NCBI RefSeq assembly: GCF_003201105.1
Contig: NZ_QICJ01000012.1
Coordinates: 124,001-188,000, forward strand
Source of the DNA: Dyella sp. AtDHG13
GTDB taxonomy: Bacteria > Pseudomonadota > Gammaproteobacteria > Xanthomonadales > Rhodanobacteraceae
Direction: 5' to 3'
DNA: 64,000 nucleotides
The number at the start of each line of letters is the position of its first letter. Within the stretch, counting starts at the first letter, position 1. Shown here one piece after another: positions 1-64,000 of the stretch. A program made the translations under genes and the position numbers. The notes below the pieces were generated by a model. That model had not been told where the DNA came from, made no database searches, and saw nothing but the letters and a program-made list of their open reading frames with translations.

Positions 1-342
1 GTGAACGTGGCGGTGGTCGCGCGCTCGCCCATCCAGCGCATCCGCCATTTCGCGCGCGAACGCGGCTGGCGCCACCTGCATCTGCTGTCGTCCGCGCACA
101 ACACGTACAACGCCGACTACCACGGCGAAACCGCCGATGGCCGGCAGATGCCTGCGCTCAACGTCTTCCTGCGGCGCGACGGGCAGATCCATCACACCTG
201 GGGCAGCGAACTGATGTTCGTGCCGGCCGAGCCGGGCCAGGATCCGCGTCACGTCGATCCGATCTGGCCGCTATGGAACGTGCTGGACTATCTGCCGGAA
301 GGCCGTGGCGACTGGCGGCCGAGCCTGACGTACGACGACTGA
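1..342 (+). CDS. DUF899 family protein, C-terminal part
   Basis: This is the C-terminal 113 residues of a DUF899 (thioredoxin-fold-like) protein; family members are usually about 230-260 residues, so the N-terminal half lies outside the window and the GTG at position 1 is probably an internal codon. The family's conserved blocks are visible: LLSSAHNTYNADYHG near residues 28-42, MPALNVFLRRDG at about 50-61 and DPIWPLWN at about 86-93. The biochemical function of the family is not established. It converges on the SapC gene, with a perfect 13-bp hairpin between the two stops. Confidence 0.85.
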   Translation: MNVAVVARSPIQRIRHFARERGWRHLHLLSSAHNTYNADYHGETADGRQMPALNVFLRRDGQIHHTWGSELMFVPAEPGQDPRHVDPIWPLWNVLDYLPEGRGDWRPSLTYDD

Positions 343-358
343 CGCCATCCTCGAGGCA

Positions 359-389
359 GACGCCATGGCACCTTGCGTGCCATGGCGTC
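359..389. terminator. Hairpin between convergent genes
   Basis: A perfect 13-bp stem (359-371 with 377-389) with a 5-nt loop sits between the convergent stops of the DUF899 gene and the SapC gene. No T-run follows on either strand, so it is a candidate bidirectional terminator or an mRNA-end stabilising hairpin rather than a canonical intrinsic terminator. Confidence 0.45.
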
Positions 390-395
390 AGGTCA

Positions 396-1160
396 TCAGT
401 TCTTCAGGGCGGTCGCGGCTTCTTCGACCTGCTCGCGTTCGCTGAGGCGCTGCGAAACGCGGTCGATGTTGGAGAGCGACAGCAGGTGCGCGTAGATCCA
501 GCCCAGCACGCCTTCGCGCAGGAATTCGTGCGTGGTCTTCTCGTCGAGCTGGCGCAGCTTTTCCTCGTTGACCACGAACAGGCCGTTGAGGTTGATGCTC
601 TTGCCGTCCTTCTCGAGGCGGATGTTGCGCGGCTCGAGCAGGTTGTGCTTGCGCAGCTGTTCCATGAACCACTGCGTGCGCGCCACGTGCTGCTGGTATT
701 CGCCGAGGAAGCGCACGGCGTTGCTCAGCACTTCGGTCTCGCTGCCGTCGTCCTTGAACAGGGCTTCGCCCTCGGTACGGTCGAAGCCTTCATAGGCTTC
801 GTCGAGGAACACGGTGAAGTCGTCGCCTTCCGCACCGGCCGGCTTTTCGGCCAGCACGAACGGGTAGCGGCGCACGAAGGCGGGGATGTACGTGTTCGCC
901 ACCCAGCGGCCTTCGGCATCGATGAACAGGTTTTCGTTCTCGCGCAGGCCGAGCAGGGCCAGCGGGCCGGCGCTCTCGACCGTCAGGCCGCCGAACAGGA
1001 TCGGCAGGTCGCGCGCGGCTGCGGGAAACTCGACGCCGGTCAGCGGCACCGAATGCACTGCGCTCGCGAACTTCAGGTTCGGGATCGGCTTGATGCGCAG
1101 ATCCTTGTGTTCGGTGCGGTTGAGCGGAACAGGACGCTCGTAGAAAAGGACTTCAGCCAC
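396..1160 (-). CDS. SapC family protein
   Basis: A 254-residue protein with the SapC family pattern: an N-terminal strand ending in the RPVPLNR motif, the block FASAVHSVPLTGVEF at about 31-45, and the central YIPAFVRRYPFVL block at about 91-103. No signal peptide or membrane segment is evident. The family occurs widely in Caulobacter and Xanthomonadales, often near TonB-dependent receptors, and its molecular role is uncertain; the name comes from S-layer-linked loci. The start is GTG, chosen because an AGAGGT Shine-Dalgarno sequence lies just upstream. It is monocistronic and divergent from the HNH gene. Confidence 0.85.
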   Translation of the reverse strand: MAEVLFYERPVPLNRTEHKDLRIKPIPNLKFASAVHSVPLTGVEFPAAARDLPILFGGLTVESAGPLALLGLRENENLFIDAEGRWVANTYIPAFVRRYPFVLAEKPAGAEGDDFTVFLDEAYEGFDRTEGEALFKDDGSETEVLSNAVRFLGEYQQHVARTQWFMEQLRKHNLLEPRNIRLEKDGKSINLNGLFVVNEEKLRQLDEKTTHEFLREGVLGWIYAHLLSLSNIDRVSQRLSEREQVEEAATALKN

Positions 1161-1416
1161 GTTGACTACCTCTGCCCGGCCGCGCCGGGGTTGCCACCCA
1201 GGCTCCCCCTCCCAAACCCGGCCTCGGGTCTACAGATGAACGGACACTATATCAGCGCTCCCGCCGGCGCGAGAACACCCCAGGACTTAAGCCTATCTCC
1301 TGCCCTGACAGTCATTTGCGTGTGTTCTGTCATGGATTTGGTCTATCCTCGGCCTCGTTACGAGCATCGTTGCAGCGCCCGAACGTTCATTCCCCTGGGT
1401 TGAAGGACGGTTTTGC

Positions 1417-2019
1417 ATGCTGATGGAAGTACCTGGCCGCGTTGTCGACCTCCACTCGACCCGCGTGCTGTCGCTGGATGCCGCCGGCCGGATTCTTGAC
1501 TGGATCAGCTGGCAGGAAGCGGTTTGCCTCTATGTGCGCGACGCGGTCGCCTGGACGCTGGGCGATCCCTGCATCACCGTGCACGGCGGCCACAACCGCG
1601 TGAGCGGACTGCAGAGCACGCTGTCCCTGCATCCCATCATCGCCAGCACCGGCCACTGCCGCGACCACGCCATCGATCCCTCGCCCGCGCTGACCAACAG
1701 CGCCCTGTTCGCCCGCGACCGCTACCTGTGCATGTACTGCGGCGAGCGCTTCAGCCGGGGCGAGCTGACCCGCGACCACGTGCTGCCGATCTCCAAGCAC
1801 GGCAAGGACACCTGGGAGAACGTGGTCAGCGCCTGCCTGGCCTGCAACCTGCGCAAGAGCAACCGCACGCCCCAGCAGGCCAATATGCCGCTGCTGGCGG
1901 TGCCGTACCGCCCGAGCTGGGTGGAGCACCTGATCCTGTCCAACCGCAACATCTTGGCTGACCAGATGGAGTTCCTGGTCAACCACCTGCCGCGCGACCG
2001 GCGCCCGCACATGGCCTAG
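1417..2019 (+). CDS. HNH endonuclease family protein
   Basis: A 200-residue protein with an HNH nuclease fold in its C-terminal half. The zinc-binding pair CxxC at residues 105-108 is followed by the DH catalytic pair at 120-121, the central Asn at about 135 and the second CxxC at 140-143. This is the treble-clef HNH type common in stand-alone bacterial proteins of unknown target. The N-terminal hundred residues resemble nothing I recognise. The stop overlaps the stop of the convergent iron-permease-family gene by 4 nt. No restriction or phage genes adjoin it, so a housekeeping or DNA-repair role is as likely as defence. Confidence 0.85.
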   Translation: MLMEVPGRVVDLHSTRVLSLDAAGRILDWISWQEAVCLYVRDAVAWTLGDPCITVHGGHNRVSGLQSTLSLHPIIASTGHCRDHAIDPSPALTNSALFARDRYLCMYCGERFSRGELTRDHVLPISKHGKDTWENVVSACLACNLRKSNRTPQQANMPLLAVPYRPSWVEHLILSNRNILADQMEFLVNHLPRDRRPHMA

Positions 2020-2438
2020 GGCCGGTCGGCGCGGTCGGCGAACAGGTCCTCGCCCTCCTCGATGCGTTCCAGCTCGTCCCTGGCCTGCTTGGCCAACTGG
2101 CAGTAGCGGCGCCGGATGCGCTCGAGCACGACCTCGTCCAGTTCCTCCAGATCGAGCAGGGCATTGTGCGCGCGCGAACTGCGGATCAGTTCGTCCAGCT
2201 TGATGTGCACCGCCGCTGAGTCGCGGTTCTGGGTGTTCTGGATCAGGAAAACCATGAGGAAGGTCACGATGGTCGTGCCGGTATTGATCACCAGCTGCCA
2301 GGTGTCCCCGAAATGGAACATGGGCCCCGTCACGGCCCAGGCCACCACCACGAGGAGGGCCAGGATGAACGCCATCGGCCGACCTGAATAACGCGCGACA
2401 GACTCGGAGAAACGCTGGAAAGCCTTGCGGATGCGCAT
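2016..2438 (-). CDS. Low-affinity iron permease family membrane protein
   Basis: A 140-residue protein of the low-affinity iron permease (Fet4-like, PF04120) family. Two membrane segments are visible at about residues 18-37 and 46-66, the second followed by the family's [19 protein letters not shown] block at about 66-84. The C-terminal tail is charged and helical (about 85-135). The start is the ATG at 2438 ([11 protein letters not shown]); an upstream in-frame ATG at 2483 would add 15 residues with no membrane or motif support. Iron transport by bacterial members is inferred from the fungal family name and has not been shown for this type. Confidence 0.8.
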
Positions 2439-2568
2439 GGACGGGCCCTGGCTGAACGGATGCCGCCGAGCCTCGCTCGCCACCTGTCGGCGGCATGTGG
2501 AGAAGGAGTCCGCTGGTTTTCACCCCGCCGCCCTTGCCCCGCCCCCTCACTGGGCCAACAATACGCCA

Positions 2569-4458
2569 ATGAACGACCTGTCCCGCTACCCCCATCTGGC
2601 GACCATCGAGACGCCGGCCGACCTGCGCAAGATCTCCGACGAAGAACTGCCCGCCGTCGCCGATGAGCTGCGCCAATACCTGATCGAGTCCGTCGCCAGC
2701 TCCGGCGGCCATTTCGGCGCCGGCCTGGGTGTGGTGGAACTGACGGTCGCCCTGCACCACGTCTTCGACACGCCGGCCGATCGCCTGGTGTGGGACGTGG
2801 GACACCAGTGCTATCCGCACAAGATTCTCACCGGCCGCCGCGACCGCATCACCACGATCAAGAAGAAGGATGGCCTGGCGCCGTTCCCGCGCCGCGAGGA
2901 AAGCGAGTACGACACCTTCGGCGTGGGCCATTCGTCCACCTCGATCTCGGCCGCGCTGGGCATGGCCATTGCCGCGCAGCGCAAGGGCGACCATCGCAAG
3001 GTCGTCGCCGTGATCGGCGACGGCGCGATGACCGCCGGCATGGCCTTCGAGGCGCTCAACCACGGCGGCGACGTGGAGCCGGACATGCTGGTCGTGTTCA
3101 ACGACAACGGCATGTCCATCAGCGAGAACGTCGGCGCGCTGACCAAGATGGCCGCGCGCGCCATGTCCAGCCGCCGTCTGAATGCGCTGCGCGAGCGCGC
3201 GAAGAAGGCCATTCCGCGTCAGTCGTTCTTCGGCCGCTTCTTCAAGCGCTGGGAAGAACACGCCAAGGGCATGATCGTGCCCAGCACGCTGTTCGAGGAA
3301 CTGGGCTTCCACTACACCGGTCCCATCGACGGCCACGACATTCCGCAACTGCTCGCCGCGCTGCGCACGGTGAAGGGCCTGCCTGGCCCGCAGCTGCTGC
3401 ACGTCATCACCACCAAGGGCAAGGGCTACGCCCCGGCCGAACAGGCGCAGATCGAATATCACGCGGTAGGCCCGTTCGATCCGCAGGCAGGCCTCACGAA
3501 GAAGTCCGGCCCGTCCAAGCCGACCTACACCGACATCTTCAGCGACTGGCTGTGCGACCAGGCCGCCGCCGACGAGCGCCTGCTGGGCATCACCCCGGCC
3601 ATGCGCGAAGGCTCGGGGCTGGTGCGCTTCTCCAAGGAATACCCGCAGCGCTATTTCGACGTGGCGATTGCCGAACAGCACGCGGTGACGCTGGCCGCCG
3701 GCATGGCCTGCGAGGGCGCCAAGCCGGTGGTGGCGATCTATTCCACCTTTTTGCAGCGCGCGTTCGACCAGGCCATCCACGACGTGTCGATCCAGAACCT
3801 GGACGTGACCTTCGCCATCGACCGCGCCGGCGTGGTCGGTCCGGATGGCGCGACGCATTCGGGCAGCTTCGACCTCACCTACCTGCGCTGCCTGCCGAAC
3901 ATGGTGATCATGGCGCCGGCGGACGAGAACGAGTGCCGCATGATGCTCACCACGGGCTTCGAGCACCCGGGCCCGGCAGCCATCCGCTACCCGCGCGGCA
4001 CCGGCCCCGGCGTGCCGCTGCAGAGGGAGCTGGAAACCCTGCCCATCGGCAAGGCCGAACTGCGCCGCCGCGGCCACGGCCTGGCCCTGCTGAGCTTCGG
4101 CGCCATGCTGGCCCCGGCCACGGAAATCGCCGCCGAAATGGACGCCACCCTGGTCAACATGCGTTTCGTGAAGCCGCTGGACGAGGCGATGATCCTCGAA
4201 CTGGCCCGCACGCACGATGCCTTCGTCACGCTCGAGGACAACGCCGTCGCCGGCGGCGCGGGCAGCGGCGTGGCCGAATGCCTGGCCGCGCACGGCATCG
4301 TCAAGCCGATCCTGCACCTGGGGCTGCCCGACGTGTACCTGGAGCACGGCAGCCGCGAGGAAGTGCTCACCATGGCCGGCCTGGACCTGCCGAGCATCCG
4401 CAACGCGATCCGCGCGCGCTTTCCGCATGTGGGGACGCGGAGTCAGGTGACGGCTTGA
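2569..4458 (+). CDS. dxs: 1-deoxy-D-xylulose-5-phosphate synthase
   Basis: A 629-residue protein of full family length that catalyses condensation of pyruvate and glyceraldehyde-3-phosphate, the first step of the MEP isoprenoid pathway. The thiamine-diphosphate motif GDGAMTAG begins at residue 150 and is followed by the metal-binding NDN. The transketolase pyrimidine domain carries the [14 protein letters not shown] block in the middle of the protein, and the C-terminal transketolase domain follows. The ATG at 2569 gives the conserved N terminus, so the in-frame extension back to 2425 is rejected. It stands alone and ends at a strong intrinsic terminator. Confidence 0.97.
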
Positions 4459-4481
4459 GTGTTGGGGGGGGGCTGCTGATC

Positions 4482-4519
4482 AAACAAAAACGCCGCGCAT
4501 AAGCGCGGCGTTTTTGTTT
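4482..4519 (+). terminator. Intrinsic terminator after dxs
   Basis: A perfect inverted repeat: an 8-bp GC stem (4491-4498 with 4503-4510) closed by ATAA and extended by complementary A-rich and T-rich flanks (4482-4490 and 4511-4519). The T-tract follows the stem on the plus strand and the A-tract precedes it, so it can also serve the minus strand. Confidence 0.9.
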
Positions 4520-4560
4520 ATGCGGCACCTGTTTGCGTTTTCCTGCCGTGCGTCTATTTC

Positions 4561-4663
4561 CCCTCACCGTCATTCCGGCGAAAGCCGGAATCCAGCGACT
4601 TTACGTTCTGCGAGAAGGCTAAAAGGCACTGGATTCCGGCTTTCGCCGGAATGACGGTGAGGG
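4561..4663. repeat. REP-like inverted repeat, copy A
   Basis: Two identical, oppositely oriented 35-bp arms (4561-4595 and 4629-4663) flank a 33-nt spacer. Each arm contains its own small palindrome around the core GGCGAAAGCC. The same arm design recurs near 11.5, 22.2 and 49.9 kb. It lies between the convergent dxs and prmC genes and adds no coding sequence. Confidence 0.9.
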
Positions 4664-4703
4664 ATCGAAACGCTCATGCGAGATCTTGCACGGCCCCTAG
4701 ACA

Positions 4704-5525
4704 TCACCCACCCCACACGCCACCACTCACCCGATCCCGCTGCTCCAGGTCCTGCACGGTGAGCACCTCGCGATAGCCCGCCGACGCGAGTATCTCGCGC
4801 ACGGCAGCGCCCTGGTTCCAGCCATGCTCCATCAGCAGCCAGCCGCCAGGCTCCAGGTGATCGCGCGCCTGCGCGACGATGCGGCGGATATCGTCCAGGC
4901 CATCCGCACCGGACGCCAGCGCCGACGCAGGCTCGAAGCGCAGATCGCCCTGCCCCAGATGCGGATCGTTCGCCTCGATGTACGGCGGATTGGAGACGAT
5001 CACGTCGAAGCGCTCGCCTGCCAACGGTGCCAGCCAATCGCCCTGGACAAACCGCACGTTGCGAATGCCATGCCGGCTCGCATTGCGCTGTGCCACGGCA
5101 AGCGCATCCGCGCTCGCGTCGGTGGCGACGACGCTGGCCGCCGGGCTTTCGCGTGCGATCGCCAAGGCGATGGCACCGCTGCCCGTGCCCAGGTCCGCCA
5201 CGCGCGCTCGCGTCGTCATCCGCGCAAGCGCGAGTTCCACCAGCAGCTCGGTTTCGGGGCGCGGAATCAGCGTGGCGGGCGTGACTTCCAGTTCCAGCGT
5301 CCAGAAGCCGCGATGCCCGGTGATGTACGCCACCGGTTCGCCATGGCGACGGCGTTCCACCAGGGCGGCGAAAGTCGATGCCTGCGCATCGTCCAGTACG
5401 TCGTCCGCGTGCGCGATCAGCCAGCTGCGCGGCTTGCCCAATGCATGGACCAATAGCAGCTCCGCTTCCAGGCGATCACCCAGCGCGTGCGCGGCATCGG
5501 CAATGACCTGACGCACCTCAGCCAC
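4704..5525 (-). CDS. prmC: Peptide chain release factor N5-glutamine methyltransferase
   Basis: A 273-residue SAM-dependent methyltransferase that modifies the Gln of the GGQ motif in release factors RF1 and RF2. Visible features are an N-terminal helical substrate-recognition domain (about 1-75), the PRPETE block at 88-93, the SAM motif DLGTGSG at 111-117 and the catalytic NPPY at 179-182. The length matches the family. The start ATG at 5525 is the only one giving the conserved N terminus. Unlike in enterics, prfA is not adjacent here; the neighbours are convergent dxs and the upstream flavoprotein gene, which ends 124 bp away. Confidence 0.95.
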
Positions 5526-5649
5526 GCGCGCGGCGCTCCGCGTGGCGGAACGGGAACGAAGGAAACGACCGACGCGACATCACTGTTTTCCGCTGGAAGA
5601 AAGCGACAGTGTAAAGGCTGGGCGCGTTCCCTGCCGCGCGCGCCGCGCC

Positions 5650-7326
5650 TTAAACCGGCGTCGGCGCCAGATAGTGATGCACCGCCTGGATCACCACCGA
5701 GCCTTCGCCCACGCTCGATGCCACGCGCTTGACCGAACCGGACCGCACGTCGCCCACCGCGAAGATGCCGGGCTTGGTCGTGGCATACGGCGATTCGAGC
5801 AGATGGCCCTGGGCGCAGCGACCCGTGAGCACGAAGCCCTTGTCGTCCAGTGACAGGCAATCCTTCAGCCAGTCGGTGTTGGGTTCCGCACCGATCATCA
5901 CGAAGACGTTGTTGACCTCGCGCGTGGTCAGTTCGCCGGTGTCGCGACGCTGCCACGTCACCTTGCCCAGGCGGCCGTCGCCTTCCAGCCCGACGATCTC
6001 GCTGTGCGTGTGCAAGGTGATGGACGAGGAGCGCAGGATGCGCTGCACGAGATAGTCGGACATGGTCGCCGCCAGCCCGTTGGAACGGACCAGCACGTGC
6101 ACATGCGAAGCGATGCGCGACAGGAACACCGCCGCCTGCCCCGCCGAATTGCCACCGCCGACCACCACCACTTCGCCGCCCTTGCACAACTGGCCTTCCA
6201 TCGCCGTGCAGGCGTAGTGGATGCCGGCGCCTTCGAACTGCGCGTAGCCGGGAACATCCAACTTGCGATAGCGCGCGCCCGTCGCCACGATCACCGCGCG
6301 CGCCTGCACGCTCTGGCCGTCGTCCAGGAAGATGCGATACGGCTGCACCGAGCAGTCGATGCCGGAAGCCTGCCGCGAAATCGCCAGCCGCGCGCCGAAC
6401 TTCTGCGCCTGCGCCTGTGCGCGCCCCGCCAATGCCTGGCCCGAAATGCCGGTGGGGAAGCCGAGGTAGTTCTCGATCCTCGACGACGTACCCGCCTGTC
6501 CACCCGGCGCGACACCTTCCACCACCAGCGTGGAAAGACCTTCCGACGCCGCGTACACCGCAGCGGCCAGGCCCGCCGGGCCCGCGCCGGCCACCACCAC
6601 GTCGTAGACGAAATCCGGATCGATGCTTTCGGTGATGCCCAACTGGTCCGCCAGCTCCGCCGTGCTGGGGTTCTGCAGAAAGCAGTGCTCCGGACAGATC
6701 ACCACCGGCAATTGCTCATGCGCCAATTGGAAGCACTCGATGAAACCTTCGGCGTCGGGTTCGGTTTCCGTATCGATCAGCCGATGCGGATAGCCGTTGC
6801 GCACCAGGAAGCGCTCCAGCCGCAAGGTGTCGGCGCTGTGCCCCGGCCCGACCAGCACCACGCCGCCGAAGCCCGCGCGAATCAGCCCCACGCGCCGCAG
6901 GATGAAAGCGCGCATGATGATTTCGCTGATGTCCGCTTCCGCGGCCACCATGCGGCGGAAATCGTCCGAGCGCACGCGCAGCACGTGGCTGTCCATGGCC
7001 GCGCGCGCCGACGCCATCACGGCGCGGCGATTGAACATGTTCATCTCGCCGCTGAACTGCCGCGCCGAATACATGGTGAACACGTTGGACTGGCCGAACT
7101 TGTCGACATCGAAGATCTCGACGATGCCATCCAGCACCAGGAAGAAATCCACGCCGCGCTGGCCGCGCTCGAACAGCACGGTGCCGGCCGGTACGTGTTC
7201 CTCGTGTCCATAGGCCGCGATGCGCCGGACCATGGAAGGATCCAGGCGCGGGAACATCTGCTCCTTGCGGTTCATCGGATCCGTCGGGTCGTAGACGACC
7301 TCGGGGGCTGGCAACGGCTCGGACAT
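5650..7326 (-). CDS. Cyclic-nucleotide-binding-domain FAD oxidoreductase (thioredoxin-reductase-like)
   Basis: A 558-residue fusion of a cyclic-nucleotide-binding (CAP_ED) domain at about 25-145, a short thioredoxin-fold-like linker at about 155-235 and a thioredoxin-reductase-like flavoprotein module from about 240. The FAD motif GAGPAG is at 247-252, the NAD(P)H motif GGGNSAG at 390-396, and a C-terminal FAVGDVR block binds FAD. The position of the classical TrxR CxxC reads CTAM (Cys373, Met376), so the redox-active disulfide is absent and it is unlikely to reduce thioredoxin in the usual way. The start at 7326 gives the domain-compatible N terminus; longer upstream frames are low-complexity. 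Substrate is unknown. Confidence 0.9.
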   Translation of the reverse strand: MSEPLPAPEVVYDPTDPMNRKEQMFPRLDPSMVRRIAAYGHEEHVPAGTVLFERGQRGVDFFLVLDGIVEIFDVDKFGQSNVFTMYSARQFSGEMNMFNRRAVMASARAAMDSHVLRVRSDDFRRMVAAEADISEIIMRAFILRRVGLIRAGFGGVVLVGPGHSADTLRLERFLVRNGYPHRLIDTETEPDAEGFIECFQLAHEQLPVVICPEHCFLQNPSTAELADQLGITESIDPDFVYDVVVAGAGPAGLAAAVYAASEGLSTLVVEGVAPGGQAGTSSRIENYLGFPTGISGQALAGRAQAQAQKFGARLAISRQASGIDCSVQPYRIFLDDGQSVQARAVIVATGARYRKLDVPGYAQFEGAGIHYACTAMEGQLCKGGEVVVVGGGNSAGQAAVFLSRIASHVHVLVRSNGLAATMSDYLVQRILRSSSITLHTHSEIVGLEGDGRLGKVTWQRRDTGELTTREVNNVFVMIGAEPNTDWLKDCLSLDDKGFVLTGRCAQGHLLESPYATTKPGIFAVGDVRSGSVKRVASSVGEGSVVIQAVHHYLAPTPV

Positions 7327-7459
7327 GCAGGCACACCTCGTCATGGGGACCGCCCGGCGGCAGGCCGCCAGGTCCATCCTGGAGTCAGGTCGGCGCCGGT
7401 GGCAGGGAAGGCACCGCGCCGTACACCGCATCGTGCGCCCGCGCCGTGGCACCCGCAAG

Positions 7460-8380
7460 TCATTGCGGCGTCGGTTGCATGGCGCCGGTGATGGACTTGA
7501 CGAGACGTTCACGAAACCAGCGATGGGCCTGGTCGTCGTCCTTGGAATCGTGCCAATAGGCCAGGATGGGAATGGCGCGTATGCGCACCGGCAACGGCTG
7601 CACGGTGATGGGCAGCAGCGTCGAGAGGTGGTCGGCATACGCCTTGGGCACCGTCAGCAGCAGGTCGCTGGCAGCCGCGATCTGGCAGGCCGAAAAGTAG
7701 TGCTGCGCCACCATGCGCACCTCGCGGAACATGCCGTTCTGGCCGAGCAGCGTGTCCAGCGCGCTCGATTCGCCCAGCGGCGACACCGTGACGTGCTGGG
7801 CCGCCAGGTAATCGCTGCGGCGCAGCTGGTTCGCCAGCGGATGATCGCGCCGCATCGCCACCACCAGCGTCTCGTCCAGCAGGCGCCGATGCGAAATGCG
7901 CTCGCCCGCGCGCAAGGGGCGATCCACTGCCAGGTCCAGCGCGCCAATGCCCAGTTCGCGCTCCACCTCGTCCGCGGCAACCCGCCGGCTCACCACGCGC
8001 ACGCCCGGCGCCTCCCGCCCAATGCTCGCCATCAACCGCGGCAGCGCAATCGACTCGAGGATGTCGCGAAAGCCGATGACGAAGGCCATCTGCAACCGCG
8101 ACGGGTCAAACCGGGGCTGCGCGTGCGTGCTCGCCAGCAGGCCCTTCAGGTGCGCCTGCACCGACGGCATCATCGCGCGCACCTTGTCCGTGGGCAGCAG
8201 GCGATTGCCCTGCCGCACGAACAGCGGATCGCCCAGATGATCGCGCAGGCGGCGCAAGGCGTGCGTCACCGCCGGCTGGGTCAGGTGCAGCACGCGCGCC
8301 GCCGCGCTCACGCCGCCGTGCGTGTAGATCGCGTCCAGCACGCGAAACAGGTTGAGGTCGATGCGGCTGTCGCGTTCCAT
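7460..8380 (-). CDS. LysR family transcriptional regulator
   Basis: A LysR-type regulator of about 306 residues. The winged helix-turn-helix occupies residues 5-65, with the family's LTQPAVTHALRRLRD recognition block, and a substrate-binding-like effector domain of about 200 residues follows. The ATG at 8380 is preferred because GGTGGA lies a few bases upstream; an in-frame ATG at 8392 would add four residues. It is transcribed divergently from the acyl-CoA dehydrogenase cluster across about 100 bp, the usual arrangement for a LysR regulator of the adjacent operon, so it probably senses a substrate or intermediate of that pathway. The effector is unknown. Confidence 0.88.
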   Translation of the reverse strand: MERDSRIDLNLFRVLDAIYTHGGVSAAARVLHLTQPAVTHALRRLRDHLGDPLFVRQGNRLLPTDKVRAMMPSVQAHLKGLLASTHAQPRFDPSRLQMAFVIGFRDILESIALPRLMASIGREAPGVRVVSRRVAADEVERELGIGALDLAVDRPLRAGERISHRRLLDETLVVAMRRDHPLANQLRRSDYLAAQHVTVSPLGESSALDTLLGQNGMFREVRMVAQHYFSACQIAAASDLLLTVPKAYADHLSTLLPITVQPLPVRIRAIPILAYWHDSKDDDQAHRWFRERLVKSITGAMQPTPQ

Positions 8381-8482
8381 GGTTCCACCCATTCACCAGG
8401 CTAATGCCAGCCCATAAAGCATATTCATTTCAATTATCGGATGCCGGAGGCGTACGCTGCACGGAAGTTGAGGAGACCCACG

Positions 8483-9712
8483 ATGGATTTCGCCCCCTCC
8501 GAGCGCACCCGCGCCCTTGCCGAACGCCTCGGGCGTTTCATGCGCGAGGAAGTGCTTCCCGCCGAACCGGTCTACGCCTCGCAACTGGCCGGCGGCGCCG
8601 ACCACCGCCAATGGCGCCAGCCGGCGGTGATGGAGCAACTGAAGACGCGCGCGCGCGACGCCGGCCTGTGGAACCTGTTCCTGCCCGACCTGGAAGGCGG
8701 CCCCGGCTTGAGCAATGTGGAATACGCGCCGCTGGCCGAGATCATGGGCCATTCGTTCATCGCGCCCGAGGTGTTCAACTGCAGCGCGCCGGACACCGGC
8801 AACATGGAAGTGCTGCACCGCTACGGCTCCGCGCCGCAGCGCGAGCAATGGCTGGCGCCGTTGCTGCGCGGCGAGATTCGCTCGGGCTTTGCGATGACGG
8901 AGCCTGACGTCGCCTCCTCCGATGCCACCAACATGCGCGCGACCGCCACGCTGGAGGGCGACGAGATCGTGCTCAACGGCCGCAAGTGGTGGACGACTGG
9001 CCTGGGCCATCCGCATTGCCGTTTCGTGATCTTCATGGGCCTGAGCGACGCGCATGCCGAGCCGCACCAGCGCCACAGCATGGTGATCTGCCCGCTCGAT
9101 GCGCCCGGCGTGCACATCGAGCGCATGCTGCCGGTGTTCCATGCCTACGATGAACCCTCGGGCCATGGCGAACTGCACTTCGCCAACGTGCGGCTGCCGG
9201 CGTCCAACGTGATCCTGGGCCCCGGGCGAGGTTTCGAGATCGCGCAGGGACGGCTGGGTCCAGGCCGCGTGCATCACTGCATGCGCGCACTGGGTGCTGC
9301 GGAGCGCGCGCTGTCCCTGCTGTGCGAGCGTGCGCAATCGCGCGTGGCCTTCGGGCAACCGCTGTTCCGGCTCGGCGGCAACGCCGACATCGTCGCCAAC
9401 CTGCGCATGGCGATCGAACAGGCGCGACTGCTCACGCTGAAGACCGCGTGGACGCTGGACCAGCACGGCCCCAAGGCGGCGCTCAGCCTGATTTCGCAGA
9501 TCAAGGTAGTGGTGCCCGCCGTCGCGCAGCAGGCCGCCGACGCGGCCATCCAGATCCACGGCGGCGCGGGACTGACCGACGATTTCCCACTGGCGCAGCT
9601 CTATGCCTATGCCCGCGTGCTGCGACTGGCCGACGGCCCGGACGAAGTGCATCGCGCCGTCGTCGCCAAGCTCGAAGCCAAGGCCCAGCTTGCCAAGGAG
9701 CACCGCGCATGA
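8483..9712 (+). CDS. Acyl-CoA dehydrogenase (ACAD10/11-like subgroup)
   Basis: A 409-residue flavoprotein with the three acyl-CoA dehydrogenase domains: helical N terminus, central beta domain (the FAMTEPDVASSDATN substrate/FAD block near residue 135) and helical C terminus. It ends with RLADGPDEVHR, the form seen in ACAD10/11-like and LvaC-like members, where the position of the usual catalytic Glu is altered. The start ATG at 8483 is preceded by TTGAGGAGA. Its stop overlaps the ATG of the next gene, a phosphotransferase, by 4 nt (ATGA), indicating coupled expression. The partner kinase suggests action on a hydroxyacyl-CoA rather than ordinary beta-oxidation; this is inference. Confidence 0.9.
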   Translation: MDFAPSERTRALAERLGRFMREEVLPAEPVYASQLAGGADHRQWRQPAVMEQLKTRARDAGLWNLFLPDLEGGPGLSNVEYAPLAEIMGHSFIAPEVFNCSAPDTGNMEVLHRYGSAPQREQWLAPLLRGEIRSGFAMTEPDVASSDATNMRATATLEGDEIVLNGRKWWTTGLGHPHCRFVIFMGLSDAHAEPHQRHSMVICPLDAPGVHIERMLPVFHAYDEPSGHGELHFANVRLPASNVILGPGRGFEIAQGRLGPGRVHHCMRALGAAERALSLLCERAQSRVAFGQPLFRLGGNADIVANLRMAIEQARLLTLKTAWTLDQHGPKAALSLISQIKVVVPAVAQQAADAAIQIHGGAGLTDDFPLAQLYAYARVLRLADGPDEVHRAVVAKLEAKAQLAKEHRA

Positions 9713-10776
9713 CCGCCATTCCAGACCAGCCCCGCGCGGTGCGCGAGGAAGACGCCTTCGACGTCGCGCGCGTCGATGCCTTCCTCAAACAGCACATCGC
9801 GGGATTGGAAGGTACGCCCACGGTCAGGCAGTTTCCCGGCGGCGCATCCAACCTTACCTACCTGCTGCACTATGCCAACCGCGAACTGGTGCTGCGTCGT
9901 CCGCCGCGTGGCGCGAAGGCGAAATCCGCCCACGACATGATGCGCGAAGCGCGCGTCATGGATGCGCTCAAGGCCAGCTACCCGTATGTGCCGGCCATCC
10001 TCGCGCGCTGCGACGACGAAAGCGTGATCGGCCAGGATTTCTACGTGATGGAGCGATTGCGCGGCACCATCCTGCGCCGCGACCTTCCGCCCGAACTCGG
10101 CCTGGATCGCGAAGGCGTGCGCACGCTGTGCCTGGCTTTCGTCGACCGCCTGATCGAACTGCACCAGGTCGACGCCACGCAGCCCGCTCTGGAAAACTTA
10201 AGCAAAGGCGAGGGCTATATCGCGCGGCAGCTTGCTGGCTGGAGCGAGCGCTGGCGTCAATCGGCCACCGAAGGCTCCGACCCCTGCGAAGATGTGATCG
10301 CCTGGCTCGACGCGCAACAACCGGCACGCGACAACGCACGCTGCGTCATCCACAACGACTTCCGCTTCGACAACGTCGTGCTCGCCGCGGACAACCCGCT
10401 CGACATCGTCGGCGTGCTCGACTGGGAGCTGGCCACCATCGGCGATCCATTGATGGACCTGGGCAGTTCGCTCGCCTACTGGATGCAGGCCGATGACGAT
10501 CCGGTGTTCCAGTCGTTCCGCCGCCAGCCCACGCACGAAGCCGGCATGCTCACGCGCCGCGAAGTCGTCGCCTACTACGGCGAACGCACCGGCATGGATG
10601 TCTCGGGCTGGCGCTTCTACGAAGTCTTCGGCCTGTTCCGCCTGATGGTGATCATCCAGCAGATCTACCGCCGCTGCGCCTTGGGCCAGACCACCAACCC
10701 GCAGTTCGCCGGCTTCGGCGACGCGGCGAAGTATATGGGCATCCGCTGCCGCCGCCTGATGGCCGCGAAGGACTGA
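9709..10776 (+). CDS. APH-type phosphotransferase (ACAD10/11 kinase-like)
   Basis: A 355-residue kinase of the aminoglycoside-phosphotransferase fold in the subgroup that pairs with acyl-CoA dehydrogenases. The N-lobe has a glycine-rich FPGGASNLTYLL loop near residue 43, the catalytic loop reads VIHNDFRFDNVVL near 211-223, and the metal-binding segment is DWELATIGDP near 238-247. In animals the same kinase and dehydrogenase modules are fused in one polypeptide (ACAD10/11); in the Pseudomonas levulinate pathway LvaA and LvaC are separate. By that analogy it may phosphorylate a 4-hydroxyacyl-CoA. It overlaps the upstream dehydrogenase by 4 nt. Confidence 0.9.
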   Translation: MTAIPDQPRAVREEDAFDVARVDAFLKQHIAGLEGTPTVRQFPGGASNLTYLLHYANRELVLRRPPRGAKAKSAHDMMREARVMDALKASYPYVPAILARCDDESVIGQDFYVMERLRGTILRRDLPPELGLDREGVRTLCLAFVDRLIELHQVDATQPALENLSKGEGYIARQLAGWSERWRQSATEGSDPCEDVIAWLDAQQPARDNARCVIHNDFRFDNVVLAADNPLDIVGVLDWELATIGDPLMDLGSSLAYWMQADDDPVFQSFRRQPTHEAGMLTRREVVAYYGERTGMDVSGWRFYEVFGLFRLMVIIQQIYRRCALGQTTNPQFAGFGDAAKYMGIRCRRLMAAKD

Positions 10777-10779
10777 CCC

Positions 10780-11469
10780 GTGCGCGAACTGCTGCTGATA
10801 CGGCACGGACAGGCGAGCTTCCACGCCGACGACTACGACCAACTGTCGCCGATCGGTGAACGGCAATCCGCGTTGCTCGGCCAGTGGCTCGCCGAATGCG
10901 GCGGCCAGCCCGACCTCGTCGCCATGGGCCCGCGCGTACGCCATCGCGACACGGCCATGCCCTGTCTGCGTGCAGCCGGCGTGGATATGCAACCCACCGT
11001 CATGCCCGGCCTCGATGAAGTGGATCACGTCGAACTGCTGGCACGGCTGCGGCCCGAACTCGCCGCGCCCGGCGCGCTGCTTGCGGCGATGAAACAGCAA
11101 GCCGATCCCTTTCGCGCCTTCCAGCAATTGTTTGTCGATGCACTCGATCGCTGGTCCGGCGGCGCGCACGATGCGGACTACACCCGTAGCTGGGCCGACT
11201 TTCGCCATGGCGTGCTGGATGCCCTCCAACAACTCAGCGAAAGCAAGGCGAACACCATCTGGGCCTTTACCTCAGGCGGCCCCATCGCCGTCATCGCCAG
11301 CGCGTTGCTGCAAGCCCATCCCTCCCGCGCGTTCGAACTCAGCTGGTCGCTCGTGAACACCGGCGTGACGCGGATACGGCTAGGCTCGCGCGGTCCAAGC
11401 CTGGTGACCTACAACGCGTGGCCGCACCTGGAACGTATGCGTGGCGAATCGCTGGTGACGCTGCGGTGA
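10780..11469 (+). CDS. Histidine phosphatase family protein
   Basis: A 229-residue member of the phosphoglycerate-mutase-like histidine phosphatases. The catalytic RHG signature is at residues 8-10, the second conserved region is around residues 45-60 (MGPRVRHRDTA), and the C-terminal active-site segment lies near 165. It starts with GTG, three bases after the kinase stop, so it is translated as part of the operon. A phosphatase directly after an acyl-CoA kinase could hydrolyse phosphorylated intermediates or recycle dead-end products. The substrate cannot be read from sequence. Confidence 0.85.
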   Translation: MRELLLIRHGQASFHADDYDQLSPIGERQSALLGQWLAECGGQPDLVAMGPRVRHRDTAMPCLRAAGVDMQPTVMPGLDEVDHVELLARLRPELAAPGALLAAMKQQADPFRAFQQLFVDALDRWSGGAHDADYTRSWADFRHGVLDALQQLSESKANTIWAFTSGGPIAVIASALLQAHPSRAFELSWSLVNTGVTRIRLGSRGPSLVTYNAWPHLERMRGESLVTLR

Positions 11470-11492
11470 TACGGCTTACCTCACCGTCCAAC

Positions 11493-11599
11493 CACCGTCA
11501 TTCCCGCGAAAGCGGGAATCCAGTGTCTTTGTCACAGCTCAGGGCTGTCGCTAGATTCAAAAAAGTCACTGGATTCCCGCTTTCGCGGGAATGACGGTG
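11493..11599. repeat. REP-like inverted repeat, copy B
   Basis: Two identical inverted 33-bp arms (11493-11525 and 11567-11599) with a 41-nt spacer. The arm core here is CGCGAAAGCG, a paired variant of the GGCGAAAGCC core of copy A. It sits between co-oriented genes of the acyl-CoA cluster and ends about 35 bp before the first SDR start. Confidence 0.9.
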
Positions 11600-11633
11600 A
11601 GGAATACCAACCCCTACCCGGATCTGGTTACCC

Positions 11634-12404
11634 ATGACAACTCCCGATACTTTCGACCTCACCGGCAAAATCGCCATCGTCACCGGCGCCAGCCGTGGCA
11701 TCGGCGCCGAGATCGCCAGGCTACTCGCCGCGCATGGCGCGCATGTCATCGTCTCCAGCCGCAAGCAGGCCGATTGCCAGGCCGTGGTGGATGGCATCGT
11801 GGCCGACGGCGGCTCCGCCGAAGCCATGGCCTGCCATATCGGCGAGATGGAGCAGATTGCATCGCTTTATGCACAGGTCGAAGGCAAGCATGGCCGTCTC
11901 GATATCCTGATCAACAATGCCGCCACCAACCCCTACTTCGGCCACATCACCGACACCGAACCTTCGGTGTTCCAGAAAACGGTGGACGTGAACATCCGCG
12001 GCTACTTCTACATGTCCACGCACGGCGCCCGCCTGATGGCGAAGAACGGCGGCGGCTCCATCGTCAACGTGGCCTCGGTGAACGGCGTGGTGCCGGGTTT
12101 CCAGCAAGGCATCTACTCGATCACCAAGGCCGCCGTGATCTCCATGACCAAGGCCTTCGCGGTCGAATGCGCCGAACAGGGCGTGCGCTGCAACGCGCTG
12201 CTGCCCGGCCTGACCGATACCAAGTTTGCCTCGGTGCTGGTGAATACGCCGGCCATTCTCAAGCAGGCGCTGGCGCACGTGCCGATGCGCCGTGTGGCGC
12301 AGCCGTCGGAGATGGCGGGGGCGGCGCTCTACCTGGCCTCCGATGCCGCCTCCTACACCACCGGCGCGGTGCTCAACGTCGATGGCGGCTACCTCAGTGT
12401 CTGA
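11634..12404 (+). CDS. SDR family oxidoreductase
   Basis: A 256-residue classical short-chain dehydrogenase/reductase. The nucleotide-binding TGASRGIG lies at about 18-25, NNAA at about 91-94, and the active-site Ser plus YxxxK appear as VASVNGV and YSITK. It is of full length with an intact C terminus (VLNVDGGYLS). It follows a REP-like element and precedes a second SDR gene by 16 bp. In this cluster it probably interconverts a hydroxyacyl and a ketoacyl intermediate; the exact substrate is not determined by the sequence. Confidence 0.92.
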   Translation: MTTPDTFDLTGKIAIVTGASRGIGAEIARLLAAHGAHVIVSSRKQADCQAVVDGIVADGGSAEAMACHIGEMEQIASLYAQVEGKHGRLDILINNAATNPYFGHITDTEPSVFQKTVDVNIRGYFYMSTHGARLMAKNGGGSIVNVASVNGVVPGFQQGIYSITKAAVISMTKAFAVECAEQGVRCNALLPGLTDTKFASVLVNTPAILKQALAHVPMRRVAQPSEMAGAALYLASDAASYTTGAVLNVDGGYLSV

Positions 12405-12420
12405 TCGCGGAGAACAACGC

Positions 12421-13209
12421 ATGACGTCAACGCTTCCCCCGCGCGCCGCCGGCAAGCGCGCCCTGGTCACCGGCGCCGCCGGCGGGCTCGGCGCGGCATC
12501 GGCACGCATGCTCGCGCGCCATGGAGCCAAGGTGTATCTCACCGATATCGACGGCGATGGCGCCGCCGCGACGGCCGCGCAGATCAACCGCGAGCACGGC
12601 GCAACCGTGGCGTGGTCCGCGGTGCAGAACGTAGCCAATGAAGCGGCGTGGCAACACACGCTGGCTGAGGCCGCGAACGCCATGGGCGGCCTGTCCGTAC
12701 TGGTCAACAACGCCGGCATCGGCTCGCTGGGTGGCGTGGAACGCATCGAGCTGAAGGAATGGCACCGCGTGATGGCGGTGAACGTGGATAGCGTGATGCT
12801 GGGCTGCAAGCATGCCCTGCCCTATCTGCGCGACGCGCAGCCCGCTTCCATCGTGAACATCTCCTCGCTGGCCGCGTTCAAGATCGATCCGGACTACACC
12901 GCCTACAACACGTCCAAGGCCGCCGTGGCCGCGCTGACCAAATCGGTGGCGATGGATTGCACGCGCCAGCGCATCGACGTGCGTTGCAACTCCATCCATC
13001 CTGCCTTTACCCGCACCGGCATCGTCAAGCCGTTCTTCGACAAGCTAGGCGAGGAAGAGGCGACAAAGAAACTCACGCGCGGCATTCCCATGCACCGCCT
13101 TGGCGAGCCGGACGACGTCGCCTACGCGGTGCTCTATCTTGCTTCCGATGAAAGCCGCTACGTCACTGCGGCGGAACTCGTCATCGATGGCGGCGCACGC
13201 GCCGTCTGA
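12421..13209 (+). CDS. SDR family oxidoreductase
   Basis: A 262-residue classical SDR, distinct from its upstream neighbour. The cofactor motif TGAAGGLG is at about 20-27, NNAG follows near 96, and the catalytic Ser and YxxxK read ISSLAAF and YNTSK. The acidic residues after strand 2 (TDIDGDG) suggest NAD(H) preference. The start ATG at 12421 follows GGAGAACAACGC, so the upstream in-frame extension inside the previous gene is rejected. The C terminus (LVIDGGARAV) is complete. It is part of the acyl-CoA dehydrogenase/kinase cluster. Confidence 0.92.
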   Translation: MTSTLPPRAAGKRALVTGAAGGLGAASARMLARHGAKVYLTDIDGDGAAATAAQINREHGATVAWSAVQNVANEAAWQHTLAEAANAMGGLSVLVNNAGIGSLGGVERIELKEWHRVMAVNVDSVMLGCKHALPYLRDAQPASIVNISSLAAFKIDPDYTAYNTSKAAVAALTKSVAMDCTRQRIDVRCNSIHPAFTRTGIVKPFFDKLGEEEATKKLTRGIPMHRLGEPDDVAYAVLYLASDESRYVTAAELVIDGGARAV

Positions 13210-13222
13210 CCCGGAGACCACC

Positions 13223-14239
13223 ATGAGCCTGATGAATCGCCAACTGCTGTTGAAGACGCGCCCCGAGGGGCTGGTCAGCCTGGACAACTTCGATCTGCGC
13301 GAAACGCCCGTGGCCGAACTCGCCGACGGACAGGCGCTGGTGCGCGTGCTGTACCTCTCCATGGACCCCACCAACCGCGTGTGGATGAGCGACATCCCGC
13401 AGTACATGCCGCCCGTCGCCATCGGCGAAGTCATGCGCGGCCTGGGCATTGGCCGCGTGGTGGCATCCAGGTCGAAGCACTATGAAGCAGGCGACCTCGT
13501 GCAGGGCCTGGCCGGCTGGCAGGATTACGCGCTGATCGACGAGACCAAGATGGGCTACTGGGTGAAGCTGCCGCCCAAGCCGCCCGTGGAGCTACCCACG
13601 CTGCTGGGTGCCTGCGGTTTCAGCGGCATCACCGCGTACTACGGCCTCACCGACATCGCACCCGTCGAAGCCGGCGAAACCCTGGTCGTCTCCGCTGCCG
13701 CCGGCTCGGTGGGCTCCATCGCCGGGCAGATCGGCAAACTGCGCGGCGCGCGCGTGGTGGGCATCGCGGGCGGCGCCGAGAAATGCCGCCACCTTGTCGA
13801 CGACCTCGGCTTCGATGCCGCCGTCGACTACAAGGCCGACGACTTCAAGCAGAAACTCGCCGCAGCTACGCCGGACGGCGTGCACGTCAACTTCGAAAAC
13901 GTCGGCGGTCCCGTGATGCGCGCGGTGCTGTCACGCATGGTCAACGGCGGCCGCGTCGCGCTGTGCGGCCTCATCGCCAACTACGCAGGCGGCAGCAAGG
14001 CCAGCGACGACTACAGCGTCATCATCATCAAACGCCTCACCGTGCGCGGCTTCCTCGCCTTCGACTACAAGGACCAGCCCCGCGCCGTGCACGACCTTGT
14101 CAGCTGGGTCGTCAGCGGCAAGATCAAGGCCGGCGAAACCGTAGCCCATGGCCTGGAAAACGCCCCACTCGTACTCAACCGCCTGTTCGACGGCAGCCAT
14201 ACGGGCAAGCTGGTGTTGAAGGTGGCGGAGGAGGCATGA
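13223..14239 (+). CDS. NADP-dependent MDR oxidoreductase (CurA/leukotriene B4 dehydrogenase-like)
   Basis: A 338-residue zinc-independent medium-chain reductase. The N-terminal substrate domain carries the family blocks LSMDPTNRVWM (about 49-59) and IGEVMRGLGIGRVV (about 69-82), and the cofactor domain has SAAAGSVGSIAGQIGKLRG near 155-173 followed by VGIAGGAEKC. No structural-zinc cysteines are present. Family members reduce enones or 15-oxo-prostaglandin-like double bonds with NADPH. It closes the acyl-CoA cluster, 13 bp after the second SDR with GGAGA as ribosome binding site, and is followed by a terminator facing the opposite gene. Confidence 0.92.
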   Translation: MSLMNRQLLLKTRPEGLVSLDNFDLRETPVAELADGQALVRVLYLSMDPTNRVWMSDIPQYMPPVAIGEVMRGLGIGRVVASRSKHYEAGDLVQGLAGWQDYALIDETKMGYWVKLPPKPPVELPTLLGACGFSGITAYYGLTDIAPVEAGETLVVSAAAGSVGSIAGQIGKLRGARVVGIAGGAEKCRHLVDDLGFDAAVDYKADDFKQKLAAATPDGVHVNFENVGGPVMRAVLSRMVNGGRVALCGLIANYAGGSKASDDYSVIIIKRLTVRGFLAFDYKDQPRAVHDLVSWVVSGKIKAGETVAHGLENAPLVLNRLFDGSHTGKLVLKVAEEA

Positions 14240-14258
14240 TCCGTTGAGGTTTGGCCCA

Positions 14259-14287
14259 TAAAAAACCGGGCGACTTGCGTCGCCCGG
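14259..14287 (-). terminator. Intrinsic terminator of the M1 peptidase gene
   Basis: A 9-bp GC stem (14266-14274 with 14279-14287) closed by TTGC. On the minus strand it is followed by a six-T run (A-run at 14260-14265), so it terminates the minus-strand aminopeptidase gene and also separates it from the convergent MDR gene. Confidence 0.85.
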
Positions 14288-14321
14288 CCATGGGTTCCAC
14301 TGCCTTGGAGGAGCCCTCAAC

Positions 14322-17006
14322 TCAGCGCAGGATGGATGCGGCGTCCTGCTTCTGCACCAGTGCGTGGCAGAGCACGGTGGCTTCGCTGGTTTGCGCGAGG
14401 CCGCGTTCGGCGCCGCTGACTTGCTTGGCGCGGTCCTTGAAGAAGGCTTGCAGGCGGTCGGCCTCTTCCTGCGAGCAGCCACCGCCGCCGACGAGGTCGG
14501 GCAGTTTGCCGCCGGCGAAGCTGCCGGTGCGCTCCACGATCTTGTCGTAGTTGGTGGTGGCCCACTGCCAGGAGGCGTCGCGTTCGCTGCGGGTGTCGCG
14601 GCCGCCGCGCAGCAGCATGCCCATCTCGCCGACCTTTACCTTCTTGTCGAGGGCGAAGTTGCGCACTTGGTTCGCCAGCGCCGGATCGGTCGCTTCGCTC
14701 AGGCCATCGAGCATGCCGTTGCGCAGCGCCGGGTCGCTGGTCTGCGGCAGTTCGGCGATGAGGGCGTCCACCGCGGGCTTGCCGCGCTCCTGCACGGCCA
14801 CGGCGAGCGCGCTGCCGATCAGGTCGGGGTCGGCGGCGGCAAGGTCCAGGCGGCCGTCGGCCTTGCGCTTGAGTGCGGCGTCGCCCTGCTTGAGCAATTC
14901 GGCGCGAACTTCCGGCAGCTTGACCACCAGCGCGAGTTCGTCGGCGAGGGTGTTGCGCAGCAAGGAGTCGCTGTCCGGCTCGTTCGCCTTGCGGTGATAG
15001 CCGAGCTGGGTCATGCGCGGCAGGTAGGCAGCCTTGGCCCACGCGGCGAGCTTGGCGCGCTGGGCGTCGGTCTGCGCCAGGTTGCGGTAGATCCAGTTGA
15101 AGCTGGTGAGCGGCGCAATGGCGACTTCGCGCGTCTTGGACGCCGTCAGCGGCTTAAGCGCGGCGAGCACGTCGCCCGCATCGATGTCACCGTGCTTGAA
15201 GCTGGCGTAGACCGCGTCGGCATAGGCGAGCTGTTCGGCGTCGTCGAGCTTGCCGATCTGCTTGCCGAGGTTGGCCAGGTCGTTCTTCGCCATGGCGAAG
15301 CGGTAGTAGCCGCTGCCGTTGGCGTTGGGCAGCACCCACGTGCCCTTGCTCGCGTCCGTGAGCACCATGGAGCCGGTGGCCTGGTCGAGCAGTTCGCAGC
15401 TCACCTTGCTGCCGTGGGCGGTGCCGTAGCGCACGCACATCGGCACGCCCCACACCTGGTGCGTGTCGCCCTTGCTGCCCACCGGCAGGTAGCGGCTCTG
15501 GCTGAGCTTGAGCACGGTCTTGCCGCCTTCCTGCGCCAGCTCGGTCTGCACGTAGGGCACGCCGGGCTGGTTGAGGAAGCTCTTGAACGCCTGCTTGAAG
15601 TCGTCGCCCTTGTCGGCGGCCTTGGCGATGGCGTCGATCAGGTCGTCGGCGGTGGCGTTGCCGAACTTGTGATCCTGGATGTAGGCGCGCATGCCCTTCT
15701 GGAACGTGGCCTCGCCCACGTAGCCTTCGAACATGCCCAGCACCGCCGCGCCCTTCTGATAGGTGATGCCGTCGAACGCGGTTTCGATGTCGCCGTTGCC
15801 GGTGATCGGCTGGCGAATCTTGCGCGTGGTGACCAGGCTGTCGCCGTTCATCGCGCCTTGCGCGCCGCGCACGCGGTCCAGGTCGGCGCGGTATTCCGGA
15901 TGCACCTTCTGCGTCACCTTCTGCTGCATCCAGGTGGCGAAGGCTTCGTTGAGCCACAGGTCGTCCCACCAGGCGAGCGTCACGGTGTCGCCGGTCCACT
16001 GGTGCGCGAGCTCATGCGCGGTGACGTTGAACGAGCCGCGCACATAGCTGGCCGAGGAATCGGGATCGATCAGCAGCAGCCAGTCGCGGAAGGTGACCAG
16101 GCCCGGGTTTTCCATGGCGCCGGCGGAGAAGTCCGGCGCGGCTAGCAGATCGAGCTTGTCCCACGGATAGCCGAAGCCGTAGTAGTCCTCCAGCGTGTGG
16201 ACGATGCTCGGCGTTTCGCCTAGCACATGCTGCATGCGATGGCCTTCGCCCTTGGCGGCGATGCCGCGCAGTTCCAGCGTGTCGGCGCGGTAGGCGGTGG
16301 GCGAAATGTCGGGGCCCTTCACCACGTCCCACGGGCCCACGCCGAAGGCGACCAGATAGGTCGGCAGCGGCTTGGTGGTGGAGAAGGTCAGCTTTTTCCA
16401 GCCCTTGCCGGCGGGCTCTCCCTTCACCTGGCGGGTGTTGGCCACGCCCACTTCGTCGTCGGGAATGGTCAGGCGGATGTCGAACGGGGTCTTGAAGCCG
16501 GGCTCGTCGAAACCGGGAAAGGCGAAGCGCGCGCTGATGGGTTCCATCTGCGTCATCGCATACGGCTGGCCTTCGTGGCTGACCTTGTACAGGCCCTGCA
16601 GCTGCTGGTTGAGCGGCGCGGTGTAATCGAAGGCCAGCGTGAGTTCCTGCGGCTTCAAGGTGGCGCCGAAGTCGATGCGCACCACGCCTTCCTGCGGCGC
16701 CACTTCCACGTACTTGGCCGCGTGCGCCTTGCCGGCCGCATCGGTGACGGTGACCTTGCCGACCTTCAGCTCGCGGCCGTGCAGCCACAGATGATCCGAA
16801 GCCTGCGTCAGCTTCACCTTGATGACGGTGGTGCCGGAGAAATCCTGCTGGCGCGGATCGACCTTGAAGTCCAGCTGGTAGGACTCCGGCTGCGCCCAAC
16901 CGGGCAGGCGGCCATGCGGCTGGTCATCCGCGGCGGGCGCGGCGAGGGCGGCGCCGCAGCAGGCAGCCAGTGCGGTGAGTACGAGTGGGCGAACGAGACG
17001 ACGCAT
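14322..17006 (-). CDS. M1 family metallopeptidase (aminopeptidase N-like), exported
   Basis: An 894-residue zinc aminopeptidase with a Sec signal peptide (about 1-22, ending ALAA), so it acts in the periplasm or outside. The substrate-binding GAMEN is at 296-300, the zinc site HELAH at 331-335 and the third zinc ligand Glu at 354. An ERAP1-like helical domain fills the C-terminal half. Compared with cytosolic PepN it lacks nothing essential. It probably scavenges peptides. It is monocistronic, ends at an intrinsic terminator and has a long structured upstream region. Confidence 0.95.
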   Translation of the reverse strand: MRRLVRPLVLTALAACCGAALAAPAADDQPHGRLPGWAQPESYQLDFKVDPRQQDFSGTTVIKVKLTQASDHLWLHGRELKVGKVTVTDAAGKAHAAKYVEVAPQEGVVRIDFGATLKPQELTLAFDYTAPLNQQLQGLYKVSHEGQPYAMTQMEPISARFAFPGFDEPGFKTPFDIRLTIPDDEVGVANTRQVKGEPAGKGWKKLTFSTTKPLPTYLVAFGVGPWDVVKGPDISPTAYRADTLELRGIAAKGEGHRMQHVLGETPSIVHTLEDYYGFGYPWDKLDLLAAPDFSAGAMENPGLVTFRDWLLLIDPDSSASYVRGSFNVTAHELAHQWTGDTVTLAWWDDLWLNEAFATWMQQKVTQKVHPEYRADLDRVRGAQGAMNGDSLVTTRKIRQPITGNGDIETAFDGITYQKGAAVLGMFEGYVGEATFQKGMRAYIQDHKFGNATADDLIDAIAKAADKGDDFKQAFKSFLNQPGVPYVQTELAQEGGKTVLKLSQSRYLPVGSKGDTHQVWGVPMCVRYGTAHGSKVSCELLDQATGSMVLTDASKGTWVLPNANGSGYYRFAMAKNDLANLGKQIGKLDDAEQLAYADAVYASFKHGDIDAGDVLAALKPLTASKTREVAIAPLTSFNWIYRNLAQTDAQRAKLAAWAKAAYLPRMTQLGYHRKANEPDSDSLLRNTLADELALVVKLPEVRAELLKQGDAALKRKADGRLDLAAADPDLIGSALAVAVQERGKPAVDALIAELPQTSDPALRNGMLDGLSEATDPALANQVRNFALDKKVKVGEMGMLLRGGRDTRSERDASWQWATTNYDKIVERTGSFAGGKLPDLVGGGGCSQEEADRLQAFFKDRAKQVSGAERGLAQTSEATVLCHALVQKQDAASILR

Positions 17007-17528
17007 GCGAGGGGGCTCCCCTTAAGACAGACAAACCCCCACGCTAGGCGCTGCCATGACTTTGGACACAGTGCCAGAAGGCATAGCTTGCGCGTTCCTT
17101 GCGGCAAGCCCTGACGAAAGGTCCATGTCAGGCCCTGTTAACGCGCAAGCGTGACCGCCGTCGCTGCTTGGCGCACATACGCCCTTCCCCTGACATTTTC
17201 CGATACCCACCCGCCATGCCAGCGCGTAGGGTGAATCCCGCCACATCAGAACAACGAAAGGCGGAGAGGCTTCTTTCATGTCTTGCGGGGTTGGCGAGCA
17301 CCCCACGGAGGGTTGCGCGCTTTGCGGGCGGGATGCCAGCGACACCCATGAAGGATGCGTCCTGAGCCCTCGTCGACTGATCACCCGGTAGCGTCATCCA
17401 GGGCGCGGCAGTTTGCGTCCGCGAAAGACCTTCGTACTGCTTGAGGAGTCGCTGTTGCCCATGCCCCACGCCGTGCCTGCGCCTGTTTGCCCGATGTTCC
17501 ACGCCAAGCCGCCGCGAGTGCGCCAGGC
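17007..17528. other. Divergent intergenic region with a structured inverted repeat
   Basis: About 520 bp without a convincing gene between the divergent M1 peptidase and sulfotransferase genes. It contains a perfect 11-bp inverted repeat (17086-17096 with 17140-17150) enclosing a second hairpin (17110-17115 with 17127-17132) and a small third one (17098-17108). Short open frames here have no recognisable motif or ribosome binding site. Promoters for both flanking genes must lie here, but I cannot assign boxes with confidence. Confidence 0.5.
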
Positions 17529-19556
17529 ATGAGGGCCGCCGACGAAGCCACCGGCACCCTGCAACAGGCACTGCAACACACGGCCCACCTGCTGGAGCGC
17601 CAGCCCGCACTGGCCGCCGAGCAGGCCACGGAAATCCTGAAGGCCGTTCCCGATCACCCCGCGGCCTTGCAACTGCTGGCGGCGGCGCATGCCGCGCAAG
17701 GCGACACGCAGGCGGCGCTGGACATCCTGCTGCCGCTGACCAAGGCACAGCCTGCGTGGGCGCTGGTCCATCGCGACCTGGGCGTGGCGCTGGGCAAGGC
17801 CGGCCGCCATCAGGAGGCGGTCGATGCGTTGCACAAGGCCGCTGCGCTGAAGGCGGACCTGCCGCAGGTGTGGCGTGCCCTGGGCGATGGCCTGGCCGCC
17901 GTCGGCGATCACACGGGCGCCGCCAAGGCCTATGGGCGGCACGTGCATCACGCCACGCGCGATCCGCGCCTGCTCGCCGCCGCTTCCGCGCTGGCCGGCA
18001 ACCGATTGCCAGAGGCCGAGGCGCTGTTGCACGAACATCTCAAACAAGCGCCCACCGATGTCGCCGCGCTGCGCATGTCGGCCGAAGTGGCGGCGCGGTT
18101 TGGCCGTCATGACGAGGCCCGCCGGCTGCTCGAACGCTGCCTGTCGCTGGCGCCGGGTTTCGATGCGGCGCGCTTCAATCATGCGCTGCTGCTCCATCGC
18201 AGCAACCGGCCGGAACAGGCGCTGGCCGAGCTCGAGCGTCTGCTGGCGACGGAACCCGAACACAGCGGCTATCTCAACCTCAAGGCGGCGGTGTTGTGCC
18301 GCATCGGCGATTACGAGCCGGCCATCCGCATCTACGCGAACCTGCTGGCCCGCGACGCGCGCCATCCGCGCGTGTGGATGAGTTACGGCCACGCGCTGAA
18401 AACCGCGGGCCACACCGATCGCGCCATCGAGGCTTACCGCCGCGCGCTGGCCTTGGAGCCCTCGTGCGGCGAGATCTGGTGGAGCCTGGCCAACCTCAAG
18501 ACGTTCCGCTTCGATGGCGACGATCTCGCGACCATGCGCCAGCAGTTCGCCCGGGCCAATCTCAGCGACGACGACCGCCTGCACCTGGCCTTCGCCATCG
18601 GCAAGGCGCTGGAGGATGCCGGCGAGTACGAGCCGTCGTTCCAGCACTACGCCCAGGGCAACGCGCTGCGCCAGCGCCAGCTTCGCTACAGCGCGGACGA
18701 CACCAGCGCGCGCGTGCGCTACATCCGCCAGCGCTATTCGCGCGCGTTCTTCGAGGCCCGCGCAGGACAGGGCAGCGAGGCGCGCGACCCCATCTTCATC
18801 GTCGGATTGCCGCGCGCCGGCTCCACCCTGATCGAGCAGATCCTGTCCAGCCACAGCCAGGTGGAAGGCACGATGGAGCTGCCGGAGATCACCACGATCA
18901 CGCGCCTGCTGCGCGAAAAGGGCGACGCCGACAGCGACGCGCCGTATCACGACGTGCTCGCCACGCTGGATGCGAAGGCGCTGCGCGAACTCGGCGAGCG
19001 CTACCTCGCCCACACCCGCATCCAGCGCAAGACCTCGGCACCGCTGTTCATCGACAAGATGCCGAACAACTTCATGCACATCGGCCTGATCCATCTGATC
19101 CTGCCCAACGCCCGGATCATCGACGCGCGCCGGCATCCCCTCGCCTGCTGTTTCTCGGGGTTCAAGCAGCATTTCGCGCGCGGCCAGAGCTTCAGCTACA
19201 GCCTGGAGGACATCGGGCGCTACTACCGCGACTACGTCTCGCTGATGTCGCACTTCGACGCGGTGCTGCCGGGCCGCATTCATCGCGTCGTCTACGAGCG
19301 CATGGTCGAGGACACGGAAGGGGAGATCCGTCGCCTGCTCGACTACTGCGGCCTGCCGTTTGAGAAGTCGTGCCTGCGCTTCTTCCAGAACGACAGGCCG
19401 GTACGCACCGCAAGTTCGGAACAGGTACGCCAGCCGATCTACCGCGAAGGCGTGGATCACTGGCGGCACTACGCGCCATGGCTGGCACCGCTGGAACACG
19501 CATTGGGGCCGGTGCTGGGGAGCTATCCCGAGGCGCCGGCATGGGAGGCGACGTAG
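17529..19556 (+). CDS. TPR-sulfotransferase family protein
   Basis: A 675-residue protein with an N-terminal tetratricopeptide array (about residues 15-390) and a C-terminal sulfotransferase domain. The PAPS-binding 5'-PSB motif reads IFIVGLPRAGSTLIEQIL near 423, followed by an SSHSQVEGTMELPE block, and the 3'-PB-like segment near 525-550. No signal peptide is seen. The ATG at 17529 is taken; a TTG at 17487 would add 14 residues. The TonB-dependent receptor gene follows 43 bp downstream, a pairing seen often in Xanthomonadales and sphingomonads. The acceptor substrate is unknown. Confidence 0.88.
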   Translation: MRAADEATGTLQQALQHTAHLLERQPALAAEQATEILKAVPDHPAALQLLAAAHAAQGDTQAALDILLPLTKAQPAWALVHRDLGVALGKAGRHQEAVDALHKAAALKADLPQVWRALGDGLAAVGDHTGAAKAYGRHVHHATRDPRLLAAASALAGNRLPEAEALLHEHLKQAPTDVAALRMSAEVAARFGRHDEARRLLERCLSLAPGFDAARFNHALLLHRSNRPEQALAELERLLATEPEHSGYLNLKAAVLCRIGDYEPAIRIYANLLARDARHPRVWMSYGHALKTAGHTDRAIEAYRRALALEPSCGEIWWSLANLKTFRFDGDDLATMRQQFARANLSDDDRLHLAFAIGKALEDAGEYEPSFQHYAQGNALRQRQLRYSADDTSARVRYIRQRYSRAFFEARAGQGSEARDPIFIVGLPRAGSTLIEQILSSHSQVEGTMELPEITTITRLLREKGDADSDAPYHDVLATLDAKALRELGERYLAHTRIQRKTSAPLFIDKMPNNFMHIGLIHLILPNARIIDARRHPLACCFSGFKQHFARGQSFSYSLEDIGRYYRDYVSLMSHFDAVLPGRIHRVVYERMVEDTEGEIRRLLDYCGLPFEKSCLRFFQNDRPVRTASSEQVRQPIYREGVDHWRHYAPWLAPLEHALGPVLGSYPEAPAWEAT

Positions 19557-19599
19557 CAGTCATCCATGCGTCGTCGATAACACCTGGGGAGGGAAGTCG

Positions 19600-22131
19600 A
19601 TGCACAAGGTCAGGCCGAGGGGGCCGACACATACGCGGCACATCACGTTGTCCCGGCTGCCGCTCGCGGCGGCCATCTGCCTTGCCATGGCGGCCCCTGC
19701 CGCCGCGCAGGACGCCGCGCAACAAGCAACGCAAGGCCCGGCGGCCAATCCGCCATCCGCGCCGGCCAAGACCAAGACGCTGGACGCCGTGACGGTGACG
19801 GCGCAGAAGCGCGAGGAGAACCTGCAGAAGGTGCCGATCAGCCTGCAGGTGCTGGACACCGACAAGCTGCAGGAGCTGCACGTCCAGAACTTCAACGACT
19901 ATGTGAAGTACCTGCCCAGCGTGTCGTATCAAACGTATGGGCCGGGCTTCGCCTTGATCTACATGCGCGGCGTGGCCAGCGGCGGCGACGGCAACCACTC
20001 CGGTTCGCAACCGAGCGTGGGCGTGTACCTGGATGAGCAGCCGGTCACCACCATCCAGGGGCCGCTCGACATCCACATGTACGACATCGCACGCGTGGAG
20101 TCGCTCTCCGGCCCGCAGGGCACGCTGTACGGCGCCAGCGCGGAAGCCGGCGCGATACGCATCATCACCAACAAGCCCGACCCCAGCGGTTTCGCGGCCA
20201 GCTACAGCGTGGGCGTGGACACTGTCAGTCATGGCGGCGTCGGCTACACCGCCGAGGGCATGGTCAACATCCCCATGTCGCCGAGCGCGGCGATCCGGCT
20301 GGTGGGCTGGGACGAGCACGACGCAGGCTATATCAACAACCAGGTGGGTTCGCGCACCTTTCCGAGTTCCGGCATCACCGTGAGCAATGCGGCGGGCTGC
20401 TCCAATCCGCCGAACCTGATCTGCACCGGCCAGGCCAAGAAGCACTACAACGACGTCGACACGCAGGGCGGCCGCGCCGCGCTGAAGTTCAACCTCAACG
20501 ACGACTGGTCGATCAGCCCCACCATCATGGGGCAGCACACGATCACCAATGGCGCATTCGCCAGCGATCCGCAGGTGGGCTCGCTGGCGTTGACGCACTT
20601 CTATCCGGACTACGCCGACGATCGGTGGATCCAGGCCGCGCTCACCGTCGAAGGCAAGATCGGCAACTTCGACCTGACCTATGCCTACTCGCACCTCACG
20701 CGCAACCAGGAAGAAGACAACGACTACAGCGACTACTCGTTCTGGTACGACACCATCGCGCACTACGGCGCCTACATCCACGACAACGCCGGCAACCTGA
20801 TCAACCCCTCGCAGTACATCCAGGCGCACAACCACTACACCAAGCAAAGCCACGAGCTGCGCATCGCCTCGCCGGCGGACGACCGCCTGCGCGTGGTGGC
20901 CGGCGTGTTCTTCCAGCGGCAGGTGCACGAGATCCAGCAGGATTACCTGATCAACGGCCTGGGCAACGACCTGTCCGTGCCGGGCTGGCCGAACACGCTG
21001 TGGCTCACCGAGCAGGAACGCGTGGACCGGGACGAGGCCTTGTTCGGCGAGCTGTCGTACGACTTCATTCCCGAAACGCTCATCGGCACCGTCGGCGGCC
21101 GCTGGTTTCACACCAACAACAGCCTGAAGGGCTTCTACGGCTTCAGCGCCGGCTTTGCGCCCACCTCGACCTATGGCGTGGCGGGTTGCACCTCGTCCAA
21201 TCCGTTCCACGGCGCGCCGTGCATGGATTTCGACAAGGGCACCAAGGAAACCGATTCGCTGGGCAAGGCCAACCTGACCTGGCAGATCACGCCGGACCAG
21301 ATGATCTACGGCACCTGGTCGCAAGGTTTCCGGCCCGGGGGCATCAATCGCCGCGGCTCGCTGCCGCCATACAAGTCGGACTTCCTCACCAACTACGAAC
21401 TCGGGTGGAAAACCACCTGGTTCGATCATCGGCTGTCGTACAACGGCGCGGTGTTCCGCGAGAACTGGAAGGATTTCCAGTTCAGCATTCTCGGCGCCAA
21501 CGGCCTCACCGAGATACGCAATGCGGGACAGGCGCGCATCGACGGCATCGAGCAGGACGTGAACTGGGCGGCCACGTACAACCTGCAGATCGGCGCGGGC
21601 ATGGCCTATTACAACGCCAAGCTGACGCAGGACTACTGCGGCTTCACCGACACCAGCGGCAACCCGATCACCAATTGCCCGGCCGGCTCGATCAACCCGA
21701 TCACCGGCACCGCGGTGACCGGTCCGCTCGCACCCAAGGGCACGCGCCTGCCGGTGACGCCCAAGCTCAAGTACAACCTCAATGCGCGCTACACCACCAA
21801 CATCGGCGACTACGAAGTGTTCGGGCAGGTGGCGGTGGTGCACGTGGGCGAGCGCACCTCCGACCTTCGCGTATTCGCCAACGACCTGGTGGGCAACATG
21901 CCGGCCTACACCACGGCGGATTTCTCCTTTGGCGCGAAGTACCACGGCATGTCGCTGGACCTGTATGTGACCAACGCCTTCGACAAGCGCGGACAGCTGT
22001 TCCGCTATACCGAATGCGCCGCCGCGACCTGCGCCGCCCACGACGTGGTGCCGCAGTATCCCGACGGGCAGGTTTACACGGTGATGAACCAGCCGCGCAC
22101 GGTGGGTCTCCGCTTCAGCCAGGAGTTCTGA
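19600..22131 (+). CDS. TonB-dependent receptor
   Basis: An 843-residue outer-membrane receptor with signal peptide (about 1-36, ending AAAA-QD), a TonB-box-like segment DAVTVTAQKREENLQ near 62-76, a plug domain (about 75-190, with VGVYLDEQPV and GPQGTLYGA) and a 22-strand barrel ending in the aromatic residue F, as outer-membrane proteins do. The AQKREE signature is typical of the large TonB receptor group of Xanthomonadales and sphingomonads. The ligand is unknown. A possible functional pair is the sulfotransferase upstream. Start ATG 19600 follows GGGGAGGGA; a strong terminator follows the stop. Confidence 0.93.
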   Translation: MHKVRPRGPTHTRHITLSRLPLAAAICLAMAAPAAAQDAAQQATQGPAANPPSAPAKTKTLDAVTVTAQKREENLQKVPISLQVLDTDKLQELHVQNFNDYVKYLPSVSYQTYGPGFALIYMRGVASGGDGNHSGSQPSVGVYLDEQPVTTIQGPLDIHMYDIARVESLSGPQGTLYGASAEAGAIRIITNKPDPSGFAASYSVGVDTVSHGGVGYTAEGMVNIPMSPSAAIRLVGWDEHDAGYINNQVGSRTFPSSGITVSNAAGCSNPPNLICTGQAKKHYNDVDTQGGRAALKFNLNDDWSISPTIMGQHTITNGAFASDPQVGSLALTHFYPDYADDRWIQAALTVEGKIGNFDLTYAYSHLTRNQEEDNDYSDYSFWYDTIAHYGAYIHDNAGNLINPSQYIQAHNHYTKQSHELRIASPADDRLRVVAGVFFQRQVHEIQQDYLINGLGNDLSVPGWPNTLWLTEQERVDRDEALFGELSYDFIPETLIGTVGGRWFHTNNSLKGFYGFSAGFAPTSTYGVAGCTSSNPFHGAPCMDFDKGTKETDSLGKANLTWQITPDQMIYGTWSQGFRPGGINRRGSLPPYKSDFLTNYELGWKTTWFDHRLSYNGAVFRENWKDFQFSILGANGLTEIRNAGQARIDGIEQDVNWAATYNLQIGAGMAYYNAKLTQDYCGFTDTSGNPITNCPAGSINPITGTAVTGPLAPKGTRLPVTPKLKYNLNARYTTNIGDYEVFGQVAVVHVGERTSDLRVFANDLVGNMPAYTTADFSFGAKYHGMSLDLYVTNAFDKRGQLFRYTECAAATCAAHDVVPQYPDGQVYTVMNQPRTVGLRFSQEF

Positions 22132-22157
22132 GCAATACCCGGTGTCGCCCGATCTTT

Positions 22158-22184
22158 GCCCCGGCAATCGCCGGGGCTTTTTTT
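22158..22184 (+). terminator. Intrinsic terminator after the TonB-dependent receptor
   Basis: An 8-bp perfect stem (22158-22165 with 22170-22177), 4-nt loop, then seven T residues. It ends the sulfotransferase/TonB-receptor transcription unit. Confidence 0.92.
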
Positions 22185-22218
22185 GGGCGATGCGCCGGGA
22201 CACGCGAGACGGTTTGCT

Positions 22219-22317
22219 CGTCATCCCAGCGAAAGCTGGGATCCAGTGACTTGTTCCCGGTTACCAGGGGTTATCGCGACCCAAAGACACTGGATCCCAG
22301 CTTTCGCTGGGATGACG
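22219..22317. repeat. REP-like inverted repeat, copy C
   Basis: Two identical inverted 30-bp arms (22219-22248 and 22288-22317) with a 39-nt spacer. The core is AGCGAAAGCT and the flanking pair is GTCATCCC/GGGAT instead of GTCATTCC/GGAAT, so base changes are compensated across the palindrome. It lies between the receptor terminator and the oxyR promoter region. Confidence 0.9.
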
Positions 22318-22380
22318 GCTTTGAGAACTGACTAGCGACCTGAAGCAGGATTGTTTCTGGCGATGAAAAACACCACTATG

Positions 22381-22395
22381 ATTGATACGAGCTAT
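22381..22395. promoter_or_regulatory. Candidate OxyR binding site
   Basis: The 15-mer ATTGATACGAGCTAT matches the OxyR half-site ATAGNTNNNANCTAT at all specified positions except one. It ends 22 bp before the oxyR start, where negative autoregulation would act. Flanking half-sites at the expected 7-bp spacing are weak (upstream about four of nine positions) or absent, so only one strong half-site is present. Confidence 0.45.
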
Positions 22396-22417
22396 CGCAT
22401 CACCCAGGCGCCTCCCC

Positions 22418-23365
22418 ATGAATTTGCGTGACCTGCACTACCTTGTCGCCCTCGCCGAGCACCGGCATTTCGGCCGCGCGGCCGAGGCCAGTTTCGTGAG
22501 CCAGCCCACCTTGTCCACCCAGATCAAGAAGCTGGAGGACGAACTGGGCGTGGCGCTGGTGGAGCGCACGCCGCGCAAGGTGCTGCTCACCGAAACCGGC
22601 CGCGAGATCGCCCGCCGCGCGCGTGGCGTGCTGTCGGAAATCGAAGAGATCAAGGCGATTGCGCAGCGCACGCGCGATCCGGAATCGGGCACGCTGCGCC
22701 TGGGCATTTTCCCCACGCTGGGCCCGTACCTGCTGCCGCATCTGGTGCCACTGGTGCGCAAGCACTTCCCGCGGCTCGAACTGCTGCTGGTGGAGGAAAA
22801 GACCGAGCAGGTGATTCGCCTGCTGCGCGAAGGCTCGCTGGACGTGGGCATTCTCGCGTTGCCGCTGCACGAGGAAAGCCTGCATACGGAGTTCCTGTTC
22901 GAGGAACCCTTCGTGCTCGCCGTGCCGGAAGACCATCCGCTGGCGCACAAGCAGAAGCGCCTGAAGCTGGACGACCTGGAAGACGAAAGCCTGCTGCTGC
23001 TCGAAGACGGCCACTGCATGCGCGATCAGGCGCTGGAAGTGTGCCAGCTGGCGGGCGCGGGCGAGCGCTCGGGTTTCCGCGCCACCAGCCTGGAAACCCT
23101 GCGCCAGATGGTGGCGGCGAACGTGGGCATCACGCTGTTGCCCACGCTCGCGATCAAGCCGCCGGTGGCACGCACGGACAACGTGCACCTGCTGGAATTC
23201 GCCGGCCATCCGCCGAGCCGCCGCATAGCGCTGGCGTGGCGCAAGAGTTCGTCGATGGGGCCGTTCCTGGAGCGTTTCGCGGCGGTGATCCGCGACCTGC
23301 CCGCCAACCTGCTGAAGCCGGATATCACCGCCGAGGCCAAGCCCGCCCGTTTGCCGGCACGCTGA
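22418..23365 (+). CDS. oxyR: Hydrogen peroxide sensor transcriptional regulator OxyR
   Basis: A 315-residue LysR-type regulator with the OxyR redox pair: CMRDQALEVC places Cys200 and Cys209 exactly like E. coli Cys199 and Cys208, which form the activating disulfide on peroxide. The N-terminal winged helix (1-60) carries RHFGRAAEASFVSQPTLSTQ. The start ATG at 22418 gives the conserved MNLRDLHYLVALAEHR-type N terminus. It probably activates catalase and peroxiredoxin genes, none of which are in this window. A candidate self-binding site lies just upstream, and a small membrane-anchored protein gene follows after 7 bp. Confidence 0.95.
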   Translation: MNLRDLHYLVALAEHRHFGRAAEASFVSQPTLSTQIKKLEDELGVALVERTPRKVLLTETGREIARRARGVLSEIEEIKAIAQRTRDPESGTLRLGIFPTLGPYLLPHLVPLVRKHFPRLELLLVEEKTEQVIRLLREGSLDVGILALPLHEESLHTEFLFEEPFVLAVPEDHPLAHKQKRLKLDDLEDESLLLLEDGHCMRDQALEVCQLAGAGERSGFRATSLETLRQMVAANVGITLLPTLAIKPPVARTDNVHLLEFAGHPPSRRIALAWRKSSSMGPFLERFAAVIRDLPANLLKPDITAEAKPARLPAR

Positions 23366-23372
23366 CGCCTGC

Positions 23373-23969
23373 ATGCAGCGCTTCATCGTCATCGGCCTGC
23401 CGCTGATCGCGCTGCTGGGCGGCGTGCATTGGTGGCGTCATCGGCCCATCGAACACGCCGCCGGCGTGCTCGCGCCCGAGGCGCCCACGCAGATCGACCT
23501 GGACGAAGGCGCCACGCTGCGGCGTGGGGACGTGTCGCTGCTCACGCGTGCGCGCTTCGAACTCACGGCACGCGTGCTGTCACGCGAGGATTACCGCTTC
23601 GATGCCGGCGCCTCGCTGGCGCCCATCGACCTGGCGCTGGGCTGGGGCCGCATGTCGGACAGCGCCGTGCTGTCGCAGGTGCAGATCAGCCAGGAAAACC
23701 GTTTCTATCACTGGCATGTCGACCGCTTTCCGATTCCACGGCGCGAGATCGAGCAGTCCAGCGCCAACATGCACATGATTCCCGCGGACGACACGGCACG
23801 CCGCGAGCTGGAAAGCGTGCGCCCCGGCGAAGTGATCCATCTGGAAGGTTTCCTGGTGGATGCCAGCCGCCCCGACGGCTGGCGCTGGCATACCTCGATG
23901 ACGCGCGACGACACCGGCAACGGCGCCTGCGAGCTGGTGTACGTGGAGAGCGTGGCGCCGGCGCAGTGA
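23373..23969 (+). CDS. Hypothetical membrane-anchored protein downstream of oxyR
   Basis: A 198-residue protein with one N-terminal membrane segment (about 4-20) and a soluble domain presumably in the periplasm. The soluble part carries a conserved-looking pattern: LTRARFELTARVLSREDYRFD, then APIDLALGWGRMSD and an R-rich FPIPRREIEQSSANMHMIP stretch, ending with HLEGFLVDA and TSMTRDDTGNGACEL. I recognise the pattern as a recurring uncharacterised family but cannot name a function. It starts 7 bp after oxyR and is likely co-transcribed, which hints at an envelope stress link. Confidence 0.8.
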   Translation: MQRFIVIGLPLIALLGGVHWWRHRPIEHAAGVLAPEAPTQIDLDEGATLRRGDVSLLTRARFELTARVLSREDYRFDAGASLAPIDLALGWGRMSDSAVLSQVQISQENRFYHWHVDRFPIPRREIEQSSANMHMIPADDTARRELESVRPGEVIHLEGFLVDASRPDGWRWHTSMTRDDTGNGACELVYVESVAPAQ

Positions 23970-23988
23970 ACTTGCGCCGCGCTTCGCG

Positions 23989-24522
23989 TCAGTAACGCAG
24001 CAGGGCCTGCAAGGACGCCGCGTCGTCCTGCCAGCGTTCGCGGCCCTGCAGTGCGGCCAGTTCGATCACCACGCTGGCGCCCACCAGTTGCGCGCCCAGC
24101 TTCAGCACCAGCGCGCGCGCCGCCGCCAGCGTGCCGCCGGTGGCGAGCACGTCATCGACGATGAGCACGCGTTCTCCCGGACGCAAGGCGTCGTTGCGCG
24201 CCTCCAGGCGATCCACGCCGTATTCGAGCTGGTAATCCACCGACACCACCGGCGGCGGCAGCTTGTTGGGCTTGCGCAGCGGCACGAAACCCGCGTGCAG
24301 CTTCTGCGCGAGCGCCGCGCCGAAGATGAAGCCGCGCGATTCGATGCCGCACACGGCCTGCACGCCACTGCCCTGCCAGGGCTCGGCCAGCGCGTCGATG
24401 CAGCGGGCGAAGCCGCCGGCATCGGCCAGCAGCGGCGTGATGTCGCGAAACATCACGCCGGGCTTGGGAAAGTCCGGTACGGCGCGGATCAGCGTGGCTA
24501 TCTGCTGCAATGACGCGTTCAA
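23989..24522 (-). CDS. apt: Adenine phosphoribosyltransferase
   Basis: A 177-residue type I phosphoribosyltransferase that salvages adenine to AMP using PRPP. The PRPP-binding loop reads VLIVDDVLATGGT near 119-131, and the family blocks FRDITPLL (25-32) and GIESRGFIFGAALA (about 59-72) are intact. The length fits the bacterial enzyme. DUF2007 lies upstream on the same strand with a 62-bp gap that contains a 7-bp hairpin (24550-24556 with 24570-24576). Confidence 0.96.
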   Translation of the reverse strand: MNASLQQIATLIRAVPDFPKPGVMFRDITPLLADAGGFARCIDALAEPWQGSGVQAVCGIESRGFIFGAALAQKLHAGFVPLRKPNKLPPPVVSVDYQLEYGVDRLEARNDALRPGERVLIVDDVLATGGTLAAARALVLKLGAQLVGASVVIELAALQGRERWQDDAASLQALLRY

Positions 24523-24584
24523 GGTCGAAGGCTCCGGTGAGACGGGAAAGGCGGCAGGATAGCGCGCGTTGCCGCCTGCGCCGC

Positions 24585-24863
24585 TCAGCAGAAGGCCGGC
24601 TGCGGCGCGTCCGGGTCTTCGTCGGGGTCGTTGAGCGCGAGACGGGCTTCCTGGAGATCGCGCTCCACCTCGCGCACCACCTGCTCCGCCGCGGCCAGGC
24701 TGGCCTCGGGCACCAGCACGGCCACGTAGTCCAGGGCGGGCAGCTGGCCCACGGCCCCGGTCAGGTATTCGCCGGAAACGAAGGCCGGGACGTCGGCGCG
24801 CTCCAACGCGTCCTTGACCAGGTGGGCGTCGATCAGGCTTTCGGCTCGGTAAACGATGCGCAT
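24585..24863 (-). CDS. DUF2007 domain protein
   Basis: A 92-residue cytoplasmic protein of the DUF2007 family (annotated as putative signal-transducing, PF09413). The family pattern IVYRAESLIDAHLVKDALERADVPAFVSGE begins at residue 3, and the VAVLVPEASLAAAEQVV block is in the middle. The C-terminal tail is acidic (about 72-88). The domain is thought to act in regulation, but no function is proven. It precedes apt on the same strand. Confidence 0.85.
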   Translation of the reverse strand: MRIVYRAESLIDAHLVKDALERADVPAFVSGEYLTGAVGQLPALDYVAVLVPEASLAAAEQVVREVERDLQEARLALNDPDEDPDAPQPAFC

Positions 24864-25058
24864 GGGCTCACGCTAGCGCCGGGGCGTCGGGAGGGCAAGT
24901 TCTTGTCCTGGGCGTGTTAGACGGGTGAAGAGCGCTGTTCGCGGCCACTTGCCGGCCTGTTCCCTGCCGGCCCGGCCCCTGAAAACCGGGCAAAACACCC
25001 CCACCTACGGACAAGGTAAACTCACCTGTTTCCACCACCGCGTACGAGCCACGCTCCG

Positions 25059-26843
<1,785 letters not shown>

Positions 26844-26867
26844 CGTTCGCGTCACAAGGAAGGCAGC

Positions 26868-27425
26868 ATGCTCCCCCAACAGATCCACCTGACCCTCCCG
26901 CCCTGGATCGGCGAAGTGGTCGACACCCACAAGCGCTACACCACCGACGAGGAACGCGTGGCTCTCGCCATCGAACTCTCGCGCCTGAACATTGAGCGCA
27001 GCCAAGGCGGCCCGTTCGGCGCGGCGGTGTTCGACGGGCACGGACGCGTGGTGTCCGTCGGCGTCAATCGCGTGGTGCCGCAGACCTGCTCCGTGGCGCA
27101 CGCCGAAATGATGGCCTACATGAGCGCCCAGCAGCGCCTGGCGGCGTTTCGCCTGAACGCCGATGGCGGCCGCTATACGCTCGCCACCAGCGCGCAGCCC
27201 TGCTGCCAGTGCTACGGCGCCACGGTGTGGGCCGGCGTGGATGAGCTCCTGATCGGCGCGCGCGCCGAGGACGTGGAAGAACTCACCGAGTTCGACGAAG
27301 GCCCGCTGCCGGCCGACTGGATCGGCGAACTGGAGCGCCGCGGCATCGCCGTGCGCCGTGACATCCTGCGCGAGCAAGCGCGCGGCGTGCTGGCGACCTA
27401 CGGCCAGAGCGGACAGCACTATTGA
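26868..27425 (+). CDS. Nucleoside deaminase family protein
   Basis: A 185-residue zinc deaminase of the cytidine deaminase-like fold. The zinc site is formed by HAE at 78-80 (Glu80 as proton shuttle) and PCCQC at 111-115. The GGPFGAAV block at 47-54 resembles guanine deaminases and other purine deaminases more than tRNA adenosine deaminase. It probably deaminates a free purine such as guanine; the substrate is inferred. Its stop overlaps the TTG start of the next gene by 3 nt, so the two are translationally coupled. It is preceded by AAGGAAGGCAGC as ribosome binding site. Confidence 0.9.
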   Translation: MLPQQIHLTLPPWIGEVVDTHKRYTTDEERVALAIELSRLNIERSQGGPFGAAVFDGHGRVVSVGVNRVVPQTCSVAHAEMMAYMSAQQRLAAFRLNADGGRYTLATSAQPCCQCYGATVWAGVDELLIGARAEDVEELTEFDEGPLPADWIGELERRGIAVRRDILREQARGVLATYGQSGQHY

Positions 27426-28159
27426 GCCGCCTGCGCGCCGCGCTGCCGCTGATCCTGCTGGTCGCCGCCGGCATCGCGCTGTTCAGCTCCGGCCTGATGG
27501 ATCGCCTGCACCCGGAGCAACTGGTGCAGCACCAGGCGCAGATGCGCGCCGACATCGCCGCCGCGCCCTGGCTTACCCGCATCACCTTCATCGGCCTGCT
27601 CACGCTGGCCATGTCGACCGGCGTGCCTGGCACGGTGATCATCATCATCGCCGGCGGCTTCGCCTTCGGCGTGGTGGAAGGCAGCATCTATTCCTCCATC
27701 GGGCTGACGCTGGGCACGCTGATCCTGTTCCTGGCCAGCCGCTATGCGTTCGGCGCGGGCAGCAAGCACCCGCCCGCCATCGTGGACAAGCTGCACCACG
27801 GCTTCGAACGGCATCCGGTGGCCTACACCATGTTCCTGCGCTTCGTGCCGGTGGCGCCGTTCGGCCTGGTCACGGTGGCGCTGGCGTGGCTGCGTTGCCC
27901 GCTGTGGCTGTTCCTGGGCGCCAGCTGGCTGGGCGGAACGGTCTCCCTGATCTTCGAGACCTCCATCGGCGCCGGCCTGGGCGAAGCGCTGGCGCAAAGC
28001 CACGGCCATTTCGGTCCCGGCCTGCTGATGCAGCGGAGCGTGTGGCTACCGATCTCCGCCATCGCCGTGCTGGCCCTGCTGCCGCTGCTGGTGGAGCGTT
28101 TCACGCGTCGCCGTCACCGCAACACCCCCGGACATGCGCCTGTCCACCCGCAGGACTGA
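27422..28159 (+). CDS. TVP38/TMEM64 family membrane protein
   Basis: A 245-residue integral membrane protein of the SNARE-associated/DedA-like TVP38 family. Membrane segments are at about 7-25, 55-75, 78-105, 145-165 and 205-225. The family's reentrant motifs appear as GVPGTVIIIIAGGFAFG and FLRFVPVAPFGLV. DedA and TVP38 relatives are thought to act as lipid scramblases or transporters; the substrate here is not known. The start is TTG at 27422, overlapping the stop of the deaminase gene. The C terminus is basic and cytoplasmic. Confidence 0.88.
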   Translation: MSRLRAALPLILLVAAGIALFSSGLMDRLHPEQLVQHQAQMRADIAAAPWLTRITFIGLLTLAMSTGVPGTVIIIIAGGFAFGVVEGSIYSSIGLTLGTLILFLASRYAFGAGSKHPPAIVDKLHHGFERHPVAYTMFLRFVPVAPFGLVTVALAWLRCPLWLFLGASWLGGTVSLIFETSIGAGLGEALAQSHGHFGPGLLMQRSVWLPISAIAVLALLPLLVERFTRRRHRNTPGHAPVHPQD

Positions 28160-28298
28160 GCACCGCCCAAGGGATGCTCGCAACCATTTCACGCAGGCGT
28201 CACCGGCCCGACGGGCTACGCCGGTCGGCCTGCTGTCGGCCCTGGTGAATCGCGCTAGGCTGGGCCTGCCTGACATCAGACGGGTGCAAGGGGATTTC

Positions 28299-30197
28299 AT
28301 GCGTACAGGGGCCAACTCCCGGACGGTGCAATGGTGGCGTCGCACGTCGCTGATGCAGCGGCTCGCGCTGGTCGCCCTGGTGCCCACCCTGGTGACGGCC
28401 ACGCTGCTGGTCGCCATGCTCGCGCCGCAGCAGTTGATGACCTTGCGCGGCATGGCGCAGAACACCGCCGACGCCATCGCCACCCAGGCCGCCTCGGTGA
28501 CCGCCGCGCCACTGCGCGACATGCAGCGGCGCGAGCTGGTGCGCATCGCCGAATCCATCGGCGACCTGCCCCACGTCGCCCGCGTGCAGATCCGCGCCGC
28601 CGACGGCGAGATCCTGGCCGACAGCCTGGGCCGCAGCGGCGCCGACAACGGCGAAAGCCTGACGGTGGTGCGCGACGTGGTGGATACCGACCGCCCTGGC
28701 CAGCCAGTGCTGGGCACGGTAGTGGTCGACGTGAGCCTGCGCGATGCCATCGCCATGCAGCAGGCCAGCCTTCGCCATGCGCTGCTCGCGCTGGTCATCA
28801 GCCTGGTGGTGGCGGCGATCATCGCGTGGCAGGCCGCGCGCTGGATCAGCGCGCCGCTGCGCCGCCTCGTGGACGCCGTGCACCAGCTCGGCCGCGGCGA
28901 TCGCCATGTGGAGGTGGAAGTCACCGACCAGACCGAGATCGGCGAACTGCAACGGGGCTTCAACAGCGCCGCCATGGCCTTGTTCGACGTGCAGCGCGGC
29001 ATGGAGCGCGAGATCGAGCACGCCACCGTCGAACTGGCGCGCAAGAACGCCGCGCTCGAAGCCGCCAGCGTGGCCAAGGCGCGCTTCCTCGCCGCCGCAT
29101 CCCACGACCTGCGCCAGCCGCTGTATGCGCTGACGCTGTTCTCCTCGGCCCTGGCGGAGGACGAGCGCGATCCCATCCGCCTGGATCGCATCGCGCACAT
29201 CCAGGAGTGCGTGGAAGCGCTCGATCACCTGTTCAGCGAGCTGCTCGACCTGTCGCGCCTGGAAACCGGCGCCATGCAGATCGACATCGCCGAGTTCCCG
29301 CTCGACCACGTGTTCCAGGAAGTGAGCCGCAACTTCCGCATGATCGCCGAGCAGCACGGCCTGCGCCTGATCATGCGCGCCACGGATCTGTGGGTACGCA
29401 GCGACCGCACGATGCTCTCGCGCATCCTCAACAACCTGGTGAGCAACGCGCTGCGCTACACCAGCCGCGGCGGCGTGCTGGTGGTGGCGCGGCGCCGCGA
29501 CGACGGCACCGTGCGCGTGGACGTATGGGATACCGGCAGCGGCATCGCGCCGGAACACCAGGTGCGCGTCTTCGACGAGTTCTATCGGGTGGAATGCCAC
29601 GGCAACGAACACGACACCAGCCGCCGACGTGGCCTGGGCCTGGGGCTGGCGACCGTGCAGCGCCTGGCCGAACTGCTGGACACGCGCGTGCAGCTCAAAT
29701 CCAAGCCGGGCCACGGCAGCGTCTTCAGCTTCCACCTGCCTGAAGTGCCCGCGCAGCAGATCCCGCCCGCGGGCGCGCATGAGCCGCTGGCCGACGTATC
29801 GGGCATGCGCGTGCTGGTGATCGACGACGAACCGGCCATCCTGTCCGGCATCCGCTATCTGCTGGCCAGCTGGGGCTGCAAGGTGGCGGTGGCCGAAGAT
29901 CGCGTGCAGGCCTTGCAGGCCGCGGAGGAATGGAACGAGCCGCCGGACATCGTCATTTCCGACCTGCGCCTGCGCGACGGCGAAAGCGGCCTGGATGTGC
30001 TCGCCGCGCTGGATGCGCATTACCAGATCGACGGCAACCCGCCCTTCCCTCGCCTGCTCATCACCGGCGAAACACGCAGCGACCGGTTGCGCGAAATCAT
30101 GGCCGCGCGCATTCCCGTGCTCTACAAGCCCGTATCGCCGGAGCAACTGCGCGAGGCGCTGATGGTGGCCTGGAGCGCGTCGCGCGCCGCGGCCTGA
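28299..30197 (+). CDS. Hybrid sensor histidine kinase with receiver domain
   Basis: A 632-residue membrane kinase. Membrane segments lie at about 20-40 and 160-178, enclosing a periplasmic sensor region, then HAMP (about 178-235), HisKA with His269 in SHDLRQPL, HATPase (about 330-490) and a C-terminal receiver domain with phospho-acceptor Asp555 (ISDLRL). The SHDLRQPL H-box is the form found in NahK/PA1976-like kinases that often cross-talk with orphan LuxR-type regulators. Start ATG 28299 follows AAGGGGAT. A LuxR-type regulator and a second kinase lie nearby. Its signal is unknown. Confidence 0.9.
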   Translation: MRTGANSRTVQWWRRTSLMQRLALVALVPTLVTATLLVAMLAPQQLMTLRGMAQNTADAIATQAASVTAAPLRDMQRRELVRIAESIGDLPHVARVQIRAADGEILADSLGRSGADNGESLTVVRDVVDTDRPGQPVLGTVVVDVSLRDAIAMQQASLRHALLALVISLVVAAIIAWQAARWISAPLRRLVDAVHQLGRGDRHVEVEVTDQTEIGELQRGFNSAAMALFDVQRGMEREIEHATVELARKNAALEAASVAKARFLAAASHDLRQPLYALTLFSSALAEDERDPIRLDRIAHIQECVEALDHLFSELLDLSRLETGAMQIDIAEFPLDHVFQEVSRNFRMIAEQHGLRLIMRATDLWVRSDRTMLSRILNNLVSNALRYTSRGGVLVVARRRDDGTVRVDVWDTGSGIAPEHQVRVFDEFYRVECHGNEHDTSRRRGLGLGLATVQRLAELLDTRVQLKSKPGHGSVFSFHLPEVPAQQIPPAGAHEPLADVSGMRVLVIDDEPAILSGIRYLLASWGCKVAVAEDRVQALQAAEEWNEPPDIVISDLRLRDGESGLDVLAALDAHYQIDGNPPFPRLLITGETRSDRLREIMAARIPVLYKPVSPEQLREALMVAWSASRAAA

Positions 30198-31934
30198 TCA
30201 GGGCCTGGGCGCCACGCGACGGGCAAGCACGCGGTCGGCGGGCAGGAAGCGGTTGAAGAGATCGTCCACGAAGTCGCCGCTGGGTGCGTCGTTGCGCGCG
30301 CCGCCGGTGACGTACAGGCCTTGCCAGTGCAGGCGGCGCTCGCCGCCGACGTCGCTGGCCTGCAACCGCTCGACGAAAGCGCGCAGGCCACGCTGCACGC
30401 CGTACAGCGACTGCAGGAAGGCGAACGCCTCGCGGCGACGATGCGGATCATGCTCGGTCGCCAGCACGGCCAGCGCCGCCGACACCAGCTTTCCGGCCAC
30501 CACGTCCGCCTGGACGTCCAGGCGCCCATCCGGCACGCCCTCGCGACTCTGGAAACCCTTGCGCCAGCCCAGCACGCGACGGAATACCGAGCTGGGCAAG
30601 GCCGCGCGGAAGGCGGCATGGCCCGGCAATCCTTCCAGCCCGGTCACTACGACGTAGACGGGCAGCTGCAACTGGAGCCGGCGCGTGGCCTCGTCGGCAA
30701 GCCGGCGCAGTCGATCGGCATACGAAGCCACCGCGCCTTCCGGTTCGCGCAGGCTCTGTGCCGCCACGCAGATGACCATGCCGTCCAGCGGCAGCTTGCG
30801 GCGCTCCCGGGCGAGCAGCGACAAGGCCTTCGACCACGGCGCATCGCCATCGCCGATGGCGGCGTGCGGATGCGACAGGCGCGGCCCCGGTTCAACGGCC
30901 ACCAGTGCGCGGAACACCCACCAATGCCAGGGCTGCGCATCGTTGGCGCGCGAGTGTTCCCGCGCGTGCGGCGCGGCGGCAGCCGCCTGCAACAGCGAAC
31001 GCACGTCGGCTGGGCTGTCGCCGACGAACAGCAGCCAGGGATGTCGCGACAACTGCCGCCATTCGCCCCGCCGCCGGAACGGATGAAGGATCGCGCCACG
31101 CAGGCGGCGCGCGGCATCCCTCACCGCCGCCGACAGGCTGCCGATGCCATAGCCGGAATCCGTGCTGTCGGCCACGCGCGTATGCGCGCGCATCATCACC
31201 AGCGACTGCCAGGCCAGCGCGCCGACCCAGCCAATCACGCCCAGCACGGCCAGCACGATGCCACCCAGGAACCACGCCTGCTCCGAAATGGCCTGGCTGA
31301 AGACCGGCGCCACAAAAGCCACGAACACCAGCAGCACCACGAGCGCGGCGACCAGCTGCGCCAGCCGGCGTCCTATCCATGTTCCCGGCAGGCGCAGCAC
31401 CGGCGAGCCGGGCGTCATGTATGGCTGCGGCGTCACCGATTCGCGCTGCAGCGACTGCAGCACGGCAGCCGCGCCGGTGCTGGCCGGGCAGTAAAGCGCC
31501 TTGATGCGGCCCAGCTCGCCGCTGTCGCCCTGCTCGTAGTAGTACTGGCCGCGGAAGCCGAGCAGCAGCGCCATGCCGAAGACTTCGCGCACTTCTTCCT
31601 CGTCGCTGCCCAGGCGGCCAAGCTGGTCGAAGAATTCCGTAGCGGCGCCGCCGGTGCGGTAGAGCACGTGCTGCAGCGTGCCGACCTGGTTGCCCCAGCC
31701 GCCTCGCCGCATCGCCAGCTCGTCCAGCCAGGCGATGGCCGCGAAGGCCGCCAGCTCCACCTCCGCCAGCGGCTTGCCGCGCGCGAACGCGGCGCCGCGC
31801 GCCTGCTCCACCAGCGCAAGCGCGCGAGCGTGTACGGACGGCCATTCGTCGTCAGGGAGATTCTGGCTTGCCGCCTGCTCGTCGATCAGCAAGCCATAGG
31901 CAAACAAAGGTGCGAAACATTCCAGCAGCCGCAT
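30198..31934 (-). CDS. TssL (DotU/IcmH)-TssM (IcmF)-like fusion protein, orphan
   Basis: A 578-residue protein joining two parts of the type VI secretion membrane complex in one chain. Residues 1-165 are DotU/TssL-like (AAIAWLDELAM near 65-74, GGAATEFFDQLGRL near 95-108, LLLGFRGQYYYEQGDSGEL near 123-141). Two membrane segments follow (about 190-212 and 222-247). Residues 290-578 match the cytoplasmic NTPase-like part of TssM: PVYVVVTGLEGLPG near 425-438 and the end motif LYVTGGA near 540. The Walker A position (about 304-316) and the usual T-K-x-D position (TGLE) are degenerate. The large periplasmic TssM region is missing. No other T6SS genes are in the window. Confidence 0.8.
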   Translation of the reverse strand: MRLLECFAPLFAYGLLIDEQAASQNLPDDEWPSVHARALALVEQARGAAFARGKPLAEVELAAFAAIAWLDELAMRRGGWGNQVGTLQHVLYRTGGAATEFFDQLGRLGSDEEEVREVFGMALLLGFRGQYYYEQGDSGELGRIKALYCPASTGAAAVLQSLQRESVTPQPYMTPGSPVLRLPGTWIGRRLAQLVAALVVLLVFVAFVAPVFSQAISEQAWFLGGIVLAVLGVIGWVGALAWQSLVMMRAHTRVADSTDSGYGIGSLSAAVRDAARRLRGAILHPFRRRGEWRQLSRHPWLLFVGDSPADVRSLLQAAAAAPHAREHSRANDAQPWHWWVFRALVAVEPGPRLSHPHAAIGDGDAPWSKALSLLARERRKLPLDGMVICVAAQSLREPEGAVASYADRLRRLADEATRRLQLQLPVYVVVTGLEGLPGHAAFRAALPSSVFRRVLGWRKGFQSREGVPDGRLDVQADVVAGKLVSAALAVLATEHDPHRRREAFAFLQSLYGVQRGLRAFVERLQASDVGGERRLHWQGLYVTGGARNDAPSGDFVDDLFNRFLPADRVLARRVAPRP

Positions 31935-32508
31935 GGCATCGATAGCCGTCAGAGCCTATTGCGTGTTGCTCCATGGCCCCGGCCGGAACACCCTGTGCCT
32001 GCCGGGGGACGCGCGCCGAAGTCTACGACGATACATGTCGCCGTGCAGGCCAACGGGCGCACGGGGCGAAGCCCCGCATGGAAGAGAAGAAGCCGCCCCG
32101 TGCGGGGAAGAAGGAGCCATCCGTGGCAAGCCACCGATCGGCGCAGGCGTCATGCCGCGCATGCCGGAGGTTCCAAAGCGTTGGGAAGGGGCTGGGCGCA
32201 ACACGCCATCGGCGAGCCGATCACACCGGGCGTGTCGCTCATGTCGTGCCGGAACCTCCGGTGCCGCCAACGGGACGCGCCAGCGTGCGCATCCCGCGCT
32301 GTCCCTGCATGCACCGGAGCGCAGCGCCCATGAGCGACTCCCCCATCGCGGTGGATGAATTTTCACGATCAAACGACAGACCGGCCATATCTCGTTGAGG
32401 CTATGTCGTTCGTACGCTCCTTGAGGTTGCCGTGCGCACAGGCTGGGGCTATGTTGCGCAAGCCGGATGTGCGGCGATGGGAGAGCCGCAGGCGCCATGG
32501 GGAACGAC
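31935..32508. other. Intergenic region with nested inverted repeats upstream of the response regulator
   Basis: About 570 bp without a credible gene between the divergent TssL-TssM-like gene and the response regulator gene. The central part is rich in inverted repeats: an 8-bp pair at 32061-32068 and 32094-32101 with alternative short hairpins inside it, and a nested three-stem structure at 32164-32261. Short open frames through it have no motif or ribosome binding site. Confidence 0.55.
32164..32261. other. Candidate structured RNA element
   Basis: Three nested perfect stems: 11 bp (32164-32174 with 32251-32261), 7 bp (32201-32207 with 32229-32235) and 5 bp (32208-32212 with 32217-32221, loop CGAG). 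The structure lies about 250 nt before the response regulator start. It could be a leader structure, a small RNA or a dispersed repeat. No T-run follows either end, so it is not an ordinary terminator. Confidence 0.4.
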
Positions 32509-33192
32509 ATGCGCATATTGATCGCAGACGACCATCGACTCATCGTCGAAGGGGTCAAGCTCAAGCTGGCCGAGCTTGGGTCGGACACGAGTTTTGTCAC
32601 GGCCATGGACATGGCGGAACTTCGCGAAGCGATCCATTCGCCCGAGGCCTCGTCGCTGTCGCTCGCGCTCATCGACCTGGCCATGCCCGGCGTGCAGGGC
32701 AGCGAGCATCTGGCCGAGGTGATCGAGCATCTCCCGCAGGTTCCCGTGATGGTGCTGTCCGGCTCCGAGGACGGCGCACTGATGAAGAGCCTGCTGGCCA
32801 TGGGCGTGCAGGGTTTCATTCCCAAGGCCTATTCGCCCGACGTGATGCTGTCCGCCGTGCGCCTGGTGTTGTCCGGCGGCATCTACGTGCCGCCCCTGAT
32901 GCTGCAGGAACGCCCGGACGGCGCGGCCTCCGCACCGGCACCGAGCGTGGCGGCGCAGGCGCCGGCCAACGCGGCCGATTCGCTGGAAGAGCGGCTGCGC
33001 AAGCTGCTCACCGAACGCCAGATCGACGTGCTGCGGCTGCTTTCGCAGGGCAAGCCGAACAAGCTCATCGCCCGTGACCTGGGCATCAGCGAAGGCACGG
33101 TGAAGATTCACCTTGCTGCCATCTTCCGCGCGCTCAATGTACGCAACCGGGTGGAAGCCGTGGTTGCATCGCGCCGCATCAGCGGCCTTTGA
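32509..33192 (+). CDS. LuxR/NarL-type response regulator
   Basis: A 227-residue two-component regulator. The receiver domain (1-120) has the acidic pair DD at 7-8, phospho-acceptor Asp56 (ALIDLAMPG) and Lys near 105 (FIPKAYSPD). An Ala-rich linker (about 132-155) joins it to a LuxR-type helix-turn-helix (about 160-222, LTERQIDVLRLLSQGKPNKLIARDLGIS). The start at 32509 is preferred (GGGGAACGAC upstream); an ATG at 32497 would add four residues. A PhnD-like gene follows 64 bp downstream. Partner kinases are probably among the two nearby SHxxRQPL-type kinases. Confidence 0.9.
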   Translation: MRILIADDHRLIVEGVKLKLAELGSDTSFVTAMDMAELREAIHSPEASSLSLALIDLAMPGVQGSEHLAEVIEHLPQVPVMVLSGSEDGALMKSLLAMGVQGFIPKAYSPDVMLSAVRLVLSGGIYVPPLMLQERPDGAASAPAPSVAAQAPANAADSLEERLRKLLTERQIDVLRLLSQGKPNKLIARDLGISEGTVKIHLAAIFRALNVRNRVEAVVASRRISGL

Positions 33193-33256
33193 CCGGCTTC
33201 ATCGCCAACGCCAGCCCATGTTCGCAGGGATGCTCTGATCTATTCGGGGTCACGCC

Positions 33257-34318
33257 GTGCCGAAGGACAGGATCGCAAGCCAACGCAGCAAGACCCGCAC
33301 GGCACGCTTCGCGGGGATGAGGGTGGCGTGGCTGCTTGTGCTGCTCCTGCTCGGCGCACCGGCGGTGTGCGCGGACCAGACGCAGGCCACGGGGCATATC
33401 AATGCCCTGACCTTCGGCATCCTGCCGATCGGCGGTCCTTCCGAGTCGCTCGCCGCCTGGCGCCCGATGCTCGACGACCTGAGCCACACGCTGCACCTGC
33501 CCATCCGCAGCCTGTCGGTCAGCACGTATGAAGGGTTGGGCGAGGCCATGGCCGAGGAGCGCGTGGACTTTGCCTTCGTATCCGGCCGGCTGGCGCTGGA
33601 CGCAGTGATCCACGACCGCATGCAGGTGATCGCCCAGCTGACCCGCAGCAACGGTTCGCGCGGCTATTACTCGGTATTGCTCGTACCCCGCGATTCGCCG
33701 CTGCAAAGCCTGGACGACCTGTACAAGCAGCCGGGCAAGCTGCGCTATGCGCGCGGCGAAGTGCTCTCGGTTTCCGGCTACCTCGTACCCGAGACGCAGG
33801 TGTTCGCCAATCGCCGGCTGGACTCGGATACGTTCTTCGCCAACGTATCTGTCGACAATCACCAGAACAACGCGCTCGCCGTCGCCAACAACGAGGCCGA
33901 CGTCGCCACCAACAACACGGCCGACATGGAGCGCTTCGCGGAGCGCTTTCCCGATCAGTACGCGCGCGTGCGCGTGCTATGGACGTCCAGCCTGATTCCG
34001 CATGCGGTGGTGGTGATACGCACCGACCTTCCCGCCGACCTGCGCCAGCGCGTCGCCGCCGCGTTGACCTCTTATGCCAAGGGCAGGAATGCCCAGGCCG
34101 AGCTGGCGAAACTGCATCTGATCCACGACATCAGCGGCTTCATGCCCGCCGGCAACGAGACGCTGGTGCCCTTCGCCGATATCGAGTTCAACCTCGACCG
34201 CCGCCGCGCCTACAGCGCGCAATGGGTGAGCGACGCCGCCATGCAGGCGCGGCTGAAAAAGATCGATGCCGAACACGAGGCGCTGGTGCGCCAGTTGATG
34301 GCGCCCAGCTCCCCCTGA
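33257..34318 (+). CDS. PhnD-like phosphate/phosphonate-type substrate-binding protein
   Basis: A 353-residue exported protein of the PhnD family (phosphate/phosphite/phosphonate ABC-type binding proteins). A hydrophobic export segment spans about 23-37, then two lobes: LTFGILPIGGPSESLAAWRPML (about 50-71), VDFAFVSGRLALD (about 108-120) and NNEADVATNNTADMERF near 210-226. The start is GTG at 33257; ATG at 33317 is a shorter option that keeps the signal sequence. No ABC permease or ATPase gene adjoins it, and it sits among two-component genes, so it may serve as a periplasmic sensor partner rather than a transporter subunit. Confidence 0.82.
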   Translation: MPKDRIASQRSKTRTARFAGMRVAWLLVLLLLGAPAVCADQTQATGHINALTFGILPIGGPSESLAAWRPMLDDLSHTLHLPIRSLSVSTYEGLGEAMAEERVDFAFVSGRLALDAVIHDRMQVIAQLTRSNGSRGYYSVLLVPRDSPLQSLDDLYKQPGKLRYARGEVLSVSGYLVPETQVFANRRLDSDTFFANVSVDNHQNNALAVANNEADVATNNTADMERFAERFPDQYARVRVLWTSSLIPHAVVVIRTDLPADLRQRVAAALTSYAKGRNAQAELAKLHLIHDISGFMPAGNETLVPFADIEFNLDRRRAYSAQWVSDAAMQARLKKIDAEHEALVRQLMAPSSP

Positions 34319-34330
34319 ACACCGCCCGCC

Positions 34331-34855
34331 TCAGTGGCCGGGCATGTCCTTGATGTTGAACGTCTGGCCATTGGCCATGACCATGTCGCCCGGCTTCTGC
34401 CCGGCCGCGCACTGGCCGACCCAGTGGCCGGTGCTGGTCATGGTCATGTCGGCATGGCCCATGATGGCGGGGTTGTAGGTGATGTGGCCCTGCGTGGAAT
34501 AGGCGCTGTCACCCTGGTAGGTGGTTTCGCTGTGGCTGGTCATGTTGACCGCGCCGTTGGGCGTGTCGATCTTGCAGACGGCGTCGGTCACGACCTTGTT
34601 GCCGCCCTGCACGTCGATGTTGAACTTGCTGCACATCTGGCCGCTCATGTGCGTGCCCATCTTGTACATCGCCGCGTCGGTCTCGGCGTCGAGGCAGAAC
34701 TTGGTCGTCTGGGGCTGGCCGCCCATGCCGGAGGTCTGCATTTCCCACAGGCCCGGCTTGCGCTTGGGCAGGTTGGCGGGAATATCCTGCGCCAGGGCGG
34801 CACCGGCCAGACCCAGCAGGGAAACAGCGATCAACCAGCGACAACGTGAGGACAT
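34331..34855 (-). CDS. DUF3617 family exported protein
   Basis: A 174-residue protein with a Sec signal peptide (about 1-22, ending ALAQ) and the DUF3617 domain. Recognisable are PGLWEMQTSGMGGQPQ near 34-49, the CLDAETDAAM block and spaced cysteines (including C near 79 and 145) that may form disulfides. The family is periplasmic and uncharacterised, common in Xanthomonadales and Sphingomonads. The ATG at 34855 places the signal peptide at the N terminus. It converges with the PhnD-like gene, 12 bp between stops. Confidence 0.85.
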   Translation of the reverse strand: MSSRCRWLIAVSLLGLAGAALAQDIPANLPKRKPGLWEMQTSGMGGQPQTTKFCLDAETDAAMYKMGTHMSGQMCSKFNIDVQGGNKVVTDAVCKIDTPNGAVNMTSHSETTYQGDSAYSTQGHITYNPAIMGHADMTMTSTGHWVGQCAAGQKPGDMVMANGQTFNIKDMPGH

Positions 34856-35207
34856 GGGGCTCTCCAATTCGCCCGGGGATGGGCGTCGGGTGGCAAGGTA
34901 GCGCCAAACGCGTTCCGCGTCATGCGGCGGGTTCCGCAATGCAGCAAGGCTCCGCTGCGAAACCCCATAGACCGTTAGCACTATGGCGCCTCGCGCTAGA
35001 ACGAAGTGCGTATCGAAGGGGTGGAACGGTTTCTTTTAGAGTGCGAACCAGGGCGACTCCGTGCCGCGGCGCGCCCGATGGACCTTTTGACCCCTGACTA
35101 CCGGATTCCGCCTCATGCCGTTCATCGGCGTCTGCCAGCCACAAGGACCACGGAAGCGACGCACAGGCTCGCGGTCGCCCCGTGGCCGCGCGCGGGAGGT
35201 GTGAGGC
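34856..35207. other. Divergent intergenic region
   Basis: About 350 bp between the divergent DUF3617 and histidine kinase genes. A perfect GGAGGT Shine-Dalgarno sequence lies at 35195-35200, seven bases before the kinase ATG. Apart from promoters that must be present, I see no gene or strong repeat in it. Confidence 0.5.
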
Positions 35208-36644
35208 ATGGAACCGCGCGCGCATCTGCTGCCACGCCTGTTCATCGATGTCGTCCTGCCCAGCACCATGGCCGCCCTGGCCCTGATCCTGGCGCTGTGC
35301 ATACAGCAGACCCACAACCTTGCCGAGCGCGTGAATGCCGCCGCCACCCTGCGGCTGTCGCGGCTGGCCGGTGAGCTGGACGCCAGCGGCGGCAGCGCGC
35401 CCACCCAGGCCACGCTGGACAGAACCCTGCAGGAAGCCCGGGAAGATCGCGTGGTGCGCGTGGAATGGCATGGCGCGGACGGAAGCCTGTGGAGCAGCGG
35501 CACCCTTTCTCCGACCAGCAGCACCACCTATCGCAGTGAGGTGCGTCCGCAGGGCAGCGCCTCGTCCTGGGTGAGCATGCAGGTCGACACGCGCCCTCTG
35601 CGGCAGGCGCAAGCCATGGTCTGGCTGCTGGGTGCGCTATGCGCGTCCGGCATTCTCGTGTTGGCGTGGCTGGCGCGCGTATCCATTCGCCATCGCGTGC
35701 TCGAACCGCTATCGCAGGTGCGCTACGCGGTGCATGAGCTGGTGAACGCGCGCCATCCGCAACTGGACAACACGCCGGCGAGCACCGAGTTCATCGAGCT
35801 GCGCAAGAGCCTGCAACGCCTGTCCGAATTGCAGGAAGAACAACGCCGCGACTGGAGCGCGATGCAGCACGACAACGCCGTCGAGGCGCTGGACCGGCTG
35901 CGCCAGAGCCAGGCGGCCACGCGCAGCAAATCGCAGTTCATCGCGCTGGTCAGCCACCACTTCCGCCAGCCGCTGCAGGCGCTGGAACTGTTTGCGGCCG
36001 GCCTGGACCAGAACGCCAGCCAGGAGCAGCAGTCGCTGTTCCAGCAGATGCGCAACAGCATTGCGTCGATGACGCGCCTGCTGGATGCGCTGCTGGAAAT
36101 CTCCCGCCTCGACGCCGGCGTGATCGCGGTGAAACCGGTCGGCTTCACCGCCGCCGAGTTGTTCATGCGCGACCGCACCTCGCTCAATCACGAGGCAGCG
36201 CGCCATCAGGTGACGCTGACCTGGCGCGGCAGCCACCATCAATTGCACAGCGATGCGGATGTCGCGGCCAGCCTGCTCTATCAGTTGGCGAGCAATGCCA
36301 TCGCCAACGCGCCCGCCGGGCGCGTGCTGATCGCTGCGCGCCGGTGCGGCCAGTCCATCCGCATCGAAGTACGCGACAACGGCACGGGCATCGCCGTGAT
36401 CCACCAACAGCGCATCTTCGAGGAATTCGTGCAATTGCAGGCCGGTGAAAGCGAACGCCGCGGCGGCTACGGGCTCGGTCTCGCCATCGCCGAACGCCTC
36501 GCCCGCCTGCTGGGCACGCGCATCGGGCTGCGCTCCGAGCCGGGGCGAGGCAGCACCTTCTGGTTCGACCTGCCGCGCATGCCGGTGATGGAGCGCCACT
36601 CCAACCCGCAGAAGCCCGCCGACTCCTGGCGACAGGCAAGCTGA
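35208..36644 (+). CDS. Sensor histidine kinase
   Basis: A 478-residue membrane kinase. Membrane segments at about 12-32 and 137-155 bracket a periplasmic region of about 100 residues. A HAMP-like linker and coiled coil (about 160-240) lead to HisKA with His250 in SHHFRQPL and the HATPase domain (about 335-455, with N, G1 and G2 boxes YQLASNAIANA, DNGTGI and GGYGLGLAIAERL). The H-box resembles that of the hybrid kinase about 7 kb upstream, so the two kinases may act on the same LuxR-type regulator between them. No receiver domain is attached. Confidence 0.9.
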   Translation: MEPRAHLLPRLFIDVVLPSTMAALALILALCIQQTHNLAERVNAAATLRLSRLAGELDASGGSAPTQATLDRTLQEAREDRVVRVEWHGADGSLWSSGTLSPTSSTTYRSEVRPQGSASSWVSMQVDTRPLRQAQAMVWLLGALCASGILVLAWLARVSIRHRVLEPLSQVRYAVHELVNARHPQLDNTPASTEFIELRKSLQRLSELQEEQRRDWSAMQHDNAVEALDRLRQSQAATRSKSQFIALVSHHFRQPLQALELFAAGLDQNASQEQQSLFQQMRNSIASMTRLLDALLEISRLDAGVIAVKPVGFTAAELFMRDRTSLNHEAARHQVTLTWRGSHHQLHSDADVAASLLYQLASNAIANAPAGRVLIAARRCGQSIRIEVRDNGTGIAVIHQQRIFEEFVQLQAGESERRGGYGLGLAIAERLARLLGTRIGLRSEPGRGSTFWFDLPRMPVMERHSNPQKPADSWRQAS

Positions 36645-36684
36645 GCCGTCGCTCGGCGGCTGGAGCACGGCCCTTTCGCCAGAC

Positions 36685-36712
36685 AAAAAAAGGCCCGCGT
36701 TTCCGCGGGTCT
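36685..36712. terminator. Terminator downstream of tRNA-Lys, likely bidirectional
   Basis: A 6-bp GC stem (36694-36699 with 36704-36709, loop TTTC). The A-run at 36685-36691 becomes a seven-T run after the stem on the minus strand, terminating the tRNA-Lys transcript. On the plus strand a weaker TCTTTCC follows and may end the kinase gene. Confidence 0.8.
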
Positions 36713-36723
36713 TTCCGCATGAT

Positions 36724-36799
36724 TGGTGGGCCGTGATGGATTCGAACCATCGACCAATAGATTAAAAGTCTACTGCTCTACCGACTGAGCTAACGGCCC
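36724..36799 (-). tRNA. tRNA-Lys (anticodon UUU)
   Basis: A 76-nt tRNA including an encoded CCA end. The acceptor stem pairs GGGCCGT with ACGGCCC, the D arm reads TTAGCTCAGTCGGTAGAGC, the anticodon loop is CTTTTAA (anticodon TTT) and the T loop is GTTCGAATC. On the minus strand a TAAAAT -10-like box lies at 36822-36827, about 25 nt before the mature 5' end. It follows queC in the same orientation. Confidence 0.97.
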
Positions 36800-36861
36800 A
36801 CGCTTGAAAAGCGAGCCCAACATTTTATGGGCTGGACGCCCCCGGCACAAGCAAGCCCCGT

Positions 36862-37548
36862 TCAGGCGTAGCGGGTGGGGTCCGGCAGGCCCGCGGCGCT
36901 GAAGCCCTGGGCCCGCAGGCGGCAGGCATCGCAGTGGCCGCAGGCGCGGCCCTGGTCGTCCGCCTGGTAGCAGCTGACGGTCTCGGCGAAATCCACGCCC
37001 AGGCGCTGGCCTTCGCGGGCGATGTCGGCCTTGCTCATGCGCATCAGCGGCACGTGGATGCGGATGCCGGCGCCTTCCACGCCGGCCTTGGTCGCCACGT
37101 TCGCCAGCTGCTCGAACGCCTCGATGAAAGCCGGGCGGCAGTCGGGGTAGCCCGAATAGTCCACCGCGTTCACGCCGCACCAGATGTCGTTGGAACCCAG
37201 CACCTCCGCCCAGCCCAGAGCGATGGACAGCATGATGGTGTTGCGGGCCGGCACGTAGGTCACCGGGATGCCCTGCTCGCCCGTCTGGTCGAGCGGCACG
37301 TCGATGTCCGCGGTGAGCGCGGAGCCGCCGATGGTGCGCAGGTCCACGTGCACGGTCTTGTGCTCGACGGCGCCCAGCAGGCGCGACACCCGCTCGGAGG
37401 CCGCCAGCTCGGCGCTGTGGCGCTGGCCATAGGCCACGCTGAGCGCGTGCACCTGATAGCCCAGCTCGCGGGCGATGGCGATGGTGACCGCCGAATCCAT
37501 GCCGCCGGAGACGAGCACGACGGCCTTGCGGGGAGAGGTTGCAGACAT
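36862..37548 (-). CDS. queC: 7-cyano-7-deazaguanine synthase
   Basis: A 228-residue PP-loop enzyme that makes preQ0 from 7-carboxy-7-deazaguanine with ammonia and ATP, in queuosine biosynthesis. The PP-loop reads [11 protein letters not shown] near 10-20 and the zinc cluster is formed by SCYQ and CGHCDAC near the C terminus. The ATG at 37548 gives the usual length; the upstream in-frame extension (to 37770) is repetitive intergenic sequence and is rejected. It follows queE on the same strand after a 266-bp gap that contains a large inverted repeat. Confidence 0.96.
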
Positions 37549-37630
37549 GGGATGACTTCCACTCAAGGGTTCAGGCCGGTGATCCGACCGACAAGCGCCA
37601 CCGGCAAGACAGGCCGAAGCGCGTAAGGCG

Positions 37631-37795
37631 AGGAGTGAGTGAAGAGTAGTGAGGAGTGAGAGTGGCGCGTTGCGGCCTTCCCTCACATCTGACTGCTCGC
37701 TTCTCACTCCAAATGGGCAAGAGCCGAGGAACGAGACAGTGAGGGTGCCGCGCGAGGGCTCTTCTCTCACTTCTCATTACTCTTAACTCACTCCT
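37631..37795. repeat. Long imperfect inverted repeat of GAGTGAG units
   Basis: The 30-nt arms 37631-37660 and 37766-37795 are reverse complements at 27 of 30 positions; two of the three differences would be G-U pairs in RNA. The arms are built from purine-rich GAGTGAG/GAGTAGTGAGG units, and related CTCACTCC-like segments also occur in the spacer. It lies between queE and queC on the minus strand. Confidence 0.8.
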
Positions 37796-37814
37796 GCACT
37801 ACTCACTCCTGCTC

Positions 37815-38507
37815 TCAATGTCCCGGCGCGTCGTTCCACAGCAGTTTGTGCAGCTGCAGCTGGAAGCGCACGTCGAGCTTGTCCTCGATGATCCATTCCG
37901 CCAGCTCGCGGGGCTGGATGGCGCCGTGCACGGGCGAGAACAGCACCATGCAGCGCTCGGTGATGCGATGCTCGGCGACGGCGTCGCGCGCCCATTCGTA
38001 ATCCGCGCGGCTGGCGATGACGATCTTCACCTGGTCGTGCGGCAACAGTTGCTCGAGGTTCGACCACAGGTTGCGCGCGGCCTCGCCCGAATCCGGGGCC
38101 TTAAGGTCCATCACCTTGCGCACGCGCGGATCCACCTGCGACACGTCCAGCGCGCCGGAGGTTTCCAGCGACACGTCGTGGCCGGCATCGCACAGGCGCT
38201 TGAGCAGGATCACGCAGCGCTTCTGCGCCAGCGGCTCGCCGCCGGTCACGCACACGTGCCTGGCGCCATGCGAAGCCACCTCGGCCACGATGTCGTCGAT
38301 GGCGCGCCAGTCGCCGCCGTAGAAGGAATACTCGGTGTCGCACCACACGCAGCGCAGCGGGCAACCGGTCAAGCGCACGAACACCGTGCGCCAGCCGATG
38401 GCATCGGCCTCGCCCTGGATCGAATGGAAGATCTCGGTGATGCGCAGGCGCTCGGCCGGCGCCTGCGTCGACGTGGCGGAGGCCACGGTCGCGTTACTGC
38501 CCGTCAC
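37815..38507 (-). CDS. queE: 7-carboxy-7-deazaguanine synthase
   Basis: A 230-residue radical-SAM enzyme that converts 6-carboxy-tetrahydropterin to 7-carboxy-7-deazaguanine in queuosine biosynthesis. The cluster-binding CX3CX2C is visible in TGCPLRCVWCDTEYSF near 47-62, preceded by FHSIQGEADAIG, and the SAM-binding VTGGEPLAQ is near 90-98. The N-terminal 20 residues are a nonconserved tail. It starts 10 bp after cpoB stops, so it is probably transcribed with the Tol-Pal genes; queC follows. Confidence 0.95.
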   Translation of the reverse strand: MTGSNATVASATSTQAPAERLRITEIFHSIQGEADAIGWRTVFVRLTGCPLRCVWCDTEYSFYGGDWRAIDDIVAEVASHGARHVCVTGGEPLAQKRCVILLKRLCDAGHDVSLETSGALDVSQVDPRVRKVMDLKAPDSGEAARNLWSNLEQLLPHDQVKIVIASRADYEWARDAVAEHRITERCMVLFSPVHGAIQPRELAEWIIEDKLDVRFQLQLHKLLWNDAPGH

Positions 38508-38517
38508 GACAACGACC

Positions 38518-39405
38518 TCAGTTGGCCGGCTGGGCCTGCAGGCGGCGCAGGCGCTCCTGGGCCAGACCTGCCGCCCGGGAGCCGGGGTACTTCGCGGTCA
38601 CGTTCTTCAGCGTGGCCTTGCCGGCATCGACCTGCTTGAGCTCGAGCTGGCTGTAGCCCACCTTGAGCAAGGCGTCAGGCACCTTTTCGCTCTGCGGGAA
38701 CTGGCTGACCAGATGCTGGAACGCTTCCAGCGCCACCTGGTAATTGCTGGTGGCGTAGTAGGACTCGCCCAGCCAGTAGAAGGCATTCGGCAGCAGCGAG
38801 CTGTCCGGGTACTGCTGGATGAAATTGCGGAAGTCGCGCGAGGACTTCACGTAGTCGCCGGCGCGCAGCGACTTGAACGCGTCGTCGTAGGCGGCCTGCG
38901 CCGTCGCATTGTTCGCGGCGGCACCCTTGCCCGCGGCGGCGGGCGGCGCACCCGCGGCCGCCTTGCCGGTTGCTGCCGGCGACACCGCAGCCGGCGCCGT
39001 TGCTGCCGGAGCCGCGTTGGCGGCGGGCGGCTGGACGTTCGGGTTGGCGGCATTCCCCGGATTGGCGGCCGCTGCACCGGCACCGCTTTCAAGGCGGCCC
39101 AGGCGCGAATCGAAATCCGTGGCCTGCACTTTGTTCTTGTCGTTGGCTTCCTGCAGCTGGTGCTGCAGTTCCTCGATCTGGCCCTGCATCTGCTGCACTT
39201 GCGACTGCAGCGCCTGCACCTGATTGACCAGCGTGGTGCCGCCCTGGTTCTGGTTCTGCGCCTGCTGCTCCAGTCGCGACACGCGGTCGGCAAGGCTGAG
39301 GCGGGAATCCTGGGCGTGGGCCGGGACACCAAAAAGCATGGCGGACGCGATTGCGCCCGCCATGCCCATCCTGGCCGTGAAGCTGTTAGCCAGTCGCTTC
39401 TTCAT
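38518..39405 (-). CDS. cpoB: Tol-Pal system protein CpoB (YbgF)
   Basis: A 295-residue periplasmic protein that in E. coli coordinates the Tol complex with PBP1B during septal peptidoglycan synthesis. It has a signal peptide (about 1-32, ending AHAQ), an N-terminal coiled coil that trimerises (about 38-105), an Ala/Pro-rich linker (about 108-165) and three C-terminal TPR repeats (about 170-285). The linker is longer and more Ala-rich than in enterics. Its ATG overlaps the pal stop by one base, so the two are co-translated. Confidence 0.94.
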   Translation of the reverse strand: MKKRLANSFTARMGMAGAIASAMLFGVPAHAQDSRLSLADRVSRLEQQAQNQNQGGTTLVNQVQALQSQVQQMQGQIEELQHQLQEANDKNKVQATDFDSRLGRLESGAGAAAANPGNAANPNVQPPAANAAPAATAPAAVSPAATGKAAAGAPPAAAGKGAAANNATAQAAYDDAFKSLRAGDYVKSSRDFRNFIQQYPDSSLLPNAFYWLGESYYATSNYQVALEAFQHLVSQFPQSEKVPDALLKVGYSQLELKQVDAGKATLKNVTAKYPGSRAAGLAQERLRRLQAQPAN

Positions 39406-39911
39406 TACTTCGCCGTGTAGACGATCTCGACGCGACGGTTCTTGCTCCAGCAGTCTTCGTTGTGCTCACGGCACACCGGCTTTTCCTTGCCATACGAGAT
39501 CACGTTGATCTGGCTGGCCGAGCCGCCGTTCGACTGCAGGGCGCTGGACACGGCGTTGCCGCGGCGCTCGCCGAGGCCGAGGTTGTACTCGCGGGTGCCG
39601 CGCTCGTCAGCGTTGCCTTCCAGACGGATCTGGGCCATCGGGCGATCCTGCAGGTACTTGGCGTGGCACGCCATGATCTGCTGGAACTCCGGCTTGATTT
39701 CGTCCTTGTCGAAATCGAAGTACACAACGCGCTGGCGCAGGCAGGCGTCGGTATCGAGATCGGCCGGGGTGTACTTGCCAGCGGTCGACGGAGCCGGGGT
39801 GGTCATCGGCGCTTCCGGCTGCGGCTGCGGCTTGACTTCCTGCTTCTTCGAGCATGCGGCCGCGCCAACGCAGAGCAGGGCGACCAGGGCGACGCGAACG
39901 GTCTTATTCAT
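39405..39911 (-). CDS. pal: Peptidoglycan-associated lipoprotein
   Basis: A 168-residue outer-membrane lipoprotein. The signal peptide ends at the lipobox-like GAAAC (Cys20), followed by a Pro-rich linker (about 28-45). The OmpA-like peptidoglycan-binding domain (about 58-165) carries the NADERGTREYNLGLGERR motif, with the Asp and Arg that bind diaminopimelate. It anchors the envelope and binds TolB and TolA. The 249-bp gap to tolB, containing AT-rich segments, suggests an own promoter in addition to read-through. Start ATG 39911 puts the lipoprotein signal at the N terminus. Confidence 0.96.
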   Translation of the reverse strand: MNKTVRVALVALLCVGAAACSKKQEVKPQPQPEAPMTTPAPSTAGKYTPADLDTDACLRQRVVYFDFDKDEIKPEFQQIMACHAKYLQDRPMAQIRLEGNADERGTREYNLGLGERRGNAVSSALQSNGGSASQINVISYGKEKPVCREHNEDCWSKNRRVEIVYTAK

Positions 39912-40160
39912 GGTGGACGTTCCTTCAAACAGGTTTGAGTTCCGACAGTCAATAATGATTGCGGTTTCGGGACAGTGTTCGCCGGTGAACCGGCTGTTAT
40001 TTTGACATTTTGCTGCCGGCAGTGCGCTGTCTCGCAACCGCCTGGCCCGCCTGCCGCGACGGATTGCCGCGGCGGGCAAGCTGTTTGATCCGGCGTGCGG
40101 CCTAGGCCTTCACGCCTGGATCACATGGCCGCGACGCTTACGCGCCCCGGCATGAACTGC

Positions 40161-41483
40161 TTATCGCTGACGATAGGGACCCCAAGCCGGTTCGCGGACA
40201 TCGCCGTCGGCCAGCACCAGGCGCTGACGGACGAGGCCATCGGCGGACACGGCGTACAGCACGCCACGCCTTCCTTCGGAGGCGGCGTACAGCAACATGC
40301 TCGCGTTCGGCGCGAAACTCGGCGTTTCGTCGATCGGACCCGGCGAGATGAAGCGCACCTGCCCACCCAGACTGCGATCCATGATAGCAATACGATACAC
40401 GTTCCCGTTGCCCTGCACCATCGCGATCTGCTTGCCGTCGTAGCTGATCGAGGCGTTGGCGTTGAACTGGCCCTGGAAGGTGATGCGCTCGGCACCGCCG
40501 CCGCCCGCCGACATCTGGTAGAGCTGGGGCTTACCGCCACGGTCGGAGGTGAAGACGATGCTCTGGCCGTCCGGGGTCCAGCGCGGCTCGGTATCGATGG
40601 CCAGGTTGTTGGTCAGGCGGGTTTCCGAGCGGGAGCCGAGGTCCATCACGTAGATCTCGGGGTTGCCCTGGTAGGACAGGGCCAGCGCCAGCTTGCTGCC
40701 GTCCGGCGAGAACGACGGCGCGCCGTTGATGCCCTTGGCGCGGGCCGAAACCAGCTGGCGCGAACCGGTGGTGATGTCCTGCACGTAGATGGCCGAGTTG
40801 CCGCTCTCGAAGGACACGTAGGCGATCTTGCGGCCGTCCGGCGACCAGGCCGGGGATAGCAGGGACTCGCGCGAACGGGCCACGACCTGCGGGTTGTAGC
40901 CGTCCGAATCGGCCACGATCAGCGAGTAGGTGGTGTTGTTGCCCAGGCCTACGGCGGTGATGTAGGCGATGCGGGTCCAGAAGGCGCCACGCACGCCGGT
41001 GATCTTCTCGTAGATCGCATCGGCGATCTGGTGGGCGACGCCACGCAGGTCACCGGCCGGGGCGGTGTACGCCTGGGCCAGCAGGCTTTGCTGGCGGTTG
41101 ACGTCCCACAGCTCGTACTCGATGCGCATCATGCCGCCGCCGGCATCGCTGATGCGGCCGACGGTGATGTAGTCCTGCTTGAGCAGGCGCCAGGTGGCGA
41201 AGTTGATGTCCGCGCCCTTCGACGGCGTCTCCACGATTTCGCTCTTGGCGAGCGAGCGGAATTTGCCGGAGCGGTTGAAGTCGTTGCGCATGACATCGGC
41301 GATGTCGGTGGGCAGCGGCGCGCCGCCGGCCTGCGCGAACGGCACGACGACAATGGGCGTGGCCGACTTGGTCACGCCTTCCACCGTGCCGGTGAGGGTG
41401 GAGGTCTGCGCGGACGCCAGGCCCGCGAACAAGAGGCCCAGGATGCCAAGCAATAGGACCAGATAACGGGAAGTCTTTTTCAT
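40161..41483 (-). CDS. tolB: Tol-Pal system translocation protein TolB
   Basis: A 440-residue periplasmic protein with a signal peptide (about 1-25, ending ASAQ), an N-terminal alpha/beta domain (about 30-165) and a six-bladed beta-propeller with the repeats SPAWSPDGRKIAYVS, APSFSPDGSKLALALS, EPRWTPDGQSIVFTSDR and similar. It links Pal to TolA, helping outer-membrane constriction in cell division. Full length. It begins 11 bp after tolA. Confidence 0.97.
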   Translation of the reverse strand: MKKTSRYLVLLLGILGLLFAGLASAQTSTLTGTVEGVTKSATPIVVVPFAQAGGAPLPTDIADVMRNDFNRSGKFRSLAKSEIVETPSKGADINFATWRLLKQDYITVGRISDAGGGMMRIEYELWDVNRQQSLLAQAYTAPAGDLRGVAHQIADAIYEKITGVRGAFWTRIAYITAVGLGNNTTYSLIVADSDGYNPQVVARSRESLLSPAWSPDGRKIAYVSFESGNSAIYVQDITTGSRQLVSARAKGINGAPSFSPDGSKLALALSYQGNPEIYVMDLGSRSETRLTNNLAIDTEPRWTPDGQSIVFTSDRGGKPQLYQMSAGGGGAERITFQGQFNANASISYDGKQIAMVQGNGNVYRIAIMDRSLGGQVRFISPGPIDETPSFAPNASMLLYAASEGRRGVLYAVSADGLVRQRLVLADGDVREPAWGPYRQR

Positions 41484-41494
41484 CAGGTCATCAC

Positions 41495-42444
41495 CTATGG
41501 CTTGAAGAACATATCAACGTTGCGGCTAAAGACACTTTCAAATCCTTTGTAGGGCAATTCGTTGGCCCTCATGGCCGCGTCTTCGACGGATTTGCGCCCG
41601 GCTTCATCGAAGGGGCAGCTTGAATCGACCTTGGCACTGACCACCTGACCACCCGGCAACTGCACGATATGTAACAGGCATTGCTGGTTGGCCGGCATGT
41701 TATCCGGGCCGACCCAGTTCTGTTTGAGCGTATTCTGAATCGCAGCTAGATATTGCGCGCGCAATCCGGCATCCGGACCATTGCTGCCCGTCTGCTTCTG
41801 GGCCGCGTAGGGCACGTTGTCGACGCCATTGTCCTGCGCGTTCTTCAGGTCGGCCAGTTGCTGCTTGGCCTGGTTGGCCTTGCTCTGTGCCGCCTTGACC
41901 GACTTATCCGCAGCGTCCATCTTGGCGAACAGTTCGTCGATCTTCTTCTGTTCTTCCAGCTTCTTTTGCTTGGCCGCCTGGGCGTCCAATTCGGCGGCGC
42001 GCTGGCGCTGCTTCTCTTCCTGTTCCTTCTTGGCGTCCTCAGCCTTCTGGATGCCCTCGGCCACCACCTTCTCCTGATCCTTGGTATCGGGATGCTCGGG
42101 CGGAGGCGGCAGGGTCTTGATCTTCGGGGTTTCTTCCGAAGGCGGCGGCGGCACGCTGGGCGGCGGCGGCACGGTTTCCGGCACCGGCTTGGCCTTGGTG
42201 GCGGAAGACTTCGGCGGCGGCGCACCGGTGACACCTACCAGCTCGGCCTCGATGATTTCGCCCTGCAGGGATACCGGCTTGGTACAGGTGATCGGGTTCC
42301 AGCTCGCCGGCAGATGCAGCGTCTCGAACAAGTTTTCGTAGAACGAGCACGGCACCACCGCGAGGGCCAGGAAGCCCACGATGCCCAGATGGAGAACGGC
42401 GGAAAGGACGACCGCCTTGGATGTGCCCTTGGGGGAGTCGGCCC

Positions 42445-42448
<4 letters not shown>
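41495..42448 (-). CDS. tolA: Cell envelope protein TolA
   Basis: A 317-residue inner-membrane protein. An N-terminal membrane segment (about 12-34) is followed by a Pro-rich stretch (about 75-115), a long charged helical domain rich in Lys/Glu/Ala (about 120-210) and the C-terminal TolA fold (about 225-317), which contains AQYLAAIQNTLKQNW and two cysteines that may pair. It spans the periplasm, coupling the TolQR motor to TolB and Pal. Its ATG overlaps the tolR stop by 4 nt. Confidence 0.94.
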
Positions 42449-42882
<434 letters not shown>

Positions 42883-42898
42883 GGCTTAGCTCCTTAAG

Positions 42899-43585
42899 TC
42901 ACGCCGCTTCGTCGGTCTGGATCTGACGCTGCAGCACCGACGAGAACTCTTCCTGGAACACCTCGTAGCGGGAGGCCACGCGCTCGACCTTGTTGGCGAA
43001 GCGGTTGTATGCCCACACCGCCGGGATGGCGGCGAACAGGCCCATGGCGGTGGCGATCAGTGCTTCGGAAATGTGCGGGGCAACCACGGCGATGGTGACG
43101 TCCTTCATCTCGCCCAGGCCCTGGAAGGCGCCCATGATGCCGATGACGGTGCCGAACAGGCCGACGTACGGGCTGATCGAGCCGACGTTGGCGAGGAATT
43201 CCAGGTTGCGCTCCAGGCGGCCGATTTCGCGGGTGCCGGCCACGCGCATGGCGCGCTCGGAACCTTCGATGACGATGCGCATGTCGTGCACGCGGCGCTG
43301 GCGCTGGCGCACGAACTCGCGGAAGCCCGACTCGAACACGTTCTCCATGCCGCCGTTCTCGGCACCGCGATTGCTCACCTCGCGGAACAGCTGGGCAAGA
43401 TCGGCGCCGGACCAGAAGCGCTCCTCGAAGCCCTCGGCCTCTTCCATCGCCTTTTTCAGCTGCTGGTGCTTGCGGATGATGATCACCCAGGAGAGGAAGG
43501 AGAACACGAGCAAGACCAGCATGACGGCCTGCACCAGAACGCTCGCTTCCGCGATCAGCTTGAAAATGTTCAGTCCACCGTTCAT
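42899..43585 (-). CDS. tolQ: Tol-Pal system protein TolQ
   Basis: A 228-residue MotA/TolQ/ExbB inner-membrane protein with three membrane segments (about 15-38, 133-155 and 168-192). The third carries the conserved GLFAAIPAVWAYNRF and the second the GLFGTVIGIMGAFQGL motif. It forms the proton channel with TolR. The start ATG is at 43585, 33 bp after ybgC. Confidence 0.96.
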   Translation of the reverse strand: MNGGLNIFKLIAEASVLVQAVMLVLLVFSFLSWVIIIRKHQQLKKAMEEAEGFEERFWSGADLAQLFREVSNRGAENGGMENVFESGFREFVRQRQRRVHDMRIVIEGSERAMRVAGTREIGRLERNLEFLANVGSISPYVGLFGTVIGIMGAFQGLGEMKDVTIAVVAPHISEALIATAMGLFAAIPAVWAYNRFANKVERVASRYEVFQEEFSSVLQRQIQTDEAA

Positions 43586-43618
43586 TGCTCGAAGGTTCTC
43601 CAGCGCACGTACTTGAAT

Positions 43619-44042
43619 TTATAGAGGGGGAAGGCCGGGGATGAGGTCGGCCGGAATCTGCACCGGGCGCATGCGGCGGATATCGACGCACGCCACGCGG
43701 ACCTTCGCGCGGATCAGCTCGGCGCCGTCCGCCCGGCGTATCGTCTGGGCGAAAAGGATACTGGCTGCCCGCCGTTCTTTGACTTCCACGCTTACCGACA
43801 GTTCATCATCCAGCAGGGCCGCCTTGAGAAAGTCGATCTGCATCTCCCGCACCAGGAAGGCCAGGCCCGTGCTTTCCTTGACAAGGGATTGGTTGACGCC
43901 CATGTCCCGCAACCACTCGCTGCGGGCACGTTCCAGAAAACGCAGGTAGCTGGCGTGGTACACCACCCCGCCCGCGTCGGTGTCTTCCCAGTAGACCCGC
44001 ACCGTCCAGCGGAAGGGCTCGGCGGCACTGGCTTGCATGGCG

Positions 44043-44050
<8 letters not shown>
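43619..44050 (-). CDS. ybgC: Tol-Pal-associated acyl-CoA thioesterase
   Basis: A 143-residue hotdog-fold thioesterase. The catalytic Asp lies in [16 protein letters not shown] near 21-36 and the helix [12 protein letters not shown] follows. It hydrolyses acyl-CoA or acyl-ACP and is the usual first gene of the tol-pal operon. It overlaps ruvB by 8 nt and precedes tolQ. Confidence 0.95.
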
Positions 44051-45092
<1,042 letters not shown>

Positions 45093-45164
45093 GGGGCGAA
45101 ATTATGGCAGAGCACGATGACGCAGGCATTGAAAAATGCCCTTTCCGCCAAGCCCCACAAGGAG

Positions 45165-45186
45165 AAAGGCGTCCGAAGACGCCTTT
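45165..45186 (-). terminator. Hairpin terminator after kup
   Basis: A perfect 9-bp stem (45165-45173 with 45178-45186, loop CGAA) just after the kup stop on the minus strand, ending in TTT CTCC. On the plus strand TTTT follows the stem. It separates kup from the ruvB promoter region. Confidence 0.7.
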
Positions 45187-45190
45187 TCCG

Positions 45191-47095
45191 TCAAATTTCG
45201 ACCTGTGCGCCCAGTTCGATCAGACGATTGCCCGGAATCTGGAAGAACGCCGTGGCGGGCAGCGCATTGCGGGCCATGAAGGCGAACAGCTTGTCGCGCC
45301 ACAGCGCCATGCCGGGCCGCTTGGCGTCGGCGATGATGTTTTCGCGCGACAGGAAGAAGGTGGTATCCATCATGTCGAACGGCAGGCCCATCTTGGAGCA
45401 CTTGGTCAGCGCACGCGGGATGTTGGGGTCTTCCGCGAAACCGAAACGCAGGGCCAGGCCGTAGAAATCGCCGCCCAGTTCGGTGATCTCGATGCGCTCG
45501 CCGGCATCGGCCGTCGGCGTTTCCAGCATTTCCACCGTCAGCAGCACGTTGCGCTCGTGCAGCACCTTGTTGTGCTTGAGGTTGTGCAGCAAGGCGTGCG
45601 GCACCGCATGCTGGTTGGCGGTGAGGAACACGGCCGTGCCCGGCACGCGCAGCGGCGGATGCTCGGCGATGTTCTCGATGAAGGGCTCCAGCGCCAGGCC
45701 GGACTGCTTGATCTCGCGCACCACCAGCTCACGCCCGCGGCGCCAGGTGGTCATCACGATGAACACGCCCACGCCCAGCACCAGCGGGAACCAGCCGCCG
45801 TATTCGATCTTGATCAGGTTGGCGCCCAGGAACGAGAAGTCGATGGTGAGCAGGAGCAGGCCCGCGGCGATCACGGTGAGGCGGTTCCAGTGCCACTGCC
45901 GGCGGGCCACGATCAGGGCGAGGATGGTGGTGATGGTCATGGTGCCCGTCACCGCAATGCCGTAGGCCGCGCTCAGCTTGTCGGAGCTGCGGAAGCCCAG
46001 CACCGCCGCCAGCACCATGATCAGCAGGAAGTTGTTGACCCACGGCACGAAGATCTGGCCGGACATCTCGCGCGAGGTGTGCACCACCGGCATGCGCATC
46101 GAATAGCCCAGCGACATGGCCTCGCGCGTCATCGAGAACGCGCCGGAAATCACCGCCTGCGAGGCGATCACCGTGGCGACGGTCGCCAGGCCGATCATCG
46201 GATACAGCAGCGGCTCGGGCGTGAGCTTGAAGAACGGGTTGTCGATGGCCTCGGGATGATCGAGCAGCAGCGCACCCTGGCCGAAGTAGTTGAGCACCAG
46301 GGCCGGCAGCACGAAGCTGAACCAGGCCAGGCGAATCGGGCGCTTGCCGAAATGCCCCATGTCCGCATACAGGGCTTCCGCGCCGGTCAGCGCCAGCACC
46401 ACGCCGCCCAGCGCAATGAAGGCCTGGAAGCCGTGGGTAAAGAAGAACCTCACCCCGTAGTAGGGATTGAGCGCCAGCAGCACGTGCGGGTTGCGCACGA
46501 TCATGTTCACGCCCAACAGCGCGATGACCACGAACCAGATCACCATGACCGGGCCGAACAGCTTGCCCACGCGCTCGGTGCCGTGGCGCTGCAGGGTGAA
46601 CAGCAGGAACAGGATCACGGCGGTGATCGGCACCACCCACTCGCCCAGGTGCGGCGCGGCCACCTTGACACCTTCCACCGCCGACAGCACCGAAATGGCC
46701 GGCGTGATCACGCCATCGCCGTAGAACAGCGCGGCGCCGAAAATGCCGATGATGGCGAGTATCCAGCGGCTGCGCGCATCGCCGCGCACGCTGCGCAAGG
46801 CCAGCGCGAGCAGCGCCATGATGCCACCCTCGCCCTTGTTGTCCGCGCGCATGATGAAGACCACGTACTTGAGCGACACCACGATGATCTGCGCCCAGAA
46901 GATCAGCGACAGCACGCCGAAGATGCTCTCGGCCGCCGGCGGGCCGGCGCCTTCGTGATGCAAGGTGGTCTGCAGCGTGTACAGCGGGCTGGTACCGATG
47001 TCGCCATACACCACGCCGATCGCGCCGAGCGCGAGCGCGGCCAGGCGCCGTTTGGTATCGGCGTCGGACAGGCCTTGTGTGGAATCCGGGGTCAC
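45191..47095 (-). CDS. kup: Low-affinity potassium transporter Kup
   Basis: A 634-residue Kup/HAK/KT potassium uptake permease with the conserved GAIGVVYGDIGTSPLY start (about 24-39), about 12 membrane segments (to about residue 455) and a cytoplasmic C-terminal domain. It imports K+ coupled to protons, mainly at low pH. It begins 3 bp after the ruvA stop, so it is expressed with ruvC-ruvA; this separates ruvA from ruvB, with a terminator in between. The arrangement is, to my knowledge, shared with related genomes. Confidence 0.95.
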   Translation of the reverse strand: MTPDSTQGLSDADTKRRLAALALGAIGVVYGDIGTSPLYTLQTTLHHEGAGPPAAESIFGVLSLIFWAQIIVVSLKYVVFIMRADNKGEGGIMALLALALRSVRGDARSRWILAIIGIFGAALFYGDGVITPAISVLSAVEGVKVAAPHLGEWVVPITAVILFLLFTLQRHGTERVGKLFGPVMVIWFVVIALLGVNMIVRNPHVLLALNPYYGVRFFFTHGFQAFIALGGVVLALTGAEALYADMGHFGKRPIRLAWFSFVLPALVLNYFGQGALLLDHPEAIDNPFFKLTPEPLLYPMIGLATVATVIASQAVISGAFSMTREAMSLGYSMRMPVVHTSREMSGQIFVPWVNNFLLIMVLAAVLGFRSSDKLSAAYGIAVTGTMTITTILALIVARRQWHWNRLTVIAAGLLLLTIDFSFLGANLIKIEYGGWFPLVLGVGVFIVMTTWRRGRELVVREIKQSGLALEPFIENIAEHPPLRVPGTAVFLTANQHAVPHALLHNLKHNKVLHERNVLLTVEMLETPTADAGERIEITELGGDFYGLALRFGFAEDPNIPRALTKCSKMGLPFDMMDTTFFLSRENIIADAKRPGMALWRDKLFAFMARNALPATAFFQIPGNRLIELGAQVEI

Positions 47096-47098
47096 GTC

Positions 47099-47698
47099 TC
47101 AATTCCCTAGTGCGGCGCGCAGCGCCTTGCGGATGATGGCTTCGGCGGTGTCGCCGTCGGCGGCGACCTTCTGTACCAGGCGGGTCACTTCCGCCGGCTT
47201 GTAGCCCAGCTGCTGCAGCGCCACGGTGGCCTCGCCGGCCGGGTCGAGCGGCGCGCCGCTGGTCACGGTGTGCGTGCCGGGCAAGGTGGTGGCCAGGCCA
47301 TCCACGCGATCGCGCAGCTCCACCACCATGCGTTCGGCCGTCTTCTTGCCGATGCCGGGGATCTTGGTCAGCGCCACCACGTCGCCCGCCTGCACCAGCC
47401 GCGCGAAATCGTTGGTGGACACGCCCGACAGCACGGCCAGCGCGATCTTTGCGCCGATGCCGCTGACCTTCTGCAGATTGCGAAACAGGGCGCGCTCGGC
47501 CTCATGCATGAAGCCGTACAGCGCCACGCTGTCTTCCTTCACGGCGTAATGCGTGAGCAGGACGACTTCCTTGCCGGTGGGCGGCAGGTCGTAGATGGTG
47601 GACATGGGCGCTTCCAGCTCGTAGCCCACCCCGCCCACTTCCACCATCAGCCACGGCGGCTGCTTGGAAATGAGGGTGCCGCGCAAACGACCGATCAT
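47099..47698 (-). CDS. ruvA: Holliday junction branch migration protein RuvA
   Basis: A 199-residue DNA-binding protein. The N-terminal OB fold (about 1-62), two helix-hairpin-helix motifs ([10 protein letters not shown] and [11 protein letters not shown] near 77-87 and 110-120) and the C-terminal RuvB-binding domain (about 150-199) are intact. It holds the junction while RuvB pumps DNA. The start at 47698 overlaps the ruvC stop by 4 nt. Confidence 0.97.
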
Positions 47699-48213
47699 CG
47701 ACGCCTCCAGGCGGTACGGGGAATGCCCACGCGCGCAAGGCTGGCGCGGGTGTGCGCATGGGTCACCGCGATGGCGAGCGCGTCCGCCGCGTCGGCCTGC
47801 AAGGGGCCCTTGAGTCCGAGCAGGACACCAATCATGTGCTGCACCTGGGTCTTGTCGCCGCGACCACTGCCGACCACGGCCTGCTTGACTTCCGTCGCTG
47901 CGTACTCGTGCACCGCGATCCCCTGGCTGACCACCGCGCAGATCGCGGCGCCCCTGGCCTGTCCCAGCTTCAGCGCCGAGTCCGCGTTGCGCGCCATGAA
48001 CACGCGCTCCACGCCGCACTCGTCCGGCCGATGGGCGGCGATGATGTCACACAGCTCGTCAAATATGCGTTTCAGGCGCAGCGGAAAGCTGGCTTCGCCG
48101 GCCACCGCCAGCGCGCCATGGAAAACGTGGGACAGCTTGCCGCGGGCGTCGACATCGATGATGCCGACACCGGTGCGCTGGCTGCCCGGGTCGATGCCGA
48201 TGATGCGGGTCAT
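47695..48213 (-). CDS. ruvC: Holliday junction resolvase RuvC
   Basis: A 172-residue endonuclease of RNase H fold. The catalytic acids are seen in [10 protein letters not shown] (Asp8) and [12 protein letters not shown] (Glu around 70), with the C-terminal DAADALA motif near 140. It cuts junctions processed by RuvAB. It overlaps ruvA by 4 nt and follows yebC by 35 bp, the order found in many proteobacteria. Confidence 0.96.
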
Positions 48214-48248
48214 GGGCGGGGTTCGCCGGGCCGGAACGGCTCAGCGGA

Positions 48249-48983
48249 TCAGCTGGCGGCCTCGGCCGGCAGCAGGGCGTTGTGCGAGACCTCGCTGACG
48301 TCGTCCAGCGCGTCGAGCTTCTCCAGGAGATCCAGCAGCGGCTCCAGTGCTTCTTCCGGCACCGGCACGCGATTGCTCGGGCGCATGCCCACGCCGGCAT
48401 GCTGCGCGTTCAGGCCGGCGGCGGCCAGCGCCTGCTGCACGGCTTCGAAGTTTTCCGGCGCGCACAGCACGGTGCTTTCGCCGTTCTCGTTCACCACGTC
48501 GTCAGCGCCGGCCTCGAGCGCGGCCTCGAGCACTTTCTCTTCGGCGGCTTCGTCGCCGTGGGTGGCGAACACCAGCTCGCCCACGCGGGCGAACTGGAAC
48601 GCCACCGAACCGGAGGTGCCCAGGTTGCCGCCGTGCTTGGTCAGCGCGTGGCGCACGTCGGCCACGGTGCGGGTCGGGTTGTCGGTGAAGCAGTCGATGA
48701 TGAGCGCGATGCCGCCCGGGCCGTAGCCCTCGTAGCGCAGTTCTTCCATCGCCGCGCCGCCGTCGGCGCCGGAGCCGCGCTTGATCGCGCGCTCGATGGT
48801 GTCCTTGGGCATGTTGGCCGACAGCGCCTTGTCCACCGCCGAACGCAGGCGCGGATTGAGCGACGGGTCAGGCACGCCGGCGCGGGTGGCGACGGTGATT
48901 TCGCGGATCAGCTTGGTGAACACCTTCGCGCGCTTGGCGTCTTCGGCGTTCTTGCGACCTTCGATGGACGGGCCTCTACCCAT
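48249..48983 (-). CDS. YebC/PmpR family DNA-binding regulator
   Basis: A 244-residue YebC/TACO1 family protein. The conserved [22 protein letters not shown] terminus, [21 protein letters not shown] near 48-68 and the [15 protein letters not shown] motif near 104-118 are intact. Members bind DNA as transcriptional regulators or act on the ribosome to aid translation of proline runs. It heads the yebC-ruvC-ruvA-kup unit. Confidence 0.95.
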
Positions 48984-49087
48984 GGCAATTCCTGCAAAGC
49001 TGGTGAACGGACAAGCGGCGAATTCTATCGCTTCACGGTGTCAGGCGGGCAAGCGCCACCCCGGCAGGCTGCCGCAGCGGGCGTTTT

Positions 49088-49723
49088 TCAGGCCAAGGGA
49101 CGGTCAAAATGCCCCTGATGGAGGAACTGCGTGACCTGTCGCGCCGCCTCCTGCGAAAACAGCAGGCCCGTGTGGTTGGTCTCGATGGCGCAGTGATCGG
49201 CGATGCCCGGCAGGCAGGTTTCCTCGACCGTCACGCACCCGTCATTGTCGCTGTCGAACTGCCCGATCATCGCGCCCAGGCCCAGCGGCACCCGGCCGGC
49301 GATCACGCCGACCTCGCGTGCGCCATCCCAGCGGTCGAAACCGTATTCCAGCAGCTCGCGGTTATGGCCCAGCAACACCTCGCCGCCGCGCCCCATGCCG
49401 GCGAAGCGCCGCGCCGCCGCGCTGCCCTTGAGCGGAGAGCCGAGGCAGACCACGCGCCCGGGCGGCAAATCATCGTCCGCGCAGGCGCGCAAGGCCAGCA
49501 GACCGCCAAGGCTGTGTCCAACCAGATGCACGGTGTGCGCGTCCTGCCCCAGTTCGCGGATGCGTGCCTGCAGGCTGCCCAGGATGCGCGGCTGCGTGGC
49601 GGCCACGCTCATGTAGTCGAAGCGATGGACGCGAAAGCCCGCCTCCATCATCCGCCGATGCAGCATGAGGAGCGCGAAGCCGCGCATCCACAGGCCGTGC
49701 AGGAGAATGACGTGGTCGGTCAT
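49088..49723 (-). CDS. Alpha/beta hydrolase (esterase/lipase family)
   Basis: A 211-residue serine hydrolase without signal peptide. The oxyanion HGLWMRG is at 8-14, the nucleophile elbow GHSLGG is near 69-74, and the acid and base are likely in DNDGCVTVEE and NHTGLLF. It resembles small triacylglycerol-lipase-like proteins (PGAP1/DUF676 type). The ATG at 49723 is chosen; the longer in-frame start at 49783 has no motif support. Substrate unknown. Confidence 0.88.
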   Translation of the reverse strand: MTDHVILLHGLWMRGFALLMLHRRMMEAGFRVHRFDYMSVAATQPRILGSLQARIRELGQDAHTVHLVGHSLGGLLALRACADDDLPPGRVVCLGSPLKGSAAARRFAGMGRGGEVLLGHNRELLEYGFDRWDGAREVGVIAGRVPLGLGAMIGQFDSDNDGCVTVEETCLPGIADHCAIETNHTGLLFSQEAARQVTQFLHQGHFDRPLA

Positions 49724-50045
49724 GAGGCGTGCGGGGGTTCGTCGATGGCGGGATGAGTGACCGGATTTGGGCAACCCGGTCATTCTGCAGAGTGCATTGT
49801 GCTCAAAAAGTTGCGACTGAGGCGCGACTCAGTGCGCGATTGCCCCCGGGGAGCGTGCGCGGTTTTGCTCGTCATTCCGGCGCAGGCCGGAATCCAGTGG
49901 CGAGAACGTTGGGTTGTCGCGAAAAGTCGCAACCCGTGCACGTCAACGCGAAAACCACGCTATGAGTCCCTGGATGACCAGCCTCCGGCTGTTGAGAAAC
50001 ACCTCCGGCCTGCGCCGGAATGACGAGCAAAGGACGCCCGTTCCG
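49724..50045. other. Intergenic region upstream of the esterase, with REP-like copy D
   Basis: About 320 bp between the aspS stop and the esterase start, both on the minus strand. It holds REP-like copy D (49864-50031) and, nearer the esterase, two short hairpins (7 bp around 49760-49785 and 6 bp around 49816-49835). No gene is apparent. Confidence 0.6.
49864..50031. repeat. REP-like inverted repeat, copy D (composite)
   Basis: Inverted 27-bp arms (49864-49890 and 50005-50031) with core GGCGCAGGCC, separated by 114 nt, about three times the spacer of the other copies. The spacer contains a GGGTTG/CAACCC hairpin around 49910-49935 and a partial arm-like CCTCCGGC segment near 49982. The design matches copies A-C. 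Confidence 0.85.
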
Positions 50046-51815
<1,770 letters not shown>

Positions 51816-51943
51816 GCGCTTGGAACTCCGGGCCGCCTGGGCGGCGTGATGCGTGGACAAGACCCGGAATGTTAACACCGGCACGCCCGGCGGCGGGCGT
51901 CGGACGCGGCGCCAAGCCGCGCCCGATGCCCCGTGCCGGCTGC

Positions 51944-52540
51944 TTACCAGCGGCGATTGATCGAGAACAGGCCGCGGCAGCCCTTGGAAACCCACACGCC
52001 GGCGCGGTTCCAGCCCCAGTTGTAGCCTTCCTCGCAGCGCGTGCCGGACAGCTGCCTCACCATGCGCACGTCGCCGCGCCCGCCCACGTCCACCTGGCAG
52101 AACTGGTAGCGGTTCTCGGTGCTCTCGCACTGGACGCGGATCTCGCGATCCCAGTCGGGACCCGGCCGCCAGCCGTTGTCCGGTGGGCGGTAGCCCGCCG
52201 GCGGATAGCCCGGCGGCGGGTAGTAGCCGCCATCCGGCGGACGGTAGCCGCCGTAGCCGCCGCGACCCATCTCCACGAACTGCCCGCGGCAGCCGCGATC
52301 CACCCACAGGCCGCCGCGATCCACGCCCCAGGTCTGCCCACGCGTGCACGGGCTGTTCGATTCCTGCCGGATGATCTCCGCGTCGCGCCAGGGCACCTGG
52401 CAACGCTGGAAACGCCCGTCATCGCTGCCGCAACGCACGACGTCCCGCCCCTGTGCATGCACGGCCGGCGCGGACACCCACATCAGGCCGGCCAACAGGC
52501 CCGCCGCCATACCCGCCAAGCCCGTTCTCATCCGAAACAT
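51944..52540 (-). CDS. DUF3011 domain exported protein
   Basis: A 198-residue protein with a signal peptide (about 1-30, ending VHAQ) and two copies of the DUF3011 cysteine-containing repeat (about 32-90 and 132-195), separated by a Gly/Tyr/Pro-rich linker (about 92-130). Each repeat has the pattern C-S-x-x-x-x-R-x-x-x-C followed by C-x-x-G-x-x-W-G and RGCRG. The domain is uncharacterised and frequent in Xanthomonadales. An alternative start lies at 52531. Confidence 0.85.
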
Positions 52541-52665
52541 CGACCCACTCCTTGCTGTGACGTGGCGTCACGCTAGTGGGCATATCTTCAACCGGATTTG
52601 AATATCTTGCGACTGCTCGCAAAAACATGGCGGGCGGCTATCCGCCATTCAGCCAGCCTGTTCGA

Positions 52666-52944
52666 TCAGCTGTCGCTGGAGGAGGAACTGCTCGAACTGG
52701 AGGTGCTGGACGACCCCGACGAGGCACCCACGTCACCGGCCAGGTTGCGCTTCTTGTCGCCGTCCTTCTTGAAGTCGGTCTCGTACCAGCCGCTGCCGGC
52801 CAAGCGGAAGCCCGGCGCGCTCACGCGGCGCTTCACCTCGGCCACGTCGCAGGCGGGGCACACCGACGGATCGGGGTCGGACATCTTCTGCAGGCGGTCG
52901 AAACGGTGCCCGCAGCTGCTGCATTCGAATTCGTAGATAGGCAT
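52666..52944 (-). CDS. FmdB family zinc ribbon protein
   Basis: A 92-residue protein with the FmdB/CxxC_CXXC_SSSS zinc ribbon at about 1-40: MPIYEFECSSCGHRFD with a first CxxC and CPAC as the second. The C terminus is a poly-Ser tail, as in the family name. Members may act as small regulators. The ATG at 52944 gives the conserved MPIYEF start. It lies 114 bp after cobS on the same strand. Confidence 0.9.
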   Translation of the reverse strand: MPIYEFECSSCGHRFDRLQKMSDPDPSVCPACDVAEVKRRVSAPGFRLAGSGWYETDFKKDGDKKRNLAGDVGASSGSSSTSSSSSSSSSDS

Positions 52945-53058
52945 GGTCACTCCGGAAGCTCGTGCGCCGCGCGCCGGGTTCACCCACCGACGTCGCCTGG
53001 CGACAGCGCACCATTATCGAGGCGAACGTTCCGAATTCAACGATGGACCGACGGAAGG

Positions 53059-53772
53059 CTAGAGCGCCAGCGCCACCAGCACGGCCATTTCGCCCAGTTC
53101 GGCCAGCGCGCCGCAGGTGTCGCCCGTCATCCCACCCAGGCGGTGCAGGCAGGCCCATCGCCACCACGCGAACACCAGGGCGACGACGATCAGCGCATGC
53201 AGGCCGTGCCAGCCGGCGAGCAGGCAGCAGGCGACGGTGAGCCCCAGGGCAAGCACGCAAGCGCCGCGCGACTCGCCCACGAGGCCGCTGCCCAGGCCGC
53301 CGCTGCGCACGTAGGGCGTGGTGAGGAAGGCGGCGGTCAATACCGCGCGCCCGAGCAGCGGCGCCAGCCAGAGCGCCGCCGAGGGATGCGGCAGGCTGGC
53401 CAGCGCGCCGAACTTCAGCAGCAGCACCAGCACCACGGCCGTGACACCGATCGGCCCGCTGCGCGGATCCTTCATGATCGTGAGCGTGCGCTCGCGGTCG
53501 CCCAGGCCGCCGACCCACGCGTCCGCGCTGTCGGCCAGCCCATCGAGGTGCAGGGCGCCGGTCAACACCACCCATGCCGCGAGCAGCAACCCTGCCGCCA
53601 GCAGCGGCGGCGCACCGGACAGCAGCCAGTCCAGGCACGACAACAAGCCGCCGATCAGCAGGCCCACCGCCGGATACCACGCCAGCTGCGACGACCGCGC
53701 AGCTTCGTCGAACACGCGCGCCGGCACCGGCAGGCGCGTGAGGAACCCGATGGCTGCGAGCAGGCCGCGCAT
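53059..53772 (-). CDS. cobS: Adenosylcobinamide-GDP ribazoletransferase
   Basis: A 237-residue membrane enzyme joining alpha-ribazole to adenosylcobinamide-GDP to make adenosylcobalamin. The family motif GALHLDGLADSADAW is near 66-80, followed by DRERTLTIMKDPRSGPIG. Several membrane segments are visible. Its ATG shares one base with the cobC stop, and it is the last gene of the cobalamin operon. Confidence 0.94.
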   Translation of the reverse strand: MRGLLAAIGFLTRLPVPARVFDEAARSSQLAWYPAVGLLIGGLLSCLDWLLSGAPPLLAAGLLLAAWVVLTGALHLDGLADSADAWVGGLGDRERTLTIMKDPRSGPIGVTAVVLVLLLKFGALASLPHPSAALWLAPLLGRAVLTAAFLTTPYVRSGGLGSGLVGESRGACVLALGLTVACCLLAGWHGLHALIVVALVFAWWRWACLHRLGGMTGDTCGALAELGEMAVLVALAL

Positions 53773-54350
53773 CAGGCGCTGGCCTGCGCCCCGGCGGGCG
53801 CGGCCCAATGTAGCGGGTGCAGCGATGCGTGCGGCACGTCGATATTGGCCATCTCGCCGAACTCGCGGCCTTCCGCTTCGCAGCGCAGGAGGCGGATCAC
53901 TCCGCCATGCGTCACCACCAGCACGCGCTGCGTCTGCGCCGCGTCGGCCACGTCGTTCAACGCCGCGCACAGGCGCTCGCGAAACACGGCGAACGGTTCG
54001 CCTCCCGGCGGCGGATAAGCCACGGGATCGCTCCAGAAACGGCCCAGCGCATCGCCCTGCTCTTTCGCCAGCGTCTCGATGGGCACGCCTTGCCAGTCGC
54101 CGAAGTGGTACTCCGCCAGGCGCGCATCGATGCGCAACGGCACGCGCCGCGCACACGCCAGGTCTTGCGCGAACTCCGCGCAACGGCGCAACGGCGAACT
54201 CACGATGGCATCCCAGCCACGCCCGAAGATCGCCGCGCGCAGCTGGCTCCAGCCCAGCGGACTGAGCGGATCGTCCAGTTGCCCGCGATAGCTCCGCTGC
54301 CCGGTATCGCCATGCCGCAACAGATCGATGCCGACGTGTTTGCCGCTCAT
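53772..54350 (-). CDS. cobC: Alpha-ribazole phosphatase family protein
   Basis: A 192-residue histidine phosphatase with RHG catalytic signature at 12-14 (LLRHGDTGQ), [11 protein letters not shown] near 50-60 and VVTHGGVIR near 143-151. Within the cobalamin operon it most likely dephosphorylates alpha-ribazole-5-phosphate (CobC role). It overlaps cobT by 4 nt and cobS by 1 nt. The role is inferred from context. Confidence 0.88.
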
Positions 54351-55396
54351 GCGCCGCTCACCCCCGCCTGTGCGAAGGTCGCCATGCGGGAGTGCAGGTC
54401 GCAGGCCAGGCGCATCATCGGCACCGCCATCGCCGCGCCGCTGCCTTCGCCCAGGCGCAGGCCCAGGTCGAGCAGCGGATCGGCCTCCAGCACGGAAAGC
54501 AGGCGCGCATGGCCGCGCTCGCGCGAGCGATGCGCGAAGAACATCCAGTCGCGGCTGGCCGGATTGATGCGCGCCGCCGCCAGCGCCGCCGCGGTGGTGA
54601 TGAAGCCGTCGATCAATACAGGAATGCCGCGTTGCGCCGCCGCGATGTAGGCACCGCACAGCGCCGCGATCTCGAAACCGCCCACGCGCCCCAGCCAGGC
54701 CAGCGCATCGCTGTCGTCCGACGGATAAAGCGCCAGCGCGCGCTCGATCACCGCCGCCTTGTGCTGGATGCCCTTGGCATCCAGGCCGGTGCCGGCGCCC
54801 GCCAGCGCGCCGGGCGACTCGCCCAGCAGGCCGCAGGCCAGCGCCGCGGCGGAGGTGGTGTTGGCGATGCCCATCTCGCCGCCGATGAACAGTTTGGCCC
54901 CGGCCTCCTGCGCGGCCTGCGCGCTGGCCGCGCCGGCGCGCAGGGCCAGCTCCAGTTGCACGGCGCTCATGGCGGGGCGTTCGCAGAAGTTGTGCGTCTG
55001 CGCCGCGATGACGGCGCGGCGCACGTGAGGCAACTCGCCCGGATCGTTCACCGTGCCCAGGTTCACCACTTCGAGCATGGCGCCAAGACTGCGCGCGAGC
55101 ACGCTGATCGCCGCGCCGCCGGTGGCGAAGTTGCGGATCATCTCGCCGGTGACTACCTGCGGAAACGCGGACACGCCCTCGGCGGCCACGCCATGATCGC
55201 CCGCGAACACGCTGATCCACACCGACTGCACCGAAGGCGTCGCCACGTGCTGCATGCCGGCCAGGCGCACGGCCAGGGTCTCCAGCGTACCCAGCGAGCC
55301 CGGCGGCTTGGTCAGTTGCCCCTGATGTTCCAGCGCGCGCTGACGGCTCGCTTCATCGATGGCAAAGCACGGTTCGGTCAGCCAGTCTTGGCTCAT
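54347..55396 (-). CDS. cobT: Nicotinate-nucleotide--dimethylbenzimidazole phosphoribosyltransferase
   Basis: A 349-residue enzyme that activates the lower-ligand base to alpha-ribazole phosphate. The family blocks [11 protein letters not shown] near 29-39, [20 protein letters not shown] near 67-86, [14 protein letters not shown] near 172-185 and [10 protein letters not shown] are intact. It overlaps cobU upstream and cobC downstream by 4 nt each. Confidence 0.96.
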
Positions 55397-55914
55397 GCAA
55401 GGCTTCCTTTGAGGGACATCGGCAATCCGGCGGCCACGAACAGCACCCGCTCGCACTCGGCGGCCAGGGCCTGATGCAGCCGGCCGGCTTCATCCACGAA
55501 ACGTCGCGTCAACTCGCCCATGGGAACCACGCCCAGCCCCACTTCGTTGCTGACCATCAACACCTGCCCCTTCAGCGCGGGCAACAGGCGAAGCAACGCA
55601 TCGCGTTCTTGCTTGAAACGTTCGTTGTCTGCATCGCCCAGCAGATTGCTGAGCCATAGCGTGAGGCAGTCGACCAGCACGCAGCGCCCGGGACGCGCAT
55701 GCGCTTCCAGCGCGGCGGCCAACGCCAGCGGTTCTTCCACGCTCAACCAGTGCGCGGGACGCTGCGCGCGATGGTGCGCGATGCGCGCGGCCATTTCCTC
55801 GTCGTGCGCCTGCGCCGTGGCGATGTACACCACCTCGTGCCCCGAGGCGGCGGCCAGCCGCTCGGCCAGCGCGCTCTTGCCGGAACGGGCGCCGCCCAGG
55901 ATCAAGGTGCGCAT
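55393..55914 (-). CDS. cobU: Adenosylcobinamide kinase/guanylyltransferase
   Basis: A 173-residue bifunctional enzyme that phosphorylates adenosylcobinamide and transfers GMP to it. The P-loop GGARSGKS is at 7-14, the guanylylated His lies in [10 protein letters not shown] near 44-53, and [18 protein letters not shown] is near 120-137. Also called CobP in the aerobic nomenclature. It overlaps cobQ by 13 nt and cobT by 4 nt. Confidence 0.95.
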
Positions 55915-57386
55915 GGCGCGGGTGCCTCCCTAGGTTGCAGCAGATGCAACAGCGCTGCCGTGTCCAGATGAGTCGCCACGGCGTCGGCCACGCGGTCGAT
56001 GCTCGCCTCGCGCAGCGCATGCATGTCGAGCGGCGCGGCATCGCGCAGGCCGGCCCAGCGAAGCAGCGCGGCCAGCGCCTGCGGCTCGTCGAACAATCCG
56101 TGAAGGTAGCTTCCGAGAATCCGGCCATCGGCCGACAGCGCGCCGTCAGGTTCACCCGGCCCGAGGAAACTCGCCGGTTGATCCAGTGCCTCACCACGAC
56201 TGACGCCGCAGTGGATTTCGTAGCCGCTCACCCGCGCACCCTCCAGCACCAGCACCCCTTCCACGCGGCGCAATTGCTTGCGGGCTTCCAGCGTGGTTTC
56301 CATCTGCAACCAACCCAGTCCGTGGCTCGAGCCTGGTGTCCCCTCGATACCCTGCGGATCATGCACGAATCGCCCCAGCATCTGGAAGCCACCGCAGATG
56401 CCGATCACCTTGCCGCCATAGCGCAGGTGACGCGCCAGCGTTTCGTCCCAGCCCTGCGCGCGCAGCCACGCCAGGTCGGCGCGCGTGTTCTTGGAGCCGG
56501 GCAGCACGATGAGGTCCGCCGGCGGATGCGATTCGTCAGCGCCGACGAATCGAACGTCGATCGCCGGATGGGCGCGCAAGGCATCGAAATCCGTGTGATT
56601 GCTGATGCGCGGCAACACCGGCACGACCACGCGCAGGCTTGCGTTCGCCTTTACGGCAACCTCGCGCGGCAACGCATCCTCGGCTTCCAGCTGCAGGCCG
56701 TGCAGATACGGCAACACGCCAAGCACGGGCTTGCCGGTTTCCCGCTGCAGCCAATCCAGCCCCGGCTGCAGCAAGGCCATGTCGCCGCGAAAACGATTGA
56801 TCACGAAGCCGGCCACGCGTGCACGCTCGCTGTCGGAGAGCAACGCCAGCGTACCCACCAGGTGCGCGAACACGCCGCCGCGATCGATGTCGGCGATGAG
56901 GATGACGGGACAGTCCACCGCTTCCGCATAGCCCATGTTGGCAATGTCGCGCTCGCGCAGATTGATTTCCGCGGGACTGCCGGCTCCTTCGACGATCACC
57001 GTGTCGTAACGGTCCATCAACCGCCGATGCGAGGCCAGCACCGCGTCCATCGCGATGCGCTTGTAGTCGTGGTAATGGCGCGCATCCATGTTGCCCACGG
57101 CGTGTCCGTGCACGATCACCTGCGCGCCGACGTCGCTGTTGGGCTTGAGCAGCACGGGATTGAAATCGGTGTGCGGCGGCAAGCCCGCGGCCTGGGCCTG
57201 CACGGCCTGCGCGCGTCCGATCTCGCCGCCGTCCACCGTCACCGCCGCATTGAGCGCCATGTTCTGCGGCTTGAACGGCGCCACCGACACGCCGCGTCGA
57301 TGCAGCCAGCGACACAGGCCCGCCACCAGCGTGCTCTTGCCCGCATCGGACGTGCAGCCTTGCACCATCAGCACGCCGGCGGTCAT
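55902..57386 (-). CDS. cobQ: Cobyric acid synthase
   Basis: A 494-residue glutamine-dependent amidotransferase that amidates four corrin side chains to form cobyric acid. The N-terminal ATPase domain has the P-loop [16 protein letters not shown] near 8-23, and the C-terminal class I glutaminase domain has the nucleophile in [10 protein letters not shown] near 335-344. It overlaps cobD (upstream) by 4 nt and cobU by 13 nt. Confidence 0.96.
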
Positions 57387-58381
57387 CGCAAGCTTCTCCC
57401 CATATCGAGTGATGACAGCGCCTCGTCGAGCCGCTGGAACGCCGCGTCATCGGCCGGCAGGCCGAAGCGCAGGCTGGCCGGCGCGGTGAACAGCCGCGTG
57501 AGGATGCCTTGCCGCGCCAACGCCATATGCACGGTTTCGGCGCGCGCGTCCCGCCACCATTGAAAGAAGGCGCAGCCCGCCGTTGGCGTCATGCCATGAC
57601 GCGCCAGCATCGACGCCAACGCATCGCTGGTGCGTCGCAGCCGTTCACGCGCTTCGGCTTGCCATGCGCGGTCAGCCAACGCCTGCTTCAACACGAAGCG
57701 CGTCGGCCCACTCAAGGTCCAGGGCCCGAGTCGCTCACGCAACGCGTCGAGCAGGTCCGGGTGCGCCGCCACGAAGCCCGCACGCGCACCGGCCAACCCG
57801 AAGAACTTGCCGGCGGAGCGCAGCACGATCAGCCCTTCGCGCCACGCCTCGCCGCACAGGCTGGCCTCCGGTGTCGCATCCATGAAGGCTTCATCCACGA
57901 TCAGCCAGCCGCCGCGCGACGCCAAGGTCGCGTGACAGTTGCGCAAGGCCGCCGCGTCGAACCGGTCGCCGCCGGGATTGTTCGGATGGATCAGCACGAT
58001 CACGTCGAAGCGCGATGCCTCGGCCAGCAACGCGGATGCGGGCAGCGTTTCCACCGCATGTCCGGCGTGCCGCCATGCATGCGCGTGTTCGTTGTAGCCA
58101 GGCGCGATCACGCCCACACGCGATGACGGGCGCAGCATGGGCAAGGCCTGGATGGCCGCCTGCGAGCCGGCGACGGGCAGCAGATGCAACGCGCCGTAGT
58201 AGTCGCGCGCGGCGTCCACCAGTCCGTCATCGTCCTCGGGCAATCGCTGCCATGCCGAGGGCGGCACCGACGGCACTGGCCACGCGAACGGACTGATGCC
58301 GGTGGAGAGATCCAGCCAGCGCTCCGGCGCGATGCCATACGCGCGTGCGGCCTGCAGCAGGCGTCCGCCGTGCTCAAGCAT
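57383..58381 (-). CDS. cobD: Threonine-phosphate decarboxylase / cobalamin aminotransferase-like
   Basis: A 332-residue PLP-dependent enzyme of fold type I. The PLP lysine lies in [17 protein letters not shown] near 193-209, and HPNNPGGD near 135-142 is the usual phosphate-side motif. It supplies the aminopropanol phosphate arm (Salmonella CobD; CobC in the Pseudomonas denitrificans scheme). The ATG at 58381 gives the conserved start MLEHGGRL and overlaps cbiB by 8 nt. Confidence 0.93.
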
Positions 58382-59303
58382 GGCCGGCGCTCCATGCCGC
58401 CAGGGCCAGCAGCATCGCCACGCCCAGCCACAACGCGACGCTGCGCCTGACCAGTTGTAATGCGCGCACGATGGCATGGGCATCGGGCAGCTCACCCTCG
58501 CCCAGCGCGGGCCGCATTTCCCATACGCCGTCGTAAGGCGCGGCGCCGCCCAGGCACACCCCGAGCGCGCCCGCGCCGGCCGCCATCACCGGGCCGGCGT
58601 TGGGGCTGTCCCATGACGGCGCCTGCGTGCGCCAGCATCGCCATGCACGCATGGCATCGCCGAGCAGCACATAGCTCATCGCGGTCAGCCGCGCGGGCAG
58701 AAAGTTGAGCACGTCGTCGATGCGAGCGGCAGCCCATCCATAACGTTCATAGCGCTGCGTGCGATAACCCCACATCGCATCCAGCGTGTTCGCCAACCGG
58801 TACAGCACGGCGCCCGGCGCGCCAAGCACGGCAAACCAGAACAGCGCGCCGAACACGGCATCGTTGCCGTTTTCCAATACCGACTCCGTGGCGGCCGCGG
58901 CCACTTGCGCCTTGTCGAGCACGCCGGTGTCGCGGCTCACCATGCGCCCCACCGCCGCGCGGGCGCTCGCGAGATCGCCTCCGCTGAGTGCATGTGCCAC
59001 GGGCATGGCGTGATCCGCCAGGCTGCGCAGGCCGATCGCGAGATAGAGCACGGCCACATCGAATGCGAACGACAGCCACGGCGCCCAGGAATGAAACAGC
59101 GCCATCAGCCACCACGCGATCGCCACCAGCGGCACCACGGCAATGATCCACGCGATGACGCCTGCGACACGACGATCCGCATGGCATCGCGATTCGATGT
59201 GGCGCGCCAACCGCCCGAACTGCACCAACGGATGCCAGCGCCGCGGCTCGCCGAGCCACGCGTCCAGCAGCACCGCCAACACCATGGCGAGGGCCGTCGT
59301 CAT
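58374..59303 (-). CDS. cbiB: Adenosylcobinamide-phosphate synthase
   Basis: A 309-residue membrane enzyme that attaches the aminopropanol arm to cobyric acid (CbiB; CobD in the aerobic scheme). Family blocks: [21 protein letters not shown] near 12-32, [13 protein letters not shown] near 116-128 and [19 protein letters not shown] near 135-153. Four to five membrane segments are visible. It overlaps cobB by 4 nt and cobD by 8 nt. Confidence 0.95.
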
Positions 59304-60598
59304 GGCCGGAACAGGGCCACCGCGGCGTCGGGATTCGAAGGGAAATACAAATGCATGAAGCTCGCCGTAAAGCGGCCGCGCCGGTAGATGCCCTCGCGGC
59401 TGGGTCCGCCATCCGGATTGCTCGCCATGACGAGGGGCGTTTCCTCGATCTGCGCCGATGCGTAGTGGAAGGTATGCCCGCGCAGTTCGCCCTCGGGCAG
59501 CGCCACCGATTGCATGCCCAGGCCACCCAGCCGCGACTGCATCTGCGCACGTCCTGGCAACAACCCCGCCATGGGAAACGCGGAGCCGTCGACGCTCGCC
59601 AGCGAATCCAGCGCGTAGAGCATGCCGCCGCATTCGGCGAGCAAGGGGCGTCCCGCATCCACATGCGTATGCAGGGCGCGGCGCAAGGCGGCGTGCTGCG
59701 AAAGCGTCAGCAGGTGCAGTTCGGGATAGCCGCCCGGCAACCACACCGCGTCGCAAGCCGGCAACGCCTCGCCCGCCAGTGGCGAGAAGTAGCGCAGTTC
59801 CGCACCCGCTTCGCTCAGCAGATCGAGGTTGGCGGGATAGAGGAAGCAGAACGCCGCATCGCGCGCAATGGCGATACGCACATCGCGCAGCGTCTTGGGA
59901 ACGGGCGCACGCACCGCGTGCGGAAACGACACCGGCGGCGGCAGCTCCGCGGAGGCATGCGCCGCCCATGCATCGGCCAATGCATCCAGCCTTGCATCGA
60001 TGTCGCCGAGTTCGCCAGCAGCCACCAGTCCGAGATGACGTTCGGGCAGCGCCAGCGCGGCATCGCGTGGCAAGGCGCCGAGCCAATGCAGATCATCCGG
60101 CAGGCTGTCGGCAAGCAATTGCGCGTGATACGCGCTGCCCACACGATTGGCGGCGACGCCATGCACGCGCAGCCCTTCGCGATAGCGCGCCAGGCCCAGC
60201 GCCAGCGCGCCGAAGGTCTGCGCCATGGCGGAGCCATCGATTACCGCGAGCACGGGCACGCCGAAACGCTGCGCGAGGTCGGCACTGGAAATGCCGCCGT
60301 CGAACAGGCCCATCACACCTTCGATCAGGATCAGGTCCGCATCGCTCGCGGCCTCGTGGAGACGCGCACGCACATCGCCCTCGCCGTTCATCCACAGATC
60401 GAGCTGGTACACCGGCGCGCCACTGGCGCGCTCCAACACCATCGGATCGAGGAAGTCAGGCCCCGTCTTGAACACGCGCACCCGCCTGCCCTGGCGCGTG
60501 TGCCAGCGAGCGAGGGCCGCCGTCACCGAGGTCTTGCCCTGCCCCGAGGCCGGCGCGGATACCAGCAAGGCGGGACACGTGGCGCTTTGGCCGCTCAT
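59300..60598 (-). CDS. cobB: Cobyrinate a,c-diamide synthase
   Basis: A 432-residue glutamine-dependent amidotransferase (CobB/CbiA). The ATPase P-loop [13 protein letters not shown] is near 13-25, MGLFDGG near 95-101, and the glutaminase Cys is in [12 protein letters not shown] near 322-333. The ATG at 60598 follows AGGAGTCGTCG and is preferred over the ATG eight codons upstream (60622). It lies 42 bp after cobO. Confidence 0.95.
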
Positions 60599-60640
60599 CG
60601 ACGACTCCTGATCTTCAACCACGCGATGCGTTCGGGCGCA

Positions 60641-61252
60641 TCACAGTTCAATGCCTTTCTGCGCCTTGATGCCAGCCTGGAACGCATGCTTCACCACGCG
60701 CATCTCGGTCACGGTATCGGCCAGCTCGACCAAGGCCTCCGGCGCACCGCGCCCGGTGATCACCACGTGCTGCGCCGGCGGACGCGCACGCAGCGCATCG
60801 CAGACCTTGCTCACGTCGATATAGCCCTTCACCAATGCGATGTTGAGCTCATCCAGCAGCACGAAATCGTACGAGGCATCGGCGAGCATCCTGGCCGCAA
60901 TGGCCCACGCCGCCTCCGCCGCCTGGATGTCGCGCGCCTTGTCCTGTGTTTCCCAGGTATAGCCCTCGCCCATCACGTGATAGTCGAGCTCGTCCGGGAA
61001 ACGACGGAAGAACGCCTCCTCACCGGTGGAAAAGCTGCCCTTGATGAACTGCACCACGCCGCAGCGGAAGCCGTGCCCCAGCGAGCGTGCCAGCATGCCG
61101 AAACCGGACGAGCTCTTGCCCTTGCCATTGCCGGTGTTCACCACCAGCACGCCGCGTTCGATGGTGGCGCGGGCGATCTTGCGATCCACCAGTTCCTTCT
61201 TGCGCTGCATGCGCGCGCGGTGGCGTTCTTCCGGACTCATAGGCTCGCTCAT
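60641..61252 (-). CDS. cobO: Cob(I)yrinic acid a,c-diamide adenosyltransferase
   Basis: A 203-residue CobA/CobO/BtuR-type enzyme that adenosylates corrinoids with ATP. The P-loop reads NTGNGKGKSSSGFG near 39-52, the ATP-binding FIKGSFSTGEEAF follows, and LLDELNIALVKGYID is near 130-144. The ATG at 61252 overlaps the membrane-protein gene upstream by 4 nt. Together with CobU and BtuB it fits corrinoid salvage. Confidence 0.96.
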   Translation of the reverse strand: MSEPMSPEERHRARMQRKKELVDRKIARATIERGVLVVNTGNGKGKSSSGFGMLARSLGHGFRCGVVQFIKGSFSTGEEAFFRRFPDELDYHVMGEGYTWETQDKARDIQAAEAAWAIAARMLADASYDFVLLDELNIALVKGYIDVSKVCDALRARPPAQHVVITGRGAPEALVELADTVTEMRVVKHAFQAGIKAQKGIEL

Positions 61253-61830
61253 GCCCGGGCCCTGCCATGCACGGTGGCCGACGATGCAAACCGCGCGATC
61301 AGCGCGTGCAGCACCAACGCCACGGCGACGTAACTGATCGTGGTGCGGACGAACAACGGTCCCCACTGCCACAGGCGCGACAGGTACTCGCCCATGTGCG
61401 GGTTCGGGTAGCGGCCGCCCAGCCAGTAGAACGAACCGTTGGAAATGGCGAAGGAACCGATGGCGGCCAGCAGCGCCACGAGGAACGCGCCCACATACGA
61501 CATCGCGCGCCCGTCCACGCGCGGCGCGTACCAGCGCCCCGCGTACCACAGCACGGCGTACGCCAGTGGCAGGAATGCGTACGCCAGCGTGATGCAGAAA
61601 TCGCTCACGCCCGCATAGCTGATCGATACCCAATCCAGCGCCACCGAGAGCAGCAGCATCACCACGAAGGTCCAATGATGACGCAGGTAGAGGCCACCGA
61701 GAAAGAACACGGCCATCGATGCATCGGGCAGGTGCAGCATGTCGCCGAAATGCTTGAAGCGCGTGGCGGCCATCACCGCCATCAGCACCAGCCACAGCGC
61801 GTTGAAACGGGGAACCGACAGTGCCTTCAC
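61249..61830 (-). CDS. Integral membrane protein of the cobalamin operon, possible transporter
   Basis: A 193-residue membrane protein with about six predicted membrane segments. The block RFKHFGDMLHLPDASMAVFF in the first third and the size are reminiscent of small S-component-like putative transport proteins (such as DUF6580), but the assignment is not secure. The GTG at 61830 is chosen because AGGAG lies 7 nt upstream; an ATG at 61893 would add 21 residues without support. Position between btuB and cobO suggests a role in inner-membrane corrinoid or precursor uptake, for which no BtuCDF genes are seen nearby. Confidence 0.75.
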   Translation of the reverse strand: MKALSVPRFNALWLVLMAVMAATRFKHFGDMLHLPDASMAVFFLGGLYLRHHWTFVVMLLLSVALDWVSISYAGVSDFCITLAYAFLPLAYAVLWYAGRWYAPRVDGRAMSYVGAFLVALLAAIGSFAISNGSFYWLGGRYPNPHMGEYLSRLWQWGPLFVRTTISYVAVALVLHALIARFASSATVHGRARA

Positions 61831-61896
61831 GGGAGCTCTCCTGATCGATGCAACGAGGAACGATGCCGGGCCCCGTGCAGGGCCCGGCACCATGGC

Positions 61897-63765
61897 TTAC
61901 TGCGCAGGCTGATAACGCAGGGTCAACATGTAGTTACGGCCCGGCTGGTTGAAGTACCAGGCGGTCTCGTAGTTCTTGTCGAACGCGTTGTTCAGCGCCA
62001 GCTGCAGCTTGAAGTCCCGCGAGATGGCGTAGGCCACGCGCAGGTTGGTGATCGCATAGCCGCCCAGCGGATGCCGGTTGGCCAGGTCGTCGTAACGGCG
62101 GCCCGACACGAACCACGTGCCGCCCACGCTGAAATCGCCGAACGTACGGTCGATATCGACATTGCCCGTCTGGCGCGCGCGGCGTGGCAGCAGATTGCCT
62201 TCGTAACTCGTGGACTCGTCGCGCGGATCCAGCCAAGTCGCCGTGCCCGTGACCAGCCAGCCGGCGACATGGCCGCTGAGCACGCCTTCCGCACCGCGGA
62301 TGCGCGCCTTGTCCACATTGGCCGCGGCCTGCGTGGCGGCATCGTAGGTAATGAGGTTGTTGACGTTGTTGTGGAACGCATTCAACGACCAGTAGCCCCA
62401 GCCGTAGCTGCCGCGCAGGCCGAGTTCCACGTTGTGCGAGGTCTCGGGCTTGAGATCGGGGTTGCCGTAGTACGGGTAGTACAGGTCGTTGAAGGTCGGC
62501 GCCTTGAACGCCGTGCCGTAGCTGGCGGTGAGGCGCAGCGTCTGGGTGAAATCCCAGCCCCACAGCAGGCTGCCGGTGTTCTTGCTGCCGAACTGGCTGT
62601 TGTCGTCGTGACGCACGCTGGCCTGCACGGACTGGCTGCCGAAGGTCTGTTGCCACTGCGCGAACACGCCGCGGTTGATGCGGCTGTCGACCGGAGCCTG
62701 CGTGTACGGGTTGATGTAGCCCGCCGTGCTGTCCACGTGATCGCGCTGCCAGTCGAAGCCGGTGCTGAGCAGTCCGCCCCAGAAGCCGACATCCGCCTGC
62801 AGCGAGCCGACATCGCGATGCGTGTCGAAGCGGGAGACGTAATCGCCCTGGTAGTAGTCCTTCTCGAAGTCGCCACTGGTGCCCGCGCTGAGCGTCAGCT
62901 TGACGTTGCTCGCCGGGCGATAGTGCACGCTGCCGCCCACGACTTGCGTGACACTCTTGTCCGAATCGGTGTACGTGCCGTCGTAGTAGTTGTGGCCTTC
63001 GGCGCGGAACAAACGCACGTCCGCATCCCACTGCTCGTCGAACTTGTAGCCGCCCTGCAGGGTGGCCGAGGTGTTGCGGTAGCCGTCCTTGTCCGGCTGG
63101 TCGGCAAAACAGGCGGCGCCGACTTCCGCCGCGCCGACGCGGCAGGAATTGATGCCATGCGTCTGATCGTGCGACACCTCCACCGAATACCAGCCGTCAC
63201 CGCTCTTGCCGGCAAAGCCCGCCGAGCCGTTCAGATGGCTGTAACTGCCGACGCCCAGGCTGAAGGACGGCACGAAGGCGCCCTCCGGACGGCGGGTGAA
63301 GATCTGGATCACGCCACCGATCGCCTCCGAGCCGTACAGGCTGGAAAACGGACCGCGCACGATTTCGATGCGCTCGATCTGGTCGACGGGAATATCCTGC
63401 AGCGCCGCCTGGCCCAGCGTGGCCGAGCCGATCTTGACGCCATCGATCATCACCAGCACGTGGCCCGCCTCGGTTCCGCGCAGGAACGCACTGGTGGACT
63501 TGCCCGGGCCGCCGTTGTTGGCGATCTGCATGCCCGGCGTGCCGCGCAGCAGGTCGCCCAGCGACGCCGGCTGCAGGCGCTCGATGTCGGTGCGGTCGAT
63601 CACCGTCACTGCCGACAGCGTCTGGCTCTGGGTCTGCTCGGTGCGCGTGGCGGTAACGACCACGCCATCGAGATTGGTGGTGTCGTCCGCGAACGCAGGA
63701 AAGATGGTGGTCAACAGCGCCGTCGCCAGCACGGAACGACGGATCGTGGAAAGTCGGATGGCCAA
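61897..63765 (-). CDS. btuB: TonB-dependent cobalamin receptor BtuB
   Basis: A 622-residue outer-membrane receptor. The signal peptide (about 1-26, ending AFA) is followed by the TonB box-like LDGVVVTATRTEQ, a plug domain with VMIDGVKIGSATLGQAALQ and GPFSSLYGSEAIGGVI, and a barrel ending in a strand rich in aromatic residues (MLTLRYQPAQ). The start is TTG at 63765: GAGGAG lies 7 nt upstream and the signal peptide then begins correctly; the in-frame ATG at 63852 lies in the leader. The cobalamin riboswitch upstream identifies the ligand. It heads the operon. Confidence 0.92.
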   Translation of the reverse strand: MAIRLSTIRRSVLATALLTTIFPAFADDTTNLDGVVVTATRTEQTQSQTLSAVTVIDRTDIERLQPASLGDLLRGTPGMQIANNGGPGKSTSAFLRGTEAGHVLVMIDGVKIGSATLGQAALQDIPVDQIERIEIVRGPFSSLYGSEAIGGVIQIFTRRPEGAFVPSFSLGVGSYSHLNGSAGFAGKSGDGWYSVEVSHDQTHGINSCRVGAAEVGAACFADQPDKDGYRNTSATLQGGYKFDEQWDADVRLFRAEGHNYYDGTYTDSDKSVTQVVGGSVHYRPASNVKLTLSAGTSGDFEKDYYQGDYVSRFDTHRDVGSLQADVGFWGGLLSTGFDWQRDHVDSTAGYINPYTQAPVDSRINRGVFAQWQQTFGSQSVQASVRHDDNSQFGSKNTGSLLWGWDFTQTLRLTASYGTAFKAPTFNDLYYPYYGNPDLKPETSHNVELGLRGSYGWGYWSLNAFHNNVNNLITYDAATQAAANVDKARIRGAEGVLSGHVAGWLVTGTATWLDPRDESTSYEGNLLPRRARQTGNVDIDRTFGDFSVGGTWFVSGRRYDDLANRHPLGGYAITNLRVAYAISRDFKLQLALNNAFDKNYETAWYFNQPGRNYMLTLRYQPAQ

Positions 63766-63879
63766 AACACAGCTCCTCAACCGCGCCTGCCCGCGCGGAT
63801 CGCATGAAAGAAGGACAGGCGGAAGAAGGCTAGGCATCCGTGCGGCACGCACGACTCCCCAACATGGCCCACCGCCTGT

Positions 63880-64000
63880 CTGGTCACGCCTCGAGGCCGG
63901 TCTCCGGGCTCACGGGCGAAGACCTGCGTCTTCCGGACCGACGCCTTCCCATGCACAAGGCACAGTGGCTTGATGTCGCTCCGTCGATCCCCTGGGATCG
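63880..64000 (-). promoter_or_regulatory. Cobalamin riboswitch (5' end beyond the window)
   Basis: On the minus strand the leader of btuB carries the cobalamin riboswitch core: CCACTGTG (63961-63968), ATGGGAAGGCG (63942-63952) and the B12 box GAGCCCGGAGACCGGCC (63895-63911). The upstream part of the aptamer is cut by the window edge. It should repress the btuB-cob operon when cobalamin is plentiful. Confidence 0.92.

What the first reader, a model, noticed from the sequence alone, without database searches (positions are those of the whole stretch)
30198..31934. Orphan fusion of TssL-like and TssM-like type VI secretion parts with degraded NTPase motifs
Seen: one 578-residue chain carries a DotU/TssL domain, two membrane segments and a TssM cytoplasmic-type domain (PVYVVVTG..., LYVTGGA). 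The positions of Walker A and of the usual TKxD-like motif are degenerate, and the long periplasmic TssM region is absent. Established: in T6SS, TssL and TssM are separate proteins of the TssJLM membrane complex. Inference: this is a domesticated or minimal membrane-complex derivative used for something other than effector delivery, perhaps linked to the surrounding two-component genes. No other T6SS gene is in the window.
Basis: partly seen in the sequence, partly recalled or inferred. Interest (0 to 1): 0.68.

Follow-up and report, generated by a model that had tools for sequence, protein, structure and literature searches.

The report
Selected one-gene remnant of lost T6SS
In the soil bacteria Dyella an injection machine (type VI secretion system) appears to have been lost from one chromosomal spot, leaving a single fused membrane protein made from two of its parts that evolution has kept intact in every species looked at, so it probably has a new job.

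Summary
Confirmed: on the minus strand, 30198-31934, one 578-aa ORF joins a TssL/DotU cytoplasmic domain to the TM hairpin and cytoplasmic domain of TssM/IcmF. The genus is Dyella. All 20 Dyella genomes held carry an uninterrupted orthologue between the same neighbours, under purifying selection (twelve closest pairs dN/dS 0.07-0.18). TssC is in 6 of 20; the window's genome has no TssC, TssK or Hcp match.

In six genomes of three related genera the two genes flanking the fusion, a hybrid histidine kinase and a LuxR regulator, enclose a T6SS cluster; in seven genomes of six other genera they are adjacent. Best reading: a T6SS cluster collapsed in the Dyella ancestor to an in-frame fusion that keeps the cytoplasmic faces of TssL and TssM, evolved fast, and was retained.

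The degraded NTPase motifs predate the fusion: nine cousin TssMs also lack Walker A (0 of 9; 15 of 15 other TssMs have it). Function, inferred: an inner-membrane docking scaffold for a non-T6SS partner. Partner and phenotype are unknown.

The parts
30198..31934 (-). TssL-TssM fusion gene, 578 aa (ATG at 31934, TGA ending at 30198)
   Evidence: orthologues in 20 of 20 Dyella genomes
31374..31934 (-). TssL/DotU cytoplasmic domain, about residues 1-187; stops before the TssL membrane helix; the TssL periplasmic DUF4384 part is missing
   Evidence: Pfam DotU; alignment to cousin TssL; DUF4384 in cousin TssL; 55 of 101 cousin-invariant columns kept in >=18 of 20 fusions
31191..31373 (-). Two hydrophobic segments (about residues 188-248) matching TssM TM1-TM2; a tryptophan near residue 186 lies close to both partner ends
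   Evidence: alignment and hydropathy
30222..31190 (-). TssM cytoplasmic NTPase-like domain, about residues 249-571; ends just before where TssM TM3 would begin
   Evidence: Pfam IcmF-related_N 365-563; alignment; 67 of 177 cousin-invariant columns (TM hairpin included) kept in >=18 of 20 fusions
30999..31022 (-). Walker A position, reads GDSPADVR (no GK[ST])
30876..30902 (-). DxxG-like position, reads VAVEPGPRL
   Evidence: assignment of the motif is recalled knowledge
30633..30653 (-). TKxD-like position, reads VVVTGLE
   Evidence: assignment of the motif is recalled knowledge
28230..30197 (+). Hybrid histidine kinase (HAMP, HisKA, HATPase, receiver), left flank of the T6SS cluster in relatives; start taken at 28230, an upstream ATG at 28134 exists
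   Evidence: Pfam; synteny
32467..33192 (+). LuxR-type response regulator, right flank of the inner T6SS block in relatives
   Evidence: Pfam; synteny
33257..34318 (+). PhnD-like periplasmic binding protein, next to the regulator also in five of six T6SS-bearing relatives
   Evidence: Pfam
35208..36644 (+). Second histidine kinase of the conserved neighbourhood
   Evidence: Pfam; synteny

Best explanation
A T6SS gene cluster once lay between the hybrid kinase and the LuxR regulator. In the common ancestor of Dyella it collapsed to one gene: tssL, cut just before its membrane helix, was joined in frame to tssM just before its first membrane helix, and the gene ends just before the third helix of tssM, next to the kinase. 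The product should sit in the inner membrane by a hairpin of two helices, with both T6SS cytoplasmic domains in the cytoplasm and nothing in the periplasm or outer membrane. It cannot by itself be a T6SS membrane complex. Shown: anatomy, synteny, conservation, purifying selection, presence without a T6SS. Inferred: order of events, topology, function. Most likely function: the surface that once docked a T6SS baseplate now serves as a nucleotide-independent inner-membrane scaffold for another cytoplasmic partner.
For: Domain content. 20 of 20 Dyella genomes with uninterrupted frames of 569-582 aa. dN/dS against G000 0.10-0.41, twelve closest pairs 0.066-0.18. Same neighbours in 20 of 20 (for 19, for the window). 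hybHK-[T6SS]-LuxRR in six of six genomes read of g18, g3 and g76 (G188, G364, G263; G021, G046; G202); in G364 and G263 glnS-deaminase-TVP38 lie directly outside as in Dyella (Pfam on g3 proteins). hybHK and LuxRR matches 86-161 bp apart in seven genomes of six other genera. Junction and end agree in the seven fusions printed and the 20-way alignment has no large gap there. Mean crown depth of the fusion 0.62 against 0.195 for hybHK in the same 20 species, while TssLM between g3 and g18 (one pair, G021-G364) is slower than hybHK (0.24 against 0.83). Baseplate contacts of cytoplasmic TssM and of TssL/TssM with TssK in EAEC: PMC4604203 (passages).
Against: No partner, phenotype or expression data. 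The AlphaFold model is poor (mean pLDDT 57). Long stem and fast crown could partly be relaxed constraint, or the parent T6SS could be an older lineage than the sampled cousins. glnS stands beside the T6SS locus in only 2 of 6 T6SS-bearing genomes; none was found in the stretches read of G021 (80 kb), G046 (31.6 kb), G188 (40 kb) and G202 (40 kb), so there the site match rests on hybHK and LuxRR alone. The TssLM tree puts g3 with g18 while the regulator tree puts g3 nearer Dyella, so T6SS genes may have moved between genera. No convincing remnant of other T6SS genes was found beside the fusion; the collapse is inferred from position.
Confidence: 0.62

Rival explanations
1. Signalling accessory of the flanking two-component genes, for example a membrane scaffold for the hybrid kinase or the LuxR regulator.
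For: Adjacent in 20 of 20 Dyella; the same regulators enclose the T6SS in relatives.
Against: The proximity can be inherited from the T6SS locus; the same regulators persist in seven genomes of six other genera with nothing between them, so they do not need it; the gene is convergent with one neighbour and divergent from the other, so it is not in their operon.
Confidence: 0.17
2. Decoy or interference protein: the retained baseplate-docking face binds TssK/TssG-like parts of acquired T6SSs, or phage-tail baseplates, and blocks them.
For: Only the cytoplasmic, docking side is kept; the D71-E72 pair and the PQPY and GELG motifs of cousin TssL are kept; fast evolution is compatible with an arms race.
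Against: No PADLOC match at E<=1; 6 of 20 Dyella do carry other T6SSs beside it; whole-gene dN/dS is well below 1.
Confidence: 0.1
3. Decaying fossil: a deletion scar that happens to be open in high-GC DNA and drifts without function.
For: Fast evolution relative to the kinase; cousin-invariant residues lost in >=18 of 20 fusions: 23 of 101 in the TssL part, 70 of 177 in the TssM part.
Against: 20 of 20 uninterrupted frames; dN/dS well below 1; codon-position pattern and neutral simulations; 161 of 586 columns invariant.
Confidence: 0.06
4. The fusion arose elsewhere and entered this locus by transfer; T6SS clusters of relatives were gained independently at the same site.
For: States are interleaved on the regulator tree (fusion, empty, T6SS, empty, T6SS); the TssLM and regulator trees disagree about g3.
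Against: The fusion halves are closest to the TssL and TssM that lie between the same flanking genes; no fusion was seen outside Dyella in draws of 398, 369 and 398 genomes.
Confidence: 0.05

Closest known systems
TssL/DotU (PF09850, TIGR03349)
   Same: Residues 3-207 match; closest relatives are TssL of the g3, g18 and g76 T6SSs; profile hits to the solved TssL/DotU cytoplasmic domains 3u66 and 6y4r
   Different: Own membrane helix and periplasmic DUF4384 part replaced by TssM
TssM/IcmF (PF14331, TIGR03348)
   Same: TM1-TM2 and cytoplasmic NTPase-like domain, about residues 188-571
   Different: No TM3, no periplasmic domain; 92.9 of the 388 bits required by TIGR03348 (the full-length cousin also fails it, 155.5 bits); no Walker A (shared with cousin TssM)
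T6SS clusters of genera g18, g3 and g76 between the same hybrid kinase and LuxR regulator
   Same: Same position relative to the regulators and the same TssL/TssM lineage
   Different: A T6SS cluster there (in G021 12 of 13 core genes recognised, no TssJ among the proteins scanned), one fused gene here
IcmF3 of P. aeruginosa (PMC4589678, abstract read)
   Same: An IcmF protein with pleiotropic deletion phenotypes
   Different: An IcmF of one of that species' T6SSs, not an orphan fusion
Non-canonical T6SS membrane complexes (Acinetobacter PMC10564176, passages; Bacteroidota PMC10781749, listing and start of abstract)
   Same: Variation in membrane-complex parts
   Different: Those belong to working T6SSs

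Membership tests
TssL/DotU family | DotU cytoplasmic domain over the family cut-off | tested here: met
   65.9 bits, Pfam cut-off 27; NCBIfam subfamily cut-off not reached, 54.8 of 90
TssL/DotU family | Own C-terminal membrane anchor of TssL | tested here: not met
   alignment: the membrane segment matches TssM TM1
TssM/IcmF family | IcmF-related N-terminal domain | tested here: met
   108.4 bits, cut-off 25
TssM/IcmF family | TM3 and long periplasmic domain (EAEC TssM: 744 residues, PMC3213119 passage) | tested here: not met
   ORF ends before TM3
TssM/IcmF family | Walker A / ATP binding (reported for A. tumefaciens TssM; PMC3953482 passages) | tested here: not met
   0 of 20 fusions; also 0 of 9 cousin TssM; 15 of 15 controls have it
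Working T6SS | Sheath, tube and baseplate genes in the genome | tested here: not met
   no TssC, TssK or Hcp match in G000
Domesticated (exapted) derivative | Retained under purifying selection without the parent system | tested here: met
Domesticated (exapted) derivative | A demonstrated new function | not testable with these tools
   needs bench work

The most novel reading that the evidence does not exclude
The cytoplasmic docking platform of a T6SS membrane complex was cut out of the machine by one collapse and exapted genus-wide as a stand-alone, nucleotide-independent inner-membrane scaffold with a non-secretion function: a natural single-chain TssL-TssM.
Probability: 0.5. Interest if true: 0.78.

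Novelty: new variant of a known kind. Interest (0 to 1): 0.6.

Why it matters
It gives a testable case of a secretion machine reduced to one selected protein, with T6SS-bearing, collapsed and empty versions of the same kinase-regulator locus in related genera. If the fusion folds as its parts do, it is also a single-chain model of the TssL-TssM cytoplasmic face, and would test whether this face can act without nucleotide and without a baseplate. Eight literature searches (one search returned none) listed no paper whose title or abstract start speaks of such a fusion; several searches listed only part of their hits, and only the passages named in the report were read.

Tried and rejected
AlphaFold (9 sequences, result) gave mean pLDDT 57, too poor to judge a nucleotide pocket. 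Foldseek on it had no match at E<=0.001, although TssL/DotU chains appear with probability 0.99-1.00 (E 0.34-0.69). The pocket question was answered by motif alignment instead.

Search for remnants of other T6SS genes in the gaps beside the fusion in 20 Dyella: best blastx E 3e-4 (gap of G001 against the C-terminal region of TssM of G202; a weaker match of G012 falls in the same region), on the strand opposite to the fusion and among very many comparisons; not accepted as a remnant, not fully excluded.

PADLOC: no match. Plasmids: 52 of 72,556 records match, none covers 80% of the query; the eight listed matches all lie in the TssM half. Phage records were not searched.

Chance open frame and the antisense ORF (30321-32333 +, 670 aa) were rejected on the codon-position pattern.

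The LuxRR tree did not give Dyella as one clade, and the hybHK tree supports the Dyella node weakly (43), so the rate comparison uses branch lengths of the hybHK tree, not its topology. Support labels were printed after rerooting and may sit on neighbouring nodes.

My note says that all seven 'empty' genomes share the glnS site; on recheck glnS was found in 5 of those 7 (not in L101; L102 is a 4.5-kb contig).

Full report
What is there. The window encodes on its minus strand, 30198-31934, a 578-residue protein. Pfam gives DotU (3-207, E 4.9e-18) and the IcmF-related N-terminal domain (365-563, E 4.9e-31), both over their cut-offs; NCBIfam finds its TssM and DotU models below cut-off, as it does for the full-length cousin proteins (155.5 of 388 and 84.5 of 90 bits). 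A profile of the orthologues finds the solved cytoplasmic domains 3u66 (E 4.8e-9) and 6y4r (1.6e-7) with its N-terminal part. Hydropathy shows two membrane segments, about 185-218 and 215-248.

Who has it. Named relatives from genome contigs are 8 loci, 8 of them Dyella. 20 of 20 Dyella genomes held carry a full-length orthologue (56-87% identity to the window's), each an uninterrupted ATG frame of 569-582 aa (the 'TGA' flagged in G012 is its normal stop at codon 570). In wider draws, matches spanning the whole fusion occurred only in Dyella: order, 35 of 398 genomes match at E<=1e-20, 14 of them Dyella with the whole fusion; class, 9 of 369, and phylum, 21 of 398, at E<=1e-12, with only the window's own genome whole. 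These draws overlap, and at most three candidates per genome were scored, so rare fusions elsewhere are not excluded.

Selection. Nei-Gojobori dN/dS against G000 is 0.10-0.41, and 0.066-0.18 for the twelve closest pairs (dS near 1 is saturating in the distant pairs). Differences at codon positions 1, 2, 3 average 0.27, 0.20, 0.48 over 190 pairs; simulated neutral drift left at most 6 of 500 frames open. 161 of 586 alignment columns are invariant. I take it as a working gene.

T6SS background. TssC is in 6 of 20 Dyella, TssK in 5, Hcp in 7; the window's genome has none of these. Some assemblies are incomplete: G016 (86% complete; the same contig as Dyella japonica DSM 16301 by length) has no TssC match, although a review shows a T6SS for D. 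japonica (PMC6653060, passages), and G004 (640 contigs) has TssC and Hcp but no TssK. So 6 of 20 may be an undercount. PF06761 is absent in the window's genome, which is no evidence for this T6SS lineage, because the full-length cousin TssM shows only PF14331.

Where it came from. In 20 of 20 Dyella the order is glnS, deaminase, TVP38, hybrid kinase, fusion (minus), LuxR regulator, PhnD-like, DUF3617, second kinase, with queC next in 19; in G012 no queC was found in the 5 kb beyond the kinase (window). In the six genomes read of genera g18 (G188, G364, G263), g3 (G021, G046) and g76 (G202), the hybrid kinase and the LuxR regulator enclose a T6SS block: tssE, hcp, tssC, tssB, tssA, tssM, tssL, tssK and a TraB/GumN gene. 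PhnD follows in five of six (not G202). tssF, tssG and clpV follow in five of six; in G046 none was found in the 4 kb from PhnD to the contig's end. Family names rest on Pfam for g3 proteins and on similarity to those for the other genera. In G021 12 of the 13 core genes are recognised; TssJ is not among the proteins scanned. G364 and G263 have glnS-deaminase-TVP38 directly outside, as in Dyella; the stretches read of the other four show no glnS. In seven genomes of six further genera (G037, G039, G030, G033, G026, G051, G029) the kinase and regulator matches are 86-161 bp apart, with glnS nearby in five of the seven; in an eighth (G028) an antiporter-like gene and a small ORF, named by eye, sit between them. 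On a tree of kinase, regulator and PhnD (22 genomes; 8 of the 20 Dyella used) Dyella groups with the empty g19, next to g3 (T6SS) with the empty g21, next to g18 (T6SS). The simplest story within these five genera is a T6SS cluster in their ancestor, lost whole twice and collapsed to the fusion once. If g76, of another family, shares the same origin, more losses are needed; repeated gain or exchange is not excluded, and the TssLM tree, which puts g3 with g18, hints at exchange.

How it was made. Against the cousin proteins the fusion follows TssL to about residue 187, just before the TssL membrane helix, and continues with TssM from about residue 9, through TM1-TM2 and the cytoplasmic domain, ending just before TM3. 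A tryptophan near residue 186 (kept in at least 18 of 20) is close to both partner ends. The TssL periplasmic DUF4384 part and some 770 residues of TssM are gone. Predicted topology (inference): both domains cytoplasmic, a two-helix hairpin, nothing outside. In EAEC the cytoplasmic loop of TssM contacts TssG, and TssK contacts TssL and TssM (PMC4604203, passages). The retained part is therefore the docking face.

The NTPase motifs. Walker A is absent in 20 of 20 fusions and in 9 of 9 cousin TssMs (six read whole, three in part); 15 of 15 other TssMs, seven of them from six Dyella genomes, have it. The loss is shared with the T6SS lineage and so precedes the fusion.

Change of constraint. In a tree of the shared parts the Dyella stem is 1.15 and the mean crown depth 0.62 substitutions per site; for the hybrid kinase these are 0.12 and 0.195. 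TssL part alone: 0.81 and 0.49; TssM part alone: 1.34 and 0.67. Between g3 and g18 (G021-G364) the TssL/TssM parts are slower than the kinase (0.24 against 0.83). So the protein changed faster, relative to its neighbour, after leaving the machine. Of columns invariant in the cousins, 55 of 101 (TssL part) and 67 of 177 (TssM part) are kept in at least 18 of 20 fusions; 23 and 70 are lost in at least 18 of 20 (nine related cousins inflate invariance). 25 columns are invariant in the fusions with a residue seen in no cousin (5 and 20). I read this as a shift to new constraint rather than decay.

Function. I commit to an inner-membrane scaffold for a non-T6SS cytoplasmic partner, nucleotide-independent (about 0.6, inferred). 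Rivals: accessory of the flanking two-component genes (0.17), decoy for foreign T6SSs or tails (0.10), passive relic (0.06), transfer history (0.05). No partner was identified. The gene is convergent with the kinase (from -4 to 45 bp between stops in 17 of 20, 272-905 bp in 3) and divergent from the LuxR gene (259-539 bp), so it should have a promoter of its own (inference).

Structure. AlphaFold with 9 sequences is poor (mean pLDDT 57); Foldseek supports only the DotU fold, weakly.

Literature. Searches: (one search returned none). Passages seen: PMC6653060 (treats Dyella T6SSs as a branch of its group 3; the word 'fused' does not occur), PMC2660368, PMC3213119, PMC3953482, PMC10564176, PMC4604203; abstract and outline: PMC4589678; the rest as listings only.

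Noticed in passing
L039 and L040 (G021), L041 and L042 (G046), L136-L143: The cousin T6SS looks unusual itself: TssM without Walker A, TssL with DUF4384, an MltA/3D-domain gene and a TraB/GumN gene in the cluster, an OmpA gene nearby in G021, and no TssJ hit among the proteins scanned. Not every ORF was scanned.
   Followed up: partly
L098, L099, L101-L105: In seven genomes of six genera the hybrid kinase and LuxR regulator stand side by side without a T6SS, so these regulators persist without it.
   Followed up: partly
L100:10166-12829: In G028 an antiporter-like gene and a small ORF (named by eye) occupy the kinase-regulator gap instead.
   Followed up: no
G018:C12:28379-28765: A lone Hcp match in a Dyella genome without TssC or TssK match.
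   Followed up: no
L039:10943-13816: A propeller-type histidine kinase (Reg_prop) lies inside the g3 T6SS cluster; no match in the g18 and g76 stretches read.
   Followed up: no
window 30321-32333 +: A 670-aa ORF antisense to the fusion is best read as an artefact of high GC.
   Followed up: partly
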